A model generated the notes under the pieces. That model made no database searches, was not told the DNA's origin, and was given only the letters and a program-made list of their open reading frames with translations. From contig NZ_QKLU01000001.1 in NCBI RefSeq assembly GCF_003208655.1, positions 744,001 through 808,000 of the forward strand: a stretch of 64,000 nt of DNA. Reading direction: 5' to 3'. Source of the DNA: Pedobacter nutrimenti (GTDB lineage: Bacteria > Bacteroidota > Bacteroidia > Sphingobacteriales > Sphingobacteriaceae). The translations under genes and the position numbers were made by a program. Shown one piece after another: positions 1-64,000 of the stretch. The first letter of the stretch is position 1; each line of letters begins with the position of its first letter.

Positions 1-1
1 T

Positions 2-664
2 GATATTGGGTTGGAGGGTCAGAATACATTAAAAAATGCCCGGGTTGCCGTTGTCGGCGCGGGAGGCCTGGGATGCCCGGTATTACAATACCTCAATTCT
101 ACAGGTATTGGCACTCTAGGTATTATTGACTTCGACGTTGTAGAGGAATCCAACCTGCACCGACAGGTACTATATGGTCAGGCACATATTGGACAAAAAA
201 AAGCCGAAACGGCCTCCAGACAGCTCGCCGCTCAAAATCCGCATACCGTCTTTGAAGTACATCATGTATTACTTAATGAAGAAAATGTTTCAGAAATCCT
301 TTCTGCGTACGATGTGATCGTAGATGGCTGCGATAATTTTGCGACCCGTTATGTTGTAAATGACGCCTGTGTCCATTTAGAAAAGCCATTAATTTATGGT
401 AGTATTTTAGGTTACAATGGTCAGATCGCCGGTTTTAACATCAATGGATCAAAAAACCTCAGGGACCTTTTTGAAGAAGCACCAAACCCTGAAGACGTCC
501 CGTCCTGTTCTGAAAATGGTGTTTTGGCGACCGTACCAGGCATCATAGGGCTTTTAATGGCCCAGTTTACCATTGATGTTATTTTAAAACGGTTCCTTTT
601 TCAGGATAAGTTTATCGTGTTTAATACAAGCACAATGGATCGAACGATATTAAGTATTTCTTAA
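2..664 (+). CDS. ThiF/MoeB/HesA-family E1-like adenylyltransferase, 5' end cut by window edge
   Basis: This family adenylates the C-terminus of a ubiquitin-like sulfur carrier (MoaD or ThiS) for molybdopterin or thiamine synthesis in the cytoplasm. The frame is open from base 2 with no convincing start, so the N-terminus lies outside the window; the TTG at 11 falls inside the conserved entry to the fold. Visible motifs are the nucleotide-binding loop VVGAGGLGCPV, the aspartate strand GIIDFDVVEESNLHRQ, DGCDNFATRY, and PSCSENGVLATVPGIIG with the probable catalytic cysteine. The MoeB-type zinc CxxC pairs are not evident and there is no C-terminal rhodanese domain. Whether it serves molybdopterin or thiamine synthesis cannot be told here; no partner gene is visible. 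Confidence 0.9.
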   Translation, partial: DIGLEGQNTLKNARVAVVGAGGLGCPVLQYLNSTGIGTLGIIDFDVVEESNLHRQVLYGQAHIGQKKAETASRQLAAQNPHTVFEVHHVLLNEENVSEILSAYDVIVDGCDNFATRYVVNDACVHLEKPLIYGSILGYNGQIAGFNINGSKNLRDLFEEAPNPEDVPSCSENGVLATVPGIIGLLMAQFTIDVILKRFLFQDKFIVFNTSTMDRTILSIS

Positions 665-688
665 AACCGGAACTACAAGTTCCGGTTT
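664..688. terminator. Bidirectional terminator between thiF-like and aldo/keto reductase genes
   Basis: Perfect 11-bp inverted repeat (AAACCGGAACT, loop ACA, AGTTCCGGTTT) with A/T-rich flanks. It starts on the last base of the ThiF-like gene and overlaps the end of the convergent reductase gene, so it can serve both. Confidence 0.7.
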
Positions 689-1671
689 AAAATTTCGTTG
701 ATTTGCTGAAGTTCTGCCTCTGTGAAAATAATATTATCCAGGCATTTCAGGGAATCGGCCAATTGTTCTGGCTTACTTGCCCCTACCAGAACAGAGCTTA
801 CCCTCGGATCTTTTAACAACCAGGACAAGGCCATATGCGCTAATTTTTGCCCCCTGCTTTTCGCAAGCGCGTTGAGTTCATGGATTTGCTGCAATTTACT
901 TTCTGTGATCTGACCGGTCTGTAGAAAACCATGGGCTTTGGCCGCTCTTGAATCGGCTGGAATCCCACTAAGGTATTTATCGGTAAGCAAGCCCTGGGCC
1001 AATGGTGAAAATGGGATACAGCCAACCCCCTGTTGTCCCAAAATATCCATTAATCCATTTTCCACCCAACGTTCAAACATGGAGTATTTGGGTTGATGGA
1101 TAAGACATGGGGTCCCCAGTTCTTTAAGGACTTTAATTGCTTCGGCCGCCTGCTCGGCATTGTAATTCGATATACCGACATAAAGTGCTTTTCCTTGTTT
1201 TACGATCTGGTCCAATGCCATCATCGTTTCGGTAATGGGCGTTTCCGGATCCGGCCTGTGGTGATAAAAGATATCCACATAGTCCAGCTGCATTCTTTTT
1301 AAACTTTGATCCAAACTGGAAACCAGATACTTTTTAGATCCCCAATCTCCATAAGGCCCCTTCCACATGGTATAACCGGCTTTGGTAGAAATGATCATCT
1401 CATCCCTGAACGTTTTAAAGTCTTCTTTTAAAATTTTTCCAAAGTTTTCTTCAGCAGAGCCCGGAGGCGGCCCGTAGTTATTGGCCAGATCAAAATGAGT
1501 AACGCCGTGGTCAAAAGCAAGTTTCAGGATGGCCCTGGAGTTTTCCAGCACATCCACATGACCGAAATTATGCCAAAGCCCCAGGGACAAAGCCGGCAGT
1601 TTTAAGCCACTTTGCCCGCAGCGGCGAAATTGCATTTTCTCGTATCTGTCTTCAGCGGGGATATAAGTCAT
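673..1671 (-). CDS. Aldo/keto reductase, YghZ/Gpr (L-glyceraldehyde 3-phosphate reductase) type
   Basis: NADPH-dependent reductase of small aldehydes with a TIM-barrel fold; the close family (E. coli YghZ, also called GpsA-like Gpr) reduces L-glyceraldehyde 3-phosphate. The match runs the full length: PALSLGLWHNFGHV, THFDLANNYGPPPGSAEENFG (catalytic Asp and Tyr), STKAGY (Lys), FYHHRPD (His), and the C-terminal NADP-binding part with VLVGASKPEQL. Length 332 residues is normal for the family, and the start is an ATG. It is the last gene before the ThiF-like gene and is read convergently. A tie to the adjacent glycan locus is possible but not shown. Confidence 0.9.
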   Translation of the reverse strand: MTYIPAEDRYEKMQFRRCGQSGLKLPALSLGLWHNFGHVDVLENSRAILKLAFDHGVTHFDLANNYGPPPGSAEENFGKILKEDFKTFRDEMIISTKAGYTMWKGPYGDWGSKKYLVSSLDQSLKRMQLDYVDIFYHHRPDPETPITETMMALDQIVKQGKALYVGISNYNAEQAAEAIKVLKELGTPCLIHQPKYSMFERWVENGLMDILGQQGVGCIPFSPLAQGLLTDKYLSGIPADSRAAKAHGFLQTGQITESKLQQIHELNALAKSRGQKLAHMALSWLLKDPRVSSVLVGASKPEQLADSLKCLDNIIFTEAELQQINEILNRNL

Positions 1672-1696
1672 ATCTTATTATTTTAATGCTAAATAA

Positions 1697-1720
1697 CAAA
1701 AAAAGCCCCTAACAGGGGCT
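1697..1720 (-). terminator. Terminator after GH109-like gene
   Basis: AGCCCCT, loop, AGGGGCT followed on the minus strand by a run of seven T. It lies just past the stop of the GH109-like gene. Confidence 0.8.
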
Positions 1721-1747
1721 CTTTCACTCAATTATTATTCTAACCTA

Positions 1748-3100
1748 TTAATAATCATCATTTAATGCAAAGACAGCTTGCCTGGTCATCCATTTACCGC
1801 TGGTAAAATCCGGAAAATCAATTGTTTCATTTCCAAGCTCTATAGACTGCTCACTTAAAGGGGTGATTGCACTCCAGGCGGCCGCATCATACACATCCAA
1901 AGGTGTTGGCGTCCCGCGCTTTACTGACTCAATAAAGGCATGGACCACAAAGAAGTCCATTCCCCCGTGACCTGCACCCTGCGCATCATTACCATACTTT
2001 TTCCATAATGGATGATCGTATTTTTCCAACCATTCTTTTGCGCTGTCCCATTGGTGCGGCTTACTTTGACCTTCTACATACACGCTCTTGTTCAGGTCCA
2101 TCCATAAACCATTGGTTCCCTGCACCCTAAAACCTAATGAATAAGGTCTGGGTGAGTTTGTGTCGTGCTGAAGGATGATGGTCTCACCGTTGGCACACTG
2201 TATGGTTGTTGTAACAATATCGCCCAATCTGAATTTCACTTTAGCATTGGGATGATTTTCACCCCCATGATCCACGATATATTTATGCAAACCCCTCGAC
2301 TGTGTTGCAAATGAACTCAACTTAAGAAATCTGTTTCCCCGGTTGATATTGATACACTGGGCAACAGGTCCAATTCCGTGGGTGGGATAAAGATCACCAT
2401 TCCGGTGTACAGAGTGATTTGTCCTCCATCTGGCTTCAGAGAAACCTTTTTCATTAAATTCAACTCCTCCTCCATAGGGTTTTACACCGTCATTGAATTT
2501 CACCTCTCTCAGGTCATGTTGATATCCGCCCTGCAAATGGGTAATTTCACCAAACAAACCTTGCCGAACCATATTTAAAACCGCAAGCACATCCCTTCGG
2601 TAACATACATTTTCCAGCATCATGACTTGCGCGTCGTGCTTTTCAGCAGCCTGAACAACATCCCAGTGATCTTGCAGCGTTATACCCAGCATAACTTCTG
2701 TAGCCACATATTTCAATCCCGCTTCCAGCGAACCTATAATCATTGGCTTATGCCATTCCCAGGGAGTGGCAATCAGAACAGATTTCAAATCTTTGATCTG
2801 GAGCATTTTTTTCCAGGCATTATTGTCACCTGTAAAAACCTTAGGCATCGGCTTTCCGCTTTTGGTAATCATTGCTTTGGCCATATCCAGCATTCTTGCA
2901 TCCACATCACAGATGGCAACCACATCCACATCATCCCTTTTTAAAAGTAAGGCTAAATGGTTTTGTCCGCGCAAACCTACTCCGATCATGGCAATTTTTA
3001 CCTTTTCACCTGCATAGTTGGCAAAAAGTGTCTTTTCAGGCAGAATGGTCAGGGCTGCAGCAGTCAGACTGGTTGTTCTTACAAATTCTCGTCTGTTCAT
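1748..3100 (-). CDS. GH109-like NAD-dependent glycosidase (alpha-N-acetylgalactosaminidase family)
   Basis: Gfo/Idh/MocA-fold protein resembling the GH109 enzymes that remove terminal alpha-GalNAc using a tightly bound NAD+ redox cycle. The ATG at 3100 gives a twin-arginine leader (NRREFVRTTSLTAAALTIL), pointing to Tat export of a folded, cofactor-loaded enzyme; a longer frame to 3142 would bury it. The dinucleotide loop GVGLRG is at about 40-45, ENVCYRRD at about 163-170 and the family signature GGYQHDLR at 191-198. GAGHGGMDFF and the C-terminal ending INDDY-like (ALNDDY) also fit. Length 450 residues is usual. It follows a small beta-sandwich gene in the same direction and is divergent from SusC, with shared LacI-type operators. 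Substrate is inferred from family, not proven. Confidence 0.88.
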   Translation of the reverse strand: MNRREFVRTTSLTAAALTILPEKTLFANYAGEKVKIAMIGVGLRGQNHLALLLKRDDVDVVAICDVDARMLDMAKAMITKSGKPMPKVFTGDNNAWKKMLQIKDLKSVLIATPWEWHKPMIIGSLEAGLKYVATEVMLGITLQDHWDVVQAAEKHDAQVMMLENVCYRRDVLAVLNMVRQGLFGEITHLQGGYQHDLREVKFNDGVKPYGGGVEFNEKGFSEARWRTNHSVHRNGDLYPTHGIGPVAQCININRGNRFLKLSSFATQSRGLHKYIVDHGGENHPNAKVKFRLGDIVTTTIQCANGETIILQHDTNSPRPYSLGFRVQGTNGLWMDLNKSVYVEGQSKPHQWDSAKEWLEKYDHPLWKKYGNDAQGAGHGGMDFFVVHAFIESVKRGTPTPLDVYDAAAWSAITPLSEQSIELGNETIDFPDFTSGKWMTRQAVFALNDDY

Positions 3101-3162
3101 AATTGTGTTTTCGTTTTGTTTTATCGTTATTAAATTCTTCAAAGAGGCTTTTGGCCCTCTGT

Positions 3163-3768
3163 TTAATTATTTTCTAATTTTCTTCCTTCAATTTTTAAAA
3201 AGCTCCATTTCACCGCCTTACCACCTCCATAGCTTTGTTCTAATAAGCCTATGTCTCCTGAAAAGTCTGTCATCTTAAAGGAATCCGTTTTTAAAGTCGA
3301 CAGCGTTAATCCTCCATTATCCAGGATTTTCAGTTTTACAAAGGCTTTATCATTTTCACGGGGGCTGATTTCCATTATCAATTTCATATCCCCTATAAGT
3401 TGTTCTGCCGGAAGCTTCCTTTCTGTTTTGTGCGGGCCTATAAAAAGACACCCATCAACATCCAGTCCGACTTTAACAGGCTCAGCAGACTGCTCTTGTT
3501 TTGCTTTTAGTCCAACGAGCAAGCCTACATTTTTTATAGCCTTACTATAAACAAAATGAAAATGAATTGAAAAACCGTAATCCGGGACAACATCATGTGT
3601 AAATCGACCATCTGCAGGAAACGCAGTCCATTCCCTGTAAGTACTTACTGTCCCATCTGTACACAAATGTACAGGCGCAGAAATCACCGGATTTGGTTCC
3701 ATCACAATGGGTTCATCGAATGAACTGCTTTTAAAAAGTAGCGTAAAGACATCTCTTCTGTGCATCAT
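3163..3768 (-). CDS. Protein of unknown function, probable LamG-like beta-sandwich
   Basis: A 201-residue protein, probably first in the GH109 operon. It begins with a twin-arginine-like stretch (HRRDVFTLLFKS) but lacks the hydrophobic core of a working Tat signal. The rest is rich in beta strands, and its end (GDIGLLEQSYGGG...WSFLKIEGRKL) resembles the concanavalin/LamG-type domain found at the N-terminus of some Bacteroidota PhoD-like phosphatases. No phosphatase domain follows, so it could be a truncated remnant or a free-standing glycan-binding domain. Two adjacent ATG codons (3768 and 3765) are possible starts. Function unknown. Confidence 0.6.
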   Translation of the reverse strand: MMHRRDVFTLLFKSSSFDEPIVMEPNPVISAPVHLCTDGTVSTYREWTAFPADGRFTHDVVPDYGFSIHFHFVYSKAIKNVGLLVGLKAKQEQSAEPVKVGLDVDGCLFIGPHKTERKLPAEQLIGDMKLIMEISPRENDKAFVKLKILDNGGLTLSTLKTDSFKMTDFSGDIGLLEQSYGGGKAVKWSFLKIEGRKLENN

Positions 3769-3850
3769 TCAGGGAATTAGGTTTGGTTTAGTTGTTCCAA
3801 GGTAGAGTTTTTCTTTTCAAGGTGATCAATCATTCTTTCCAATAATCACG

Positions 3851-3883
3851 CAAACGTTTGACAACAAAGCAATCAAACGTTTG
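3851..3883. promoter_or_regulatory. Two LacI-family operator sites in the divergent GH109/SusC promoter region
   Basis: Two copies of the perfect palindrome CAAACGTTTG at 3851-3860 and 3874-3883, 23 bp apart. Read in one orientation both have a T before and GC after (TCAAACGTTTGC), the form typical of LacI-family half-sites with a central CG. They sit about 85-110 bp upstream of the minus-strand beta-sandwich/GH109 operon. The likely binder is the LacI-family protein at 8957-9985. Confidence 0.75.
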
Positions 3884-4062
3884 CTTTAAATTTCCGAAAA
3901 ACAACATTTACCTGGATTAAGTGCAAAAAAATCCACCCTAAAAGCCTAAAAATCCAAAAACATAACCAGAACCCCTTAAAGACCATAAAAAAGCGCTGTA
4001 AAAAGCATACTTTTTTTCGATTTCAACTCCTTTCACAACCCAAAAAACAACAAAATCCCTAT

Positions 4063-4072
4063 CAAACGTTTG
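4063..4072. promoter_or_regulatory. Third LacI-family operator, proximal to SusC
   Basis: A third CAAACGTTTG palindrome in the context TCAAACGTTTGCGTG, 189 bp from the second site. That is close to 18 helical turns, so looping between the sites is plausible. It lies about 123 bp upstream of the SusC start and just upstream of a weak promoter candidate (TACCTTTC at 4120-4127). Confidence 0.75.
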
Positions 4073-4084
4073 CGTGAATTTAGA

Positions 4085-4162
4085 AAGCTTCAAATTGAAG
4101 CTTCAGTTCATTTGCTTTATACCTTTCAACTATTCTTTTGAGGGAGAAGCGGCTCCCAAAAG
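4085..4162 (+). promoter_or_regulatory. SusC promoter/leader palindromes
   Basis: Holds a perfect 19-bp palindrome (AAGCTTCAA, A, TTGAAGCTT at 4085-4103), then a candidate -7 element TACCTTTC at 4120-4127, then an imperfect hairpin in the leader (CTTTTGAGGGAG, loop, CTCCCAAAAG at 4135-4162). The palindrome could be a second operator; the hairpin could affect susC translation or RNA stability. Both roles are inferred. Confidence 0.4.
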
Positions 4163-4195
4163 AAAACACAACTAACCAAACCTAAAATTCAACAC

Positions 4196-7100
4196 ATGAC
4201 AAAGATTTACAAGCAATCTGGTCTGGTTCCTTCTGGAACCTCCCCTCATTTCAGAAAAGCAAAGCGGCCTCTTCTGAATCAATTAAAAAAGGCAATTCCT
4301 TTAATGCTTCTTACCTTATTATCTGTGATGACTTATGCACAAACAACCCTTACAGGTAAAGTTACAGATGAAACCGGAGCACCCCTACCTGGCGTCTCCG
4401 TAAAAGTAAAAAATGCCCCAGGGGCTGCCATGACAGATGTAAATGGTAAATACAATATCCAGGCATCTGCTAAAGCGATTTTAGAATTTACGTACGTAGG
4501 TTACCTGAAACAGGAAATATCCGTTTCAGGGCAAAACACCATCAATGTAACCTTACAACCAGATTCCAAATTAATGGATGAGGTAATTGTGGTGGGTTAC
4601 ACCACTAAAAACAAATCGCAGATTGTGAGTTCTGTATCTACAGTAACATCAAAACAATTACTGGACGTAACCAGCAACAGTACAGCGAGCCTTTTACAGG
4701 GAAAAGCTTCTGGTGTAATGGTATCCACGACCTCCGGTCAGCCAGGTACCACTCCTTCCATCCGGATTAGGGGTACCGGAACAATTACCTCTGGCGCAGA
4801 ACCATTAACGGTTGTGGACGGAATCATCGGGGGCTCGGCCAACCCGAGAGACATTGAATCGGTAACCATACTAAAAGATGCAGCAGCGACTGGTCTTTAT
4901 GGCTCAAGAGCGGCCAACGGTGTTCTTGTGATTACAACAAAACAAGGAAAAAGTGGAAAAACAAAGGTTGATTACAGCGGTTCGTTTGGTATTAATAATG
5001 CTTCTCAGGGTAACTTTAAGCTCATGACCGGGCAACAACTCCTGGATTTTTATACACCTTTATACAATACCGATTATACCACTAAACGCAATGCCAATAT
5101 TACAACCTTAAAAAAAACAGTACCCAATCCGACGCAACAGCAAATAGACGATTATTTAACCAGTAAAGGCATTCCGCTAACTTCAGGTGCTTATCTGGCA
5201 CAAAGCCTTCCTGCAGTACCGGAGAATACCAACTGGAGAGATATTGCCTTCAGACAAGCTTACACCAACAATCAGGCTATTAATATTTCCGGTGGTGATG
5301 AAAAAACGAAATTTTATGTAGGGGCAAATTATTACGATGAGCAGGGAACCTTAATCAACACAGATTATAAAAATTTCACTTTCAGGGTTAATCTGGAGCA
5401 TCAGATTAATAAACGTTTTAAAGTAACGGCAAGGATCAACAGCAGTTTTAGTAAAACACAAAACGATCCAAGCGGTGCTTTATATCAGGCCTATACCAAT
5501 AGCCCATGGGATAATCCGTATAATCCGGACGGCAGTCCAAAGTACGTGGATTTTACCACTAAAGGATGGTATGGCCGGGATGCAAACAACTTTTTGTTTT
5601 CCAGTCAGTATGACAGAAACAATTCCAGAGGACAAAACCTGACCGGAGATGTAAAATTAGATTATAAAATCGCCGATTGGATTAGCTTTTCAACCTCTAA
5701 CCGCTATACAGCAACCAATTCCCGTTCAGAAAAACTGACAGATCCCCGTACCCCATCCGGAAAGTCATTGGGAGGAGAAGTGTATACAGCCTATGGCTAT
5801 ACCAATTCCTTTATCACCTCCAACCTTTTCAATGCAAACCACAGCTTTGGAAAACACAACCTAAGCGGAATTGCAGGTTTTGAATACCAACAGAATTATT
5901 TGGATGGCATGAATGCGACAGCCGACGGTATTTTACCGGGATTATATGTTTTGGATGCTACAGCAACTCCGAAACTGGTGAACGGAACAAATTCAAAAAG
6001 CCGTTATGTATCGGAATTGTTTATGGGAGATTACAACTATGACAACCGTTACTTCGCTACAGTTTCTTTAAGGAACGATGCCTCTTCTAAATTTGGCCGC
6101 AACCATTTAAGCGGACTATTCTATTCATTTGCAGGAGGATGGAACATTTCGAATGAAAAGTTTTTTGAATCCAAAACCATTACAAACCTTAAATTAAGGG
6201 GCAGTTACGGAATAACCGGAAATACGCCTTCTGGTGACTATTCTCACCTGGACCTTTACCTGGCAAACATACAGTATGCGACCATTCCCGGAGCTTATCC
6301 CCGCAGTTTGCCAAACCCCAACCTGACCTGGGAAACACCTACAACCATAAACGCAGGTATTAACATTGGTTTCTGGAACAGGATTGATTTAAGTGTAGAC
6401 GTCTATCAGCGGACAAACAAAGACCTGATTATCGATGTACCCCTTAACTCGGCTACCGGTTTCTATTATTCGACCCAGAACATCGGAAGTGTTCGCAACA
6501 AGGGTATAGATATTGAATTAAATACGAAGAACCTTGTAGGCGAATTTAAATGGAACAGTACCTTTAACATCGGTTTTAATAAAAACAGGGTAATCAGTCT
6601 GTACAAAGACCAGCCGATTCCAAAAGGCTTGCAACAAATTGCAGTTGGAAAAGACTTGAATTCCTGGTATATGGCAGAATGGGCTGGTGTGGATCCAAAT
6701 ACAGGCGCGCCTCAATGGTATACCAATACCCTTGATGCTTCCGGCAATTACGTAAAAACAATTACAAACAACCAGGCCCTGGCAAAACCAGCCTATGTTG
6801 GTACTGCGACCCCAAAATTCACCGGTGGATTTGCCAATGATTTCTCTTATAAAAACTTCACTTTAAGTGCCTTTATGAATTTCGTATATGGCAGCAAAAT
6901 ATACAATTCCAGCAGGGAACTTTTCGATGCCGATGGTGCCTACCCTCAATACAACAGTATGGTGTTAAAAGAAGGCTGGAGCAGATGGGAAAAACCCGGA
7001 GATATTGCAACCCATCCCCTGCCTGTATTAAACGGCAATGGGTCCAACAAAACATCCTCAAGATATCTGGAAAACGGTTCTTACATCCGTTTACGTAATG

Positions 7101-7330
7101 TCACCTTAGGATATAATTTACCGGAAAGTATCAATCAAAAACTAAAAGTATCTAACATCCGCGTTTTTGTTAGCGGGGATAACCTGGTGACCTTAACCGG
7201 TTTCTCAGGTATGGACCCGGAAGTATCCAATGTGGTTTCGGGCTCCAGCTCTACAGAATCAAATGGCGTAAGCGGGACCAAATATCCGATCAGCAAGAAA
7301 ATTTTATTTGGTGTTAACGTGAGTTTCTAA
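4196..7330 (+). CDS. SusC/RagA-family TonB-linked outer-membrane transporter
   Basis: Outer-membrane beta-barrel that imports glycan fragments with its SusD lipoprotein partner, powered by TonB-ExbBD. The protein has a long N-terminal extension and signal peptide (hydrophobic LMLLTLLSVMTYAQ near residues 38-50), a carboxypeptidase-like regulatory domain (LTGKVTDETGAPLPGVSVKVK), a TonB plug with IRIRGTGTI and the SusC signature ILKDAAATGLYGSRAANGVLVITTK, then a barrel ending in a terminal Phe (FGVNVSF). At 1044 residues it is a normal SusC. It is 26 bp upstream of the SusD gene and preceded by LacI-type operators, so the pair is probably induced by its own substrate. Confidence 0.96.
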   Translation: MTKIYKQSGLVPSGTSPHFRKAKRPLLNQLKKAIPLMLLTLLSVMTYAQTTLTGKVTDETGAPLPGVSVKVKNAPGAAMTDVNGKYNIQASAKAILEFTYVGYLKQEISVSGQNTINVTLQPDSKLMDEVIVVGYTTKNKSQIVSSVSTVTSKQLLDVTSNSTASLLQGKASGVMVSTTSGQPGTTPSIRIRGTGTITSGAEPLTVVDGIIGGSANPRDIESVTILKDAAATGLYGSRAANGVLVITTKQGKSGKTKVDYSGSFGINNASQGNFKLMTGQQLLDFYTPLYNTDYTTKRNANITTLKKTVPNPTQQQIDDYLTSKGIPLTSGAYLAQSLPAVPENTNWRDIAFRQAYTNNQAINISGGDEKTKFYVGANYYDEQGTLINTDYKNFTFRVNLEHQINKRFKVTARINSSFSKTQNDPSGALYQAYTNSPWDNPYNPDGSPKYVDFTTKGWYGRDANNFLFSSQYDRNNSRGQNLTGDVKLDYKIADWISFSTSNRYTATNSRSEKLTDPRTPSGKSLGGEVYTAYGYTNSFITSNLFNANHSFGKHNLSGIAGFEYQQNYLDGMNATADGILPGLYVLDATATPKLVNGTNSKSRYVSELFMGDYNYDNRYFATVSLRNDASSKFGRNHLSGLFYSFAGGWNISNEKFFESKTITNLKLRGSYGITGNTPSGDYSHLDLYLANIQYATIPGAYPRSLPNPNLTWETPTTINAGINIGFWNRIDLSVDVYQRTNKDLIIDVPLNSATGFYYSTQNIGSVRNKGIDIELNTKNLVGEFKWNSTFNIGFNKNRVISLYKDQPIPKGLQQIAVGKDLNSWYMAEWAGVDPNTGAPQWYTNTLDASGNYVKTITNNQALAKPAYVGTATPKFTGGFANDFSYKNFTLSAFMNFVYGSKIYNSSRELFDADGAYPQYNSMVLKEGWSRWEKPGDIATHPLPVLNGNGSNKTSSRYLENGSYIRLRNVTLGYNLPESINQKLKVSNIRVFVSGDNLVTLTGFSGMDPEVSNVVSGSSSTESNGVSGTKYPISKKILFGVNVSF

Positions 7331-7356
7331 AGGATAAACTATTAAAAAGAATTGAA

Positions 7357-8844
7357 ATGATTAAAAAATATAAAATGGCCATCATAGCCTTATTTGCTTT
7401 AAGCCTGGCTTCCTGCAAAAAGGACTTGGCTCTGGATCCTTACAATGGATTAACCAGTGACAAAATTGTAAATACTGTTGAAGGTCTTACTGCGGCGACA
7501 ATTGGTACATATAACTATATAAAAGACCCTTATTATACCCGCAACTACCATATGCTTTCCGAATATGCCAGTGACAATGTATCGCTCAGTGGCTCAACGA
7601 CTGACCCTCTGTTTTACGCCTACAATTACCGGCACAGACCAGAGATGGGCAATACAGCCAATTTCTGGCGTAAAGCCTACCAAGCCGTTTATGGTACCAA
7701 TGTCGTTATAGAAAAAGTAACCGAAAGCCAGGATGTGGCAAAAAACCAGCTCCTGGGTGAAAACTACTTCCTTAGGGCAATGATCCACTGGGACCTGGTC
7801 CGTTTTTTTGGACGCCCGTATACCGATGATAACGGAGAATCTTTAGGGGTTATGATCAGGACAAATACCGATGTTAATGAACTGCCTGGCAGGTCCAAAG
7901 TAAAAGATGTCTACGCCCTGGTGGTTTCAGATCTGCTAAAATCCATTAAATTAATGAGTAGCGACAAAAACAACAACTTTGCTTCTAAAGAAGTAGGTAT
8001 GGCTTTATTGAGCCGGGTATATCTGTATATGGGAAATTACAAAGATGCCTATGACTATGCCGATAGGGTTATAAAAAGCAACCGATATAAGCTGGTGTCA
8101 ACATCTGACTTGCCAAAGTATTTCACTTTGCCACCGGAAAACAACTCCGAAACGATTTTTGCCATTAAACACGAATTAAAAGATGACCGTTCTGACGATG
8201 CCATTGGTTCCATGTATTATTCTGCCGGGATAGGCTATGGTGAAATGTACGCCTCCCAGCCCTATCGGGATCTTTTGGACAAATTTCCTGAAGACAAACG
8301 TCATTCCTTTATTGAACCACAATATGACAAAAACCCCGACGGCACCATAAAAAAAGATGTAAACGGAAATCCTATTCTTTTAAAAAGAAATGGTTATCCC
8401 AAATATTATATCAACAAATACTCTTTTCAAAGTGGCATAGAAACTTTAAGTTCTCCTGTTATTCTCCGATTGGCAGAAATGTACCTGACCAGGGCAGAAT
8501 GTGCAGTTCAACTTGGGCGACCGGATGAAGCTCTTACCGATGTAAATACCATTCGAAGCCGGGCAGGCCTATCAGGAAATGCATTGTTCTCTTCTTCGAA
8601 TATGATGGGCTATACAAGTGTTTTAAATATTGTTTTGGATGAAAGAAGACTGGAGCTCGCATTTGAAGCCCAAAGAAAATTCGATGTTTTCAGAAACAAA
8701 CTGACTATGGACAGAAATTACCCTGGCACCCACCTAACCAGTCAATTTCCAACTCAGGAAATAAAATATACCGATCCCAGGGTCATTTATTACATTCCTC
8801 AAAACGAATTTATCACCAATCCTAATTTGGTGCAAAACCCTTAA
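7357..8844 (+). CDS. SusD/RagB-family glycan-binding outer-membrane lipoprotein
   Basis: Surface lipoprotein that forms a lid over the SusC barrel and binds the imported glycan. It has a lipoprotein signal with lipobox LASC (Cys about residue 20) followed by KKDLALDPYNGLT, TPR-like helices, the SusD_N region (NYFLRAMIHWDLVRFFGRPYT) and the C-terminal SusD domain (VILRLAEMYLTRAECAVQLGRPDEALTDVN split over two helices, and LDERRLELAFEAQRKFDVFR). Length 495 residues is typical. It directly follows susC and is closed by a strong terminator. The exact glycan cannot be read from the sequence; neighbours suggest GalNAc-containing material. Confidence 0.96.
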   Translation: MIKKYKMAIIALFALSLASCKKDLALDPYNGLTSDKIVNTVEGLTAATIGTYNYIKDPYYTRNYHMLSEYASDNVSLSGSTTDPLFYAYNYRHRPEMGNTANFWRKAYQAVYGTNVVIEKVTESQDVAKNQLLGENYFLRAMIHWDLVRFFGRPYTDDNGESLGVMIRTNTDVNELPGRSKVKDVYALVVSDLLKSIKLMSSDKNNNFASKEVGMALLSRVYLYMGNYKDAYDYADRVIKSNRYKLVSTSDLPKYFTLPPENNSETIFAIKHELKDDRSDDAIGSMYYSAGIGYGEMYASQPYRDLLDKFPEDKRHSFIEPQYDKNPDGTIKKDVNGNPILLKRNGYPKYYINKYSFQSGIETLSSPVILRLAEMYLTRAECAVQLGRPDEALTDVNTIRSRAGLSGNALFSSSNMMGYTSVLNIVLDERRLELAFEAQRKFDVFRNKLTMDRNYPGTHLTSQFPTQEIKYTDPRVIYYIPQNEFITNPNLVQNP

Positions 8845-8876
8845 ACAGAGCGATACGCTTTGGTTTGTTTGGTTAA

Positions 8877-8904
8877 GCCCGGGCCCTTTGGCCTGGGCTT
8901 TTTT
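8877..8904 (+). terminator. Terminator after SusC-SusD operon
   Basis: GC-rich stem GCCCGGGCC, loop CTTT, GGCCTGGGC (one G-T wobble) followed by six T. It separates the susCD transcript from the LacI-family gene. Confidence 0.9.
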
Positions 8905-8956
8905 ATAAATGCCGAATATTCCTTATTTTAAAAGATAATTACAATCTTTGATACCG

Positions 8957-9985
8957 ATGTCTGACAAACCTACAACTATAAAAGAAATAGCAAAGCTGCT
9001 CAACATCTCGGTTTCTACCGTTTCGAGAGCTTTAAATGATCATTCCAGCATAGGTCTGATTACCAAAATGAGGGTAAAAAAACTTGCTGCAGAACTCAAT
9101 TATGAACCAAACCAAAGGGCTATACAGTTTTTGCAGGGAAAGTCCCACACCATTGGCGTAATTCTTCCTGAACTTTCTGAATCCTTCTTTTCGGCGGCAA
9201 TTAGTGGAATAGAAGATATTGCTTATAAAAGAAATTATACGGTACTGCTCGCACAGTCCCATGATGACCAGGACAGGGAAAAACTATTGGTCGAAAAAAT
9301 GAAAACCCAAAGGGTTGACGGCCTTCTGATTTCAGTTTCCAAAACCACCAGTACATATGAGCATTTTGAAGCGCTTAAAAAACTAAACATCCCAATTGTC
9401 TTTTTTGACCGCATCCCTCCTATTAAAAATATCCATTTTGTGGCCTCAAACCTGGAAACCGGCACTTATGAAGCGGTTAATTTTTTGCTAAAAAAAGGAC
9501 ACCGAACTATAGGAATGATCAATGGACCATCCACACTTGTAGCAAGTGCTGAAAGAAAAAATGGTTACATTAAGGCAATGACCTCACAGAGACTGAAATT
9601 TGACCCCTCTCTTATCGTGGGCTGTGACCTGAGTGATCAGGGCACTAAAGAAGCCATGGACACTTTACTACACCATAAACGCAAACCAACAGCTATTGTA
9701 ACCTTTAATGATTACGTCGCTTTGTTTGCCATCCGGCATGCCCGCTCCCTTCAGATCAAAATCAATGAGGACCTGGATTTTGTAAGTTATGCCAATCTTC
9801 CCATTATCAACTACATGGACTATACCCCTATTGCTTCTGTTGAACAATTCCCATATAAACAAGGAAAAAAAGCCGCCAACATCCTGCTCGATCTGATCAA
9901 CAAGCCTAGAAATGACTCCGGCACAGAGCAGGCCTACTTCAATATTGTTGTAGAATCAGAATTGGTCATCAACCAAAGCAAATAA
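8957..9985 (+). CDS. LacI-family transcriptional regulator
   Basis: Sugar-responsive DNA-binding regulator. The ATG at 8957 gives MSDKPTTIKEIAKLLN, placing the helix-turn-helix (TIKEIAKLLNISVSTVSRALN) at residues about 6-27 and the hinge helix near 50; a TTG three codons upstream is less likely. The rest is a periplasmic-binding-protein-like effector domain (SHTIGVILPELSESFF, VDGLLISVSK, IPIVFFDRIPP, GHRTIGMINGPS, PTAIVTFNDYVALFA). Length 342 residues is normal. Its position between susCD and a sugar kinase gene, and the LacI-type palindromes upstream of susC, make it the likely regulator of this locus. The effector is probably a phosphorylated or free amino sugar, which is inference. Confidence 0.94.
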   Translation: MSDKPTTIKEIAKLLNISVSTVSRALNDHSSIGLITKMRVKKLAAELNYEPNQRAIQFLQGKSHTIGVILPELSESFFSAAISGIEDIAYKRNYTVLLAQSHDDQDREKLLVEKMKTQRVDGLLISVSKTTSTYEHFEALKKLNIPIVFFDRIPPIKNIHFVASNLETGTYEAVNFLLKKGHRTIGMINGPSTLVASAERKNGYIKAMTSQRLKFDPSLIVGCDLSDQGTKEAMDTLLHHKRKPTAIVTFNDYVALFAIRHARSLQIKINEDLDFVSYANLPIINYMDYTPIASVEQFPYKQGKKAANILLDLINKPRNDSGTEQAYFNIVVESELVINQSK

Positions 9986-9992
9986 TTATACA

Positions 9993-10004
9993 CAACCGTT
10001 TGCG
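9993..10004. promoter_or_regulatory. Imperfect LacI-type operator before sugar kinase gene
   Basis: CAACCGTTTGCG differs by one base from the CAAACGTTTGCG form of the operators upstream of susC and sits 63 bp before the kinase start. Weak support on its own, stronger by position. Confidence 0.35.
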
Positions 10005-10066
10005 CATCTATCTCCTGGCCAAATTGATTACGTTTGATTTTACAACAACAAACCCAAACTTGCTTT

Positions 10067-11110
10067 ATGCTTGATCAAATTTTACCATTGTACGGAATCC
10101 AACCTGTTAAAAGCGACATACAATTATTTGGCGATGGCTTAATCAATCATACCTGGAAAATAACAACTGAATCTGCAGGTTACATCCTCCAAAAAGTAAA
10201 CCAGTCTGTATTTAAAAAACCTCAGGATATTGACCAGAATATTACGCTCTTAAACGCTTTCTTAAAAGATAAACACCCGGAATACCTGTTTGTGACCCCG
10301 CTTTGCGGACGTTCCGGAAAATCTTTAATGGAAACCCCAGCCGGGTTTTTCAGACTTTTTCCATTTGTAGAAAATTCGCATTCACTCAACGTATTAAATA
10401 GAAAAGAAGAAGCCTACGAAGCTGCAAAACAATTTGGCAAATTTTCCATGCTGTTAAATGATTTTGATGTGACGCAACTGCACATTACTTTGTCTGATTT
10501 TCATAACCTGAGCCTACGCTACGAACAATTCTTATCGGCTGTTCAGAAGGCCTCAGAAGAAAGAAAAACAAAATCCAGTGCACTCATTTCTTTTATAAAT
10601 GAACACAAAAACCTGGTGGAGATTTACAATGGTATCGTTCATAATAAAGAAATCCCACTTCGGGTGATTCATCATGATACTAAGATTAACAACGTACTTT
10701 TCGATCCCCAAAACAAAGGCATTTGTGTTATAGATTTGGATACAGTTATGCCTGGTTATTTTATCAGTGATGTTGGGGACATGATGAGAACCTATTTATC
10801 CGCTGCCAATGAAGAAGAAACTGATTTAAATAAAATCAATGTCAGGATAGACTTTTTTAAAGCCATATATGATGGTTACATGGAAGAAATGGGCAGCGTG
10901 CTTACTGAAACTGAAAAAAAATATTTTGTGTATGCCGGAAAATTTATCATCTATATGCAGGCCATACGCTTCCTGGCCGACTATCTTCAAAATGATATTT
11001 ATTATGGAGAAAAATATCCGGAGCATAATTTTAACCGGGCCGCAAATCAGATACAGCTTCTGCGTAAGTACATAGAAATTGAAGATAACCTTGTAAAGTT
11101 GCTCCACTGA
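10067..11110 (+). CDS. N-acetylhexosamine 1-kinase-like phosphotransferase (NahK/APH family)
   Basis: Cytoplasmic kinase of the aminoglycoside-phosphotransferase fold. NahK enzymes phosphorylate GlcNAc or GalNAc at C1 so that it can be turned into a UDP-sugar. The catalytic loop HHDTKINN is at 202-209 and the metal-binding DLD at 223-225, with FGDGLINHTW near the N-terminus as in NahK relatives. The ATG at 10067 was chosen; an upstream TTG at 10034 adds an unlikely tail. It directly follows the LacI-family gene. With GH109 upstream, the simplest reading is that GalNAc released from a glycan is phosphorylated here. Homoserine or choline kinase activity is the main alternative. Confidence 0.8.
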   Translation: MLDQILPLYGIQPVKSDIQLFGDGLINHTWKITTESAGYILQKVNQSVFKKPQDIDQNITLLNAFLKDKHPEYLFVTPLCGRSGKSLMETPAGFFRLFPFVENSHSLNVLNRKEEAYEAAKQFGKFSMLLNDFDVTQLHITLSDFHNLSLRYEQFLSAVQKASEERKTKSSALISFINEHKNLVEIYNGIVHNKEIPLRVIHHDTKINNVLFDPQNKGICVIDLDTVMPGYFISDVGDMMRTYLSAANEEETDLNKINVRIDFFKAIYDGYMEEMGSVLTETEKKYFVYAGKFIIYMQAIRFLADYLQNDIYYGEKYPEHNFNRAANQIQLLRKYIEIEDNLVKLLH

Positions 11111-11176
11111 GCATTTGAATAAAACAATATTTCAATATCTTTATCCCATCACACAACTAACAAGGGCTGAGGCTGC

Positions 11177-12277
11177 ATGGGAAAACGCTTATCAGGGTAC
11201 AAGACTGAATTTTATGCCAATTTTAAAAACTACAGGGCGATCCTGCATCTTTTGTATTGGATCATTTGCGCAGTAGCATTTTTTTTTCTATATAAATCGA
11301 GTGTCGACGCTAAAATAGGTCATTTACCTCCTTCCTATATCGCTGTTCATTACTTGCTGCGTTATGTAGTGTCACTTGTACTCTGTTATAGTTTTCTGTA
11401 CCTGGTTGTTCCCTTAAACAAAGGTAAAAACAGGTCAAAATTCTGGATTGCATTTATAGTACTTCTTAGCTTTTGGTATCTTGTTCTTATTGTAGGGTTT
11501 CGGGTCAATGTAAGCCTGCACCCTGAGCTTAAAACCTTTCCAACGGACAGATTAACTGCATTATGGAGACCAAACCTGCTGCCTTACATTTTCATGTTTG
11601 CTTTTTTTATTGCCATTTATTATTTCGTGGATATTTATGACAGACAAAAGGAAATACAAAAACTACAGCACTTTAAAACAGAGAAAATTGCACTGGAAAG
11701 CAGGTTTTTAAAATCCCAGATTAATCCCCATTTTTTGTTCAACACCTTAAATAATATTTATGCTTTGAGCCTCAAAAAATCGGGGCAAACTTCGGTTATT
11801 ATCGACCGGCTGGAGTCTTTATTACATTACATGTTGTACGAATGTAAAGAAGACCTGGTGCCACTTTCCAATGAATTTATTTTTACACAAAGTTATATCG
11901 ATCTGGAAAAGTTAAGGCACCGGGAGGAACGTTGCGAAGTAAAAGTTAACATCACCGGCGATGCTGAAAAGAAAATGATTGCCCCACTCCTGCTGATCAA
12001 TTTTCTGGAAAATGCGTTTAAGCACGGTACTAAAACCAGTTTTGGTAAATCCTGGATATACATGGATATCAATGTAGAACCTAAAAAGATGCATTTTGTA
12101 TTAAAAAACAGCAAGCCAAGCCAACCGGCACTTTACCAGGGCATTTCTGAATACAAAGGAGGAATAGGGTTAAAGAACGTAAAACGACGTCTGGAAATAC
12201 TTTATCCTAAAAAACATATTTTAACCATTAATGACAACCAAGACTACTTTGAAGTTTGTCTGGAGCTTACCTTTTAA
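11177..12277 (+). CDS. LytS/YehU-type sensor histidine kinase
   Basis: Membrane sensor kinase of the His_kinase (PF06580) family, which normally pairs with a LytTR response regulator. There are four N-terminal membrane segments (about 20-40, 57-80, 90-110 and 133-152), then a coiled linker and the H-box QINPHFLFNTLNN with His185. The ATPase part has the N-box INFLENAFKHG and the G-box GGIGLKNVKRRLEILYP. Length 366 residues. It is followed 2 bp later by a related but degenerate protein, and no LytTR regulator is found in the neighbourhood, so its partner must be elsewhere. Confidence 0.93.
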   Translation: MGKRLSGYKTEFYANFKNYRAILHLLYWIICAVAFFFLYKSSVDAKIGHLPPSYIAVHYLLRYVVSLVLCYSFLYLVVPLNKGKNRSKFWIAFIVLLSFWYLVLIVGFRVNVSLHPELKTFPTDRLTALWRPNLLPYIFMFAFFIAIYYFVDIYDRQKEIQKLQHFKTEKIALESRFLKSQINPHFLFNTLNNIYALSLKKSGQTSVIIDRLESLLHYMLYECKEDLVPLSNEFIFTQSYIDLEKLRHREERCEVKVNITGDAEKKMIAPLLLINFLENAFKHGTKTSFGKSWIYMDINVEPKKMHFVLKNSKPSQPALYQGISEYKGGIGLKNVKRRLEILYPKKHILTINDNQDYFEVCLELTF

Positions 12278-12279
12278 CA

Positions 12280-13365
12280 ATGAACCAATTTGTACAGCTA
12301 GAAATTAACGAAAAAAGCCGCTGGATTTATTTTACCAAATACCGGTGGGTCGCTCATGTACTGTACTGGACCTGGGTGTTGGTTATTGGTACAATTCTAA
12401 ACACAAGCCTGACATCCAAAGAAGCCATCACGCCTTCGGTTATATTTTACAACTTCTTTTTGGTCAACTTGCCAATTGCTGCTTTCTTTTACACCTATTG
12501 TCTGGTTCTGATCCCTATTTTTTTTAAAAGAAATAGAAAAATGTTGTTTTGGATGCTTGTTTTGCTTTCCATGATTATTTTCCCTGCTCTTAACATCTAT
12601 TTCAACAGGTTATTTCCCAGAATCGTCGAATTGGAAAACGTCGCAAAACTAAGTTTTATCAAACAATATTTGATTCAGCTATTTGGTTATTTTTTTAACT
12701 TTTTGATTTTTTCGGCGCTTCTGTTCTTCATGGAAAAAAATGAAGAAAATGACACCATACAGGAACTGGAAAATGAACAAAAAGAAATCGAACAGGTTAA
12801 ACTAAACCTGCTCAAAACGAATATCAGTCCTGATTTCTTAATGAGGTCCCTGCAACAATTGAAAAGAGCTGCCAGGGAGCAAAAAGAAGAAACTTCACAA
12901 TCTATCATTACCTTCTCCGATTTAATGCGTTACAGATTGTATCGGGGCCGTCAGGCATTTAGCCCCTTAACAGAAGAACTTCTTGCTTTGAATTCTTTTA
13001 TCAGTTTCATAGAATCAGAAGAGCGGAATAACCTTGCCATAAAGCTTAAGGTGTATGGTCAAACAACCGAAAAAAACATAGCCCCATTATGTTTGATCAA
13101 TATTCTTGAGTTTTTTTGCAAAACAGCACCTGAAAAACCAGCTAGCTTAAAAATAGAGGTAACCGCAGGCGATACGACCATTGGTATGGGCCTCGATTAC
13201 AGCGCAGCGGCTGACGAAAAATTATTACTGGATCTTGAAAAATATGGAGTCAATTACAAACAGCTGTACGGAGATGAAGTGGAGTTTGATTTAAAGAACA
13301 GTGAAAACGGCCATTGTATAATTAAAATGCACCTTCCATGGATTGCTCCGCCAGGCAAGCCCTGA
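12280..13365 (+). CDS. Degenerate LytS-type histidine kinase (pseudokinase)
   Basis: Same layout as the preceding kinase: four hydrophobic segments within about residues 24-150, a charged coiled coil (about 152-180), and a remnant H-box ISPDFLMRSLQQL at 182-194 in which the histidine is replaced by Asp185. The N-box has become INILEFFCKT, without the key asparagine, and no G-box is visible. So it should neither bind ATP normally nor be phosphorylated on His. The ATG at 12280 is preferred to a TTG at 12256 that would overlap the upstream gene. It may act as a receptor or regulatory subunit of the active kinase. Its last 44 bp overlap the convergent COG0523 gene. Confidence 0.8.
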   Translation: MNQFVQLEINEKSRWIYFTKYRWVAHVLYWTWVLVIGTILNTSLTSKEAITPSVIFYNFFLVNLPIAAFFYTYCLVLIPIFFKRNRKMLFWMLVLLSMIIFPALNIYFNRLFPRIVELENVAKLSFIKQYLIQLFGYFFNFLIFSALLFFMEKNEENDTIQELENEQKEIEQVKLNLLKTNISPDFLMRSLQQLKRAAREQKEETSQSIITFSDLMRYRLYRGRQAFSPLTEELLALNSFISFIESEERNNLAIKLKVYGQTTEKNIAPLCLINILEFFCKTAPEKPASLKIEVTAGDTTIGMGLDYSAAADEKLLLDLEKYGVNYKQLYGDEVEFDLKNSENGHCIIKMHLPWIAPPGKP

Positions 13366-14350
13366 ACATTTTATCCAATCCCTTACTTTGGAGATTGCGA
13401 CCAATAATGACAATTTTACTCTCCCTTTTTGCTTCTTTTTCCCAGGTTTCTCCTTCAGTTATGGAAACCGACTTTGAAACAGTTTGAACGACCATTTTAG
13501 AAGAAGCTCCTTTTGAAGCGACTATCCCCTTTATACGATACACATTTGAGGATTGAAGGATCAGAAAAACGAGTAAACGCTGCCGGAGCAATGTAATGTC
13601 AAAATCCTGCCCATAGCAGAGCAATACCGTTTCAATATCACTGTGCTGATGACGGGTATGAATGTTTTTTAAAGGGCCCATGGCCGATACAGAGGAAAGG
13701 TTAACGACTCCTTTAACCGGAAGAAAATTAACTTTGGGCTTAAAAAATGAAGTATTTTCCTTTTTAAAAAGCAGGCTGGTGTTAAAATTTTCACGGGAAC
13801 GGACCAGTATTTCTGCAAAAGGATTAATTAATTTCAATTTATCCACAATCTCATTTGCATAATGAACAGAAACCTGCTCCACTTTATTTAACAGAATTAC
13901 ATCACTAAATGAAATCTGCTGAATGGCTTCCTGGGTTTCCTTAAGCTGGTCTTCAATAAGCTGGACATCTACTACACAAATCACCTGTTGAAGTGAAAAG
14001 CCCTTTTGTACGTTTGGATTTGTTAAAAAGGGGTGCGCAATATTGGCAGGGTCTGCAATACCTGTTGCTTCAATTAATAAATGGTCCCACAGGCTTCTCT
14101 TATCCCATAACTGATTGAGAACCTCAAATATGTCTTCATTCAATGAACAACACAAACAACCATCATTCAATTCGATAACCGGCCCCTCTCCTTTTATGAT
14201 CAGTTCAGCGTCAATACTTTGTGCACCAACCTCATTTTCCAGTACCGCAAATCGAAGCTCTTTTCTCTGCAAAATGATTTCATTTAGCAGTGTCGTTTTT
14301 CCTGCCCCAAGAAATCCGGTCATTAGGGATACCTTTTTAATAATGCTCAT
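13322..14350 (-). CDS. COG0523/CobW-family GTPase, probable metallochaperone
   Basis: G3E-family P-loop GTPase that delivers metal (often zinc) to target enzymes. Walker A GFLGAGKTT is at 12-20, the metal-binding CxCC motif (GCLCC) at 63-67, the Walker B/switch region LLIEATGIADP near 91, and NKVE (variant of NKxD) at 154-157. A CobW C-terminal domain follows (ETVLLCYGQDFDITLLRQRLLVFL). Length 342 residues is normal. There is no cobalamin gene nearby, so a true CobW role is unlikely. No Zur-like site was recognised upstream. The 3' end overlaps the convergent pseudokinase gene by 44 bp. Confidence 0.88.
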   Translation of the reverse strand: MSIIKKVSLMTGFLGAGKTTLLNEIILQRKELRFAVLENEVGAQSIDAELIIKGEGPVIELNDGCLCCSLNEDIFEVLNQLWDKRSLWDHLLIEATGIADPANIAHPFLTNPNVQKGFSLQQVICVVDVQLIEDQLKETQEAIQQISFSDVILLNKVEQVSVHYANEIVDKLKLINPFAEILVRSRENFNTSLLFKKENTSFFKPKVNFLPVKGVVNLSSVSAMGPLKNIHTRHQHSDIETVLLCYGQDFDITLLRQRLLVFLILQSSNVYRIKGIVASKGASSKMVVQTVSKSVSITEGETWEKEAKRESKIVIIGRNLQSKGLDKMFRACLAEQSMEGAF

Positions 14351-14560
14351 CAGTAATGTAAAAATAAGATTAAATACTTGTCTGTATATACAATCAATTG
14401 TAAATTTAAGCCCTCAATAAGCAATTCGCAACAATGCATAGCGATCCCTTAAAGATACGCAATAATGCAATTCAGTTGCAAATAAATCATTATGTTTGAT
14501 GCAGGGATACATAGAGATGAGCGATGATGGGAGAACAAATGAATTTTAACTAACACATAT

Positions 14561-15757
14561 ATGAATAAAACCACAATTAAACCATTAATTTTAGCGGCCT
14601 CGTTATTATTCAGCCTGAATTATGCGCAAGCACAGGACAATCTGGTCAATTCTTTAAAAAATAACCAAAGCGCAAAGAGCAAAGAAAGTTTCAAATTTAC
14701 AGATGTTATTAATCTGGCCAATACCCCTGTTAAAAACCAGGGCTCTTCGGGTACCTGCTGGAGCTATTCTACAAACTCTTTTCTGGAATCAGAAATGATC
14801 AAGGCGGGCAAAACACCTGTAGCCCTTTCCGAAATATTTTCTGCCAGAAATGCCTATATAGAAAAAGGAAAAAATTATGTTCGGATGCATGGTGCAGTTA
14901 CCCTGGGAGATGGCGGAGCCCTACATGATGTCATCAATATGTACAGAAAATATGGAGCTGTTCCGCAATCTGTTTATACAGGTTTAAATTATGGCACCAC
15001 TATTAATAAATTCGGAGAAATGGGCGAATTAATGAGCGGTATTCTGGCCGGAGTTGTTAAAGACGCCAATAAAACCTTAACCCCAAACTGGCAAAAAGCT
15101 TATGCGGCGGTGATTGATGCTTATTTAGGGGAAGTTCCTAAAAATTTCGACTACAATGGAAAAAAATATACCCCAATGAGCTTTGCAAAAGAAGTTGTTG
15201 GCATTAATCCAGACGATTATGTAGAACTTTCTTCATTTAATGATTATCCTTATTATTCTAAATTTACACTGCTAGTTCCTGACAACTGGTCATTTGATCA
15301 GGTCTATAATGTTAAAGTCAATGAAATCACCGACATTATTGATCATGCATTAAAGAAAGGTTATACGGTTGCCTGGGCAACTGATGTGAGCGAAAAAGGA
15401 TTCTCTTACAAGAATGGTGTCGCTTATGTTCCGGAAAAAGCTTATGAAGCCATGACCGCAGAGGAAAAATCAACTATGTTTGACGGCCCTAAACCTGAAA
15501 TGGAAATTAATGAAACCAACCGCCAACAGGCATTTGATAATTATCAGACTACTGACGATCACGGAATGCACATCATTGGTTTGACTAAAGACCAAAATGG
15601 AAAAGAATACTATATCGTAAAAAATTCCTGGGGGGTTACAAATGACTACAAAGGTTATCTGTATGTAACCAAAAACTATGTAAAATATAAAACAACCGCT
15701 TTCTTATTAAACAAAGCGGGTATACCAGCCGATGTCCGCAAAAAAATCGGTGTATAA
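14561..15757 (+). CDS. Exported C1B peptidase, bleomycin hydrolase/aminopeptidase C family
   Basis: Papain-like cysteine aminopeptidase. Motifs are VKNQGSSGTCWSYSTNSF with the oxyanion Gln60 and nucleophile Cys66, DDHGMHIIGL with the probable catalytic His334, and VKNSWG with the Asn near 355. A signal peptide (LILAASLLFSLNYAQAQ) shows export, unlike the cytoplasmic PepC of Firmicutes. Length 398 residues is a little short of the usual 440-470. The C-terminus ends in RKKIGV. It is monocistronic, with a strong bidirectional terminator behind it. Alternative names would be dipeptidyl aminopeptidase-like C1 protease. Confidence 0.9.
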   Translation: MNKTTIKPLILAASLLFSLNYAQAQDNLVNSLKNNQSAKSKESFKFTDVINLANTPVKNQGSSGTCWSYSTNSFLESEMIKAGKTPVALSEIFSARNAYIEKGKNYVRMHGAVTLGDGGALHDVINMYRKYGAVPQSVYTGLNYGTTINKFGEMGELMSGILAGVVKDANKTLTPNWQKAYAAVIDAYLGEVPKNFDYNGKKYTPMSFAKEVVGINPDDYVELSSFNDYPYYSKFTLLVPDNWSFDQVYNVKVNEITDIIDHALKKGYTVAWATDVSEKGFSYKNGVAYVPEKAYEAMTAEEKSTMFDGPKPEMEINETNRQQAFDNYQTTDDHGMHIIGLTKDQNGKEYYIVKNSWGVTNDYKGYLYVTKNYVKYKTTAFLLNKAGIPADVRKKIGV

Positions 15758-15774
15758 AATTCATTAAACCTTAA

Positions 15775-15810
15775 AAAGAAAGGCCCTGTCATGTGACAGG
15801 GCCTTTCTTT
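15775..15810. terminator. Strong bidirectional terminator
   Basis: Perfect 17-bp inverted repeat (AAAGAAAGGCCCTGTCA and its complement, two-base centre) with A-rich left and T-rich right flanks, placed between the convergent C1 peptidase and thioesterase genes. Confidence 0.9.
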
Positions 15811-15827
15811 TTATCAGGAATATCTAT

Positions 15828-16214
15828 TTACTTCAGAATGGAAGTAGGCTTTTTATGCTCATCTATAGCCACAAAAGAAAATTCTCCGGTAACCGCTTTT
15901 TCCCTCAGTTGAGAATACATTTGTTCTACATAAATATCCACTTTAACCTTTAAACTGGTATTTCCTATATGGCTGACTACTCCGATCAGTTCTACGATGG
16001 TTCCCGCTGGAATGGGTTGTTTAAAATCAATCCTGTCACTGCTCACAGTCACCATAATCTGGCGGCTAAAACGTGTTGCGGTAATAAAAGCCACCTCGTC
16101 CATCATATGCATAGCTGTTCCCCCGAACAAAGTGTCATAATGGTTTGTCGTATTGGGAAAAACTGCTTTGAATATTCTGGTTTCTGATGCTTTGATTCTT
16201 TCTTCTATTGTCAT
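15828..16214 (-). CDS. Hotdog-fold acyl-CoA thioesterase (YciA/BACH-like)
   Basis: Hydrolyses acyl-CoA to free acid and CoA in the cytoplasm. The 128-residue protein has the family features FPNTTNHYDTLFGGTAMHMMDEVAFITATRF (asparagine, glycine-rich turn and the MDE acidic residue), then VTVSSDRIDFKQPIPAGTIVELIG on the long central helix and strands, typical of acyl-CoA thioesterase 4HBT proteins such as YciA. The chain-length preference cannot be read. It is a single-gene unit. Confidence 0.9.
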   Translation of the reverse strand: MTIEERIKASETRIFKAVFPNTTNHYDTLFGGTAMHMMDEVAFITATRFSRQIMVTVSSDRIDFKQPIPAGTIVELIGVVSHIGNTSLKVKVDIYVEQMYSQLREKAVTGEFSFVAIDEHKKPTSILK

Positions 16215-16306
16215 TTTAAAATATGGTTTCTTTATGTCTGTGGGCCAAAGATAAGAAGCTGTTTAAATTAAACCGTTTAATTGTGGTACACAAAAGTCAT
16301 AAAACA

Positions 16307-16333
16307 AAACAGCCTGCTTCTAGCAGGCTGTTT
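16307..16333 (-). terminator. Terminator after histone-like gene
   Basis: Perfect 12-bp stem AAACAGCCTGCT, loop TCT, AGCAGGCTGTTT, followed on the minus strand by T-rich sequence; 22 bp past the stop of the histone-like gene. Confidence 0.85.
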
Positions 16334-16355
16334 ATATAGCAATAAATGCAAAATA

Positions 16356-16535
16356 CTATTTAGCGCTGTTTTTCTTTTCTGTAACTTCAGTACGGATGTC
16401 CTGAGCAAGAACTTTTAAATCTTGCATTGCTTTACGTACTCTGGTTCCGGCAGCACCGTTACCTGCACTATAAAATTTCTCTACGTCAGCCTCTACAGAA
16501 GCAATAAGTTCTTTAACTTTTGCGAATTTTTCCAT
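16356..16535 (-). CDS. Histone H1-like small basic DNA-binding protein
   Basis: A 59-residue protein, MEKFAKVKELIASVEAD..., with KAMQDLKVLAQDIRTEV and a lysine-rich tail ending KKNSAK. This matches the short histone H1/Hc1-like proteins that are near-universal in Bacteroidota and are thought to bind DNA. Helical and charged, with the conserved middle GNGAAGTRVRKAMQ. It has its own terminator and is likely well expressed. ATG start at 16535. The role in nucleoid structure is from family knowledge. Confidence 0.85.
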   Translation of the reverse strand: MEKFAKVKELIASVEADVEKFYSAGNGAAGTRVRKAMQDLKVLAQDIRTEVTEKKNSAK

Positions 16536-16736
16536 GTTTTGATTTTTAATTTATTGCCAAATATATAATTTTTAACAAAAAAAAATCAATAGCAAATTTC
16601 AATAAAATTTAGCCCCTACCTATTGCAGACAACTTTTTTTGAAATTTTACCCAAAAAAATGACTAATATCGTAACTTAAATTTAACTTCAGTTTTACTAC
16701 AGATTTTATGTGTTCTTTAGATAAAAAGAAATTTTT

Positions 16737-17744
16737 ATGAAAAAGGCAAATCTATTGACTCTGGTCCTGCTGTTTCCCTGTGCTTTTACCTACGCGCAGG
16801 GTAAAACCGGAATGCACATTGTTAACAAGCTCAAAATCAACAGCGATGGCGGTTGGGATTATCTCAGCATAGATGTTCCTCATCAGAGAATATATGTATC
16901 ACATGGCAATCAGGTGAATATTTTGAACGAAATAACCGGTGATTCCGTTGGTTATATTCCAGGTACCAAAGGTGTTCACGGTATTGCCATAGCAGGCCCA
17001 TTTGGCAAAGGATATACCAGTAATGGCAAATCAGCAAGCTGTACCGTATTTGATCTGAAAAATTACAAAATAATTAGGGAAATAACTGTCGGGGAAAACC
17101 CAGATGCTCTGTTTTATGATGAATATTCCAAAAATGTCATCGTTTTTAACGGGCGCGGCCAAAGCGCCAGCATCATAAATCCTGTAAGTGATAAAGTGGT
17201 TGCAACCATTCCGTTGGGGGGAAAACCTGAGGCAGGTGTGTCAGATGGAAAAGGAACAATTTATGTAAATATTGAAGACAAAAATGAAATTGTTGCTTTC
17301 GATATCAAAACCAATAAGGTTAAAAAAAGATATAAGCTGCAAACAGGAGAAGAACCCAGCGGACTTGCCATAGACCAGTCCAGAGGCCGCCTGTTTAGCG
17401 TTTGCAGCAATAAACAAATGATTGTTTTGGATATAAAAACCGGTCAGGAGTTGGCTGTGCTTCCAATTGGAGAAGGAAGTGACGGGGTGGTTTACGATCC
17501 AATTCTTAAAAGGGCCTACAGCTCTAATGGCGAAGGCAATATTACAGTCGTCCAGGAACTTCAGCCAGGAAAATTTGAGGTCCTGGAAACAATAAAAACA
17601 GCAAAAGGGGCAAGAACAATAGCCTTGAATACGAAAACACACCATCTTTTTCTTCCTACCGCGGATTTTACGCCTTCCCAGGAAAAAGGAAAAAGACCAC
17701 AAAGGGTACCAGGTACCTTTAGAATTTTAGAAATCGGAAAATAA
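16737..17744 (+). CDS. Exported YncE/YVTN-type beta-propeller protein
   Basis: Periplasmic protein with a signal peptide (LLTLVLLFPCAFTYAQ) and repeated propeller blades of about 40 residues, each with a strand pattern such as NKVKKRYKLQTGEEPSGLAIDQSRGRLFSVC or KVVATIPLGGKPEAGVSDGKG. No enzyme motif is visible. Propellers like this often act as scaffolds or bind ligands. The next gene, a membrane hydroxylase-like protein, starts on the base after its stop, so the two are translationally linked. Length 335 residues. Function otherwise unknown. Confidence 0.85.
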   Translation: MKKANLLTLVLLFPCAFTYAQGKTGMHIVNKLKINSDGGWDYLSIDVPHQRIYVSHGNQVNILNEITGDSVGYIPGTKGVHGIAIAGPFGKGYTSNGKSASCTVFDLKNYKIIREITVGENPDALFYDEYSKNVIVFNGRGQSASIINPVSDKVVATIPLGGKPEAGVSDGKGTIYVNIEDKNEIVAFDIKTNKVKKRYKLQTGEEPSGLAIDQSRGRLFSVCSNKQMIVLDIKTGQELAVLPIGEGSDGVVYDPILKRAYSSNGEGNITVVQELQPGKFEVLETIKTAKGARTIALNTKTHHLFLPTADFTPSQEKGKRPQRVPGTFRILEIGK

Positions 17745-18575
17745 ATGAGCCCCATTACAGTCACTATAGAAAACATTTTCAAGGACCACCTGACCCTTAT
17801 TCAGGTGGTCCTTTATGCAGGTGTAATTTCCATTCTTTGGTTTGCGGAAGTATTTTCTTCCCTAAATCCCTGGAAAGACAAACTCCGGCACAGTGGGCTA
17901 AACTTTTTGTTCATCTTTACGGCCCTACCTATACAATTGAGCCTGACTCTGATGGTTATCGTCATCTCAGAATGGGCATTTACAAATCATTGGGGAATAT
18001 TATTCCTTTTACCCTATTCCAGTAGTATATGGGTTAAATATGTGGCAGGGTTTTTCCTGCTTGACTTTTTTGAATATGTTTATCATGTGACCATGCATAA
18101 AGTAAAAAGCCTTTGGAAATTCCACCTGGTTCACCATACCGATACACAACTGGATGTGTCCACAACCGTTCGGGAACATCCCGGGGAAACTTTTATAAGG
18201 GTGTGCTTCCTTGGTTTATGGGTATTTCTTTCAGGCGCTTCCATCGGACTACTGGTTTTAAGACAAACTGTACAAACCTTTTCCAACATTATTGCACATA
18301 CTCATTTCCGCCTGCCGAGCAAAACAGATAAAATACTGGGTCTGTTGTTGATTACCCCTAACCTGCACCAGGTACACCATCACGACAAAATGCCTTATAC
18401 AGATTGTAATTATGGAGATGTTTTGAGCATCTGGGACCGTCTTTTTGGAACCTATAAGGAAATGGAAGCCGCTGACATCAATTTTGGCCTTGATGTCTTT
18501 GACAATAAACATGCCTCCCATTTTTCCTACCTTTTGCAAAGTCCTTTCCCAAAAAAGAACAGCACCACAGGCTGA
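17745..18575 (+). CDS. Sterol desaturase/fatty acid hydroxylase-family membrane protein
   Basis: Integral-membrane di-iron enzyme family acting on lipids. About four hydrophobic segments flank the histidine clusters YHVTMH (HxxxH), FHLVHH (HxxHH), and HQVHHHD in the C-terminal half, followed by the family ending YGDVLSIWDRLFGTY. These eight or so histidines hold the two irons. Length 276 residues is normal. It abuts the YncE-like gene without a gap. The substrate is not deducible; a lipid or carotenoid-type hydroxylation would be typical. Confidence 0.9.
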   Translation: MSPITVTIENIFKDHLTLIQVVLYAGVISILWFAEVFSSLNPWKDKLRHSGLNFLFIFTALPIQLSLTLMVIVISEWAFTNHWGILFLLPYSSSIWVKYVAGFFLLDFFEYVYHVTMHKVKSLWKFHLVHHTDTQLDVSTTVREHPGETFIRVCFLGLWVFLSGASIGLLVLRQTVQTFSNIIAHTHFRLPSKTDKILGLLLITPNLHQVHHHDKMPYTDCNYGDVLSIWDRLFGTYKEMEAADINFGLDVFDNKHASHFSYLLQSPFPKKNSTTG

Positions 18576-18586
18576 CCCCTCGGCTT

Positions 18587-21500
18587 TTATAAGAGCTTTT
18601 TGATCATACTTGGCAAAACAATCAACAAAAGAGGAAGTGCAACCAGAAAGCCCCCAATCACAGCTATGGCCAGTGGCTGGTGCAACTGGGCACCTGCTCC
18701 TATGCCTAGGGCAAGGGGAAACAAGGCGATAATTGCACCTAGGGCCGTCATCAGTTTTGGGCGAAGCCTGGTGGATATCGCGTAGATAATGGCCTGCTCT
18801 TTATCCTTATCCACCCTGGATTCTTTAAACTGCAGGAAAGTAAATATGGCATTTTCTCCTATAATCCCAACAATCATAATCAAACCGGTATAGCTGCCCA
18901 CGTTTAGCGGGGTATGGGTTAAGAACAAAGCGAGGTAACTTCCTGAAATGCCAAGTACTGAAATCACCAAAATGAGAAAAGCAATTTTAAAATCCTTAAA
19001 CAAAAACAGAATGACACTGAAAACGAGTAAACTGGAAGCAATCAAAATGGTCAGTAGCTCTTTAAAAGATTGTTGCTGATCAGCGTAAGCCCCTCCGTAG
19101 GTAATGTGATAACCAGCAGGTAAAGACAATTTTGATCCAACCACCGATTGGATATCTTTCATTACACTCCCCAGGTCCCTTCCATCAAGTCTTGCTGTAA
19201 CCACCCCTATAGACTGAAGGTCTTCACGGGCTACTTCTGCACTTCCTGTTTTTACATCTACTGCAGCAAGGCTTTGAACAGGTATCGCCACACCGGCAGG
19301 GGTAAATATTTTTAAGCGGCTGATGTCGTTTACCCCAAAACTCCGGCTGCCAGGATATACCATGCGAATAGGAGAAAGTTGTTGTTTATCATAAAGATTA
19401 CCAATTACATTTCCCTGTAAGGCGGTCTGAACCTGGAATTGAAAACTTGCCGGGCTAATTCCATACTGGGCCAAGGCACTAAATTTTGGCTGAATATTTA
19501 AGGTCGGACCCGACAATACAATCCCGTTAAAAACATCAGCGGTCCCCTGTACGTGTTTGATCAGTTCAGTTACCTTTTTGGATAAAAACTGCAGCTTTTC
19601 CTGGTCATTTCCAAATATTTTCACCTCAACAGGCTGCGTTGAACTCATCAGATCCCCAAGCATATCCCCTATTACCTGTCCAAAATCGACTTTAAGGGCA
19701 GGTTGGGTACTTTCTATTTTTGCCCTTATAGCAGCGATGACCTCTTCGGTACTTTTGTCCCGGTCCGGCTTAAGCTGAATAAGGTAATCACCCGTATTGG
19801 GCTCAGTAATAAAAAAGCCCATTTGTGTTCCCGTCCTCCTTGAATAAGCCTGCACCTGTGGTACTTTAACCAATTCCTTTTCCACCTCCCTAAGCATCCG
19901 GTCGGTTTCAGCAAGGGAAGTTCCGGGAGGGGAACTGTAATCCAGTACAATACTTCCTTCATCCATTTCAGGTAAAAACCCTGTTTCCAGCCTTGGAAAT
20001 ACCAATACAATAGAAACAGCCAGCAAGAGCATCACCATTATGCTGATGTAAGGCCTGTGAATAAAATAAGCAATCCACTTTTGATTTTTCACCGAATGTG
20101 CTTCTGCATGTTTACCAATGGTGTTCAATTGGCTGTTTCTGGTCAGGATCAGGTAAATGACCGGCAAACCAATCCAAGTGACAAAAAAAGAACAGATCAG
20201 CGTAATAATCATGGTATTGGTCATGACCTGAAAATAAGAACCTGCAACTCCGGTCATCAGCACAAAAGGGACAAATATCACAATTGTACTGATTGAAGAG
20301 CCCAACATTGCCGGGAAAAGGTAATCAATGGCTTTTTTTAGCAACGTTACTGTGGGTTCTTCCGGGTGCTCCTCATGGGTTCGATGTATTTGTTCTACAA
20401 CCACAATCGCATCATCGATAATCAGACCGATTGCCGCAGCAATGGCCCCCAGGGTCATAATGTTTAAGGAGTACCCAATAAAATACAGGACCATCAGGGT
20501 TAAGCATAAAGTAACCGGAATGGTAATTAATATGGTGGCACTCGCTTTAAAAGACCGCAAAAATAAAATGGCAACAACGATGGCCAGGGCAAGTCCGATC
20601 AGCAAACTATCCCTTACACTTTTAACAGATTCGTTTACAAAATCTGCCTGAACATAATAAGGTTTTATATAAACTCCCGCAGGAAGTATTCTTTTTAACT
20701 CTTTAATTTTTAGGGCCATGTCATCAGAAAGGTCTACCAAATTTGCATTGGGTTGCTTAATCACTGCAATCAATATCCCATCCTTTCCGTTCGCATTGAT
20801 CCGGGTATACTCCACCCCTTCTTCTATATGTACACTGGCAATATCTTTAACCCTTAATATTCTGTTGCCGATCCTGCTCATGGTTAAATTTTCAAGATCG
20901 GATTTCGTTTTCACTGTTGCATCGGTAATGGACAAGTATAAATAGTTGTAATCCGACAGATAACCATTTGATTTGATAAAATTTGTCTGCGACAATGCAT
21001 TGCTGACCTGATCCGGTGTCACATTAAGTGCACTCATCTTCGCCTGATCAAGTTCCAGCCAGTACTCTTTGGTTTTTCCACCAATCACCCTAATTTCCGA
21101 AACCCCACTGACTTGTGAAAGAAAGGGTTTTACGGTGTAAGTTGCAATCTGCTTTAGCTCTATTGGAGATTTCGTATGACTTTCCAGACTATATCCACTT
21201 ACAGGCAGGATTGCAGGGTTCATTTTTTCTACAGATACATTTACCCCCGGAGGGAGGCTGTTGGTGATTTTCTGTATCTGCGATTCAATCCGCTGCTGAC
21301 TAAGGTCAATATTTGCCCCGCTGTTCATATAGGCAGAAATTTCGCAGCTTCCACGGTTGGTCGTACTTCTGATGAGCTTTAGATCAGGTACTTGTTTAAC
21401 TGCATTTTCCAATGGCCTTGTCACAGTAACAACCATTTTGTCAACCGGTTGCAACTCCGCCTCTGCTATAATTTTAATTTTTGGAAAGGTAATTTCCGGA

Positions 21501-21604
21501 AAAAGAGAGGTCTTCAATTGAAAATAAGAGAATATCCCCCCTGAAAGGATCAGGAAAAGTACAACCATCAATGGATTGCGGTGCGAGATGAAAAAATTCT
21601 TCAT
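18587..21604 (-). CDS. RND-family efflux permease
   Basis: Inner-membrane proton-driven pump, last gene of a TolC-MFP-RND set. It has the RND layout: first membrane segment after FFISHRNPLMVVLFL, porter domains (LFPEITFPKIKI, VKQVPDLKLIRSTTNRGSCEI), membrane block with ITIPVTLCLTLMVLYFIGYSLNIM and GAIAAAIGLIIDDAIVVVEQIHR carrying the proton-relay Asp pair, and a second half with FLPEMDEGSIVLDYSSPPGTS. Length 1005 residues is near the usual 1030. Sequence places it with AcrB/CusA-like pumps of drug, metal or lipid type; the substrate is unclear. It starts 2 bp after the adaptor gene's stop. Confidence 0.94.
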   Translation of the reverse strand: MKNFFISHRNPLMVVLFLILSGGIFSYFQLKTSLFPEITFPKIKIIAEAELQPVDKMVVTVTRPLENAVKQVPDLKLIRSTTNRGSCEISAYMNSGANIDLSQQRIESQIQKITNSLPPGVNVSVEKMNPAILPVSGYSLESHTKSPIELKQIATYTVKPFLSQVSGVSEIRVIGGKTKEYWLELDQAKMSALNVTPDQVSNALSQTNFIKSNGYLSDYNYLYLSITDATVKTKSDLENLTMSRIGNRILRVKDIASVHIEEGVEYTRINANGKDGILIAVIKQPNANLVDLSDDMALKIKELKRILPAGVYIKPYYVQADFVNESVKSVRDSLLIGLALAIVVAILFLRSFKASATILITIPVTLCLTLMVLYFIGYSLNIMTLGAIAAAIGLIIDDAIVVVEQIHRTHEEHPEEPTVTLLKKAIDYLFPAMLGSSISTIVIFVPFVLMTGVAGSYFQVMTNTMIITLICSFFVTWIGLPVIYLILTRNSQLNTIGKHAEAHSVKNQKWIAYFIHRPYISIMVMLLLAVSIVLVFPRLETGFLPEMDEGSIVLDYSSPPGTSLAETDRMLREVEKELVKVPQVQAYSRRTGTQMGFFITEPNTGDYLIQLKPDRDKSTEEVIAAIRAKIESTQPALKVDFGQVIGDMLGDLMSSTQPVEVKIFGNDQEKLQFLSKKVTELIKHVQGTADVFNGIVLSGPTLNIQPKFSALAQYGISPASFQFQVQTALQGNVIGNLYDKQQLSPIRMVYPGSRSFGVNDISRLKIFTPAGVAIPVQSLAAVDVKTGSAEVAREDLQSIGVVTARLDGRDLGSVMKDIQSVVGSKLSLPAGYHITYGGAYADQQQSFKELLTILIASSLLVFSVILFLFKDFKIAFLILVISVLGISGSYLALFLTHTPLNVGSYTGLIMIVGIIGENAIFTFLQFKESRVDKDKEQAIIYAISTRLRPKLMTALGAIIALFPLALGIGAGAQLHQPLAIAVIGGFLVALPLLLIVLPSMIKKLL

Positions 21605-21606
21605 AC

Positions 21607-22539
21607 TTATTTTAGTATTTTAACCTTTGCGGTATCGGCAATCCCATAGTTTCCTGTAATCACAAAGCGGTCCCCTGTACCAAAGACCGGGCTGAGGATT
21701 TCGATTGAATTGTCGTTTTCAATCCCCTTTTTTACCAGAACTTTTACGGCGGTAGAATCATTGATTATTTTCATCACCCAAAACTGATCTTCCGTTTCAT
21801 TGGAAAGTACAGCCGATTTTGGAAGGATTTGTGCATTAGGCCTGGAAGTTTTGATCAGTTTAACTTTTGCAATCAGGTTTTCTGGTATATTGTGACCAGG
21901 TTGAACGTGGATAATAATTCTTTGGGTCTGACCCGCTGAATCAACTGCCGGCAATGAACCACCCAATGTCCCTTTGAGTTTCTCTCCATCGGGTAAACTC
22001 AGTTCAATAGTTTTATTGATAGAAAGAAGATTTCTAAACTCATAAGGTAAATCCAAAAGAAAAACCAGGCTATTCTGATTGATAATAACAGCCAGCGCTT
22101 CACCATCCTGAACATAGTCCCCTTTTTGATGACTTACTTCCGAAATAAAACCGCTTTGATCGGCCCTGATCCTGGAGACACCTGAAAACTTAAAAGCAGG
22201 ATCCAGCTGATTGACCGTATTTCCTATGGCTCTTGCTTCTTTGGTGACCAGACTAAACAATATTTCATGGCCTGAAACCTGTTTTCCGATGACCGCATTC
22301 ACCGACTGGATATAACCGTTAATGTTCGCCTTTACATAGCTCTTTTGAAGGTAAGCCGATACCGCATTTATTTCGAGGTAATCCGACAGTGCGGTTTTCC
22401 CTATCCCACTGACTTGCACAGGGGTTACAGGGGCTGCTGCCTCAGCGGTCACCGCTGCCTCTTTTGAGTGGCAGGCAGACAAAAGCAAGGCCAAAAAGGC
22501 CATAAAGTTCAGGTGCTTTAAGATGATCAACTTTTTCAT
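21607..22539 (-). CDS. RND periplasmic adaptor (membrane-fusion) lipoprotein
   Basis: Links the RND pump to TolC. The signal ends in the lipobox LLLSACHS, so it is a lipoprotein. The protein shows a lipoyl-like first half (YVKANINGYIQSVNAVIGKQVSGHEILFSL), no long coiled-coil hairpin, and a second lipoyl half (IRADQSGFISEVSHQKGDYVQDGEALAVI), then beta-barrel and membrane-proximal domains. At 310 residues it is shorter than usual (350-400) because the hairpin is nearly absent. It sits 1 bp from tolC and 2 bp from the permease, clearly one transcript. Confidence 0.92.
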   Translation of the reverse strand: MKKLIILKHLNFMAFLALLLSACHSKEAAVTAEAAAPVTPVQVSGIGKTALSDYLEINAVSAYLQKSYVKANINGYIQSVNAVIGKQVSGHEILFSLVTKEARAIGNTVNQLDPAFKFSGVSRIRADQSGFISEVSHQKGDYVQDGEALAVIINQNSLVFLLDLPYEFRNLLSINKTIELSLPDGEKLKGTLGGSLPAVDSAGQTQRIIIHVQPGHNIPENLIAKVKLIKTSRPNAQILPKSAVLSNETEDQFWVMKIINDSTAVKVLVKKGIENDNSIEILSPVFGTGDRFVITGNYGIADTAKVKILK

Positions 22540-22540
22540 A

Positions 22541-23803
22541 TTATCTGTTCCAGTAATTCAACTGATTGATCAGTTTTAGTCTGTTTATATTTGTCTGTCT
22601 AAGTAAGTTTTGGGCAGCCATATAATTATTAATGGCAATTACAAAATCAGCTATTTTCACATCACCTGTGTGCAGCAGCTTGCTATCTGCTTCAATCAGG
22701 CTTCTGGTAAAGCGGATCTGTTCATTGATTTGTTTATACAATCCATCTGTTTCTTTTATTTGCTGATGGAGCATATCCATCTGTTGCTTTTGCTGTTGAA
22801 CAAAAAAACTCCGGTAATAACTGCTGGTACGGGCCTGAAGTTCTACCTTATTGTATTGCATTTTTCGTTGGTGACCATCGTATATAGGAATCGAAACCGT
22901 AAAGCCCACACTGGTACCAAAATTTCTGTAGGGTTGCAATACAAAGGATGAATTGTAACCTCCATTTGCATACACGCTGGCTTTCGGCCTGTAATTAAAA
23001 TCAACAGCTTTTTTTTCGTTCAGCGCTTTAAGGCTGTCTATTTCAAAACGTCTGGTAAAAAAACTTTTACCGGAAAACACCTCTTTAACCGGATTAAAGA
23101 AGGGCTCTTTTAATACTGTAGTGGTGGTGTCGTTAATACCGGCCAGGTAATTCAATAATGCATAATCTGTCTTAAACTGCAGTTCAGCTTGTTTCCATTG
23201 TAGCTGTTGTTGCTGAAAAGTAACCAAAAAAGTAAGGTATTCGGTTTGTTTATACGCATTAACCCGGGTCAATTTTTTAAGCAGGCCCTCCTCTTTTGAA
23301 AGCAATACAGAAATATCCCTGTTAAACTCCAGCTGAAGCTGGCTGGCATAAGCAACAATGTACTGATCAGTAATTGCTTTTCGCAGATCGAGTTCAGATA
23401 GCCTGGTGGCATAACGAATAGAATCGCCCTGCAGCCTGATGGCCTCCATCTGGTTGTTTTTCTGACCAGCAGTTATAATTCCGTAATTCAGGGTAAGTAA
23501 AGCATCAAGGGTATGTGAATTCGTTAGCGCCTCATCATAACCATAACCTTTGATGACCGGGGCATACAGCCCGGTTGAACTCGCGTTCAGCTGTGGTTTA
23601 TAACCGGCCTTTAAACGCATGCTGTCAATCTTATTCATCAACAGCTGGTTGTGATAGTCTTTCATCAAAGGGCTGTGATGAAGGGCATTGTCTACAAAAA
23701 AATCAAGATCCACCGGTGCTTTGGAAACAGATTGCCCCTGTACCCAAACACCACAGCACAGAAAGCAAACCAGTAGTAGTAAACCTTTTTTAAAACGTTC
23801 CAT
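22541..23803 (-). CDS. TolC-family outer-membrane efflux protein
   Basis: Trimeric outer-membrane channel partner of the RND pump. The ATG at 23803 gives a clean signal peptide (MERFKKGLLLLVCFLCCGVWVQGQ); a TTG at 23818 is less likely. The body is alpha-helical with tandem OEP repeats (DFFVDNALHHSPLMKDYHNQ... and the second repeat IDSLKALNEKKAVDFNYRPKASVYANGGYN). Its start overlaps the end of the upstream PAP2 gene by 14 bp, showing translational coupling. Length 420 residues is typical. Confidence 0.92.
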   Translation of the reverse strand: MERFKKGLLLLVCFLCCGVWVQGQSVSKAPVDLDFFVDNALHHSPLMKDYHNQLLMNKIDSMRLKAGYKPQLNASSTGLYAPVIKGYGYDEALTNSHTLDALLTLNYGIITAGQKNNQMEAIRLQGDSIRYATRLSELDLRKAITDQYIVAYASQLQLEFNRDISVLLSKEEGLLKKLTRVNAYKQTEYLTFLVTFQQQQLQWKQAELQFKTDYALLNYLAGINDTTTTVLKEPFFNPVKEVFSGKSFFTRRFEIDSLKALNEKKAVDFNYRPKASVYANGGYNSSFVLQPYRNFGTSVGFTVSIPIYDGHQRKMQYNKVELQARTSSYYRSFFVQQQKQQMDMLHQQIKETDGLYKQINEQIRFTRSLIEADSKLLHTGDVKIADFVIAINNYMAAQNLLRQTNINRLKLINQLNYWNR

Positions 23804-24569
23804 TAAAAGAAAATCCAATACGATGTTGTTGATAAGAGGGCATTACATTATAACTTGAAGAATGATTACCTAATATAAGTCTTTTTAACTTAGGGTAAAT
23901 AAAATAACCCAGTTTTGCAGAGAGAATACCAAATCCGGCCCCGGCAACCACATCGCTGACCCAATGTTTATTGTTGTACATTCTTAAAACCCCCGTTGCT
24001 GTGGCGACCGTGTAACCTGCATAACCGTACCAGGGCGATACATCCTTATATTCCTGATTTAAAAATTCTGCAGCCACAAAAGCATTGGCAGTATGGCCTG
24101 AGGGAAAGGAATCAAAACCAGAGTCATCAGGCCTCATTCTGTGCGTAGCACTCTTCAGACTTTTCACGCTTACCCCCATAATTGCCTCCGAGAGAACATA
24201 CAGGCCAGTTGCATCCACCAGGGAATGCTTTCCTTTAACGCCTGCAAGATTTAAACCATAAACAGCCGCTGCCGGGACAAACTGAAGGTAATTATCAATG
24301 TGCGCAGCGAATAAAGGATGGTCCTCCTGCAACTCATCTCTGGTACTTAGATCCAGACGTCTGATGACGTTATGATCTGACAAAGAGGCCAGTCCATAAC
24401 CTATAAAAACAGCAGGAATAATAAAGGAAGCGACCTTTGGTTTATAGTCGCTCCCCTGTGTAATTAAGTTGTGTTGTTTAATATTGTTAAGGGCCAGTGT
24501 ATCGGCATTTTGCTGCGAAAAGCATAATCCTGGCAAACAAGCCAGCACCAGTATCCTAAGGAACTTCAT
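23790..24569 (-). CDS. PAP2-family phosphatase (exported), copy A
   Basis: Type 2 phosphatidic acid phosphatase fold; such enzymes remove phosphate from lipid A, undecaprenyl pyrophosphate or phosphatidic acid at the membrane. The three motifs are present: KSATHRMRP, SFPSGHTANAF, and MYNNKHWVSDVVAGAG. A signal peptide (FLRILVLACLPGLCFSQ) places it in the envelope. The ATG at 24569 lies 4 bp after the PepSY-like gene's stop; the frame extends further upstream but without reason. It resembles the PAP2 at 25069-25842, so one is probably a duplicate. Overlaps tolC by 14 bp. Confidence 0.9.
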   Translation of the reverse strand: MKFLRILVLACLPGLCFSQQNADTLALNNIKQHNLITQGSDYKPKVASFIIPAVFIGYGLASLSDHNVIRRLDLSTRDELQEDHPLFAAHIDNYLQFVPAAAVYGLNLAGVKGKHSLVDATGLYVLSEAIMGVSVKSLKSATHRMRPDDSGFDSFPSGHTANAFVAAEFLNQEYKDVSPWYGYAGYTVATATGVLRMYNNKHWVSDVVAGAGFGILSAKLGYFIYPKLKRLILGNHSSSYNVMPSYQQHRIGFSFNGTF

Positions 24570-24573
24570 AGGT

Positions 24574-24996
24574 TTAATTTTTAACCAGATTTCCTTTAGC
24601 ATCAAAGATCAGGTCTTTGCCTTTTACTTCGGCCTCATATCTAATTGTTCCATCGGCTTTAACAATTTTTGCTGCCTCCTTAACCGCTGCTCCTTTATAG
24701 TGCCCGGAAACATAAGTTGTCACCTCAACAGGTAATTCAGAAACTTTAATTGTTGTTTCGGTTTCCAGCAAGACACCTTTTGCAGTATATACCTCGGAAA
24801 TCTTATGCCCACGCAGTTCAAAACCTGCTTCAAAATAATCTTTCTCTTTTTCCCAGTTTACTGATTTAATTTCAGGATGGGCTTTTCCAAAAGCATTTTT
24901 AACCTCCGCAGGAACTTTTGAGGATGGTAATTTTTGTGCAGAAACAAAACTTATTGTTCCTGCAAAAGCTGCAATCAGCAAGACGATCTTCTTCAT
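24574..24996 (-). CDS. PepSY-like periplasmic protein
   Basis: Small exported protein with a signal peptide (MKKIVLLIAAFAGTISFVSAQ) and two PepSY-like repeats (VPAEVKNAFGKAHPEIKSVNWEKEKDYFEAGFELRG and EVTTYVSGHYKGAAVKEAAKI), the PF11396-type family often found beside two-component systems in Bacteroidota. It may sense or inhibit an envelope enzyme; the exact role is unknown. It lies between two PAP2 genes within the operon, 72 bp after the first. Confidence 0.85.
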   Translation of the reverse strand: MKKIVLLIAAFAGTISFVSAQKLPSSKVPAEVKNAFGKAHPEIKSVNWEKEKDYFEAGFELRGHKISEVYTAKGVLLETETTIKVSELPVEVTTYVSGHYKGAAVKEAAKIVKADGTIRYEAEVKGKDLIFDAKGNLVKN

Positions 24997-25068
24997 AACT
25001 TAGAATTTTAAACTAAGCTATATCCCAATTATGAAGAAATTCTGTAGTTGATGCCAGTGGCAAAAAAA

Positions 25069-25842
25069 TTAGAATTTTCCGGAAAGGGAAATCCCTGCCA
25101 TACGGTTTTGATAAGATGGTAAAAGTGCAAATTTAAATTTTTTATGACCAGTCATCAGACGGCGTACAGCGGGATAAACCAAATAAACCGCTTTAACAGA
25201 TAATATACCCAGTCCGGCACCAGCCACAACATCGCTAAACCAATGTGCATTATTATATATTCTTAAAACTGCCGTTGCAGAAGCAATGGTATAACCGCCA
25301 ATGCTGTACCAGACAGAAGCATCACCATATTCCTGGTTTAATAATTCTGCACCTGCAAAAGCAATTGCTGCATGACCAGAAGGAAAAGAAACAAAATTAG
25401 AATGGTCCGGGCGCTCTTTATCGGTTGCCTTTTTCAATAAATTAACAGAACCAACAGTCACCAGTCCGGACAAAAGCATCAATGCCGTTTTATCTGCAAA
25501 ACCATGCTTTCCTTTTACTCCCATAAGTTCCAGTCCGTATAAAGCAACAAATGGTGCATACCGCAAATAGTCATCTGTACTGCTGTTAAAATTTGGGTGG
25601 TGTTCATTTCTTTTATCGGCAACATACCGATCAAAATTTTTGAGTGGACCACCTGTTAAAGCGATCAGCCCATAACCCAAGGCAGCTGCCCCGGGAATAA
25701 AGCTCTTTAGATTTCTGCGATTTTTCAGCTGCGTACTGTCTTTTACCAGCGAATCATTTGTTTGGCCAAAACCACTAAAAGAAAGACTCAGCGTTGAAAA
25801 CAACAGCATAAATACGCCGTACTTTTTAAAGAAACAGGTCAT
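25069..25842 (-). CDS. PAP2-family phosphatase (exported), copy B
   Basis: Same family as copy A, with motifs KKATDKERP, SFPSGHAAIAF and IYNNAHWFSDVVAGAG, and the shared GLELMGVKGKHGFADKTALM stretch corresponding to GLNLAGVKGKHSLVDATGLY in copy A. Signal peptide at the N-terminus (YGVFMLLFSTLSLSFSGFGQ). The ATG at 25842 is preferred to a GTG two codons earlier. It is 18 bp after the histidine kinase stop. The likely role is dephosphorylation of a lipid headgroup in the envelope. Confidence 0.9.
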   Translation of the reverse strand: MTCFFKKYGVFMLLFSTLSLSFSGFGQTNDSLVKDSTQLKNRRNLKSFIPGAAALGYGLIALTGGPLKNFDRYVADKRNEHHPNFNSSTDDYLRYAPFVALYGLELMGVKGKHGFADKTALMLLSGLVTVGSVNLLKKATDKERPDHSNFVSFPSGHAAIAFAGAELLNQEYGDASVWYSIGGYTIASATAVLRIYNNAHWFSDVVAGAGLGILSVKAVYLVYPAVRRLMTGHKKFKFALLPSYQNRMAGISLSGKF

Positions 25843-25860
25843 AGGCACCGTATAGATTTT

Positions 25861-27114
25861 TTAAAAGATTATACTAAAAACGTGTTTTTCCCGGAGATAT
25901 GCATACTGCAGGGAAAATTTATAATGATTACAAATCTGCCTGGATATGGCCAGACCAAGCCCCATTCCTTCGGAATCACCAGATTTATTAAAACGTTCAA
26001 AAATCTTATCCACGTTCAGGGCCTTTTGTTTGCTGGTATTGCTCATCCGAAGTTCTTTACGATCTAAGAACACCTCTACCACACCTGCGGCCATGTTATG
26101 CCGAATGGCATTGGTAAAAAGATTATTCAGCAAAACATCGGCAAGATACCTGCTCATCTTCAATTCAACGACAGAAAGATCAGCCTGTAATTTAATCTCA
26201 TTGAGCTGGAACAATTCTTGAAACTGAACACACTTTTGCTCCAGGAGTTGTTTAAAGTTTAACAGTTCTTCATCCAGAATGAGGTTATTTTCAATTTTTG
26301 CCAAAAGCAGCATGGTTTGGTTCAGCTTAGACAATCTGCCCATCGCATTGTAAATATCATGGATCAATTCACCCTGCTGATCACTGAAACTATCTGTTTG
26401 TAACAACGTATCCAATTTGGTATTGACCACAGCCAAAGGCGTCATCATTTCATGGGAAGCATTATCTGTAAAAGTTTTCAGGTCCTTATAATCTGCCCTG
26501 ACCCGCTGAGACATCAGCACCAGGGAACGATTTAATTCCATAAACTCTTCTATTTTTGTCTGTTCGGGTTTCAACTCTTTATCGTCAGCCAGGCTAAAGG
26601 CTTTTAACTGATCCAAAATCCCATAAAAGGGTTTCCATAAATTATTCAGCACGAAACGGTTAATCAGCAACAAACTCACCAGTAGAACGGCTGTAACACC
26701 TAAAGTAATTAAAAAAATAATCCGGATCAGGTCCTCGGCCTCCACCCTCGACTTGGTGATCCGGACTTCATATTTTTCTGGTCCAAGTGCAACTGGTAAA
26801 ACCAGGCTCCTGCCGGGTTCCATTTCTTTTTCCTGCAAATTCTTGTATTCAGTATATAAAAAATGTTCTTCTACAAGCTCAGCTGGCTTTAATAGTCTGT
26901 ACTCTACCTTCTGATCTTTGAAATCTCCTGCCAGAGGAAGTTTATGATACGTTTTCACATAATCCATAATTTCATCTGCTTCGATTTTTAAGTCCCGGTC
27001 GAGTTTATCGGTAAGGATAAAATGAATGACCCCATAATAAAGCAGACCGGTAAGGATCAGTACAACAAAAGAAGTAATCAGGTTCACCCTGTTGTATTTA
27101 GCAGATAACTTCAT
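25861..27114 (-). CDS. Sensor histidine kinase without adjacent response regulator
   Basis: Classic two-membrane-segment sensor: segment at about 13-35 of the protein, a periplasmic sensor of about 110 residues, a second segment (IIFLITLGVTAVLLVSLLLI), then HisKA with H-box NASHEMMTPLAVV and HATPase with N-box LLNNLFTNAIRHN and G-box GMGLGLAISRQI. ATG at 27114 was chosen; 27138 is also possible. It heads the operon with PAP2, PepSY, PAP2, TolC, MFP and RND genes. In most Bacteroidota such a kinase follows an OmpR-type regulator gene, which is missing here. Confidence 0.93.
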   Translation of the reverse strand: MKLSAKYNRVNLITSFVVLILTGLLYYGVIHFILTDKLDRDLKIEADEIMDYVKTYHKLPLAGDFKDQKVEYRLLKPAELVEEHFLYTEYKNLQEKEMEPGRSLVLPVALGPEKYEVRITKSRVEAEDLIRIIFLITLGVTAVLLVSLLLINRFVLNNLWKPFYGILDQLKAFSLADDKELKPEQTKIEEFMELNRSLVLMSQRVRADYKDLKTFTDNASHEMMTPLAVVNTKLDTLLQTDSFSDQQGELIHDIYNAMGRLSKLNQTMLLLAKIENNLILDEELLNFKQLLEQKCVQFQELFQLNEIKLQADLSVVELKMSRYLADVLLNNLFTNAIRHNMAAGVVEVFLDRKELRMSNTSKQKALNVDKIFERFNKSGDSEGMGLGLAISRQICNHYKFSLQYAYLREKHVFSIIF

Positions 27115-27230
27115 CCTTTTTAACCCCTTATAAATCATCAAGCAAATAAATGCCCCAAAGCTGTAGAAAATTTGAAGATAAGAATTGCTGCTGCCAATCT
27201 TCAAAAATACTACAGAATTCAATACTAATT

Positions 27231-29642
27231 ATGCAGAAAAATACATCCATGATTAAAATTTATACTTGCCTTTGCTTCTTTTTATTTACGATAACCCATT
27301 CTGCATCAGCACAATTAAGCGGTATTATTAATGGAAAAACTTGTGAAACATCAACTAAACCTTTGGAATTTGTAAATGTAGTCCTTAGGGACAGCCATAA
27401 TAAGGTCATTGGACATGAGGTATCCGATGCAAAAGGCTTATTTAAATTCATCAACGTCTCACCGGGCAACTACCACATTACCTGTAGCCTAGTTGGATAC
27501 AATGATCACCAAACTCCATTATTTACACTAGGCAATGGCCAGACCAGAACCGAACCCCTTATTTTTATGACTGCAGATCAAAAAATCCTGAAGGAAGTAG
27601 AGATCAGTACTAAAAAAGCCATTTTTAGCAATTCTATAGACAGAAAAGTATATAATGTAGACATGGACATCAGTTCAAAATCAGGTTCAGCCACCGAAGT
27701 TCTCCAAAATGTTCCTCTGGTCCAGGTAGACATCGATGGAAATGTAAGCCTCAGGAATTCATCGGTAATGATACTCATTAACGGAAAAGAATCCCCTCTT
27801 ATGGGGAAAAATGCAGCAGCAGCCCTACAGCAGCTTCCAGCAAACAGTATAGACAAAATCGAGGTCATTACCAACCCTTCAGCTAAATACAAGCCCGATG
27901 GCACAGGCGGAATTATAAATATCATCCTTAAGAAAAACACAAAAAGAGGCTTAAACGGTAATGTTACAGCCAACGCGGGCAACAATGAAAGATATAATGC
28001 CAGTACTGCACTTAATTACAACACAGGAAAATTGAATCTATTTGGATCCTACAGTGTAAAGCAGGATGACCGTCTGAGGAATATTTCAAACACCCGCGTT
28101 CAAACCGATCCAAAAACTTTGGCTGTAAATCATTACAGCGATTACACCATCGCTAAATCCAGACCTTTTTCAAATATTGTCACCCTTGGCCTTGATTACA
28201 ACCTGGATGACAAAAACAGCTTCGGACTGTCCGGAAACTACTATCTGAGAGAAATGCACAAACATGATGTCATTTTAAAACAGGTGGAAAGCATCAAAAA
28301 CGGCAATCAGGACTACGACAGGAAAAGAGAAAATTTTGAACGGGAAACCCTCAGCAGTGCCACAGTTTATTATGAGCATCAATTTACAAAAGAAAACCAC
28401 AGAATCAGACTTGAATTTAATATAGACCACAAACCCGAAGTAGAAGACAATCATTATACAAATACTTACAGGTATCCTCTTATCCCTAACCAGATGGACA
28501 ACACTGTGATACGGCAAACTGCAAACAGCAAGCATGTGAACCTGAATTATGAAAACCCTTTAAACAAAAACAACAAACTGGAGGCCGGCTACGACGGACA
28601 ATTCAACAGCCAGGACCAGGATTTTTATGTTTCGGCTTTTGATCAGGCCAAACAGGCATTTATAACCGATTTACAGAAAACCAACCGTTTTATGTATCAG
28701 GAAAACATCCATGCTTTTTATACGACTTATACCAGCCAGCTCAAAAAATTCGGCATTCTTCTGGGCTTAAGAGGAGAATATACAGATCTGAATTCCAAAC
28801 TGATCACCACTTCGGAAGTTATTCCAAATACCTATTTTAAAATTTATCCCACCCTCCATTTGACCTATAGAATTAATGAACAAAAGGAACTTCAGCTTAA
28901 TTACAGCAGAAGGGTGCGAAGACCCGAAGGAGACGAACTCAATCCATTTCCGGAATATGCAGACCCTACAAATGTAAAGGTAGGGAACCCCTATTTACTT
29001 CCAGAAATCATTCACTCGGTGGAGTTGGGTTACCAATGGAAAAAAAATGGAATCAGCATTACCCCAGGTATCTATTACAGATATACCTACAACCGGTTTA
29101 CAGCTGTAACACTTCCTTTAAATGACTCCGTGCTGGTTACCAAACAACAAAACCTGGCGAATGATAAAGCATTCGGAGCAGATTTGGTCATTTCAGGTAA
29201 CCTTAATGACAAACTCAATGTGAACCTGACCCCAAATCTCTTTTACAATCAAATAGACGCTTCTAATCTGGGTTACAGTTCAAAAAAGTCTACAATCACC
29301 TGGTCGGCCAATCTAAATGCAAGCTATGCACTGAGCAAAGGAACTTTCCTGCAACTCAATTCTATTTACAAATCGGCACGCTTAACACCACAGGGAGAAT
29401 ATCTTCCGGTTTTTATTATGAATTTGGGCGCCAGACAAGAAATATTCAGTAAAAAGGGGGCTGTTTACTTCACACTATCTGATGTTTTTAAATCACTCAA
29501 ACAGGAAACAGATCTTCAAGGGCCATACCTGGTACAGCATGTACTGTCCAGAAACAATTCCCGTATTTTTTACCTTGGTATGAGTTACAATTTCGGGGGA
29601 ATGAAAAAGAAAAAAGACATGCAGTTCGATAATTCTTTATAG
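27231..29642 (+). CDS. TonB-dependent outer-membrane receptor with beta-barrel family 3 domain
   Basis: Outer-membrane protein with signal peptide (IKIYTCLCFFLFTITHSASAQ), a carboxypeptidase-like domain (LSGIINGKTCETSTKPLEFVNV), a TonB plug (ATEVLQNVPLVQVDIDGNVSLR, IEVITNPSAKYKPDGTGGIINIILKK) and a long barrel. The plug motif is the OMP_b-brl_3 subgroup, not the SusC type, and there is no SusD. Starts at 27231 or 27249 both give a signal sequence. It is divergent from the histidine kinase of the envelope operon. The cargo is unknown. Confidence 0.9.
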   Translation: MQKNTSMIKIYTCLCFFLFTITHSASAQLSGIINGKTCETSTKPLEFVNVVLRDSHNKVIGHEVSDAKGLFKFINVSPGNYHITCSLVGYNDHQTPLFTLGNGQTRTEPLIFMTADQKILKEVEISTKKAIFSNSIDRKVYNVDMDISSKSGSATEVLQNVPLVQVDIDGNVSLRNSSVMILINGKESPLMGKNAAAALQQLPANSIDKIEVITNPSAKYKPDGTGGIINIILKKNTKRGLNGNVTANAGNNERYNASTALNYNTGKLNLFGSYSVKQDDRLRNISNTRVQTDPKTLAVNHYSDYTIAKSRPFSNIVTLGLDYNLDDKNSFGLSGNYYLREMHKHDVILKQVESIKNGNQDYDRKRENFERETLSSATVYYEHQFTKENHRIRLEFNIDHKPEVEDNHYTNTYRYPLIPNQMDNTVIRQTANSKHVNLNYENPLNKNNKLEAGYDGQFNSQDQDFYVSAFDQAKQAFITDLQKTNRFMYQENIHAFYTTYTSQLKKFGILLGLRGEYTDLNSKLITTSEVIPNTYFKIYPTLHLTYRINEQKELQLNYSRRVRRPEGDELNPFPEYADPTNVKVGNPYLLPEIIHSVELGYQWKKNGISITPGIYYRYTYNRFTAVTLPLNDSVLVTKQQNLANDKAFGADLVISGNLNDKLNVNLTPNLFYNQIDASNLGYSSKKSTITWSANLNASYALSKGTFLQLNSIYKSARLTPQGEYLPVFIMNLGARQEIFSKKGAVYFTLSDVFKSLKQETDLQGPYLVQHVLSRNNSRIFYLGMSYNFGGMKKKKDMQFDNSL

Positions 29643-29747
29643 CCAGGTCTATAATCAAACCACCTGAAATAAACTTTAATAATTAAACTTCTCTGTTTTT
29701 CAGTTTACGAAAAATAATTATTTTTAGCAAAAATTCGATAGTCCTTC

Positions 29748-30800
29748 ATGAAGTTTATTAACGCTAAAACTGTTATAGGTCAATTAAAAAAAGACCTGAT
29801 TGGAAAAGATTCCTATCGGGGGGTTACCCTAACTTATACCTGGCTCGCCAATCAGTTCGGTCATTTTTCTCTGGGTTTTATACCCACCATTTTAATCTAT
29901 GCCCTGATCAAGGATAGACCAGCTTTACATTATCCGGAGTTATGGGCATCACTGGGCGTATGGTCCGCATGGATTTTATTTGAACTTTACAATTTTTTGG
30001 GTCCACTACTTTTAAAAACCTCTACCCGTAGAGAAGCCCTTAAAAATACAGACTATACTTTTAGTCCGGCCTGGGCAAATGTTGCTTTTGACACGATAAC
30101 GGATCTGGCTTATTTTGGAATGGGTGCTATTGCGGCCAGTCTGGTTTGCAGCTACCATTCACAGATGCTCCTGGCCTTAATTTCCTTACTGATCGTCATC
30201 GCCTATCCGGCATACTACTGGTATACGACAAAAATGTATATCCAAAATGCAGAATACCCTTTCCAGTTGCGTTTAAGTCAATGGAGCCAAAAAATAAAAG
30301 ACGAGCACAAGAAAGCCGTACTGGATTATCTTGACCATAAAGGAGAAGGTAAACATATGCTCATCTTTGGCTCCAGGGGAAGTGGAAAAACAACCCTTTC
30401 GGTTGGTATTGCAACCGAAGCATCCATAAAAAATGGTTACTGCAGCTACATTACGGCAGTTAAGCTGTTGAGCATGTTTTTTGAAAGAACAGATAATCCG
30501 GCCGAAAGTCCCAATAAGTTGTGGACCTGGAGAAACTGCGGGCTGTTGGTCATTGACGACATTAACCCGGGAAAACCGGTAAAAGGCGACATCATCAGTA
30601 CAAGCCTGTTTTACGAATTACTCAACAATGTGGATTGCGGCCCGGACAACCTCAAACACATCCGTGAAAAAAACATTATATGGGTAATGGGCAGTGACGA
30701 TCCTACAAATTTACTGGAAGAAAAATGGCAGGGCCTGCTCCAGCAAATTGGAATAAAAAAATCCAACATTGTGACCATAAACCTAGATGGGGAGAACTAA
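29748..30800 (+). CDS. Membrane-anchored DnaC/IstB-like P-loop ATPase
   Basis: The N-terminal half has four hydrophobic segments (about 30-55, 62-85, 108-132 and 137-160). The C-terminal half is a AAA+ domain of the DnaC/IstB type: Walker A GSRGSGKTTLS at about 208-218, YITAVKLLSMFFE, Walker B LLVIDDINPG at about 267-276, and a sensor-like WVMGSDDPTNLLEEKWQG. DnaC/IstB proteins are normally soluble helicase loaders or transposition helpers; no transposase or replication gene is nearby. Length 350 residues. It is convergent with, and overlaps by 4 bp, a PAS-LuxR regulator gene. I know no established family with this architecture; function unknown. Confidence 0.8.
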   Translation: MKFINAKTVIGQLKKDLIGKDSYRGVTLTYTWLANQFGHFSLGFIPTILIYALIKDRPALHYPELWASLGVWSAWILFELYNFLGPLLLKTSTRREALKNTDYTFSPAWANVAFDTITDLAYFGMGAIAASLVCSYHSQMLLALISLLIVIAYPAYYWYTTKMYIQNAEYPFQLRLSQWSQKIKDEHKKAVLDYLDHKGEGKHMLIFGSRGSGKTTLSVGIATEASIKNGYCSYITAVKLLSMFFERTDNPAESPNKLWTWRNCGLLVIDDINPGKPVKGDIISTSLFYELLNNVDCGPDNLKHIREKNIIWVMGSDDPTNLLEEKWQGLLQQIGIKKSNIVTINLDGEN

Positions 30801-31534
30801 GGTAAAATAGAATTGTCATAAGCAAAACTCACCAAATGTGTGAGGCTTTTTACATCAAATCGCTTGTACAAAGGAATAATCCGCTTCTCAATTGCAGAAT
30901 GAGAAACTTTGAGCTCATGCGCAATCTCTTTAAAAGAGTAACCCTTTGCGACCAGCGCCAGGGCTTCTTTTTCCTTATCAGATATGGCAAGGTGCGAAAA
31001 CAGAATCTTATTGAGCTCTTCTTCAAACTTTTCCTTCTCGGGGCCATAAGCTGCATAGCGCATGACTTTTCCAAAAATAAGACTTCTGTTAATTTGAAAA
31101 CGACCTATAATTGCCGTTACTTTCCCGTTTTCAGAACTATACACACCAACCCTGGCCAAAATAGGCACCAAGGAGCCATTTTTATGAACTTTTTTTAATT
31201 CTATGGTAAAACTGTATTTTTCAAGGTCTTTTGTTTTATGATGAATAAATTTTAAGGCCTTATCATTCAAATCATGTGAAAAAGGAGCAAATTCCGGTGC
31301 AGACATATTTACAATGGCCAGCATATTGATCTCATCGTCCTTATAGCCGACAACCTCTTCCCAGCCACAAGCGTAAATCATTTTATTCAGCTTAAATGAA
31401 TAAATATAAATGGCTTCTTCAGGGAAACGCGGTATAGTCTGATTAAAATGCAAAGCCTCAGCACTTTCTATATCAGCCGGCACATCACTAATAAAATTTT
31501 TCGAATAATCTCCGTAATCTTTTTTGGAATCCAT
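30797..31534 (-). CDS. PAS-domain LuxR-type transcriptional regulator
   Basis: DNA-binding regulator with a PAS-like sensory domain (residues about 35-145, including FKLNKMIYACGWEEVVGYKDDEINML and KNGSLVPILARVGVYSSENGKVTAIIGRFQ) and a C-terminal LuxR helix-turn-helix (ISDKEKEALALVAKGYSFKEIAHELKVSHSAIEKRI). PAS-HTH proteins of this kind sense a small molecule or redox change. No receiver domain, so it is not a classical response regulator. Length 245 residues. It is convergent with the membrane ATPase. Confidence 0.9.
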   Translation of the reverse strand: MDSKKDYGDYSKNFISDVPADIESAEALHFNQTIPRFPEEAIYIYSFKLNKMIYACGWEEVVGYKDDEINMLAIVNMSAPEFAPFSHDLNDKALKFIHHKTKDLEKYSFTIELKKVHKNGSLVPILARVGVYSSENGKVTAIIGRFQINRSLIFGKVMRYAAYGPEKEKFEEELNKILFSHLAISDKEKEALALVAKGYSFKEIAHELKVSHSAIEKRIIPLYKRFDVKSLTHLVSFAYDNSILP

Positions 31535-31584
31535 TTTCGTTTTCTTTTGAAAAAGTCGTTTGGACCACCTGCGTATTTACACAG

Positions 31585-31615
31585 TTGATGCGTATACCAC
31601 TTCATTCTAACTTTG
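31585..31615 (+). promoter_or_regulatory. Bacteroidota-type promoter before small membrane protein
   Basis: TTG at 31585-31587, a 20-bp spacer, then TAACTTTG at 31608-31615, which fits the -33/-7 consensus TTG...TAnnTTTG. Predicted start near 31622, giving a leader of about 85 bases before the small ORF at 31707. Confidence 0.5.
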
Positions 31616-31706
31616 TGGCAAGTTTAAAGAAAATAGGTTTGATTTTCGAAAGAAAGATCAAAATCTTTAGAATATAACTAAAAAATTATATAAAACACAA
31701 AACACA

Positions 31707-31832
31707 ATGCAATACACTGGAATGAAGAAATCAGGTAAGAAAAACTATCTACTTCTTTTCCTTCGATTAATAGCACTGATACTATTGTTATTATGCTTTT
31801 ACCAGGCGTTTAAAATCTCTGGCGGGCATTAA
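31707..31832 (+). CDS. Small single-pass membrane protein (41 residues)
   Basis: ATG to TAA encodes 41 residues: a basic N-terminus (MQYTGMKKSGKKNYLL), one hydrophobic helix of about 20 residues (LLFLRLIALILLLLCFYQAF), and a short polar tail KISGGH. It follows a good promoter and precedes a strong terminator, which suggests a real gene rather than chance. No recognised family. Confidence 0.5.
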   Translation: MQYTGMKKSGKKNYLLLFLRLIALILLLLCFYQAFKISGGH

Positions 31833-31886
31833 TGAGTTTAGGTGCGTTTTTATTCAATTGATGCCCTCCACTACCTAAGAAAAACA

Positions 31887-31915
31887 AAAAACCACTTCCA
31901 AACGAAGTGGTTTTT
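31887..31915. terminator. Bidirectional terminator
   Basis: Perfect 12-bp stem AAAAACCACTTC, loop CAAAC, GAAGTGGTTTTT, flanked by A and T runs. It can end the small membrane protein transcript and the convergent 31920-32285 gene. Confidence 0.85.
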
Positions 31916-31919
31916 ATTT

Positions 31920-32285
31920 TTAATCTGCTAAAAAGGCCTTGACCTGTTTACATAAAATATAGTCCTGGTCTTGTGTTAAAATACCAGGATTATACGCTAC
32001 CGGATCAAAACAAATGTAATATAGGCCATTGCATTTATTGAACTTATATTGTTCTATGCGGCGAAAACCATTTGCCGGGTTAGCGACAAGAGAATATGCA
32101 GATACTTCAGAAAACTTCAGTTGAACATGTTTTTCGAACCTTGAATAACTCAGGTCAATATAAACATCCAACTCAAGTTCTTCCTCTTTTGTATAAATGT
32201 CAATTCTTTTTATCTCTGCCCCGGATAAACAATAATCTCCTATTGAAAATGCCGTTAAAATCTCGTTTCCTGTTAATTGTTTCAT
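31920..32285 (-). CDS. Hypothetical protein downstream of the C39 exporter
   Basis: A 121-residue protein (ATG at 32285; the frame extends upstream but without a better start). It is mixed alpha/beta, with no signal peptide or membrane segment (KQLTGNEILTAFSIGDYCLSG..., VQLKFSEVSAYSLVANPANGF). It starts 48 bp after the exporter gene, in the same direction, and ends at a strong terminator, so the two are probably one transcript. An immunity or accessory role is possible purely by position. No family recognised. Confidence 0.6.
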   Translation of the reverse strand: MKQLTGNEILTAFSIGDYCLSGAEIKRIDIYTKEEELELDVYIDLSYSRFEKHVQLKFSEVSAYSLVANPANGFRRIEQYKFNKCNGLYYICFDPVAYNPGILTQDQDYILCKQVKAFLAD

Positions 32286-32333
32286 AATACCCCATCCAAC
32301 TCCACTCTTTGCCATGCAAAAAAAACATCTGAC

Positions 32334-34508
32334 CTAGCCGCCAACCGGCTCCAGCCCGGCAGGCATCTGGCATTGTTTTTTCCAAAAGCCATAATAATCC
32401 TGATGTCTTTCCATCAGTTCCAGATGTGTGCCCTGCTCTGAAACACGCCCCTGTTTTAGTACAATAATTTTGTCTGCTTTTTGTATGGTACTTAACCGGT
32501 GAGCAATCACAACAATTGTTTTTCCACGTTCTGAGAGATAATTAATCATTTTTTGTACATACTCCTCTGCACTGGAATCCAATGAAGAAGTCGCTTCATC
32601 CAAAAGCAATATTTCAGGTTTGCGGTATAATGCACGGGCAATGGCCAAACGCTGTTTTTGTCCACCGGAAAGAGAGACCCCATGTTCTCCCAACTGTGTA
32701 TTAAAACCATCTGGAAGCTCATGTATAAACTTTAAAATACCCAGACCTTCGCAAATTTCCATAATTTCCTTTTCATTAGGGAATGGATCTCCTAATGCAA
32801 TGTTTTCTGTTACATTTCCACTAAACAGATCAATATGCTGTGGAACCACCCCTACAAGTTTACGCAATGCAACATTCTGAATATCCTTTACAGGATATTT
32901 ACCTATAAAAATATGACCTTGTTGTATCGGGTATATATTTTGAAGCAATGCCATTAAGGTCGATTTTCCGGAGCCACTGTCGCCAACAATTGCTGTGGTT
33001 TGACCTTTTGCAATCCGCAGATTTAAATCATTAAAAACACTCACCCTAGTACCATAACGGAAACTCACGCCTTCAAAAGAAATGTCACCAAGTTCATCAG
33101 GACAGATACTGAGCCTCTGATTTTCAGACTCTGCTTCAAGGTCCATAATTTCGAAAAGCCTGTCGGCAGCAATTACCGCATCCTGAACTGCTTTGTTAAC
33201 ACCAACTAACGAAGCAGCAGGAGCGGTAAAATAGCCTACGAGCGTGTAAAATGAAAGTAGTTCACCGGCTGTAATTTGTCCTTTAAGCACATAGCCTGCG
33301 CCAACCCATAATACAATTATTGTAAATATCTTCGCAATGGTTTCTGTAGAAACCGCAGAAAAAACACTGTTCATGCCCGACTGATAAACGCTGCCCATTA
33401 ATTCCATAAAACGCTTCTCTGTTTTGGTATTGGCAAAATCCTCCAGACCAAACTTTTTAATCGTTGCCGCAGAACTGATGCTTTCTACCAGTTGCGATTC
33501 CAGTTCGGCGCTGTCCTCCATCAGTTTGCGCTGTACCCTTTTGTTCATTAAGTTCACCACATAATAAACCAGCACATACAAAGGAATCGTAACCATCAGC
33601 ATAACAGCCAGTTTCCAGTAATAACTAAACATCAAACCAAAAGAAAAAAGCACCACCAATATATTCACTGCCACACCGGTAGAAATATCATTAATAAAGG
33701 TCCTTATTTTTACTGCGTCGTTAATCCTGGAAACAATTTCCCCAATCCTCATGGTATCAAAAAACTGCTGGGGCAATTTCATCAAATGCTTATAGTACCC
33801 CAGAATAAGACTTTTATCAATTTTTTGCCCGGTACGTAAAGTAAAAACGGTTCTCAATGAGCCAATAAGGACCTGTAAACCCAATAAAGCAAACATTCCC
33901 AGACTAAGCACATTCAACAATTGGGGGTTATGATCTTTTAAAACCTGGTCAACTATTTTCTGTACATAAATGGCCGTAGAGAGGCCAAGCACCGTATATA
34001 AAATTGCAGCCAGCAAAACCTGCAGCATAACAGATTTATGCGGATGTATTAATTTTACAAAACGTTTGACCGTGCTGGTCGTTGTATCTTCAGGTTTAAA
34101 GGTGTCGTCCGGAGATAGAATGACCAGCACTCCATCCCATTCCTTTTTAAACTCCTGATGAGCTTTTTTAATCATTTTTCCTTCAGCAGGATCCATTAGC
34201 TCTACATAAGCTCCATGTACCTGATAAATAACCACATAATGATGCAAAACCTCTTTTACAATTAAATGAGCTATTGCAGGCATAGGTACCGTACGCAGAT
34301 CATCAAAATTGGCATAAACCCCCTTAGCCTGAAAACCCATTTTCTTTGCAGCTTCGGTGAGCCCAAGAATATTCGTCCCCTTTTTATCTGTACCCGCACA
34401 TTGCCTGATTTTGGCGACCGGCCATTTCAGGTTATAATGTGCGGCCACACTGGCAAGACATGCTGCCCCGCAATCTGTGACGTCCCTTTGTTTAACATTT
34501 GTTTTCAT
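32334..34508 (-). CDS. C39-peptidase ABC exporter for double-glycine leader peptides
   Basis: Three-domain exporter that cuts the leader of a peptide after Gly-Gly and transports it across the inner membrane. The N-terminal C39 peptidase (residues 1-135) has the catalytic Cys13 in VTDCGAACLAS, His90 in LHHYVVIY and Asp106 in LMDPAEG. Six membrane segments span about 155-440. The ATPase has Walker A GDSGSGKST near 508-516, signature LSGGQKQRLAIARAL near 611, Walker B ILLLDEAT and the H-loop IAHRLS. Length 724 residues is usual. No HlyD accessory gene is adjacent. The best local substrate is the double-glycine peptide at 36447-36599. Confidence 0.94.
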   Translation of the reverse strand: MKTNVKQRDVTDCGAACLASVAAHYNLKWPVAKIRQCAGTDKKGTNILGLTEAAKKMGFQAKGVYANFDDLRTVPMPAIAHLIVKEVLHHYVVIYQVHGAYVELMDPAEGKMIKKAHQEFKKEWDGVLVILSPDDTFKPEDTTTSTVKRFVKLIHPHKSVMLQVLLAAILYTVLGLSTAIYVQKIVDQVLKDHNPQLLNVLSLGMFALLGLQVLIGSLRTVFTLRTGQKIDKSLILGYYKHLMKLPQQFFDTMRIGEIVSRINDAVKIRTFINDISTGVAVNILVVLFSFGLMFSYYWKLAVMLMVTIPLYVLVYYVVNLMNKRVQRKLMEDSAELESQLVESISSAATIKKFGLEDFANTKTEKRFMELMGSVYQSGMNSVFSAVSTETIAKIFTIIVLWVGAGYVLKGQITAGELLSFYTLVGYFTAPAASLVGVNKAVQDAVIAADRLFEIMDLEAESENQRLSICPDELGDISFEGVSFRYGTRVSVFNDLNLRIAKGQTTAIVGDSGSGKSTLMALLQNIYPIQQGHIFIGKYPVKDIQNVALRKLVGVVPQHIDLFSGNVTENIALGDPFPNEKEIMEICEGLGILKFIHELPDGFNTQLGEHGVSLSGGQKQRLAIARALYRKPEILLLDEATSSLDSSAEEYVQKMINYLSERGKTIVVIAHRLSTIQKADKIIVLKQGRVSEQGTHLELMERHQDYYGFWKKQCQMPAGLEPVGG

Positions 34509-34526
34509 GTTTGCCGTTCCTTGTGA

Positions 34527-34727
34527 TTAAGCTTCCAATAGATACTTATTTCTTACAGGTAGTGTAGAGTCATTTTTTAAAAGCACAGAAAAGACACCAC
34601 TCCCCCGTACACCTAGGTGTACGGGTATAAAAGGGAGTGACTCGAGAGCAATAACAACAAACAACCAAACGAACACAACCGTGTTATGATTCCAGGTTAC
34701 TATGGGGTTTACTTTAACCATTATCAT
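34527..34727 (-). CDS. Possible leader ORF upstream of C39 exporter
   Basis: A 66-residue frame beginning with ATG 17 bases after the predicted transcription start and ending 18 bp before the exporter start. It has one hydrophobic stretch (TVVFVWLFVVIALESL) but no double-glycine leader. A 22-bp perfect palindrome lies inside it, which argues for a non-coding or attenuator role. Coding status is uncertain. Confidence 0.25.
   Translation of the reverse strand: MIMVKVNPIVTWNHNTVVFVWLFVVIALESLPFIPVHLGVRGSGVFSVLLKNDSTLPVRNKYLLEA
34598..34639 (-). promoter_or_regulatory. Long palindromic hairpin in exporter leader
   Basis: Outer arms CACTCCC and GGGAGTG enclose CCGTACACCT/AGGTGTACGG; the inner part with one more base pair each side is a perfect 22-bp palindrome, and an 8-base bulge GTATAAAA lies on one side. 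It sits about 90 bp upstream of the exporter start within its leader and could be a regulator site or an RNA hairpin. There is only a weak U-tract on the minus strand. Confidence 0.5.
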
Positions 34728-34750
34728 ATCATCAGCTGCATTTTTCTATA

Positions 34751-34798
34751 CAAAGCTGTGAGGATTTAAGGGGATGCACAACAACCTGTGGTTGTATT
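34751..34798 (-). promoter_or_regulatory. Operator-promoter of the C39 exporter
   Basis: ACAACAACCTGTGGTTGTATT-type element at 34778-34798 (inverted repeat ACAACC-TGT-GGTTGT). On the minus strand GGTTGTTG provides a -33 TTG, then 20 bp, then CAGCTTTG (34751-34758), close to the -7 consensus. The same element with the same spacing occurs before the double-glycine peptide at 36645-36692. Confidence 0.6.
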
Positions 34799-34865
34799 TC
34801 AAAATAGTATGCGGCTAGTAAAGTGAATGTACATAAGTACAGAAAGATGAGGTGCACAAAAAAAA

Positions 34866-34893
34866 TTGGCTACAAATAATAATTTATAGCCAA
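34866..34893 (-). terminator. Terminator after methyltransferase-like gene
   Basis: TTGGCTA and TAGCCAA arms, with an inner AAAT/ATTT pairing, followed on the minus strand by about nine T. It ends the transcript of the 34958-35635 gene. Confidence 0.8.
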
Positions 34894-34957
34894 CAAACAG
34901 CCCGTACAAAATCAGGCTTCAACGTACCTGCCAAGGTAAAGTATATAGGTTAAGGTC

Positions 34958-35635
34958 TTATTTTATTCCCCCTCTTGGCACAACAGGCTGATTTTCTTTG
35001 GGTTTAAAATTAAAATCTTTAAAAAACAAAGAAGTTGTCCAGGAATAAAAATTTACAGGCCCGACTCCATGGAAATCAATTTGTATAAACCCCCGTTCTC
35101 TAAGGCTTTTACACACCAAAGGATCCCTTTCGGAATTGTCATAAATAATCATTCCACCCTCATTTAAATAGGCTGGGGCAAACGCAGCACATTCTTCTCT
35201 TACAATTCCGTCAATGATGATCACATCATATTTTTTATCCGAAACCTTAATACGGTTTGCATATTCATCTTTTGCGGCCAGAATCAGGTTCTGATTGCTG
35301 CTTAGGCGGGTAAGGCCTATACTGTACCATTCTTCGTTGGCTTCTATAGAAGTAATCGATTTCACTCTTTTAGAGAAAAAAACAGAAGAATTACCTGAAC
35401 CCCACTCAAAAAAAGTTTTGTCTGAGAAATCAAGCTGACTTAGATATTCAATAGCCGGATAGGTAAACCAAGGAAGTTCGGTTCCATCTGCGTCCATCGG
35501 TTTGTGCAGTTGCGCTGATCTGAGGTGTCCAAAATGTTTATTAAAAATATTAACCAGCGGATTTTCTGGTAAAAAAGGTGTGATTTTGAAATAAGTATTT
35601 CTAAAGAATTTTCTGAGACTGGATTTATTTCCCAT
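34958..35635 (-). CDS. Class I SAM-dependent methyltransferase-like protein
   Basis: A 225-residue soluble protein with a Rossmann-like SAM fold: motif I FFEWGSGNSSVFF at about 75-87, the acidic second strand SITSIEANEEWY at about 93-104, YDVIIIDGIVREE at about 135, and GGMIIYDNSERD as the next strand. No transfer target can be recognised. It is between the exporter and the rhomboid gene but has its own terminator, so a link with the peptide locus is only positional. Confidence 0.75.
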   Translation of the reverse strand: MGNKSSLRKFFRNTYFKITPFLPENPLVNIFNKHFGHLRSAQLHKPMDADGTELPWFTYPAIEYLSQLDFSDKTFFEWGSGNSSVFFSKRVKSITSIEANEEWYSIGLTRLSSNQNLILAAKDEYANRIKVSDKKYDVIIIDGIVREECAAFAPAYLNEGGMIIYDNSERDPLVCKSLRERGFIQIDFHGVGPVNFYSWTTSLFFKDFNFKPKENQPVVPRGGIK

Positions 35636-35779
35636 TAGGAATATGATGTAGGTTGGCTCTAAGCAATTTTGTTGGCAAAGGATAGAAAAATATTTAACAG
35701 ATACAAATGAAGAGAAAAGAAAATGGCTACATTTCCTTCAAAAAGGTAATTAGAAAAAAAGTTTCGTAATTTTAACCCA

Positions 35780-36433
35780 ATGTTTCCATCATTTTTCCAG
35801 ATGCCCTTCACTTACGTGATCACCATCTCCATTTTTATTGTCAGTATAATAGGGTTCTATCATAAACCTTTGTATCATGCACTTCTTTTTCACCCTTATG
35901 AGGTTTTCCGGGGAAAAAGAATCCATACCCTTTTAACCTCTGCTTTTGTACACAAAGGATGGAAACATTTACTGATCAATCTGTATATCTTTTACATTAT
36001 GGCTAAAGATGTAGAAACTTTAATTCTCAATGAAAGTTACAGCCCTGTACAAATAAAAATAATCTGGTTGTTTATATTTTTGTTTTCTGCTGTTTTGGGT
36101 AACCTCATTACCGGATGGCTACAAAAAGATAATATAAATTATACAAGCGTAGGTGCTTCAGGGATTACTTTTTCCTTTACTATTTTTGCCATGCTTTATT
36201 TTCCGCTTGACCATTCCAACAAACCATATAAGTTTTTACCGCTTTACTACGGTTACGACTATACTTTTGCCATTTTGGTCATTTGTATAGCAATGTTTTT
36301 AATTTATAGAAAAAAATCAAAAAGTAATCATAAAATTCATTTAACAGGGGCCCTTATTGGTTTGGCATTGGCGATTTTGTTCAGGCCGGTCTTAGTCACA
36401 GAAATTATTTACCACCTAAAATCCAGGTGGTAA
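35780..36433 (+). CDS. Rhomboid-family intramembrane serine protease
   Basis: Six-helix membrane protease cutting transmembrane segments. The catalytic Ser127 is in VGASGIT and His187 in HLTGALIGLAL; His63 and Asn67 (HLLINLY) form the oxyanion region. Length 217 residues is the minimal bacterial rhomboid core. It converges on the double-glycine peptide gene with a 13-bp gap and a shared hairpin. Rhomboids are rarely tied to such peptides, so a functional link is speculative. Confidence 0.9.
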   Translation: MFPSFFQMPFTYVITISIFIVSIIGFYHKPLYHALLFHPYEVFRGKRIHTLLTSAFVHKGWKHLLINLYIFYIMAKDVETLILNESYSPVQIKIIWLFIFLFSAVLGNLITGWLQKDNINYTSVGASGITFSFTIFAMLYFPLDHSNKPYKFLPLYYGYDYTFAILVICIAMFLIYRKKSKSNHKIHLTGALIGLALAILFRPVLVTEIIYHLKSRW

Positions 36434-36440
36434 ATAATTT
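36402..36440. terminator. Bidirectional terminator between rhomboid and peptide gene
   Basis: Perfect 16-bp stem AAATTATTTACCACCT and complement with a 7-base loop, spanning the rhomboid stop codon. T-rich sequence follows on the plus strand, and the convergent peptide gene ends seven bases away. Confidence 0.8.
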
Positions 36441-36446
36441 ATATTT

Positions 36447-36599
36447 TTATTTTCCACAGCCTAACCAGCCTGCAATTGCCCCGGCAACGCCTCCAATTAA
36501 TCCGCCAATAATTTCGGCAGCGGTATCCATGCTGTCTCTTCCTTTTCCTGTTTCTCCTCCGTTAATTTCAACAACTTCTGTTTCGGTTAATTCTCTCAT
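36447..36599 (-). CDS. Double-glycine leader peptide, candidate bacteriocin-like secreted peptide
   Basis: A 50-residue peptide. Residues 1-15, MRELTETEVVEINGG, are a typical class II bacteriocin leader with hydrophobic positions before Gly-Gly. The predicted 35-residue mature part starts ETGKGRDSMD and ends in a glycine-zipper helix GGLIGGVAGAIAGWLGCGK with one cysteine. Such cores insert in membranes or act as signals. The ATG at 36599 was chosen because it starts the leader; an in-frame start upstream adds an improbable tail. It is divergent from an XRE regulator and shares a promoter element with the C39 exporter 2 kb away. No separate immunity gene is identified. Confidence 0.8.
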   Translation of the reverse strand: MRELTETEVVEINGGETGKGRDSMDTAAEIIGGLIGGVAGAIAGWLGCGK

Positions 36600-36644
36600 T
36601 TTATATAGTTTTAGATTGTTTCTTCTGCCCATTCAGAATTAAAT

Positions 36645-36729
36645 CAAATCTCATAACTAGCTAATAATCAGACAACAACCAGTAGTTGTATTGTATAACT
36701 TGTAGTTGTAAAAAAAAACAATTAATTTG
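36645..36729. promoter_or_regulatory. Divergent operator-promoter of GG peptide and XRE regulator
   Basis: Element at 36672-36692 matches the exporter element at 34778-34798 in 19 of 21 bases. For the peptide (minus strand): GGTTGTTG, 20-bp spacer, GAGATTTG (36645-36652). For the regulator (plus strand): TTG at 36700-36702, 19 bp, TTAATTTG at 36722-36729. GTAGTTGTA occurs twice, at 36682 and 36702, exactly 20 bp apart, so a regulator could bind two turns on one face. Confidence 0.6.
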
Positions 36730-36753
36730 CAGGTAATATTTTAATCCGTTAAG

Positions 36754-37074
36754 ATGATTGGTGAAAAGATACGTGAGAGAAGAGAACACAAAAAGATTTC
36801 TCAATATGCCGTGGCTTACGCTATAGGCATGTCCCAGGCTGCTTATTCTAAGATTGAGCGTGGGGAAACTGAGGTCAAAGTAAGTCATCTGTATTCTATA
36901 GCTGCATTTCTTGGAACATCGGTATATGAACTGCTGCCAGAGGCTATGGCCAGCAGTACTTTTGATGGTGAAGAATATCTTTTAAAACCCCTGGTGGTCA
37001 AATTAAAAACCCTTTGGTTTACCTGGAAAGTGCGCAGGAGAATCAAAAAAATGCCTAAAACACTAGAATCCTGA
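36754..37074 (+). CDS. XRE-family helix-turn-helix regulator
   Basis: A 106-residue protein with an HTH_3 domain at about 1-62 (IGEKIRERREHKKISQYAVAYAIGMSQAAYSKIERGETEVKVSHLYSIAAFLGTS) and a basic C-terminal tail (WKVRRRIKKMPKTLES). Divergent from the double-glycine peptide gene by 154 bp, with repeats in the shared promoter, and the repeats also occur upstream of the exporter. It is the best candidate for the regulator that binds them and probably controls itself. Confidence 0.9.
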   Translation: MIGEKIRERREHKKISQYAVAYAIGMSQAAYSKIERGETEVKVSHLYSIAAFLGTSVYELLPEAMASSTFDGEEYLLKPLVVKLKTLWFTWKVRRRIKKMPKTLES

Positions 37075-37106
37075 TTTCCTGAAAATGCCACAGGAGATAA
37101 AAAAAT

Positions 37107-37133
37107 GGCACCCTGCAATTGCTGCAGGATGCC
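37107..37133 (-). terminator. Terminator of the 37177-37739 gene pair
   Basis: Eleven-bp stem with one mismatch (GGCACCCTGCA, loop ATTGC, TGCAGGATGCC) followed on the minus strand by seven T. It supports real transcription of the small genes upstream. Confidence 0.7.
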
Positions 37134-37176
37134 GGTTTAATCATTGGAGAGAGACGTTGTTAAGTTCTTTATAGGA

Positions 37177-37467
37177 TCACAATCTTGTCGGAAATTTAGA
37201 TTGAAGCCATTTCATCAGTTCATCGGTCGCTTTTTTTGCAGTTTCCAAAGCAACTACATTTTCTTTAGGTACTTGATCGGTTTCCAATTCTTCTTCAATT
37301 TCATCTTCGTAGTCACCCGACAACCTTAACATCGCATCATTTACAAATAAGGTGATCAAATCATTGTGTAATGCAGCTGTTCCATTACTTTGTTCCTTTT
37401 CATTTTTAAATAGTCCAAGCCATTCACTTGTGGGCACTGCCGGGTCAATATCTTCCATTAGGTTCAT
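37177..37467 (-). CDS. Small acidic hypothetical protein
   Basis: A 96-residue soluble protein, strongly acidic in the middle (DYEDEIEEELETDQVPKENV), with a helical C-terminus (ALETAKKATDELMKWLQSKF). No signal peptide or membrane segment. It starts 47 bp after the 37515-37739 gene and is closed by a terminator, so both are one transcript. No family recognised. Confidence 0.6.
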   Translation of the reverse strand: MNLMEDIDPAVPTSEWLGLFKNEKEQSNGTAALHNDLITLFVNDAMLRLSGDYEDEIEEELETDQVPKENVVALETAKKATDELMKWLQSKFPTRL

Positions 37468-37514
37468 CGTGGTAAAGGATTTTGGTTTATATGATTAAAT
37501 AAAAATGTTTACGA

Positions 37515-37739
37515 TTAAAAACAGCCCCCTAAGGTACCCGGGAGTACCGGAAAAGGGAGCTGCTGATCCATGAGAGCGGCACTAATGCCGATTTCTTTAT
37601 AAAAAGGAACCAAACAATTACCGGCACCCAAAAAGACGGTGTCCCGATTTCCTCTTGTTGCACCCCCACCTATGGGAAGAGAAGTTCTTTTAACATAAGT
37701 CTTTAGGGTTCCGGTAGTGTTTTTATCTGATTCCAGCAT
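37515..37739 (-). CDS. Small glycine-rich hypothetical peptide
   Basis: A 74-residue protein with an ATG start at 37739. It is rich in Gly, Thr and Pro, with VKRTSLPIGGGATRG in the middle and the unusual ending LPGTLGGCF. No classical signal peptide or double-glycine leader; the GGG at 24-26 could still be a processing site. Divergent from the operon starting at 37945. Precursor-peptide or secreted-protein roles are guesses. Confidence 0.5.
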   Translation of the reverse strand: MLESDKNTTGTLKTYVKRTSLPIGGGATRGNRDTVFLGAGNCLVPFYKEIGISAALMDQQLPFPVLPGTLGGCF

Positions 37740-37821
37740 GATTCTTTATATTCTGAAATAATTTAATATCCAAATATGGAAAGGATAAAACTTTTAAATA
37801 AGATGATAACTACCTGTTTTT

Positions 37822-37847
37822 AAAACCGGGTACTTATACCTGGTTTT
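37822..37847 (+). terminator. Terminator-like hairpin in divergent region
   Basis: AAAACCGGGTA, loop CTTA, TACCTGGTTTT (one wobble) with T-run, read on the plus strand. No gene upstream on that strand needs it. It lies before the promoter at 37886-37914, so it may block antisense read-through or end a small RNA. Confidence 0.45.
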
Positions 37848-37885
37848 TTATTCCTTTACCCCTATTTTTAAGGGGAATCACTTTC

Positions 37886-37914
37886 TTGAATATATAAGGA
37901 GTTTTCTATCTTTG
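37886..37914 (+). promoter_or_regulatory. Promoter of the five-gene 37945-41125 operon
   Basis: TTG at 37886-37888, 18 bp, TATCTTTG at 37907-37914, a near-perfect Bacteroidota promoter. It predicts transcription from about 37921, which excludes a TTG start at 37912 and supports the ATG at 37945. Confidence 0.7.
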
Positions 37915-37944
37915 AATACACCAAAAATTAACTCAATAAACATT

Positions 37945-38346
37945 ATGAAACAAGAAGACACGCTCTATGCGGTTCCTTTAGAGGAAGCCACGGCTGACAT
38001 CCGGTTGTACAAAGATTTTATGACAACACAATTTCAGGTTAAGGAAAGTAACATTCTTAAAGCTTTTACCCTGCATTCCATTGAACTGCTGGAAGCTATG
38101 GGGGTGAGCGCTACTGACCTTCGCTTCGAATTTCCTAAAGTGCGCGTTTACATTGGAAAAAAAGACGGAGACCAGGACAGTGACTTTAAACTTTTCCTGG
38201 TTCCTGTAAATGAACAAGGCCAGGACTGTATTCCAAAAGGACCAGCAGGTAATGGACGTATTTTAGAAGATGATGAATACGTCTATGACTTTACCAAACC
38301 ATGCCCAAACACTTGTGATACAGACAGCGTATTGTACCAGGCTTAA
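37945..38346 (+). CDS. Hypothetical protein, first gene of a two-component operon
   Basis: A 133-residue soluble protein (QEDTLYAVPLEEATADIRLYKDFM..., FKLFLVPVNEQGQDCIPKGP, and a cysteine-bearing end KPCPNTCDTDSVLYQA). No signal peptide. Its stop overlaps the next start (TAATG). The promoter at 37886-37914 fixes the start. No family recognised; the operon suggests a sensory or signalling role. Confidence 0.65.
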   Translation: MKQEDTLYAVPLEEATADIRLYKDFMTTQFQVKESNILKAFTLHSIELLEAMGVSATDLRFEFPKVRVYIGKKDGDQDSDFKLFLVPVNEQGQDCIPKGPAGNGRILEDDEYVYDFTKPCPNTCDTDSVLYQA

Positions 38347-38996
38347 TGAAAGAATTAACGAAAATCATTTTAATTATTGGTAGCATACCAGTTCTGATTG
38401 CCGCTTTGTATGCTTTAAGGACCTACAAACAAGTCAATGAAAGATTAAAACTATTTTATTGGTTTCTGTTCCTGTCTTGCATTATTGAGATCGGCTCCAC
38501 ATTATTATGGTTTTTAAAAAAAAACAACTTACCCCTGCTGCATATTTATGTAGCAGGGGGATTTATAATAATGGGCCTGTTTTATAAAAAAACACTTAGT
38601 TCGTTTATAAAACCAAAAATTTTCAATCTGATTATACTCCTGTTCACTGCGTTCACATTAATCAATACTTTGTTTTTTCAAAAGATCCTAACTTTCAATA
38701 CCTATGCATTAACCACCGAATCTATTTTGTTGATTATCTTTTCATTGTGCTGGTTTGTTTTTAGTATGAACGGCCTAGAAACCACAACAAAAAATTCAGA
38801 CGCTGTGAGTATAAACTGGATCAATTCGGGAATTTTGGTTTACTATACCTCAAGTGTACTGATCTTTTATTACGAAGATATCATTTCGCACTTTTCTGTT
38901 TTAATGAGCCGCTACGCCTGGATTGGACATACTTTTTTTTCAGTAACCATGTACACCTGTTTTTTTATCGCCATATGGAAGAGACCAAAGAATTAA
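38346..38996 (+). CDS. Polytopic membrane protein, seven-segment sensor-like
   Basis: 216 residues with about seven hydrophobic segments (IILIIGSIPVLIAALYAL, LFYWFLFLSCIIEIGS, LLHIYVAGGFIIMGLFY, IFNLIILLFTAFTLINTLF, TESILLIIFSLCWFVFSM, WINSGILVYYTSSVLIFYY, HTFFSVTMYTCFFIAIW). It overlaps the next gene, a histidine kinase, by 22 bp. It may be the membrane input unit of that kinase. No family recognised with certainty. Confidence 0.8.
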   Translation: MKELTKIILIIGSIPVLIAALYALRTYKQVNERLKLFYWFLFLSCIIEIGSTLLWFLKKNNLPLLHIYVAGGFIIMGLFYKKTLSSFIKPKIFNLIILLFTAFTLINTLFFQKILTFNTYALTTESILLIIFSLCWFVFSMNGLETTTKNSDAVSINWINSGILVYYTSSVLIFYYEDIISHFSVLMSRYAWIGHTFFSVTMYTCFFIAIWKRPKN

Positions 38997-39784
38997 GTTT
39001 TCTAGGCATATTGTTGCCAGTAACCATTCTCTTGTTTATCATTTGTACGGCAGTGATTTTTCTGGTCAGAAGGTTTCAACGTAACTTTTACCAGCAACAG
39101 CTGGACAAAGAAGCTTTAAAATTAATGCATCAAAAAGAATTGCTCTCTTCCACCATTCAGGTCCAGGAAAAAGAAAGAAAACGTATTGCAACAGATCTGC
39201 ACGACGAACTCGGTGCAGCGCTGTCTATTATAAGAATGCAGCTGATGCAGCTGGAGCAACAGAACCAACATCCATCGGCTGTTATACCTGCCACCGCATT
39301 GGCAGGAATCAGAACCATTGATGAGAATGCCCTGAGCAGCCTGCGCAGAATCTGCCATGAACTTATGCCGGTTCACCTGGAAACATTTGGGTTACTCGAA
39401 AGTTTAAAAAGTACTGCGGCTCAATTTAGCGGCAAAGAGAACATTAACCTGGAACTAGAACTCGGGCCTTCAGAAGCAAGATATCCTAAACTCATTGAAT
39501 TGCACCTGTACCGAATTCTGATGGAACTGATCAACAACACCTTAAAATATGCAGAAGCCAGCTTACTTTGTATCAAAATAAACAACATCAATCAATCGCT
39601 TCATGTGGAATATTCGGATAATGGAAAAGGCCTGCCCATAAAAAAAGATCCTTCAAAAACTGGATTAGGTTTTCAAAATATAGAAGCCAGAATCAATGTT
39701 ATGAATGGAAGTTATCATATCGATACCAGCCTTTCCAAAGGGATGGCAGTTAAATTTGAAATCCCTTTGCCTTTATCTTCTTAA
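38975..39784 (+). CDS. NarL-type sensor histidine kinase (HisKA_3)
   Basis: One N-terminal membrane segment (LLPVTILLFIICTAVIFLV), a coiled linker, then the HisKA_3 box KERKRIATDLHDELGAALSIIRMQL with the phospho-His, and the HATPase part with LMELINNTLKYAEA (N-box), DNGKGLP and GLGFQNIEARI. At 269 residues it has no sensor domain of its own, so the preceding membrane protein probably senses. The response regulator follows 35 bp later. Confidence 0.92.
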   Translation: MEETKELSFLGILLPVTILLFIICTAVIFLVRRFQRNFYQQQLDKEALKLMHQKELLSSTIQVQEKERKRIATDLHDELGAALSIIRMQLMQLEQQNQHPSAVIPATALAGIRTIDENALSSLRRICHELMPVHLETFGLLESLKSTAAQFSGKENINLELELGPSEARYPKLIELHLYRILMELINNTLKYAEASLLCIKINNINQSLHVEYSDNGKGLPIKKDPSKTGLGFQNIEARINVMNGSYHIDTSLSKGMAVKFEIPLPLSS

Positions 39785-39819
39785 GCTTTTTCTTATCTTA
39801 CAACTATTACTCTTATAAA

Positions 39820-40500
39820 GTGGCTCAAAATGGTATACATATCGGTCTGGTAGAAGACCAGTTTATTTTCAGGGAAGGAATGAAATCCCTGATTCAAAAC
39901 TGGCCAAACATGTCAGTAATCTTTGAATCCGGCGACGGTCATTCGGTTATTGAAAAACTAAAACAGACTTCCTTCCGTCCCGATGTCCTTTTGATCGATT
40001 TTTCACTTCCACCTTTAGGGGAGCAGGAATTTAATGGATTGGACGTGATCCAGGCGGTAACCAATCATTTTCCAGATATTAAAATATTAATGCTTTCTAT
40101 TCATGATGATGAAAATTTTATAGCTAAGGTAATTGAGTACGGTGCCCACGGACATCTGGTTAAAGAAAGTGATCCCGACGATGTCCGAAAAGCAATTCAT
40201 GCTGTTCATGAAAAGGGTTCTTATATTAATGAAAAAACCCTTCGTGCCATACAACACAATATGGGTAAAAAAATAAAACCCAACCAGCCCTATGCCCAGC
40301 ATACCAAATTGACCAAAAGAGAGCAACAAATTGTAGAGCTCATTTGTCTACAGCACACTACAGAAGAAATCGCAGAAAAACTATTTATTAGTACCAAAAC
40401 AGTCAATGGACACCGCATCAATCTTTTGCAAAAAACAAACTCAAGAAATACTGCAGGATTAGTGATCTATGCCGTAAAAAATCAATTGGTTAGCGTCTAA
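39820..40500 (+). CDS. NarL/FixJ-type response regulator
   Basis: Receiver domain (IGLVEDQFIFREGMKSL, phospho-acceptor Asp in VLLIDFSLPP, switch Ser in ILMLSIHDDENF, Lys in HLVKESDPDD) and C-terminal LuxR HTH (LTKREQQIVELICLQHTTEEIAEKLFISTKTVNGHRINL). The start is a GTG at 39820; no ATG precedes the receiver core. It is the partner of the kinase just upstream and lies 10 bp from a PAP2 gene, which it may control. Confidence 0.93.
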   Translation: MAQNGIHIGLVEDQFIFREGMKSLIQNWPNMSVIFESGDGHSVIEKLKQTSFRPDVLLIDFSLPPLGEQEFNGLDVIQAVTNHFPDIKILMLSIHDDENFIAKVIEYGAHGHLVKESDPDDVRKAIHAVHEKGSYINEKTLRAIQHNMGKKIKPNQPYAQHTKLTKREQQIVELICLQHTTEEIAEKLFISTKTVNGHRINLLQKTNSRNTAGLVIYAVKNQLVSV

Positions 40501-40510
40501 ATTTATACTT

Positions 40511-41125
40511 ATGAAAATAGTACAGGCAAAAATTCAAGTTATTAGCATGCTGATCACTGCCCAGGCTTTTATTCTGATTCCTAAAAACCTTCAGGCGCAA
40601 CAAATTGAAAAAACGCGTTTTGATGACCGGATTATGCTCCATTTGGCAGATCACCGTACACCGGAGCAAACAGGTACTTTTCTGTTTTTGTCCAATACCT
40701 TTCAATATGTAGAAGTTGGAATACCTACTGGTTTACTCATTGGGGGGATCATTAGCAAAGACAAACAGATGAGAGAAAATGCCCTCTATGTAGCCAGTAG
40801 CACAGCCATTTCTTTTGGATTGACTCAACTGATCAAACACCTGGTCAAAAGGCCCCGGCCGTTTGTCCAGAACATCAGAATTGTACCTGTAACCCGGCCG
40901 TCGAGTACTTCTTTCCCCTCTGGACATACTTCAACAACTTTTGCCTCCGCTACAGCACTGTCTATGGCTTATCCAAAATGGTATGTAATTGCTCCTGCCT
41001 TTTTATGGGCGGGCTCAGTGGGCTACTCCAGAATGTACCTCGGTGTTCATTATCCTACGGATGTAGCTGCAGGCGCTGTACTGGGAAGTGGCGCTTCTCT
41101 ATTGCTTCAAGGTATGAAAAGATAA
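40511..41125 (+). CDS. PAP2-family phosphatase (exported), copy C
   Basis: Third PAP2 in the window, diverged from copies A and B: motifs LVKRPRPFVQN, TSFPSGHTSTTFAS and SRMYLGVHYPTDVAAG, plus an N-terminal signal-like segment. Length 204 residues. It is the last gene of the operon with the kinase and response regulator, so it may be the output of that system, altering a lipid in the envelope. Its stop is directly against the stop of the convergent gene. Confidence 0.9.
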   Translation: MKIVQAKIQVISMLITAQAFILIPKNLQAQQIEKTRFDDRIMLHLADHRTPEQTGTFLFLSNTFQYVEVGIPTGLLIGGIISKDKQMRENALYVASSTAISFGLTQLIKHLVKRPRPFVQNIRIVPVTRPSSTSFPSGHTSTTFASATALSMAYPKWYVIAPAFLWAGSVGYSRMYLGVHYPTDVAAGAVLGSGASLLLQGMKR

Positions 41126-41935
41126 TTAATTGCTAGCTGGGGCAGAAACGTAAACCTCGTTGTAAGCTCTGATCAATTTTCCGTTTTTATTGAATTCTTT
41201 AATCAGCACCCTGCCGGAAACTAAACTTTTAAAAGTATAACTTCCATCAGCCAGTATTTTTTTCACGTTACCATTACTGTATTCTATTTCTTTAGAGGAC
41301 AGTTTTCCTGGAGATGAAAACTCTTCTGTCAGTTCTTTAATGCCAGTACCGAGCCCCTTGGTCCTGCTTCGCTTTTTTAAGATCCCATGATCATACTCTT
41401 CATACAATCCCTGTTGTTCATCCCGGAGTGAACAGGAAAGTAAACGGTCTGTTTCCTGGTCATAAGAGCAATTATACTCATAAACAGTTTTACCTTTATA
41501 ATTTTTATACTCCCCTCTTAGTTCCATATTCTTACTAAAGTACCTGGAAACCACCGTATCGCCCCGACCATAAATTTCTTCTATCTTTTTTCCGGTATTG
41601 CCATTGTACTTTTCATAACGTTCAACAAGACCGTCCTGTACAAAACAATTTACCAAAAGCTTCTCTCCTGTCATTACTTTGATTTTACCCTCCGTTTTTC
41701 CATTTGCATTAATGGTAAAAAATATGGCAAGGTCCGTTCTTTTTCTGATGGTATGCAGCACATAACTGTTTGGTTCCAGCCTAGAACTGTCGGGTTTTAG
41801 AAATTTCTGTTCCAAACCAATCGCATCAAAATTTTCATTGTAAACAACATCGTTTTTATTCAGCTCAGTTTGAGCATAAGCAGCTGCTGTGTAAAAAAAA
41901 ACAAACAGCATTAAAGAAATAAATTTATTCATCAT
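41126..41935 (-). CDS. Exported protein with MORN/YwqK-like repeats
   Basis: Signal peptide (MNKFISLMLFVFFYTAAAYAQ, start 41935 or 41932) followed by tandem short repeats of the G-x-x-x-x-Y/E type (GRGDTVVSRYFSKNMELRGEYKNYKGKTVYEYNC, LTEEFSSPGKLSSKEIEYSNGNVKKI). These resemble the YwqK-type toxin-antitoxin-like repeat proteins common in Bacteroidota. Function unknown. It is convergent with PAP2 copy C. Confidence 0.75.
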   Translation of the reverse strand: MMNKFISLMLFVFFYTAAAYAQTELNKNDVVYNENFDAIGLEQKFLKPDSSRLEPNSYVLHTIRKRTDLAIFFTINANGKTEGKIKVMTGEKLLVNCFVQDGLVERYEKYNGNTGKKIEEIYGRGDTVVSRYFSKNMELRGEYKNYKGKTVYEYNCSYDQETDRLLSCSLRDEQQGLYEEYDHGILKKRSRTKGLGTGIKELTEEFSSPGKLSSKEIEYSNGNVKKILADGSYTFKSLVSGRVLIKEFNKNGKLIRAYNEVYVSAPASN

Positions 41936-42230
41936 AGGATTGTTTTTTACAGGCTCTGGCAATTTACCAATTGCCCTGTAAATACAAAAAGATTAAAGCC
42001 TTTGAAATGCAAAAAGTCATAAAGTCACCAGAAAGTACCCTTTAAGGCTCCCGGTATGTTGTCAAATTGCAATAAATTGACAATAAGCCTACAAATAACA
42101 CTGAAATTCAACCACATAGAAAAACAACTTTTTAAACAAGCCGCTGTAGTTTTAATCTTTAAATCAAAAAAATCCTATATTTGATTTACTAAAATTAATT
42201 ATCTCAAAAGAACCAAGTATCCCTAATATC

Positions 42231-42605
42231 ATGGTTAAAATTCAACCTAAAACATTCATGATCGAACGCAACATTAAATACTCTATTAACCTTAATTTCG
42301 AAGAGATTAAACTCCCCCCCTTTCAGGACATCCTCATTGTTGGAAAAAACTGCTCACAGGGAAAAATCGGACTCAGCAAATCTTTTGAAATGCTGGTACC
42401 CAATGGTTTTGAAATTCTGGACATTACAGACGAACGCGTAGAAACCGTATTTGTCAACAAGCACATACTAAAAAAAATGCCTGTAGATAAAGTCTTGCAT
42501 ATTTTGAACCAGAACGTTTTTCCTTTTGTATCTGAAGGGGAACTGATCCGTGTGGATTTTAAAATCAATATCTCTATCGAAAATCTCGAGGTTAACAGCA
42601 TCTGA
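42231..42605 (+). CDS. Hypothetical protein in an operon with a CBS-domain kinase
   Basis: 124-residue soluble protein with mixed alpha/beta content (KYSINLNFEEIKLPPFQDILIVGKNCSQGKIGLS, FVNKHILKKMPVDKVLHILNQN). Preceded by TATATTTG at 42176-42183, a fair -7 promoter element. Its stop is one base before the next gene's ATG, so the two are co-translated. No family recognised. Confidence 0.6.
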   Translation: MVKIQPKTFMIERNIKYSINLNFEEIKLPPFQDILIVGKNCSQGKIGLSKSFEMLVPNGFEILDITDERVETVFVNKHILKKMPVDKVLHILNQNVFPFVSEGELIRVDFKINISIENLEVNSI

Positions 42606-42606
42606 C

Positions 42607-43641
42607 ATGAACATAAAGCCTTTCGTGAACGGGAACTATACAACAGTGGATGCCTATAATGCCGTTAAACAAATAAAACATAAAATCATTGCACACGGTG
42701 GAGCAGTCGTTTTAATGGACGAACGCCCAATAGGGCTAATTACCGCAAACGACATCATTACCAACAACTACAATCTGGTTATTGATTGTTTATCCGAAAA
42801 GCCAAAAGTAAGCCCGCGGGACACCGTTCCGCAGGTACTCCAAATGATGCAGCGCAGCGGAAGCGATACTCTGGCAGTTTATGAAGATGATCTTTTGATT
42901 GGTACGATCTATAAAAATGACATGACCAGTCATCTGATCGAATCTATTGAACTCAGCAATGTAAACATCCAGGATGTGGCTCATGACCTGAGGACGCCCA
43001 TTGCCAATATGATGGGTATTATTAATATTCTGGAAGACAGCCTGGAAGGATCCGATGACCAGGAACTGATTTCCTCAGCAAAAGCAGCTTATGTAAATGC
43101 CAGCAACCTGATCAATGAATTGCTTAAACCCCGGCAAAGTACCGAACAATCCGATCAGGGTGAAACCATAGAAATTGTATCCTTATTAAAAGAATGCATT
43201 GCCGACATACAAATTAGTGTACTGAATAAAAGCATTGAAATGGAGGTCTTGCTTCCTTCAGAAGAAATCTTTTCTTTTGGACAAGCTCAAACCGTTAGAA
43301 GGGCTATAGACAATATTTTGACCAATGCTTTAAAATTCACCAGGGAACAGGGAAAAATCTGCATCAAAGCAAGCCCTGAAGACGGTTATTGCCTGGTCAG
43401 TATTTCAGATAATGGCATTGGGATCCCTGACAAATTTAAGCCTTTTCTTTTCCAGCGGTATACCACCGCCAAACGCGCCGGAACATCAGGAGAACAAACT
43501 ACAGGCATGGGCTTGCACATTACCAAAAATATTTGTGAACAGTATGGAATAGAGTTAGATTTTAAAAGTACCGAGTCTGAAGGCACCACTTTTTATTTAA
43601 GGTTTGCCCTGGCTGATAAAGGTAAAATAACTTATATCTGA
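42607..43641 (+). CDS. Cytoplasmic histidine kinase with N-terminal CBS-like pair
   Basis: Soluble kinase. Residues about 1-120 contain two CBS-type repeats (AVVLMDERPIGLITANDII and TLAVYEDDLLIGTIYKNDMTS), which usually bind adenosine nucleotides. Then a HisKA domain (VNIQDVAHDLRTPIANMMGIINIL, with phospho-His) and an HATPase domain (IDNILTNALKFTREQG, DNGIGIPDKFKPFLFQ, GMGLHITKNICEQYG). No membrane segment. A CBS pair in a histidine kinase is uncommon. The ATG at 42607 follows the upstream stop directly. No response regulator nearby. Confidence 0.88.
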   Translation: MNIKPFVNGNYTTVDAYNAVKQIKHKIIAHGGAVVLMDERPIGLITANDIITNNYNLVIDCLSEKPKVSPRDTVPQVLQMMQRSGSDTLAVYEDDLLIGTIYKNDMTSHLIESIELSNVNIQDVAHDLRTPIANMMGIINILEDSLEGSDDQELISSAKAAYVNASNLINELLKPRQSTEQSDQGETIEIVSLLKECIADIQISVLNKSIEMEVLLPSEEIFSFGQAQTVRRAIDNILTNALKFTREQGKICIKASPEDGYCLVSISDNGIGIPDKFKPFLFQRYTTAKRAGTSGEQTTGMGLHITKNICEQYGIELDFKSTESEGTTFYLRFALADKGKITYI

Positions 43642-43648
43642 TCCAAAA

Positions 43649-44038
43649 TTAAATTCCCAGATCCTTTGATTGCTTTCTTGAATCGTAAAGCAACTGAACC
43701 AAATCGTCCAGCTTATTCAAAATAAGCAGGGCGATTCCGTATCTATCGTAATTGTCAGAAGCCATGTCCCCTTCTTGCTCAGAAGCAATTCTTTGACGAA
43801 TCTGTTGCACAAGTACTATGGCATTGGTTCTCATTCTTAAAAGATCAGCCATCATTTCTCCTGGCGATTCCTTTAGTTCCTTCGGATGAATGATCAATTC
43901 AAAAACCTCATTGGAAAGGCACCTATAAGCATGTTCTACTTCAAGATCCGCATTTTCAAATGTGGGCGCATTTTTATCTCCGAGTATATAAATCAATGAG
44001 TCAAATAATTGAATCCCATTCTCTAAATTTTCATCCAT
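43649..44038 (-). CDS. Small acidic protein, paralogue 1
   Basis: 129-residue soluble, helical, acidic protein. Its middle (DLEVEHAYRCLSNEVFELII) aligns with DPEIESAY-like text in the 44176-44532 protein, and DLLRMRTNAIVLVQQIR aligns with DLLRLLEEANEVMTFFK. No known family. Convergent with the CBS-kinase. Confidence 0.65.
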   Translation of the reverse strand: MDENLENGIQLFDSLIYILGDKNAPTFENADLEVEHAYRCLSNEVFELIIHPKELKESPGEMMADLLRMRTNAIVLVQQIRQRIASEQEGDMASDNYDRYGIALLILNKLDDLVQLLYDSRKQSKDLGI

Positions 44039-44175
44039 GGTAATTAATTATATAGGGTGATATTTATAAAGTGGAAATGTACTACATTTTACATTATAGG
44101 GAAAAAAATCTCCAATGCGAAAATATAAATTTGATCAAAAAAATGAATTTCCCCCTAAATGAATACGAAAGAAGA

Positions 44176-44532
44176 TCAGAGCGTTTCTGTAGAAGGGACG
44201 CCCTCAAAGTCGTCCAGAAAGTCAAATATCATTTGCAGTTTGCAAAAAATGATATCTGCAATAAAATAACGCTCCGGATTGGTAAATTTAAAGAAGGTCA
44301 TGACCTCGTTGGCTTCTTCCAGCAAACGAAGCAGATCCCTTTTAATAATGGTATGTACTTTAAGGGATTTTTTTTCATCCTCCAGAATGCCCTGAAAAAT
44401 TAAATCGGTTAAGGCTTTGTAAGCTGACTCTATTTCAGGTTCCGTTTCTTCAATTAATGATCCCTGTTGCCCACCGATAAAATGCAGCATTGAGCCAAAC
44501 CTGTTCAAAGTATAAGATAACTCCTCATTCAT
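44176..44532 (-). CDS. Small acidic protein, paralogue 2
   Basis: 118 residues, helical and acidic; start MNEELSYTLNRFGSMLHFIGG. It is a diverged copy of the 43649-44038 protein: matching pattern E.(D/E).E(V/I)E.AY..L....F and the DLLR block. The two lie in tandem with 137 bp between them. The role is unknown; the pair may interact, which is a guess. Confidence 0.65.
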   Translation of the reverse strand: MNEELSYTLNRFGSMLHFIGGQQGSLIEETEPEIESAYKALTDLIFQGILEDEKKSLKVHTIIKRDLLRLLEEANEVMTFFKFTNPERYFIADIIFCKLQMIFDFLDDFEGVPSTETL

Positions 44533-44836
44533 ATTAAAATCTCATTTTAAAGATGTTCACGTTGCATAAGCTCTATCCCTTCAACTGAAATCTGAAACTT
44601 TGACGTCAGTTTTATCAATTCGTTTAATCAATCATCAAAAAAATGTTAACCATGTTCTCGACCTAAAACGTTTTTTTTTAACACCAGACGATTTTAGCCT
44701 ATAGATCTGCATCATCAAAATATAAGTAAAAGCCAATACAAGAATAGTGCTTACCGCTCAAAAAAAGATGCCTATTAAGCAGTTTTTTTTCCAAACAGAA
44801 TATAAATAATAATATTCACATAATAAAATCAAAAAT

Positions 44837-44846
44837 CAAACGTTTG
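44837..44846. promoter_or_regulatory. Distant LacI-type operator CAAACGTTTG
   Basis: Same 10-bp palindrome as upstream of susC, with the extended context TCAAACGTTTGCGTT. It lies 62 bp before the membrane-protein gene at 44908, in the 375-bp gap 44533-44907. The rest of that gap is A/T-rich with no gene recognised. Confidence 0.55.
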
Positions 44847-44907
44847 CGTTCTTCTTGTCACCACTTAAGTACATCAAAATCAATATCATTGCAGTATTAA
44901 TTGCTGC

Positions 44908-45405
44908 ATGAATTACAAATTGTCACCTAAAGGAATTACCCGGTCTTGCAGATGGATTATCCTCATCGCTGTACTATCCCTACCGTTTTTCATTATCGGC
45001 TTATTGGCTCCTGGCAACAAGATTGTCCTGGCTACTCTTTTTATATTGTTACTGCTTATCGTACCGCAAATTTTTATCATCATGCAATACATTAGCGTTA
45101 CAACCTATACAGAACTTGAAATTGACTACGCAGAACAAAAAATGATCATCTCCTCAAAAAATGATCAGACTATTAAAGATTTTGCCGCAATACAATCTGT
45201 TCAGTTTTACAAACCAACAGTATCTGCTTACCGACTTTCTGCCGTATTGCTGCTTTGCACCCACCTTTATTATTACAAAATAGATTTTAAAGAAGAAAGT
45301 TATTACCTCACCAGCCTGCTAAGTCCAGATCTGATGTTGGATCCCGAAGGACCACTTTATGATAAAATGGTTGTTGTCGAAACCCAATATGCTTCCATAA
45401 AATAA
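44908..45405 (+). CDS. Small membrane protein with two helices and a C-terminal soluble domain
   Basis: 165 residues: two hydrophobic helices (WIILIAVLSLPFFIIGLLA and IVLATLFILLLLIVPQIFIIM), then a PH-like beta domain (TYTELEIDYAEQKMIISSKNDQTIKDFAAIQSVQFY). No recognised family. Preceded by the LacI-type operator, so it may belong to the glycan regulon. Confidence 0.7.
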   Translation: MNYKLSPKGITRSCRWIILIAVLSLPFFIIGLLAPGNKIVLATLFILLLLIVPQIFIIMQYISVTTYTELEIDYAEQKMIISSKNDQTIKDFAAIQSVQFYKPTVSAYRLSAVLLLCTHLYYYKIDFKEESYYLTSLLSPDLMLDPEGPLYDKMVVVETQYASIK

Positions 45406-45461
45406 ACTGTAACTTTTTAGGTTTTTTTCCGTTTAACTATAAACCAAATTAAACGCGACAT

Positions 45462-45866
45462 ATGAAAACTTATTTAAGCCTGTTTCTTTTCGCCATCATC
45501 ATTTCCTTTAGCAGTTGCAGCAAATCCCTGATTAATGATAAACTTAGTGGAAACTGGGAACTTCGTCACATTAAAGGCATACAAGTAGCTCATGTTTCTC
45601 CCGATTTTGCGCCGGGAAATGGCAACCTGATTAAATTTACAGGTAAGACTTTTGAAAAGTACAATGATGGAAAATTAAGTTCCAAAGGCACATACGCAGT
45701 ACAGGAAGAAAAAAAAGAAATCAATAATGAACAGGTGAGTTATAGCATTGTTTACAATAATGACATGGGCACTAAGGAATTTTTCAACCTCGAAAACGGA
45801 AAGTTAACCTTATACGTCGGCGAAATTGCAGCTGATGGATATCAAAGTACCTATCAAAAACTATAA
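45462..45866 (+). CDS. Lipocalin-like lipoprotein
   Basis: 134 residues with a lipoprotein signal ending in IISFSSCS and a beta-strand-rich body of the small lipocalin type (LSGNWELRHIKGIQV..., NLIKFTGKTFEKYNDGKLSSKGTYAV, GYQSTYQKL). Probably sits in the periplasm or outer membrane. Function unknown. Starts 56 bp after the preceding membrane-protein gene and may share its transcript. Confidence 0.75.
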   Translation: MKTYLSLFLFAIIISFSSCSKSLINDKLSGNWELRHIKGIQVAHVSPDFAPGNGNLIKFTGKTFEKYNDGKLSSKGTYAVQEEKKEINNEQVSYSIVYNNDMGTKEFFNLENGKLTLYVGEIAADGYQSTYQKL

Positions 45867-45876
45867 ATACATCTGT

Positions 45877-46512
45877 CTAGTTTTTTTTCACCGCCGCAAC
45901 AATGTCTTCGGAGACCACAGGACCTCCATGCCCTAAAATTTCCCGGCTGCCAATAGATTCAGGAGGTTCCCCTCCCCAGACCGTATCTCTTTTTACTACT
46001 TTTTTTTCCGGAAGTTTCACATAAATAAGGGCAACAAAATCTCTGTATCCGATCCGCCGGTTCCTATTATTTTCATCGGTATAAAACTTCGATTCTATTT
46101 GCCCGGAACGCTGTAAAATAATCCCATCCAGTTTTTTCTCTTTCAAAAAACCACTGGTACCCAGTTTTTCATTGATTTTGATGTCATAAATTGCATTAAA
46201 TGGAATATTGGCAGCCCCTTTTATCCCATCATGTAAAAACAAAAATTTCAAAAAAGCCTTTTTCATGGGCTCCTGTACGGGCATCTTAACATAATCATCA
46301 AAGGACAATATCCCGGAACCGAAAACCGGTCCTTTTAGCATTTGCTGAATGTCTTTATCCAGTGAATTGGTAATGGCAATTTCTTCTTCCTGGAGCTCCC
46401 AAATGTTGTTGATCCTATTGGTAATAAAAAAATACAGGCCGGAAAAAAATAAAATAAAAGCGAAAACAATAATGATCAGCCTCTTGTGCTTTTCTATAAG
46501 GGATTCTGGCAT
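45877..46512 (-). CDS. Hypothetical protein with one N-terminal membrane segment
   Basis: 211 residues: a short basic N-terminus, a membrane anchor (LIIIVFAFILFFSGLYFFI), and a periplasmic domain (KFYTDENNRNRRIGYRDFVALIYVKLPEKK). No family recognised. Convergent with the lipocalin-like gene, with 10 bp between them. Confidence 0.65.
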   Translation of the reverse strand: MPESLIEKHKRLIIIVFAFILFFSGLYFFITNRINNIWELQEEEIAITNSLDKDIQQMLKGPVFGSGILSFDDYVKMPVQEPMKKAFLKFLFLHDGIKGAANIPFNAIYDIKINEKLGTSGFLKEKKLDGIILQRSGQIESKFYTDENNRNRRIGYRDFVALIYVKLPEKKVVKRDTVWGGEPPESIGSREILGHGGPVVSEDIVAAVKKN

Positions 46513-46601
46513 AAAAAGATATGTGGTGCTTACTTAAGTAACGATCGAAAACGAAAATTCTGTTTTAAGTTAAGATAAATTTTCTTTTTTTTACCAAAAA
46601 A

Positions 46602-46630
46602 GGCGGAATCGTTATCCAACAAATTCCGCC
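46602..46630 (-). terminator. Terminator after TetR gene
   Basis: GGCGGAAT and ATTCCGCC arms with a 13-base loop, followed on the minus strand by six T and more T-rich sequence. Confidence 0.75.
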
Positions 46631-46671
46631 CTAACCAAACGCAAACCACGCGTATATTTTTGTTTGAAAAA

Positions 46672-47301
46672 TTACTTATTCCATGCCCAACCAATAATCT
46701 GATCAATGGTCCGTAAAACTTCATCGCAATCCTTTTGTGTATTGATGTCCAGGTTACAGACCGTACTCTTATTGACCCCCGCATGCAGTGCCAAATAATA
46801 AGTACCGCCCAAAAGCAAAGCCATTACTGCCCTAAAATTCACCGACCGGTCCTTAAAAGAAGGGTCAGTGAGCTTAAGCAGCTTTTCTCCTTCCACCTCT
46901 CTTTGTTCAGTCACCCCTCTCATTAGAGCACTATCTTCAGAAATTTGCCATAAAATAATCTTCTGCACCTCCTGGTCCTGTTTTAAAAGCATCAGGTTTT
47001 CCTGCATCATCTCGGTAAACATCTGTTGTACCAGTTCGGGTTTTGCCTGTTCATCTAAATGAAAACGTTCAAAAAATGAAGTCCAGTAATCCTTTTCCTT
47101 AATGTATGCCTTCTGCAAATCGAGCAGGCCATTAAAATGGTAACGGATCAACTTTTTATCCTTACCAACCCAACGGGCGATTTCATTGGTTCTTAAACTA
47201 CTAAAGCCTTTTTTTCGTAAAATAGAACCGACGGCATCCAGAAGAAGCCTTTTGGTCGCCTCACTATCTCTGACCCTTATTTTCTTTTTAAGCCTCGGCA
47301 T
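46672..47301 (-). CDS. TetR-family regulator
   Basis: 209 residues with a TetR HTH at about 15-60 (TKRLLLDAVGSILRKKGFSSLRTNEIARWVGKDKKLIRYHFNGL) and an alpha-helical ligand domain. It overlaps the upstream synthase gene by 14 bp, so both are translated together and this regulator probably controls that operon. A site like TACCCCATGTGGGGAA at 48656 upstream of the synthase is a possible operator. Ligand unknown. Confidence 0.9.
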   Translation of the reverse strand: MPRLKKKIRVRDSEATKRLLLDAVGSILRKKGFSSLRTNEIARWVGKDKKLIRYHFNGLLDLQKAYIKEKDYWTSFFERFHLDEQAKPELVQQMFTEMMQENLMLLKQDQEVQKIILWQISEDSALMRGVTEQREVEGEKLLKLTDPSFKDRSVNFRAVMALLLGGTYYLALHAGVNKSTVCNLDINTQKDCDEVLRTIDQIIGWAWNK

Positions 47302-48544
47302 GTAAACCCGCTTTAGCCTTTACCCACTCCCATGCATTCAATACCGTATCGAGCTGCTCCTGTGTGTGTGTTGCCATTAAACTCATACGAATACGCGCAT
47401 CTTTACGGGATACTGCCGGGTAATTGATCTGGTTGGTATACACCCCTGCATCCATTAGCAAACGGCAAATTTCGGCGTTTCTGGTAATGTCCCCTATTTT
47501 TACCGGTATAATGGCAGAGGCCGAGGTACCAATATCCAATCCTAAAGAAAGCAGCCCGTTTTTCAGGTAAGCCGTATTTTCACGAAGCTTTTCCATCCAG
47601 TGCGGCTCCTCATCTATCAGGTCTATGGCTTGTAAAATGCACATAGAGGCTGGCGTAGAGGTCGAAGAAAACAAATGCTGGCGTGCCTGAAACTTTAAAA
47701 AATTAATCAGTTTTGGACTGGCCACCACATAACCACCTATATGGCCAAGGGCTTTACTGAAGGTTCCCGTTATAATGTCCACCTGCTGATAAAGGTCATA
47801 CAGTTCAATAACTCCCCTTCCTGTTTTTCCAATCACACCCGTACCATGTGCGTCGTCCATAGCCAAATATGCATCATAATGTCTGCACAGTTCAACAATT
47901 TTATCCAGGGGCGCCAAATCTCCATCCTGTGAATATACCCCGTCAATAATCACCATTCGGGTCCTGTAGCGGTCTTTAGAGCTTTGCAATATCCTTTCCA
48001 GCGCTTCCATATTGTTGTGCGGAAAAGATTTCACATTGGTTAACTGACAACCCTCATATACACTTGCATGCACCGACATATCCAGTATGGCCAGGTCTTC
48101 TTTTTTTAACAGACACTGAAAAGTTGCACTATTGGCCGTATAACCGGTCGTATATATAATGGCACTTTCTCTTTGAAAAAAGCCGGCAATTTTTTGCTCC
48201 AGCTCCTGATGAAAAGAAAAATGTCCGCCAATTGCCGGAGAAGCACCGGCGCCAGACCCAAAACGTTCAATACCTCTTATTGCAGCGGCCTTCATTTTGG
48301 GATGCTGGGTAAAACCCAGATAGTCATTGGATACCAGGCTCACATAGCGCTGATCAAATTTACCCGGAACTTTTAATTCAATTTCCGGTCCGCAACCGGA
48401 CAGGCTTTCAAACCTGTAATTCATGTGCCCTTTTTCACGCAGCTGTTCTGAATAATCATTAAACAGTTCGGCCCACTGGTAAGGGTCCAAACCCGGAATG
48501 TTTTCAAAATCTTTAAAACTTGCGTTGTCAAAATTGATTTTCAT
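47288..48544 (-). CDS. Alpha-oxoamine synthase (serine palmitoyltransferase/KBL/BioF-type)
   Basis: PLP-dependent enzyme that condenses an amino acid with an acyl-CoA or acyl-ACP. The ATG at 48544 gives 418 residues. His159 (MSVHASVYEG), Asp230/His233 (AMDDAHGTG) and the PLP Lys264 (GTFSKALGHIGGYV) are in place and close in number to the well-studied Sphingomonas serine palmitoyltransferase residues. The variant GTFSKALGHIGG differs from the usual SPT GTFSKS-SLGG, so substrate is unsure: a sphingoid base precursor, 2-amino-3-ketobutyrate or a related signal are all possible. Overlaps a TetR gene. Confidence 0.88.
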   Translation of the reverse strand: MKINFDNASFKDFENIPGLDPYQWAELFNDYSEQLREKGHMNYRFESLSGCGPEIELKVPGKFDQRYVSLVSNDYLGFTQHPKMKAAAIRGIERFGSGAGASPAIGGHFSFHQELEQKIAGFFQRESAIIYTTGYTANSATFQCLLKKEDLAILDMSVHASVYEGCQLTNVKSFPHNNMEALERILQSSKDRYRTRMVIIDGVYSQDGDLAPLDKIVELCRHYDAYLAMDDAHGTGVIGKTGRGVIELYDLYQQVDIITGTFSKALGHIGGYVVASPKLINFLKFQARQHLFSSTSTPASMCILQAIDLIDEEPHWMEKLRENTAYLKNGLLSLGLDIGTSASAIIPVKIGDITRNAEICRLLMDAGVYTNQINYPAVSRKDARIRMSLMATHTQEQLDTVLNAWEWVKAKAGLHAEA

Positions 48545-49051
48545 TAGATGTATATGTTTTCCTATGTCTATGTTATTTTTTGCACTCAAAACGCCCTTAA
48601 CAACTACTTTTTAACCCTTCATCACCTGTTTGTTACAAAGCTAACTGTAATTAGTACCCCATGTGGGGAATTAATGTCCAAAAAACAATTACAAGCTGAT
48701 TATTTCCTAAAAAGTCTTCCATACCTATTAAAAGTCGGTATTTTTTCAGGTCATGGAGGTAGGCCCCTAAGCATTTATGGCAAATTAATGACCCATTTAA
48801 GTTTTTTTAAATGGAACGTAAAATTGCGGGGGTTTTCCCGATGAGGAAAAAAAAGAAAATCCGGATGATCATCAGGATGACGCAAACCGAAGGGCAGTGC
48901 CGGAAACTGGTTCTGTTTATACATAGAACGTAATATAAATATTGGGATGATGAATCGTAAAATTCAATTTAATGTACCAATAATTTTGTAAAACAGAAAA
49001 ACAAAAAAATTTAATGACGATTAGATTAGAAAAAACAATATGACCTTTATT
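48545..49051. other. 507-bp intergenic region with an inverted repeat
   Basis: The only clear element is CCCCATGTGGGG at 48657-48668 (arms CCCCA/TGGGG), flanked by TTA and TAA in inverted order, 113 bp before the synthase start; it could be the TetR operator. A 49-residue frame at 48775-48924 (minus) is listed separately. The rest is A/T-rich with no recognisable gene. Confidence 0.4.
48775..48924 (-). CDS. Possible small protein (49 residues)
   Basis: ATG to TAA: MYKQNQFPALPFGLRHPDDH... ending LKWVINLP; rich in Pro, His and Phe. No family, no promoter recognised. It could be chance in a noncoding region. Confidence 0.25.
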   Translation of the reverse strand: MYKQNQFPALPFGLRHPDDHPDFLFFPHRENPRNFTFHLKKLKWVINLP

Positions 49052-49345
49052 TTACAGGGCTTCGAGTTTAGCATAACCGATTCTGTACAAAGCCAGCATA
49101 TCCTGAAGCGTAATTTTAGCAATACAATCGTAGCTTTCAAAAGCAAAAAAATTCATAAAAGCGGCAAGTGAATAAAAATTGGCCTGCAACTGGATCCGCT
49201 GGGGGTAATCATCTTCATTTCTAAGCAAAACGGACATTTCTACCAGCGCGCTTTCATGAAGTACAATTTCCACCCCTTCCTTTGTTACAATATGATTCCC
49301 AAATTCCCAGAAGTAATTTTCAAGTGCTGTGTCGGTATATTTCAT
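49052..49345 (-). CDS. Hypothetical protein
   Basis: 97 residues, soluble, no signal peptide (MKYTDTALENYFWEFGNHIVTKEGVEIVLHES...), with an alpha-helical C-terminus (AKITLQDMLALYRIGYAKLEAL). No family recognised. Monocistronic. Confidence 0.55.
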   Translation of the reverse strand: MKYTDTALENYFWEFGNHIVTKEGVEIVLHESALVEMSVLLRNEDDYPQRIQLQANFYSLAAFMNFFAFESYDCIAKITLQDMLALYRIGYAKLEAL

Positions 49346-49473
49346 TTAGGCTTGTTTGGTGACCAGAGGAGCACCTAACATTTAAGCACCCTCCTTTTTG
49401 TAATGGAAAGCTGTTAACACTTTGGTAGTAGTTCGCTAATTATCGTATATTCAAGCCATAAACCACAACCAGT

Positions 49474-49926
49474 ATGAAACTCTTTTCTTTTTTAATGCTG
49501 CTCCTTTTCACCAGCGCGTTAAAAGTCTGTGCCCAAAATGCCCAGGACACGCTCGACATCAAAAAAGTAGCCCTTGCTTACATTGAGTCTCAACACAAGC
49601 CAAATCCTAAACAGATGGAGGATGCTTTACACCCCAGGGTGGTCAAAAGGTCTGTGTTTAAAAACAAAAAAGCCAATAAGGACTACGTTTCAGAATATTC
49701 GGCCGAAAACCTGGTTATCCTGGCCCAGACCTATAATACAAATGGCGATAAATTTCCAAAAAGCCCTAAAAAGGAAGTTAAACTACTGGATGTATCCGCA
49801 CTGACTGCATCCGTTAAACTCCTTGCAGACGATTGGTTTGACTATATGCACATCGTAAAAGTCAATGGAGAGTGGAAAATTATCAATGTATTGTGGCAAT
49901 ACAATAAAATAGCAGAACATCAATAA
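49474..49926 (+). CDS. Exported NTF2-like (lumazine-binding-type) protein
   Basis: 150 residues with signal peptide (FLMLLLFTSALKVCAQ) and an NTF2-like cone fold (VALAYIESQHKPNPKQMEDALHPRVVKR, AENLVILAQTY, SVKLLADDWFDYMHIVKVNGEWKIINVLW), as in the Lumazine_bd_2/putative lumazine-binding family. No catalytic residues can be assigned. Monocistronic. Confidence 0.85.
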   Translation: MKLFSFLMLLLFTSALKVCAQNAQDTLDIKKVALAYIESQHKPNPKQMEDALHPRVVKRSVFKNKKANKDYVSEYSAENLVILAQTYNTNGDKFPKSPKKEVKLLDVSALTASVKLLADDWFDYMHIVKVNGEWKIINVLWQYNKIAEHQ

Positions 49927-50199
49927 CGACCGTCGTTTCTGTGGTCCTGCAGCAATTCTCTCGAGTTTCATGCTTTCCATTAGGCCGTTGTTGTTCCTGT
50001 TTTTTTTTAAAACTTACCTCCTATAAGTAAGGTCACATAACAAAATCTAAATGAGTTATTTCCATTAAAAAAACAAATACCTCAAATAAGTTAATATAAT
50101 CAACATCTAAAGGAGGTATATTCTATAAAATCACTTCAGAATAACAGCGCATTCAACCATTATCTTATTTATCTTTCAAGTTAAATATGGATGGCCGCT

Positions 50200-51750
50200 T
50201 CATTTTTCATGCCGGTCTACAGGTAAACGATCTTCCCGGTTGGCAATTTCCCAGGCATCATAAAAAACAAGCGTTAATCTTTTGCTCATTAGACCGTAGC
50301 TAATTTTGTCTGGGGTGTCGCTCACCTGATGGTAGTCTTTGTTAATGCCATCAAAAAAGAACACAATAGGAATGTTATTTTTGGCAAAGTTATAATGATC
50401 TGAACGGTAATAAATCTTTTCAGGGTCCGCCGGATCATTGTATTTGTAATCCAGTGTAAGCTTTGTAATGGCCTGGTTATTTCCTTCATTAACTGGCCGC
50501 AAGGCAGAACTCAGTTTATTGTCACCTATAATATAAATGTAATTGCTGTCCAGAGGCGTATGCAAAGTATCCACCCGGCCAATCATATCGGTATTCAGAT
50601 CTGCAACGGTGTTGTTTAAAGGGTATACCGGATGTAAGGTATAATAATCAGACCCCCAAAGTCCTTGTTCTTCTCCCGAAACATTTAAAAAAAGAATACT
50701 ACGTCTGGGCCCTTTTCCGGCTGCTTTCGCTTCGCTAAACAGCCGCGCCAGTTCCATTACCGAGGCTGTACCCGAAGCATTATCATCCGCCCCAAAATAC
50801 GTCTGGTCAGCTCTTACACCCAAATGATCATAATGGGCCGATATAATTAACAATTCATCCTTTTTATCTGTCCCTGGCAAATAAGCCATTACATTACTCG
50901 ATTGCAGTTTTTCATGATGAATCTGTTGCCTTACAGCTACAGAAATCGTTTTTTCAAAACGAAGTGGAACAACCTGATCTGCCGACTTTATTAAAGTTTC
51001 AAACCAATTGCCCATAATGGCCTTTGCCATTGATTTGGAAATAAAATAGACATTTACCGAAGCCTTAGCGCCCACCGCACCTTCCCCGGTAGGCCGGATA
51101 GCAACAGACCCCGCAAATTTGTTTGGTGAAGCAGAAAAAGTAGTATCTATAATAAACACGGCCCTTGCCCCCAGTTGAGCTGCTGCCTGGGCCCTCAATT
51201 TTGCCCCGGCGCTGAAATTACCCCATCTTGATGGCTTCCTGACAGCTGGTTCTCCACCCATGACCAGTAAAATCTTATCCTTTGCATGTATAGTTGCCAA
51301 ATTGTTAAACAGGGAATCGGTGATACCATATCCAGCCCAGACAAGCGCCGATGCCACGAGCTGCTCTTGGTTATTTAGGGTTAAAGGAAAAGCAAAGTCC
51401 TTTTGGTACTTAAACTCCTGCCGACCGATTTTAATGCTGCTCTGCTCTACTGTATCTTTGATTAAAGGATAATCCTGGAAATAAAGGCCCTTATTTCCAG
51501 GGGCCAATCCGATTTGTTTGTAATAAGCGGCAATAAAACTGGCCGCTTTTGCCTGGCCCCTTGTTGCCGTTTCTCGGCCTTCCATATCTTTTGATGCAAG
51601 TATGTACAGGTTCTTTTTCAGGTTATTTGCGCTAATGGTCCCGGTGGGGTTCAGATTTTGCTTAGCTCTATTCTGCGCGGAAACCGAAAACGCACTTGCC
51701 AAAACGATACTGATTACAAGAAATGTTGCTGTCTTTTTTAAAATACCCAT
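50200..51750 (-). CDS. Exported M28-family zinc aminopeptidase
   Basis: Two-zinc aminopeptidase with signal peptide (ATFLVISIVLASAFSVSAQ, from ATG 51750) and a PA-type insert in the first half. Zinc and catalytic residues: ISAHYDHLG (His), GADDNASGTAS (bridging Asp), SGEEQGLWGSD (Glu pair), NTDMIGRVD (Asp) and RSDHYNFAKN (His). Length 516 residues is normal for this M28 subgroup. It follows an AraC gene with 118 bp between, so linkage is weak. Confidence 0.93.
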   Translation of the reverse strand: MGILKKTATFLVISIVLASAFSVSAQNRAKQNLNPTGTISANNLKKNLYILASKDMEGRETATRGQAKAASFIAAYYKQIGLAPGNKGLYFQDYPLIKDTVEQSSIKIGRQEFKYQKDFAFPLTLNNQEQLVASALVWAGYGITDSLFNNLATIHAKDKILLVMGGEPAVRKPSRWGNFSAGAKLRAQAAAQLGARAVFIIDTTFSASPNKFAGSVAIRPTGEGAVGAKASVNVYFISKSMAKAIMGNWFETLIKSADQVVPLRFEKTISVAVRQQIHHEKLQSSNVMAYLPGTDKKDELLIISAHYDHLGVRADQTYFGADDNASGTASVMELARLFSEAKAAGKGPRRSILFLNVSGEEQGLWGSDYYTLHPVYPLNNTVADLNTDMIGRVDTLHTPLDSNYIYIIGDNKLSSALRPVNEGNNQAITKLTLDYKYNDPADPEKIYYRSDHYNFAKNNIPIVFFFDGINKDYHQVSDTPDKISYGLMSKRLTLVFYDAWEIANREDRLPVDRHEK

Positions 51751-51868
51751 AATATGTTTTATAATACCACCAACTAAACTGGCGTAAACAAAATTACAGG
51801 TAGGGAAAGCACAGAAATTGTACAATCTTACACTTAATCTGTATAAAAAGATCTTTAAATAAAGTAAG

Positions 51869-52708
51869 CTACAGGTTTCTTTTTCTGTACTGTGAGGGGC
51901 TTAGCCCTTTATGCTTTTTAAACATTCTATGCAAATGGCTTTCATCGCTAAAGTTAAGTTCGTTGGCAATCTCATTAATTCGCATATCACTATGTAAAAG
52001 CCTTGTTTCTATTAGCCTGAGCTTATAATTTAAAATGTATTGCTGCAGGGTTTCACCGGTCTGCTTTTTAAAATAACGGCCCAGATAAGCCAGTGAAATG
52101 CCAAAAGCCTCTCCTATACATTCGGACTTTAGTTTTTCCTGCTCAAAAATATGCTGTTGGATATAATGCAATATGTCCAGTACAGGTTCTCCGGTATTTT
52201 CTTTTATATTTTTTGGCAATTTCAGGGCAATGTTGCGCGCCACAACCAAAATAAGCGTATTTACAATTTGCTGCACTATTTTAGCATGGTACAGCTGTAA
52301 AAAATTGTTTTCATTGTAAATGGCTTCTACCAGCACCGACACCAGTGGTTTATCTACCCTGTTTTTTAAAATGCAGCCGGGCCGGTGACTGGCATTTTGT
52401 AAAATATATTCCATCCGTTGCACCCAATCGTTGTCTTTATTGGTTTTTGGCCGGATGTAGATGTCATTAAAACTTAAAAAAAAGAATTTGGTCTTATCCT
52501 CTATCACAAAGGAATAACTGTCTTGTGGGGTAATTAAAAACAGATTTCCTTTACGATAATTAAAACTATACTGATTAATATACTGGAGCCCGGTACCATC
52601 AACAATGTAAATCAGTTTAAAAAAGTTGTTCTTATACATCGCCTTGGGGAACTCCTTAAGTTCCTTAAAGTCAATTTCAAAAGGTTGATACAAATTCTCT
52701 TTCACCAT
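51869..52708 (-). CDS. AraC-family transcriptional regulator
   Basis: 279 residues: an N-terminal cupin-like sensing domain (FKLIYIVDGTGLQYINQYSFNYRKGNLFLITPQDSYSF) and a C-terminal AraC HTH pair (KLKSECIGEAFGISLAYLGRYFKKQTGETLQQYI, INEIANELNFSDESHLHRMFKKHKGLSPSQYRK). It follows a TonB receptor gene by 41 bp and probably controls it or the divergent esterase. Confidence 0.92.
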   Translation of the reverse strand: MVKENLYQPFEIDFKELKEFPKAMYKNNFFKLIYIVDGTGLQYINQYSFNYRKGNLFLITPQDSYSFVIEDKTKFFFLSFNDIYIRPKTNKDNDWVQRMEYILQNASHRPGCILKNRVDKPLVSVLVEAIYNENNFLQLYHAKIVQQIVNTLILVVARNIALKLPKNIKENTGEPVLDILHYIQQHIFEQEKLKSECIGEAFGISLAYLGRYFKKQTGETLQQYILNYKLRLIETRLLHSDMRINEIANELNFSDESHLHRMFKKHKGLSPSQYRKRNL

Positions 52709-52749
52709 AAAATAAAGTTACTGAAATGGAATGAAAAGCTGGCCAGCCC

Positions 52750-55212
52750 TTAACCTTCTTTAAGCTCAGTGGAATGTTCAATTTTCTTAGACCGGAAGGT
52801 ATTTGTACCAAAACGGTAACTGAAAGTCAAACTGGCCCTTGCGCCAATGGTTCGGCGTTCAAAATCCAGCAAAAGGGCATTACTTTCCCTTAAAAAACTC
52901 CATTTTCGGGTATTGAATACATCTCTGCCATTGAGGGTTATGGTCCCACTATTGTGCCATACATTTAACTTCGCACCCGCATCTATTCCATAAATGGCCA
53001 GGTTGCGGTCTGGCCCGATTTTATCCGGCGCATGATAATCTCCTCTAACCTGCAAAGAAATATCTCTTCCAATGGTCAGGTTGTTGGTGATGTTTGTATT
53101 CCAGCTCCATCCGCTGCTTTGGGCTATTCCATATTCCGGGGCTGCTGCTGTTTTATTCTGATAGATATTGGTATTGGCTGTAAAATCCCATCCCTTTAGC
53201 AAACTGAAATGACCAATAAGCTCCAGTCCACTGGTATAGGCATGGGATATATTTTCTGAAATCGTTGTAATTACCCCGTTTACCGGACTGCTTTCTATAT
53301 GCCTGATCAGATTGTTGGTTTGACGGTAGTACAATCCCGAAGTCAATGTAATGCTTTTCCATTGTTTGTTATAAGCCAGTTCAAACAAGTGTATATCTTC
53401 GGGCTTAAGCTCCGGATTCCCGGTATCATAATTCACCGGATCGGAAATATCTACTATGGGATTTAAATTACGCATAGTAGGGCGTGTTACCCTGCGGGAA
53501 TAACTAAACTGCAATTGCTGTTCTTTTTTAAATGTCTGGGACAGGGTAATACTGGGATAAATCCGATTGTTTACAACTTTTACAGGTATCGTAGTGGGCA
53601 AATTAGCCGCATTGTATCCTTCTATAATTGCGGTTTGACTGGCTGCTTCTGCCCTTAAACCAATCTGATAACTGAAATTTTTAATCTGATTAAAGTAATT
53701 AAAATAAAGTGCGTGGATTTGGTTTTTACTATTAAACCTGTTGTTAAAGGGGTAATCCGGTCTATATCCGTTTGCATCACTGAAATGATAAACTTGCTGT
53801 TTTCTGTCATCCAAACGGATCTGACTCCGATAACCCGTTTCTATTTTTCCAGTCGGTCCAATGGGTAAAGTAAAATCGGCTTTGATGTTGTAATAGCGAT
53901 TGCCATTATCACTTTCATTGTAAAGGGTTTCTGGCGGACTTTGAATGGCCCGTCCGTTTATATTGTAAACCCCGGATGTTAAACTCATCTGGTTATCATT
54001 TACGCCATGGGCATAGCCGGTACTCAAAACCAGTTCTTCTCCTGGCCGATTAAATGTCTTGCTGAAATCTAAATTTAAATCGTAATTGTTGCCCTGGCCT
54101 GTGCTTTGATTGTTATTCAGGCTCAACTGCAATGGTAAACCCGAAGCATTTAGCTGATCTATATTTAAAACTTCGTTCCGATTGGTTTTTAAATTGTTGT
54201 AACTGCCCGAAAAGCTCAGTACAGTCTTTTCTGCCAGGTAATAATCCATACCGCCCTTTAAGGTATGTCCTTTATTAATGGTTTGGGAAGGAAAGGTCTC
54301 ATTGGAAAAAGTAAGGGAATCTGTAGGGTTCAGAAAGGTTATATTTTGATGGCCATTACTCCTTGTTGTACTGTAACGGTAGCTATAATTCCCATAAATA
54401 TTTACTTTTTTGTTTTGAAAGCTTAAACCTGCATTCGCATTGTAATTATTACGTGTACCAGCAGTAGCTTCTGCAGTTCCAATAAAACCTGCTTTTTTAT
54501 TTTTCTTAAGCACAATGTTCAATATACCCGATTCGCCTTCGGCATCGTACTTTGCTGAGGGATTGGTGACCAGCTCTATGCTTTCGATGCTACTTGCAGG
54601 CAAAGACTGAAGAAGCTGCGTGATGTTACCCCCGCCAATCAACGAGGGCTTGCCATCAATCAAAACATTCACATTTGAGGATCCTCTTAAACTGACATTT
54701 CCTGCTCCGTCAACCAATACTGTTGGAATATTTTGCAGCAAATCAGCAGCAGAGCCGCCTTTACTCACCAGGCTCTGGTCGACCGAAAATTTCTTTTTAC
54801 TCAGCCCTATCTTTGTATTGACTTGTTGGGCCGTAATTACCACTTCTGACAGCAGGCTTCCCTTTCCTGTTGTCAAATAAATTTCTCCCAAATTGATGCT
54901 ACGGTTGCCCTCGTAAATAGATACACTGTCTTTAACGACCGTTTGGTAGCCTATATAGCTGATTTTACATTTGAAGGTGCCATCGGGCAATTCGTCTATT
55001 GTAAAATTTCCGGTCGAATCTGTTTGGAGCCCTTTAACCTGCAGACCAGTCTTCTGATTGGATAAAATGATACTGGTTAAGGGAATACCATCCCTGGTAA
55101 CCGCATCTTTTACCCAGCCCCTCAATTGCCCTTTTTGCTGCGCATAAGCAGAGAAAATGATGCACGTAAAAAACAAAATGATAAAGCTTAACTTAATTGG
55201 AAACAGATTCAT
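52750..55212 (-). CDS. TonB-dependent outer-membrane receptor, second OMP_b-brl_3-type
   Basis: 820 residues: signal peptide (LSFIILFFTCIIFSAYAQ), carboxypeptidase-like domain (LRGWVKDAVTRDGIPLTSIIL), plug (AADLLQNIPTVLVDGAGNVSLRGSS, IELVTNPSAKYDAEGESGILNIVLKK) and barrel ending near LTFSYRFG followed by a charged tail. It is the same type as the receptor at 27231. The divergent carboxylesterase gene and the AraC regulator suggest a small-molecule ester as the nutrient, which is inference. Confidence 0.92.
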   Translation of the reverse strand: MNLFPIKLSFIILFFTCIIFSAYAQQKGQLRGWVKDAVTRDGIPLTSIILSNQKTGLQVKGLQTDSTGNFTIDELPDGTFKCKISYIGYQTVVKDSVSIYEGNRSINLGEIYLTTGKGSLLSEVVITAQQVNTKIGLSKKKFSVDQSLVSKGGSAADLLQNIPTVLVDGAGNVSLRGSSNVNVLIDGKPSLIGGGNITQLLQSLPASSIESIELVTNPSAKYDAEGESGILNIVLKKNKKAGFIGTAEATAGTRNNYNANAGLSFQNKKVNIYGNYSYRYSTTRSNGHQNITFLNPTDSLTFSNETFPSQTINKGHTLKGGMDYYLAEKTVLSFSGSYNNLKTNRNEVLNIDQLNASGLPLQLSLNNNQSTGQGNNYDLNLDFSKTFNRPGEELVLSTGYAHGVNDNQMSLTSGVYNINGRAIQSPPETLYNESDNGNRYYNIKADFTLPIGPTGKIETGYRSQIRLDDRKQQVYHFSDANGYRPDYPFNNRFNSKNQIHALYFNYFNQIKNFSYQIGLRAEAASQTAIIEGYNAANLPTTIPVKVVNNRIYPSITLSQTFKKEQQLQFSYSRRVTRPTMRNLNPIVDISDPVNYDTGNPELKPEDIHLFELAYNKQWKSITLTSGLYYRQTNNLIRHIESSPVNGVITTISENISHAYTSGLELIGHFSLLKGWDFTANTNIYQNKTAAAPEYGIAQSSGWSWNTNITNNLTIGRDISLQVRGDYHAPDKIGPDRNLAIYGIDAGAKLNVWHNSGTITLNGRDVFNTRKWSFLRESNALLLDFERRTIGARASLTFSYRFGTNTFRSKKIEHSTELKEG

Positions 55213-55414
55213 AGTAGGTGTTCTATCTCACAAATTTATACAGATACTTATGCTGCTTTCCTGTACTTTTTTACACTAATTCTGTACTTCGGTATGGCCT
55301 GGCCGTAATTTACAGCTGAAGTTTCAATGATGATATATTAGCATCATCATCAGCGAATTGAGCATATTTAATTAAATCTAAAGGATTGTTGTTTTTTAAT
55401 ATTTAACTTCCTTG

Positions 55415-56983
55415 ATGCGAAGAAAAATATACTCGTATCTATACCTTGTTATCCTCTTTTCTGTACATCAATCCCATGCCGCCCGGGTAGCGGATACCCT
55501 AATGGTAAAACAAGGGTTTCTAGCCGGAAGTATTTCAACTGATGGCCGTACCCGTATTTATAAAGGCATTCCCTATGCAAGCCCTCCCCTGGGCATTTTA
55601 AGATGGAAAGAGCCCCAGCCGGCCCAACACTGGAAAGGTGTCCGCTTAGCCCTTGAATATGGAAACAGCGCCATGCAGCTTACTGCTGCCCGCAACCCCT
55701 GGACACCCGAATTTATTAACGACCAGCCTGTGGCTGAAGACTGTCTTTACTTAAACATCTGGGCACCAAAGCACCACAAAGGAAAAAAATATGCAGTACT
55801 GGTTTACATTCATGGCGGAGGCTATGTGGAAGGCTCCGGATCCACAAGCATCGCAGATGGAGAAAATCTGGCCAAAAAGGGAATAATTGTGGTTTCCATA
55901 AATTATCGTCTGGGTATTTTCGGTTTTTTTACCCACCCGGAACTCACTGCAGAATCGCAGCATCATGCTTCGGGAAATTATGGTTTAATGGATCAGCTTG
56001 CAGCCTTAAAATGGATCCGTGAAAACATTTCTGCCTTTGGAGGGGATTCCAAACGGGTAACTGTGTGTGGTCAATCGGCTGGCGCAGGTTGTGTACATAA
56101 TCTGATCGCATCTCCTTTATGTAAGGGGCTCATTAGTGCTGGCATAGCCCAAAGCGGTTCAGACCTTATCCCAAGAACGCCTATGCTTAACCTGTCCCAG
56201 GCAGAAAAAACCTGCCAGGATTTCTTTGCTTCGGCAGGCATATATTCATTACAGCAGTTAAGGGCCTTGCCTGCCACTGAATTGCTATCCTATACCAAAA
56301 AATTGCCGGGTATATTACGCCCTGTTGCAGATGGCTGGTTTCTTCCGGAAAGTGTCAGTGAAATATATCGTCAGGGAAAGCAAAACCGGGTTCCTGTACT
56401 CACTGGAATAAATGCCGATGAAGGCAGTGCAAAATCCAGTTATGGTAAATTACATGCCCAGGACTTTCAGCAACAGTCACAACTCAGCTACAAAGCGTTT
56501 TATTTTGCCTTTAACCGTTTATATCCATCTGAAACAATTACCCAGGCTGCTAAAGCTCAAATTGAAAGCGCCAGGGATTTTGGTTTGGCATCCACCTGGT
56601 TATGGGCCATTTCTTATTCAAAAACAGCTCAAATCCCCGTGTATACTTATTATTTTAGTCATCCCATCCCCTGGCCGGAATTTCCGCAGTATGGAGCATT
56701 TCATTCCTCAGAGATTCCCTACGTATTTCACAATCTCGATCGGCTCAACCGCCCCTGGACAACTGAAGACAAACGGCTTTCAGAAATGATGTCGGCCTAT
56801 TGGGTAAATTTTGTCAATACGGGCAATCCCAATGAAGCAAAATTACCGCGCTGGCCTAAAATTAATCCTGGTAAAAATCAAACCTTATATATTGATACCT
56901 TAATAAGGTCAAAAGAAGCATTGTCTGAAAATAAAATGCACTTTTTTGAGAATTTCTTTTACAGTCTTCTTAAAAGACGGTAA
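55415..56983 (+). CDS. Exported type-B carboxylesterase
   Basis: Alpha/beta-hydrolase of the cholinesterase/carboxylesterase-B family with an N-terminal signal-like segment. Motifs: EDCLYLNIWAPK, oxyanion VYIHGGGYVEGSG, nucleophile elbow CGQSAGAG (Ser about 221), acidic residue in NADEGS (about 336) and catalytic His in GAFHSSEIPYVFHN (about 430). Length 522 residues. ATG at 55415 was chosen over a TTG at 55412. Divergent from the TonB receptor, which suggests the two handle the same ester substrate. Confidence 0.94.
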   Translation: MRRKIYSYLYLVILFSVHQSHAARVADTLMVKQGFLAGSISTDGRTRIYKGIPYASPPLGILRWKEPQPAQHWKGVRLALEYGNSAMQLTAARNPWTPEFINDQPVAEDCLYLNIWAPKHHKGKKYAVLVYIHGGGYVEGSGSTSIADGENLAKKGIIVVSINYRLGIFGFFTHPELTAESQHHASGNYGLMDQLAALKWIRENISAFGGDSKRVTVCGQSAGAGCVHNLIASPLCKGLISAGIAQSGSDLIPRTPMLNLSQAEKTCQDFFASAGIYSLQQLRALPATELLSYTKKLPGILRPVADGWFLPESVSEIYRQGKQNRVPVLTGINADEGSAKSSYGKLHAQDFQQQSQLSYKAFYFAFNRLYPSETITQAAKAQIESARDFGLASTWLWAISYSKTAQIPVYTYYFSHPIPWPEFPQYGAFHSSEIPYVFHNLDRLNRPWTTEDKRLSEMMSAYWVNFVNTGNPNEAKLPRWPKINPGKNQTLYIDTLIRSKEALSENKMHFFENFFYSLLKRR

Positions 56984-57024
56984 GGAGTAATTTTTTTGAG
57001 GATCCAACAACCATTAAGTCACAG

Positions 57025-57651
57025 CTACCTGGGCATTGCAGCTTCGTGTTTTTTAGTCAGGCTGTCCTGTAATTTAAGGACCTGATCTAGCTGTTTTGAA
57101 AATCCTTCTATGGCTTTTACAGAAGGTTTTTTCTCCTTCTGGTACTTCTCAATCAAAGGGATCGTTTTATTTATTTTTAGTGATTCGTTCAGGTCATTTA
57201 AGGCATTCATTTTTTGCATCACCGTTTTTAACAATTCCTGTTGCCTGGAAATGTTCAACCGGTATTTTTCCTGACTCGACTCAATCAGTTTCCTTGTTTT
57301 CTGTTTCAGAACGGAATCCCGTATACTTTCCATATGCTGTCTGGCGCTGCTGTAATAAAGTTCATTTTTTTTAATATAGGCAGCAAAAACCTTTGTAGAA
57401 TCCTCCTGAGCTTTTCTAAGTTTTTCGATCTGCTCTTCGAGTTGTTTCAATTCAGGTGTTTTTTCGGCAATTTCTACATACAGATTTTCGGTCAAATCTA
57501 TGTCGTACATTCTTTTTATACTCATCGAAGAACTTTCCTCCGCAAGCGCTTTCGGTTCATCCTGCTCCGGACTGGCCTGTTTACAGGAAATAAGAATTAA
57601 TATAACGGTACTGAACAGCAGCAGCACACAGCTAAAATTTTGTCTACACAT
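57025..57651 (-). CDS. Coiled-coil lipoprotein
   Basis: 208 residues with lipobox LISC after VLLLFSTVILI and a long coiled-coil rich in Lys and Glu (PELKQLEEQIEKLRKAQEDSTKVFAAYIKK, MESIRDSVLKQKTRKLIESSQEKYRLNIS). Probably attached to the outer or inner membrane. No known family. Monocistronic. Confidence 0.7.
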   Translation of the reverse strand: MCRQNFSCVLLLFSTVILILISCKQASPEQDEPKALAEESSSMSIKRMYDIDLTENLYVEIAEKTPELKQLEEQIEKLRKAQEDSTKVFAAYIKKNELYYSSARQHMESIRDSVLKQKTRKLIESSQEKYRLNISRQQELLKTVMQKMNALNDLNESLKINKTIPLIEKYQKEKKPSVKAIEGFSKQLDQVLKLQDSLTKKHEAAMPR

Positions 57652-57735
57652 AAAAACAGATTAAAACTCCAGCAATATAAAAAAATTAACCGGGGATCAC
57701 TCCCCGATTCATTTAGCTCCAACGACTTTGATCCT

Positions 57736-58125
57736 TTACTTCACGAGTGTGGCTTCCAGTTCAACTTTTAAGGTTTCAAACAAACTCTTTACTTCCAGCA
57801 AAGTAAGCGCTTGTTTAATACCGTGTTTAGCAATCCAATCCTGAAAAACAGGAAAATGAGGCCAAAGCTCTGCAGTTGAAGTCGTATAGATATTTAACCG
57901 AACGATGTCCCCGCACCTATATCCGGCCTGGGTCACTACCTGTTCCAAATTCCTCAATGCGTCCAGAAGTTGAGATTTCATATCTTCAGCACTTGATAAC
58001 CCATCGGCATTTATTGCTGTCTGCCCGGAAATATACAAGGTGCTTTCTACATTTTTCACCTCAACGGCTTGTACATAACTGCGTTGATCCTGCCATTTCC
58101 AAGGATTGATGATTCTTTTTTCCAT
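57736..58125 (-). CDS. RidA/YjgF-family protein lacking the catalytic arginine
   Basis: 129-residue trimer-forming fold: TLYISGQTAINADGLSSAEDMKSQLLDALRNLEQVVTQAG, DIVRLNIYTT and the C-terminal KSLFETLKVELEATL. In true RidA the site ...VARLPKDVKIEIEA carries the Arg used for imine hydrolysis; here the aligned residues are VKSLFETLKVELEA, with Ser in place of Arg. So it is probably a Rid subfamily without deaminase activity. The adjacent Crp/Fnr gene and the inverted repeat between suggest regulation. Confidence 0.85.
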   Translation of the reverse strand: MEKRIINPWKWQDQRSYVQAVEVKNVESTLYISGQTAINADGLSSAEDMKSQLLDALRNLEQVVTQAGYRCGDIVRLNIYTTSTAELWPHFPVFQDWIAKHGIKQALTLLEVKSLFETLKVELEATLVK

Positions 58126-58181
58126 AATTAAAGTTTAAAATTCACAGTGCAAAACTGCGCATAACAACTGAAATCAGTACT

Positions 58182-58216
58182 TGACCTACCTCACGAATAT
58201 AAAGTGAGGTACATCA
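58182..58216. promoter_or_regulatory. Inverted repeat between RidA-like and Crp/Fnr genes
   Basis: TACCTCAC, 9 bp, GTGAGGTA, widened by TGA and TCA at the outer ends (35 bp in all). There is no T-run, so a terminator is unlikely. It resembles an operator for a dimeric regulator, such as the Crp/Fnr protein just upstream. Confidence 0.5.
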
Positions 58217-58218
58217 CA

Positions 58219-58782
58219 TTAAAGGGATAAACGGCTTAATGTTTCACGGGATACACCCAGGTAGGTGGCAAGCAAACTTTTTGGTACCCGCTGAATAAGT
58301 GATGGATATTTTTTCAATAGCTGCAGGTAACGTTCCTTTGCATTAGAAGTCATCCAGGATATGATGCGCCGTTGAGCCCCGATAAAGCCAAAGTTTGCTT
58401 TTTCAAGAAAAAACCGTTCCATCTTTTGAAGACCATTGCACAACTTTTTATAATCTTCAAGCAACAAGCACAATACCATTGTATCTTCAACGCATTCCAG
58501 GGACATTGTTGCTTCAGTTTCCGTGTAATAGGCATAGAAGTCACTTTCCCACCAGTCTTCCATAGCAAAAGAAACAATATGCTGTTTTCCTGTTTCCTCG
58601 GTATAAACAAGTTTCAATAGTCCAGAAAGCACAAAAAAGTGATGTTTCACAGGCTCTCCTGCCTGAATCAGAAATTGATGCTTTTTAAACTTTTTAAGGG
58701 TAAAATGAGTACATACGAATGCAAATTCTTCATCGCTAAGCGTTACGATCTGCTCTATATGTTTCCTTAATTTATCATACAT
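58219..58782 (-). CDS. Crp/Fnr-family transcriptional regulator
   Basis: 187 residues with an N-terminal cyclic-nucleotide-binding fold (FKKHQFLIQAGEPVKHHFFVLSGLLKLVYTEETGKQHIVSFAMEDWW) and a C-terminal HTH ending (RVPKSLLATYLGVSRETLSRLSL). No Fnr-type N-terminal cysteine cluster. Typical of the short Bacteroidota Crp/Fnr group whose ligand is unknown. Likely binds the repeat at 58182-58216. Confidence 0.92.
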   Translation of the reverse strand: MYDKLRKHIEQIVTLSDEEFAFVCTHFTLKKFKKHQFLIQAGEPVKHHFFVLSGLLKLVYTEETGKQHIVSFAMEDWWESDFYAYYTETEATMSLECVEDTMVLCLLLEDYKKLCNGLQKMERFFLEKANFGFIGAQRRIISWMTSNAKERYLQLLKKYPSLIQRVPKSLLATYLGVSRETLSRLSL

Positions 58783-58822
58783 TTTGGGTGCTGCTAAAAA
58801 CTTCCATGCAAATATAAAAAAA

Positions 58823-58857
58823 GGAGCCTGTATCCTAATGCTTACGATACAGGCTCC
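58823..58857 (-). terminator. Terminator after YXWXPGYW-type gene
   Basis: GGAGCCTGTATC and GATACAGGCTCC arms with an 11-base loop, followed on the minus strand by seven T. Confidence 0.85.
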
Positions 58858-58881
58858 CTGTGTAGTATGGGTTAAAACAAC

Positions 58882-59889
58882 TTAACGGCGCTGACGGCCT
58901 TCATGTCCCCGCTCTTCACGTGGAGGCCTGCCACCACCTTGCGGATGTCTTTCTACATTCTGCATCCTGCGATTCATATTGGCATTATGTCGGTCGGCAT
59001 TGATGGCATTGCTCATACGGTTTTGCTGACGGTTAATTTTTTGTTGCTCCTGACCAGTTAATCTTCCACCATTGTTCATTCTGTCTGCACGGACTTCTTT
59101 ATTCAGGTTGGCTTCCCGGCCTTCCAAATTCCTGCTTTCACCAGCGGTCAATTGTCCTGAAGATGCCCCGTTGGCAATACGTGCCTGTTGATCGGACCTG
59201 CGGTTATTGACCCTGTCCATGGCCATATTTGCCGGTCTTCCGTTATTTGCTGAGGCCAGCTGTCCTCTGTCTTGTCTGGCCCTATCTTGATGACTTAACT
59301 GCTGACTGGTAGCTTGCAGGTGATTGTTGTCATTCATGATCCTCTGCTCTTCTCTTGAAGGTCTTGCATCAACACCACCCCTGCCATTAAAACTGGTCCG
59401 GTTGTTAATTGTCGTATTATTAATCACAGTGTTGTTTACATAGGTATTACGGATCACAGTCCTGTTTACATTGGTCACTGCAGTGTTGTACCGGAATACA
59501 TTGCCAGCCCAGATGCCTCCGCCAAAACCAACACCAGAATAACCAAATCCATAATTAATTCCTCCATAAAAACCAACATGTGGGCCCCAATAACCTGCAT
59601 GAAATACATATATCCCACTATCAAAACCCCAATAGCCCGGTGTCCAGAGTACCCCTACACGTGGTGGCCTTACCCAAACACCAGGTACCCAGTAGTAACC
59701 ACTGTCACCATAGGCCCAATAACCCGGTGTCCAGATGTATCCGTCGGCCGGGCAGGCAGGCTGCGCATAAACAGGTAGTGCCGGAGGGGCAATACGCACT
59801 GACAAACCTATACTTACCTGAGCATATAATTCTGGGGTCAGAATCAGGAAGGCTGCCAGTAAAACGATGCTTTTGAATATCCTTTTCAT
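58882..59889 (-). CDS. Exported YXWXPGYW-repeat protein
   Basis: 335 residues from ATG 59889: signal peptide (FKSIVLLAAFLILTPELYAQ), then several W/Y-rich repeats such as GYIWTPGYWAYGDSGYYWVPGVWV, LWTPGYWGFDSGIYVFHAGYWGP (PF12779-like), then an N-rich low-complexity region and a basic tail (PPREERGHEGRQRR). Such proteins are envelope-associated; the function is unknown. Confidence 0.85.
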   Translation of the reverse strand: MKRIFKSIVLLAAFLILTPELYAQVSIGLSVRIAPPALPVYAQPACPADGYIWTPGYWAYGDSGYYWVPGVWVRPPRVGVLWTPGYWGFDSGIYVFHAGYWGPHVGFYGGINYGFGYSGVGFGGGIWAGNVFRYNTAVTNVNRTVIRNTYVNNTVINNTTINNRTSFNGRGGVDARPSREEQRIMNDNNHLQATSQQLSHQDRARQDRGQLASANNGRPANMAMDRVNNRRSDQQARIANGASSGQLTAGESRNLEGREANLNKEVRADRMNNGGRLTGQEQQKINRQQNRMSNAINADRHNANMNRRMQNVERHPQGGGRPPREERGHEGRQRR

Positions 59890-59994
59890 AGTCTTAAAGA
59901 TTAACAATTTCCTGTAGGACAGTAAAAAGACATAGAAGTTTAACGTCCAAAATGCAGCCCAAAAATTTTAATCCGGAAAAAGAAACCTGGTCTT

Positions 59995-60876
59995 CTAAAA
60001 TTTAAAGGCAATTCCTGCTTCAAAATAGAACAGCGCGTCTTTATCGGACAGTTTAGAACGGATAACGGCCGGCAATTTATTCTGAACGATGGAATAACTT
60101 GGCACAAAACTGACGATAAAATGATCAATTTTATAAACAACGGGCACCGAAAATTCATAGTTAAGCAATTTAAATTTGCTCAATTCCTGCTTTTGACTTT
60201 CAATTTCTTTTGCCTGTAAAGTCGTTAAGCCTTGCTTTCTGCGTAGTAAAAAAGCATCGTAAAAGTTTTGTGTACCTGTATTCAGGCTCACCGAAGGAGA
60301 AACCGTAAACAGGTCCGTTGTTCCAAAAATACTTTTCACCGTAAATTCATGCCCAAGTCCTGCTGTTATAAACACATCACTCCCATAGCCCTTTTTATTG
60401 ATAGCATAATCAACACTCACAAAGGGGCTCAGCAATTGCTCTATTTCATAACTCAAACTGGCATTAAAATTCACACTCTGGGAAGAAGCCACCTGCGGAC
60501 TGCTGGAATTGTAAAACAACTTGGTTATCGATGCTTCTCCATCCAAATGTTCTGTAAGATCGAAACTATAGCCCACAGACAAATCCCCACCTGAAACCTT
60601 TTTTGATCTGTTGTCCGGAACAAAATCTACGCTTCCGGAAAGAAAAAAACCCGATTCAAAAGTATATTTGGCATTCGGGCTAATCACTGCGGTGCGTACA
60701 CTATCTGAACGTCCTTTAAATACGTAATTGTTCAGGTAGTTGACCCCAATTTTTAAAGAAGATCCTTTTTCCTGTTTCTTATCATAATTTTCCGAAACAG
60801 AGCTCTGCGCCAAGCCATTTAAAGCATTACAGCACAAAACAAAAACAACCAAAAACTTAAGTAAACATTTAATCAT
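59995..60876 (-). CDS. Probable outer-membrane beta-barrel protein
   Basis: 293 residues from ATG 60876: signal peptide (KCLLKFLVVFVLCCNALNGLAQ), alternating strands (LKIGVNYLNNYVFKGRSDSVRTAVISPNAKYTFESGFFLSGSVDF) and a terminal Phe (FEAGIAFKF), as in outer-membrane barrels. Family not recognised. Separate from its neighbours. Confidence 0.7.
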   Translation of the reverse strand: MIKCLLKFLVVFVLCCNALNGLAQSSVSENYDKKQEKGSSLKIGVNYLNNYVFKGRSDSVRTAVISPNAKYTFESGFFLSGSVDFVPDNRSKKVSGGDLSVGYSFDLTEHLDGEASITKLFYNSSSPQVASSQSVNFNASLSYEIEQLLSPFVSVDYAINKKGYGSDVFITAGLGHEFTVKSIFGTTDLFTVSPSVSLNTGTQNFYDAFLLRRKQGLTTLQAKEIESQKQELSKFKLLNYEFSVPVVYKIDHFIVSFVPSYSIVQNKLPAVIRSKLSDKDALFYFEAGIAFKF

Positions 60877-60961
60877 AAATCGCAAAACCCATTGTCTATC
60901 AAGGCTTACACAATGATATTATAAAATTTTGATCTTTACATGAGTCTTTAGAAATAAAAAA

Positions 60962-60983
60962 GCATGGTTCAAATAAACCATGC
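60962..60983 (-). terminator. Terminator after 61008 gene
   Basis: GCATGGTT and AACCATGC arms, 6-base loop, followed on the minus strand by six T. Confidence 0.7.
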
Positions 60984-61007
60984 CCTTTAAAAAATATCAG
61001 CAGAAGG

Positions 61008-61448
61008 TTAATTCATCATATCATCTGTTGCGGCTGTTTTGCCGGCGCCTTTTTTCATATGATTTTGTCCGTTCATTGCTTTTAGTTTTGTCATCTGATC
61101 TGGCTTAAGGATTGTCTGGTATTGCTGCATACGGTACTGCGCAATGTCTTTGGAAGAGCCTGCTTTTTGCCCGCCAGCCTTTAAGGCGTCCTTACGCTTA
61201 ATGCACTCGGTATTCACTGCCAGTACTTTGGTGTACTGACCATCGTCCAGAGAAAGCTTTTTTTGCAATTCTTTACTATAGGCTACCGCCCTTTGTTCTG
61301 CAGGAACAGTGCTGGCCGCCGGCTGCATTTTGGTCGTTTTAGCAGTTTTAGCTGCATGTTGCTGTTTGGCCGGCGCTGCCGGAGTGGTTTGCGCTGCTGC
61401 CGGAAGTACTGCCGCAGCAAGGGCAATAGCGAAAATGAATTTTTTCAT
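61008..61448 (-). CDS. Exported helical hypothetical protein (Spy/DUF4890-like)
   Basis: 146 residues: signal peptide (KKFIFAIALAAAVLPAAAQ), an Ala/Lys/Thr-rich linker, and a helical domain (AVAYSKELQKKLSLDDGQYTKVLAVNTECIKRK, YQTILKPDQMTKLKAMN) of the kind found in small periplasmic Spy-like proteins. Function unknown. Has its own terminator. Confidence 0.7.
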   Translation of the reverse strand: MKKFIFAIALAAAVLPAAAQTTPAAPAKQQHAAKTAKTTKMQPAASTVPAEQRAVAYSKELQKKLSLDDGQYTKVLAVNTECIKRKDALKAGGQKAGSSKDIAQYRMQQYQTILKPDQMTKLKAMNGQNHMKKGAGKTAATDDMMN

Positions 61449-61527
61449 AGTGTTTTGTTTTTGTCTATTAAAATTAACAATAATTATTGTTTTATTTTAA
61501 TAGACATTTGGTTCATTTTCCTTCAGT

Positions 61528-61902
61528 TTACGGCCGAGACAGCAAACCTTCTTTAGTTAAAAGGTCCTCATGCTGAACAACATAACTTAATGCTGCTTTC
61601 ACAATTTCATTAAGATTGACCCCCATCTTTCTGGCCAACAACGCAGTATCTGAATGGAGTTTCTCAGAGACCCTTACATTAAAGGATCCTTTGTATGCCT
61701 TATCCGGAGCTTTACCCAGTTCTTCACACATCATCAGATAATCCGTAATCGCTTCCTGAAAAGCGTTCTCCAGCGCTGTAACAGATGTACCTTCAAAAGT
61801 GATCAAATCATTTATTCCATGGATTTTACCAAAGAATACCCGGTCATCGGCACTGAATTCTACCGAGCCGATGTAACCTTTATATTCAAAATAGTTCTTC
61901 AT
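61528..61902 (-). CDS. hicB: HicB-family antitoxin
   Basis: 124 residues. N-terminal HicB domain (YKGYIGSVEFSADDRVFFGKIHGINDLITFEGTSVTALENAFQEAI) resembling an inactive RNase H fold that binds the toxin, and a C-terminal ribbon-helix-helix (FNVRVSEKLHSDTALLARKMGVNLNEIVKAALS) that binds DNA. It overlaps the toxin gene by 17 bp and should repress the operator upstream. Confidence 0.92.
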   Translation of the reverse strand: MKNYFEYKGYIGSVEFSADDRVFFGKIHGINDLITFEGTSVTALENAFQEAITDYLMMCEELGKAPDKAYKGSFNVRVSEKLHSDTALLARKMGVNLNEIVKAALSYVVQHEDLLTKEGLLSRP

Positions 61903-62149
61903 AATCCTTACAGTTAAGCTGTTGTATCACCAAATCAATTTGATATGCTTTCAAAATATTTCCGGGATGAGGCTCATGCAAACTAATCACCTTTTTATTC
62001 CTGTTGGCAAATTTTCTTCTTGACCCGCCTGTTTTACCCTTGCTTATTTCTTCGTACCCAAAATGACTTAATACCCTGGTTAATTCCATCCAGCTAAAGT
62101 CTCTTGGCTTTGAATAAAAGCGCTTTAATAATTTGTTTATTTTAGTCAT
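61886..62149 (-). CDS. hicA: HicA-family mRNA-interferase toxin
   Basis: 87 residues from ATG 62149: SWMELTRVLSHFGYEEISKGKTGGSRRKFANRNKKVISLHEPHPGNILKAYQI is the HicA fold of the GSR(R/V)KF subgroup, with the later His-rich LHEPHPGN. The catalytic His-Ser pair of other HicA types is changed to Arg here, as in that subgroup. It is first in the operon, followed by hicB, the usual order. Activity not tested. Confidence 0.9.
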   Translation of the reverse strand: MTKINKLLKRFYSKPRDFSWMELTRVLSHFGYEEISKGKTGGSRRKFANRNKKVISLHEPHPGNILKAYQIDLVIQQLNCKDYEELF

Positions 62150-62150
62150 A

Positions 62151-62199
62151 CAAATATACTCAAAACACTCTAAATGCAACTAAAAAATAGTCGCATTTA
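62151..62199 (-). promoter_or_regulatory. hicAB promoter with HicB-type operator
   Basis: Minus strand: TTG (62179-62177), 18 bp, TATATTTG (62158-62151), a near-perfect promoter ending two bases before the hicA ATG. TAAATGCAACT (62171-62181) and AGTCGCATTTA (62189-62199) form an inverted repeat with one mismatch and a 7-base spacer, covering the -33 element; this should be the HicB operator. Confidence 0.65.
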
Positions 62200-62335
62200 A
62201 AATACCAATTAAACTATTATCCTTACTGTAATAAATCTATATCCAAAAAACGACATACAGGTCATTTAAAAATAATATCCAACCGGCCTGTAACTACCCT
62301 GAGCCATTACCGTCAAAAAGAAAAACCAAATCTAA

Positions 62336-63553
62336 ATGCTAAAACCTAGCCTGATCATCTCCCTACTTCTGAGCTCCTTTAATCTTTTCGCAAAACCGGG
62401 CCTTCCCAGTGACAGTTCCCTGCTCGACAGCCTGGTCAAAAAGAAAACTTTTCTTTTGACCAATGGTAATTTTAACGGCCCGGGCTGGGATATGCTTCGG
62501 GATGAAATCAAAAAAGTACAATTTGTAATGGTCGGAGAACAACACGGAATGGCCGAGATCCCCTACTTTACAGGAAAAATAGCCGACGATTTCAAACCAA
62601 AAGCCCTTGTTATTGAAATAGACCCTTACTCGGCCGAAGCTTTGAAAAAACTGGCCCTCAAACCCGATACCTGGCCAGCTTATTTTAAGGAAAGGCCTTA
62701 TGACATGGCTTTTTACAGCTGGCAGACCGAAATGGAACTGGCCAGAAAAATGCAGCTTCAAAACATAGACATCTGGGGACTTAACGAAATAAATTTTCTG
62801 GGCATGGAACGCTTTTTTACCGATCTGGCTGCCCTTACCAAATCTGCAGATAACAAGAAATGGGCACTTTCGATGGCAAAAACGTATAAAGAACACGACA
62901 AACCGATCTTTACAGATGAAAAAAGATTTGGGGAATTTGCTGCCTATACCTTAAAAGCAGCCACCATTGACTCTATGGTGACCCGTTTTCACAACGAAAG
63001 CCCAGCCAGTAAAAGAATGCTCAACAACCTTAAACTAAGTATTCCGGCATTTGCGAACAACTACCCAATGCGTGTCAACCTGATGAAAAGAAACTTACTG
63101 AATTACCTGTCTCCAATTCAGACCAAAGATTCCATAAGCCTTCCCAAACTACTTTTCAAATTTGGCGCTAACCACGTTAGCCGTAGTAAGGACATGCTCA
63201 GGGTATATGAAATGGGCAATCTGGCAGACAACCTCGCCGATGCCGCAAATAAAAAGACCCTCCATATTCTCATTGCAGGCAAACAAGGTACTTCCAATTT
63301 TATGGCACCGGTAAACAACAGTGAGGCCATAAAACCTTATATCTGGGTTAAAGATGATGATCTGTCTTCCCTTCATTATTTTTATAACCAGGTTAAAGAA
63401 AACCAGTGGGTAATTTTTGACTTAAGGCCCTTGCGATCGGCACTCGAAAGGAATAAGATCCAGATCAAAGACCCTGATCTTAAGAAATTCATTACCGGCT
63501 TTGATGTGATTGTGTTTTTTGACAAAGTCAGCGGCAACAAATTTATAGAATAG
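62336..63553 (+). CDS. Exported EreA/ChaN-like protein
   Basis: 405 residues with signal-like N-terminus (LIISLLLSSFNLFAKP) and the EreA/ChaN-type fold: VQFVMVGEQHGMAEIPYFTGK (His and Glu of the metal or heme site), ALVIEIDPYSAEALK, and KFGANHVSRSKDM with a further His. The superfamily includes erythromycin esterases, heme-binding ChaN and Tiki/TraB proteins; which of these it is cannot be told. Followed 25 bp later by the HAD gene. Confidence 0.75.
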   Translation: MLKPSLIISLLLSSFNLFAKPGLPSDSSLLDSLVKKKTFLLTNGNFNGPGWDMLRDEIKKVQFVMVGEQHGMAEIPYFTGKIADDFKPKALVIEIDPYSAEALKKLALKPDTWPAYFKERPYDMAFYSWQTEMELARKMQLQNIDIWGLNEINFLGMERFFTDLAALTKSADNKKWALSMAKTYKEHDKPIFTDEKRFGEFAAYTLKAATIDSMVTRFHNESPASKRMLNNLKLSIPAFANNYPMRVNLMKRNLLNYLSPIQTKDSISLPKLLFKFGANHVSRSKDMLRVYEMGNLADNLADAANKKTLHILIAGKQGTSNFMAPVNNSEAIKPYIWVKDDDLSSLHYFYNQVKENQWVIFDLRPLRSALERNKIQIKDPDLKKFITGFDVIVFFDKVSGNKFIE

Positions 63554-63578
63554 CCACAGGGAAACTTACCTTTGCGGC

Positions 63579-64000
63579 ATGAATTCAGAAATTGCCGTTA
63601 TTTTTGATATGGATGGGGTGATCTGTCATACCAATCCATATCATTCCCTTGCCTTCCGTGAGTTTTTTGCCAGCCATCAGCTTTTCCCCACAGAAGAAGA
63701 ATTTGCACAGCACATGTTTGGCAAAAGCAACAGTTACATCCTAAGCCATTTTTTTAAAAGAGCAATAAAGGGTGAAGAATTCAAACAAATGGAAGAAGAA
63801 AAAGAAAGTCTTTTCCGTAAACTCTATGGGCCGCATATAAGCCCCATAGCAGGCATCATGGATTTTATAAACGAGCTTCATCAGAACGGAGTTAAACTTG
63901 GCATTGCCACTTCTGCCCCGGTGGCCAACCTCAATCTGATTTTAACAAAAGTGGCCTTAAGGGATAAAGTAGGCTCCATTCTGGCCAGTGAAGATGTTAA
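63579..64000 (+). CDS. HAD-superfamily hydrolase (beta-phosphoglucomutase-like), 3' end cut
   Basis: Starts ATG 63579: MNSEIAVIFDMDGVICHTNPYH with motif I (DMDGV) of HAD phosphatases, cap domain, and motif II (GIATSAP). The frame is open to the window end, so about one third is missing. Could be a sugar-phosphate phosphatase or beta-phosphoglucomutase. Confidence 0.88.
   Translation, partial: MNSEIAVIFDMDGVICHTNPYHSLAFREFFASHQLFPTEEEFAQHMFGKSNSYILSHFFKRAIKGEEFKQMEEEKESLFRKLYGPHISPIAGIMDFINELHQNGVKLGIATSAPVANLNLILTKVALRDKVGSILASEDV

What the first reader, a model, noticed from the sequence alone, without database searches (positions are those of the whole stretch)
34751..36729. One operator-promoter element shared by a double-glycine peptide and its likely exporter
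At 34778-34798, before the C39 exporter, and at 36672-36692, before the double-glycine peptide, the same element occurs: ACAACAACC, three variable bases, GTTGTATT (19 of 21 identical). On the minus strand both place GGTTGTTG as the -33 element, then exactly 20 bp, then a related -7 (CAGCTTTG and GAGATTTG). GTAGTTGTA is repeated 20 bp apart over the XRE gene's own promoter. This suggests one regulon in which an XRE protein controls peptide, exporter and itself, though the genes are split by a methyltransferase and a rhomboid gene.
Basis: partly seen in the sequence, partly recalled or inferred. Interest (0 to 1): 0.75.

Follow-up and report, generated by a model that had tools for sequence, protein, structure and literature searches.

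The report
Shared control switch for exported peptides
In a soil-type bacterium (a Pedobacter) one short mirror-image DNA signal sits before a secreted-peptide gene, before its exporter and before a small regulator gene, and the same signal, gene set and spacing recur in about twenty related species, so this is a real and apparently undescribed peptide-export control circuit.

Summary
The element is real. In the 5.7-Mb genome only one other exact copy exists, inside an MgtC-like gene. An operator lies <300 bp before the regulator in 22 of 26 related Sphingobacteriaceae loci, against 1 of 48 control XRE genes. It lies before 13 of 14 clade adaptor-exporter operons and none of 7 outgroup ones. 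In gene orientation the -7 TTTG lies exactly 30 nt after the palindrome (33 site-orientations; at most 5 at any other distance), putting the palindrome centre near -42, while the copy at the XRE gene covers its own promoter. I infer a Cro/CI-like XRE protein that represses itself and probably activates the peptide and exporter; pure repression is the main rival. The rhomboid gene does not interrupt the unit: exporter-rhomboid-peptide-XRE order is conserved and the protease active site is invariant. The methyltransferase is a local insertion, and the exporter's periplasmic adaptor is cut to a 66-aa remnant here. No description was found in the literature held. The signal sensed is unknown.

The parts
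32334..34508 (-). C39 peptidase ABC exporter (724 aa), cleaves double-glycine leaders and exports; the only C39 protein found in this genome
   Evidence: Pfam Peptidase_C39 122 bits, ABC_membrane, ABC_tran; TIGR01193 528.1 over cut-off 523.85; single C39 hit in genome
34527..34727 (-). 66-aa frame: remnant of the N-terminus of the HlyD-type periplasmic adaptor (MFP) that sits here in relatives
   Evidence: found by the intact MFP of L048 (query 20-73, 30% identity, E 0.07) and by an MFP profile (11.7 bits, 33 aligned residues); same place and order as intact MFP genes
34751..34758 (-). -7 element CAGCTTTG of the exporter promoter; predicted start of transcription near 34746
   Evidence: 4-5 nt rule from PMC6847099
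34781..34795 (.). exporter operator, perfect palindrome ACAACC-TGT-GGTTGT (extended element 34778-34798), centre near -42
34958..35635 (-). methyltransferase-like gene, inserted between operator and rhomboid in this species; not part of the conserved unit
   Evidence: weak Methyltransf_24; absent from the orthologous interval in relatives; no operator upstream
35780..36433 (+). rhomboid intramembrane serine protease, conserved member of the unit (GxSG Ser127, His187)
   Evidence: Pfam Rhomboid 60 bits; present in 23 of 26 loci, Ser127 and His187 in 23 of 23
36447..36599 (-). double-glycine peptide MRELTETEVVEINGG|ETGKGRDSMDTAAEIIGGLIGGVAGAIAGWLGCGK (50 aa; an upstream ATG at 36632 would add 11 aa)
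   Evidence: start chosen by alignment with orthologues
36645..36652 (-). -7 element GAGATTTG of the peptide promoter; predicted start near 36640
36675..36689 (.). peptide operator ACAACC-AGT-AGTTGT (extended element 36672-36692), centre near -42 of the peptide promoter
36695..36709 (.). XRE operator ATAACT-TGT-AGTTGT (one mismatch), 20 bp from the peptide operator, centre near -32 of the XRE gene's own promoter
36722..36729 (+). -7-like element TTAATTTG of the XRE gene, 20 nt after its operator
36754..37074 (+). XRE regulator, 106 aa: Cro/CI-type HTH (2-60), linker, C-terminal helix 78-98
   Evidence: Pfam HTH_3 53.9 bits; AlphaFold2 mean pLDDT 85; Foldseek: SinR, P22 c2, C.AhdI

Best explanation
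A short stand-alone XRE protein (106 aa) is the regulator of a peptide-export regulon. Its dimer binds the palindrome ACAACYNNNRGTTGT. Bound at its own promoter, over the -33/spacer region, it represses its own gene. Bound with its centre near -42 of the peptide and exporter promoters, next to a weak -33 and a -7 box with a poor -12 base, it most likely activates them, as lambda CI does from OR2 or restriction-modification controller proteins do from their distal site. The regulated products are the double-glycine peptide, its C39 exporter (with MFP and TolC partner in relatives) and, through the shared divergent operator in most relatives, probably the rhomboid protease. Shown by sequence comparison: operator, its fixed geometry, the conserved gene set. 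Inferred: that the XRE protein is what binds, and the sign of control. Unknown: the input; my guess is the amphipathic C-terminal helix of the XRE protein together with the exported peptide and the rhomboid.
For: Exact palindromes in the genome: two here and one inside a coding frame. Operator <300 bp upstream of the XRE gene in 22 of 26 clade loci, 1 of 48 control XRE genes, 15 of 1233 random 300-bp stretches. Operator before 13 of 14 clade MFP-C39 operons, 0 of 7 outgroup MFPs. TTTG exactly 30 nt after the palindrome in 33 site-orientations against at most 5 at any other distance. Over 63 distinct operator-promoters the unselected -11 base is A in 95%, while -12 is T in only 22% and TTG at the 20-bp spacing in 9 of 63; in F. 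johnsoniae T-12 is nearly invariant and the start lies 4-5 nt after G-5 (PMC6847099). The XRE-side copy ends 20 nt (Pedobacter) or, where a TTTG is seen (L055), 14 nt before the TTTG. The family-wide operator-promoter pattern is concentrated in genus g16 (Sphingobacterium) with few control matches.
Against: No binding or expression data. The fixed 30-nt distance could come from the promoter itself, because a TTG lies in the operator arm; in Pedobacter the TTG abutting the palindrome has the normal 20-bp spacing, so repression fits there. The -33 box is weak in this phylum anyway (PMC6847099). The SQAAYSK recognition helix looks invariant partly because the genome scan used it as a search word. 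Four of 26 loci (L060, L068, L072, L077) have no site with at most one mismatch.
Confidence: 0.6

Rival explanations
1. Same regulon and same binder, but the XRE protein is a plain repressor at all sites: it blocks the -33 region of peptide, exporter and its own promoter and is lifted by an unknown signal.
For: The operator arm contains or abuts the -33 TTG; small XRE proteins with tandem operators are commonly repressors (nearest folds SinR and P22 c2); the XRE-side copy has repressor geometry.
Against: Exactly constant operator to -7 distance with a poor -12 base and, in Sphingobacterium, no TTG at the 20-bp spacing looks like activator dependence.
Confidence: 0.33
2. The operator is bound by a different factor, for example the LuxR-type response regulator at 39820-40500, and the XRE gene is only another target.
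For: A histidine kinase and response regulator lie about 2 kb downstream of the XRE gene.
Against: The XRE gene is the constant neighbour of the operator in the clade while the adjoining genes vary, and no operator copy lies before the kinase genes.
Confidence: 0.05
3. The two copies are a chance similarity or a dispersed repeat without regulatory role.
For: One-mismatch copies occur genome-wide at the rate of the reversed control.
Against: Exact copies are almost unique, conserved at matching places in many species and in fixed register with the -7 element.
Confidence: 0.02

Closest known systems
Lambda/P22 CI-type repressors (P22 c2) and SinR
   Same: Small Cro/CI-type HTH that reads a short palindrome; tandem operators in phase; nearest solved folds
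   Different: Here the regulator is 106 aa with a linker and one C-terminal helix, is not in a prophage or biofilm locus, and is tied to GG peptides and a C39 exporter
Restriction-modification controller proteins (C.AhdI type)
   Same: Small XRE dimer, two adjacent operators, both activation and autorepression proposed; fold match 1y7y, weak PADLOC Control_protein match
   Different: No restriction or methylase pair of that type; targets are peptide and export genes at separate places
Gram-positive double-glycine peptide regulons (ComCDE, Blp)
   Same: GG-leader peptide, C39 exporter and regulator under shared binding sites; short mature peptides resembling pheromones in Sphingobacterium
   Different: Those use a histidine kinase and a response regulator on direct repeats; here an XRE protein on a palindrome, plus a rhomboid
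Rgg/ComR peptide-binding regulators
   Same: XRE-type DNA-binding domain in peptide circuits
   Different: No TPR peptide-binding domain here (106 aa)
Bacteroidetocins (PMC6671954)
   Same: Bacteroidota GG peptides with C39 exporter
   Different: Four-gene locus with a TM protein and thiol oxidoreductase; the word 'regulator' does not occur in that paper; different peptides
Providencia AarA rhomboid
   Same: Bacterial rhomboid linked to production of an extracellular signal (papers listed)
   Different: AarA acts on TatA; here the rhomboid is part of a peptide-XRE locus and its substrate is unknown

Membership tests
Cro/CI-type XRE regulator | HTH_3 domain over the curated cut-off | tested here: met
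   53.9 bits against 23
Cro/CI-type XRE regulator | palindromic operator at its own promoter | tested here: met
   22 of 26 clade loci
Cro/CI-type XRE regulator | binds that operator | not testable with these tools
   needs footprint
C39 peptide exporter (PCAT / bacteriocin ABC) | C39 peptidase, ABC membrane and ATPase domains | tested here: met
   TIGR01193 over cut-off
Gram-negative type I peptide secretion (MFP-ABC-TolC) | linked intact periplasmic adaptor | tested here: not met
   adaptor reduced to 66 aa in the window; intact in relatives
Class II bacteriocin (PF10439) | Pfam gathering score | tested here: not met
   22.2 against 27.1 bits
Double-glycine leader peptide | short leader with conserved E and GG before a small mature peptide | tested here: met
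   alignment of 22 peptides, E8 and G15 nearly invariant
Rhomboid protease | Rhomboid domain with catalytic Ser (GxSG) and His | tested here: met
   60 bits; Ser127, His187 23 of 23
ComCDE/Blp-type quorum sensing | cognate histidine kinase and response regulator under the same sites | tested here: not met
   no operator before the nearby kinase/regulator pair; regulator linked to the sites is XRE
Rgg/ComR (RRNPP) | C-terminal TPR peptide-binding domain | tested here: not met
   model has HTH, linker and one helix
R-M controller protein | linked restriction-modification genes | tested here: inconclusive
   none noticed beside the XRE gene in the window or in the two loci read in full; not searched systematically

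The most novel reading that the evidence does not exclude
A peptide-pheromone circuit of the Sphingobacteriaceae: a short exported double-glycine peptide is sensed through a rhomboid protease and a stand-alone XRE protein, which drives its own peptide, exporter and bacteriocin-like targets by positive feedback, without a histidine kinase and without a TPR receptor.
Probability: 0.2. Interest if true: 0.85.

Novelty: new variant of a known kind. Interest (0 to 1): 0.62.

Why it matters
The searches found no description of a regulator or operator for double-glycine peptides in Bacteroidota. This gives a defined operator, a fixed promoter geometry, a regulator and a conserved gene set in many culturable environmental species, so it can be tested directly. 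It also points to a role for a bacterial rhomboid protease, whose substrates are mostly unknown, and the operator pattern can be used to find unannotated exported peptides.

Tried and rejected
Counting one-mismatch operators genome-wide gave no signal above the reversed control, so no wider regulon is claimed for this genome. Solitary hits of the long pattern in other Pedobacter and in genus g14 look like chance. Background spacing of -33 to -7 from 124 promoters shows only a weak peak at 19-20 bp, so the activation argument rests mainly on constant spacing and the poor -12 base. The hairpin in the adaptor remnant was considered as an attenuator: it is unique in the genome and the leader folds only moderately better than shuffles (z -2.6); left open. 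No operator remains before the rhomboid in the window. A clear -7 for the rhomboid promoter in relatives could not be fixed. Literature searches found no description; only an open-licence library was searched.

Full report
Observation. Within the window the 21-mer with up to three mismatches is found only there; none of 100 shuffles gives two. In the 5.7-Mb genome the exact palindrome occurs three times: twice here and once inside an MgtC-like coding frame. One-mismatch copies elsewhere are at control level.

Relatives. A search with the XRE protein in the same genus gave four close orthologues (56-66% identity), each with an operator some 50-65 bp before the gene. A scan of species genomes gave 73 loci; the nearest are Pedobacter, Olivibacter, Sphingobacterium, Daejeonella, Nubsella, Mucilaginibacter and Hufsiella, and P. 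xixiisoli is in the window's own genus, so the window is a Pedobacter. The usual order is C39 exporter and MFP (minus), operator, rhomboid (plus), short GG peptide (minus), tandem operators, XRE (plus). An operator with at most one mismatch lies within 300 bp before the XRE gene in 22 of 26 loci, against 1 of 48 control XRE loci and 15 of 1233 random stretches. It precedes 13 of 14 MFP genes of the clade and none of 7 outgroup MFP genes. The 22-bp element searched exactly in 400 genomes of the family gave four sites in three genomes: two are at the XRE locus in P. xixiisoli, one is the window, and one (L121) carries the same exporter-rhomboid-XRE arrangement.

Geometry. Over 137 site-orientations in the clade loci, TTTG stands exactly 30 nt after the palindrome in 33 cases; no other distance has more than 5. 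Among 63 distinct operator-promoters the base at -11, which was not selected for, is A in 95%, confirming a real -7 box, but -12 is T in only 22% and the TTG at the usual 20-bp spacing is present in 9; closely related species are included, so these are not 63 independent events. In Flavobacterium johnsoniae T-12 and A-11 are nearly invariant and the start lies 4-5 nt after G-5 (PMC6847099). By that rule the palindrome is centred near -42 of peptide and exporter promoters. On the XRE side the copy ends 20 nt before TTTG in Pedobacter (centre near -32), which is a repressor position. Centre -42 beside weak core boxes is where lambda CI and class II activators act (established knowledge), hence the activator-autorepressor model; a pure repressor remains possible.

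Regulon. Sites with the full operator-promoter pattern in Sphingobacterium stand before the XRE-adjacent peptide, before MFP-C39-TolC operons, and before small membrane peptides, CPBP-type proteins and other small frames. The peptide beside the XRE gene is short: in Sphingobacterium about 20-26 residues after the leader, charged then aromatic, pheromone-like; in Pedobacter longer and glycine-rich. The rhomboid is present in 23 of 26 loci with Ser127 and His187 in all 23, so it is probably an active protease and part of the unit.

The window's own state. The methyltransferase at 34958-35635 is absent from the same interval in relatives. The 66-aa frame between operator and exporter matches the N-terminus of the adaptor MFP, and the genome has a single C39 protein. 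The exporter promoter therefore survives while the adaptor has been truncated; whether export still works is open.

Regulator. AlphaFold2 gives an HTH domain, a loose linker and a confident C-terminal helix (mean pLDDT 85); nearest solved structures are SinR, P22 c2 repressor and C.AhdI. The C-terminal helix region is basic in nearly all members and amphipathic in many, a candidate for sensing or oligomerisation; this is inference.

Verdict. The kind of system, a small XRE protein controlling a peptide and its exporter, is known in outline; the operator, the rhomboid partner and the promoter geometry in Bacteroidota appear undescribed in the literature searched.

Noticed in passing
L048:4271 (-), L056:4105 (-), L063:4268 (-), L166:5917 (+) and homologues: A 104-110 aa winged-helix-like protein near the exporter genes (after the TolC-like gene in several loci) ends in a conserved double-glycine-like motif (..QIRHISAG....INAG....ISGG..) and a 10-16 residue hydrophobic tail: a DNA-binding-type protein with a leader-like cleavage motif near its C-terminus. 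Absent from the window.
   Followed up: partly
window 34597-34637: Strong inverted repeat (CCGTACACCTAGGTGTACGG core, flanking CTCCC/GGGAG) inside the adaptor remnant, unique in the genome; possible deletion scar or attenuator before the exporter.
   Followed up: partly
window 37177-37467 (-) and 37515-37739 (-): Two small unknown frames beside the XRE gene without operator; the second ends in a glycine-rich GTLGGCF tail.
   Followed up: no
L066, L068, L069, L072, L077 (peptide just before the XRE gene): A distinct second class of XRE-linked peptide, 55 aa, ending GGxGAxIGxxxAAxGPxCLxxW with two cysteines, in Daejeonella, Mucilaginibacter, Hufsiella and relatives; operator degenerate or absent in several.
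   Followed up: partly
L174:9747 and 6529; L176:9803; L177:18522: Operator-promoters before 43-aa single-helix peptides ending in TRNK, followed by CPBP-type or CarboxypepD_reg-like proteins: unannotated regulon members in Sphingobacterium.
   Followed up: no
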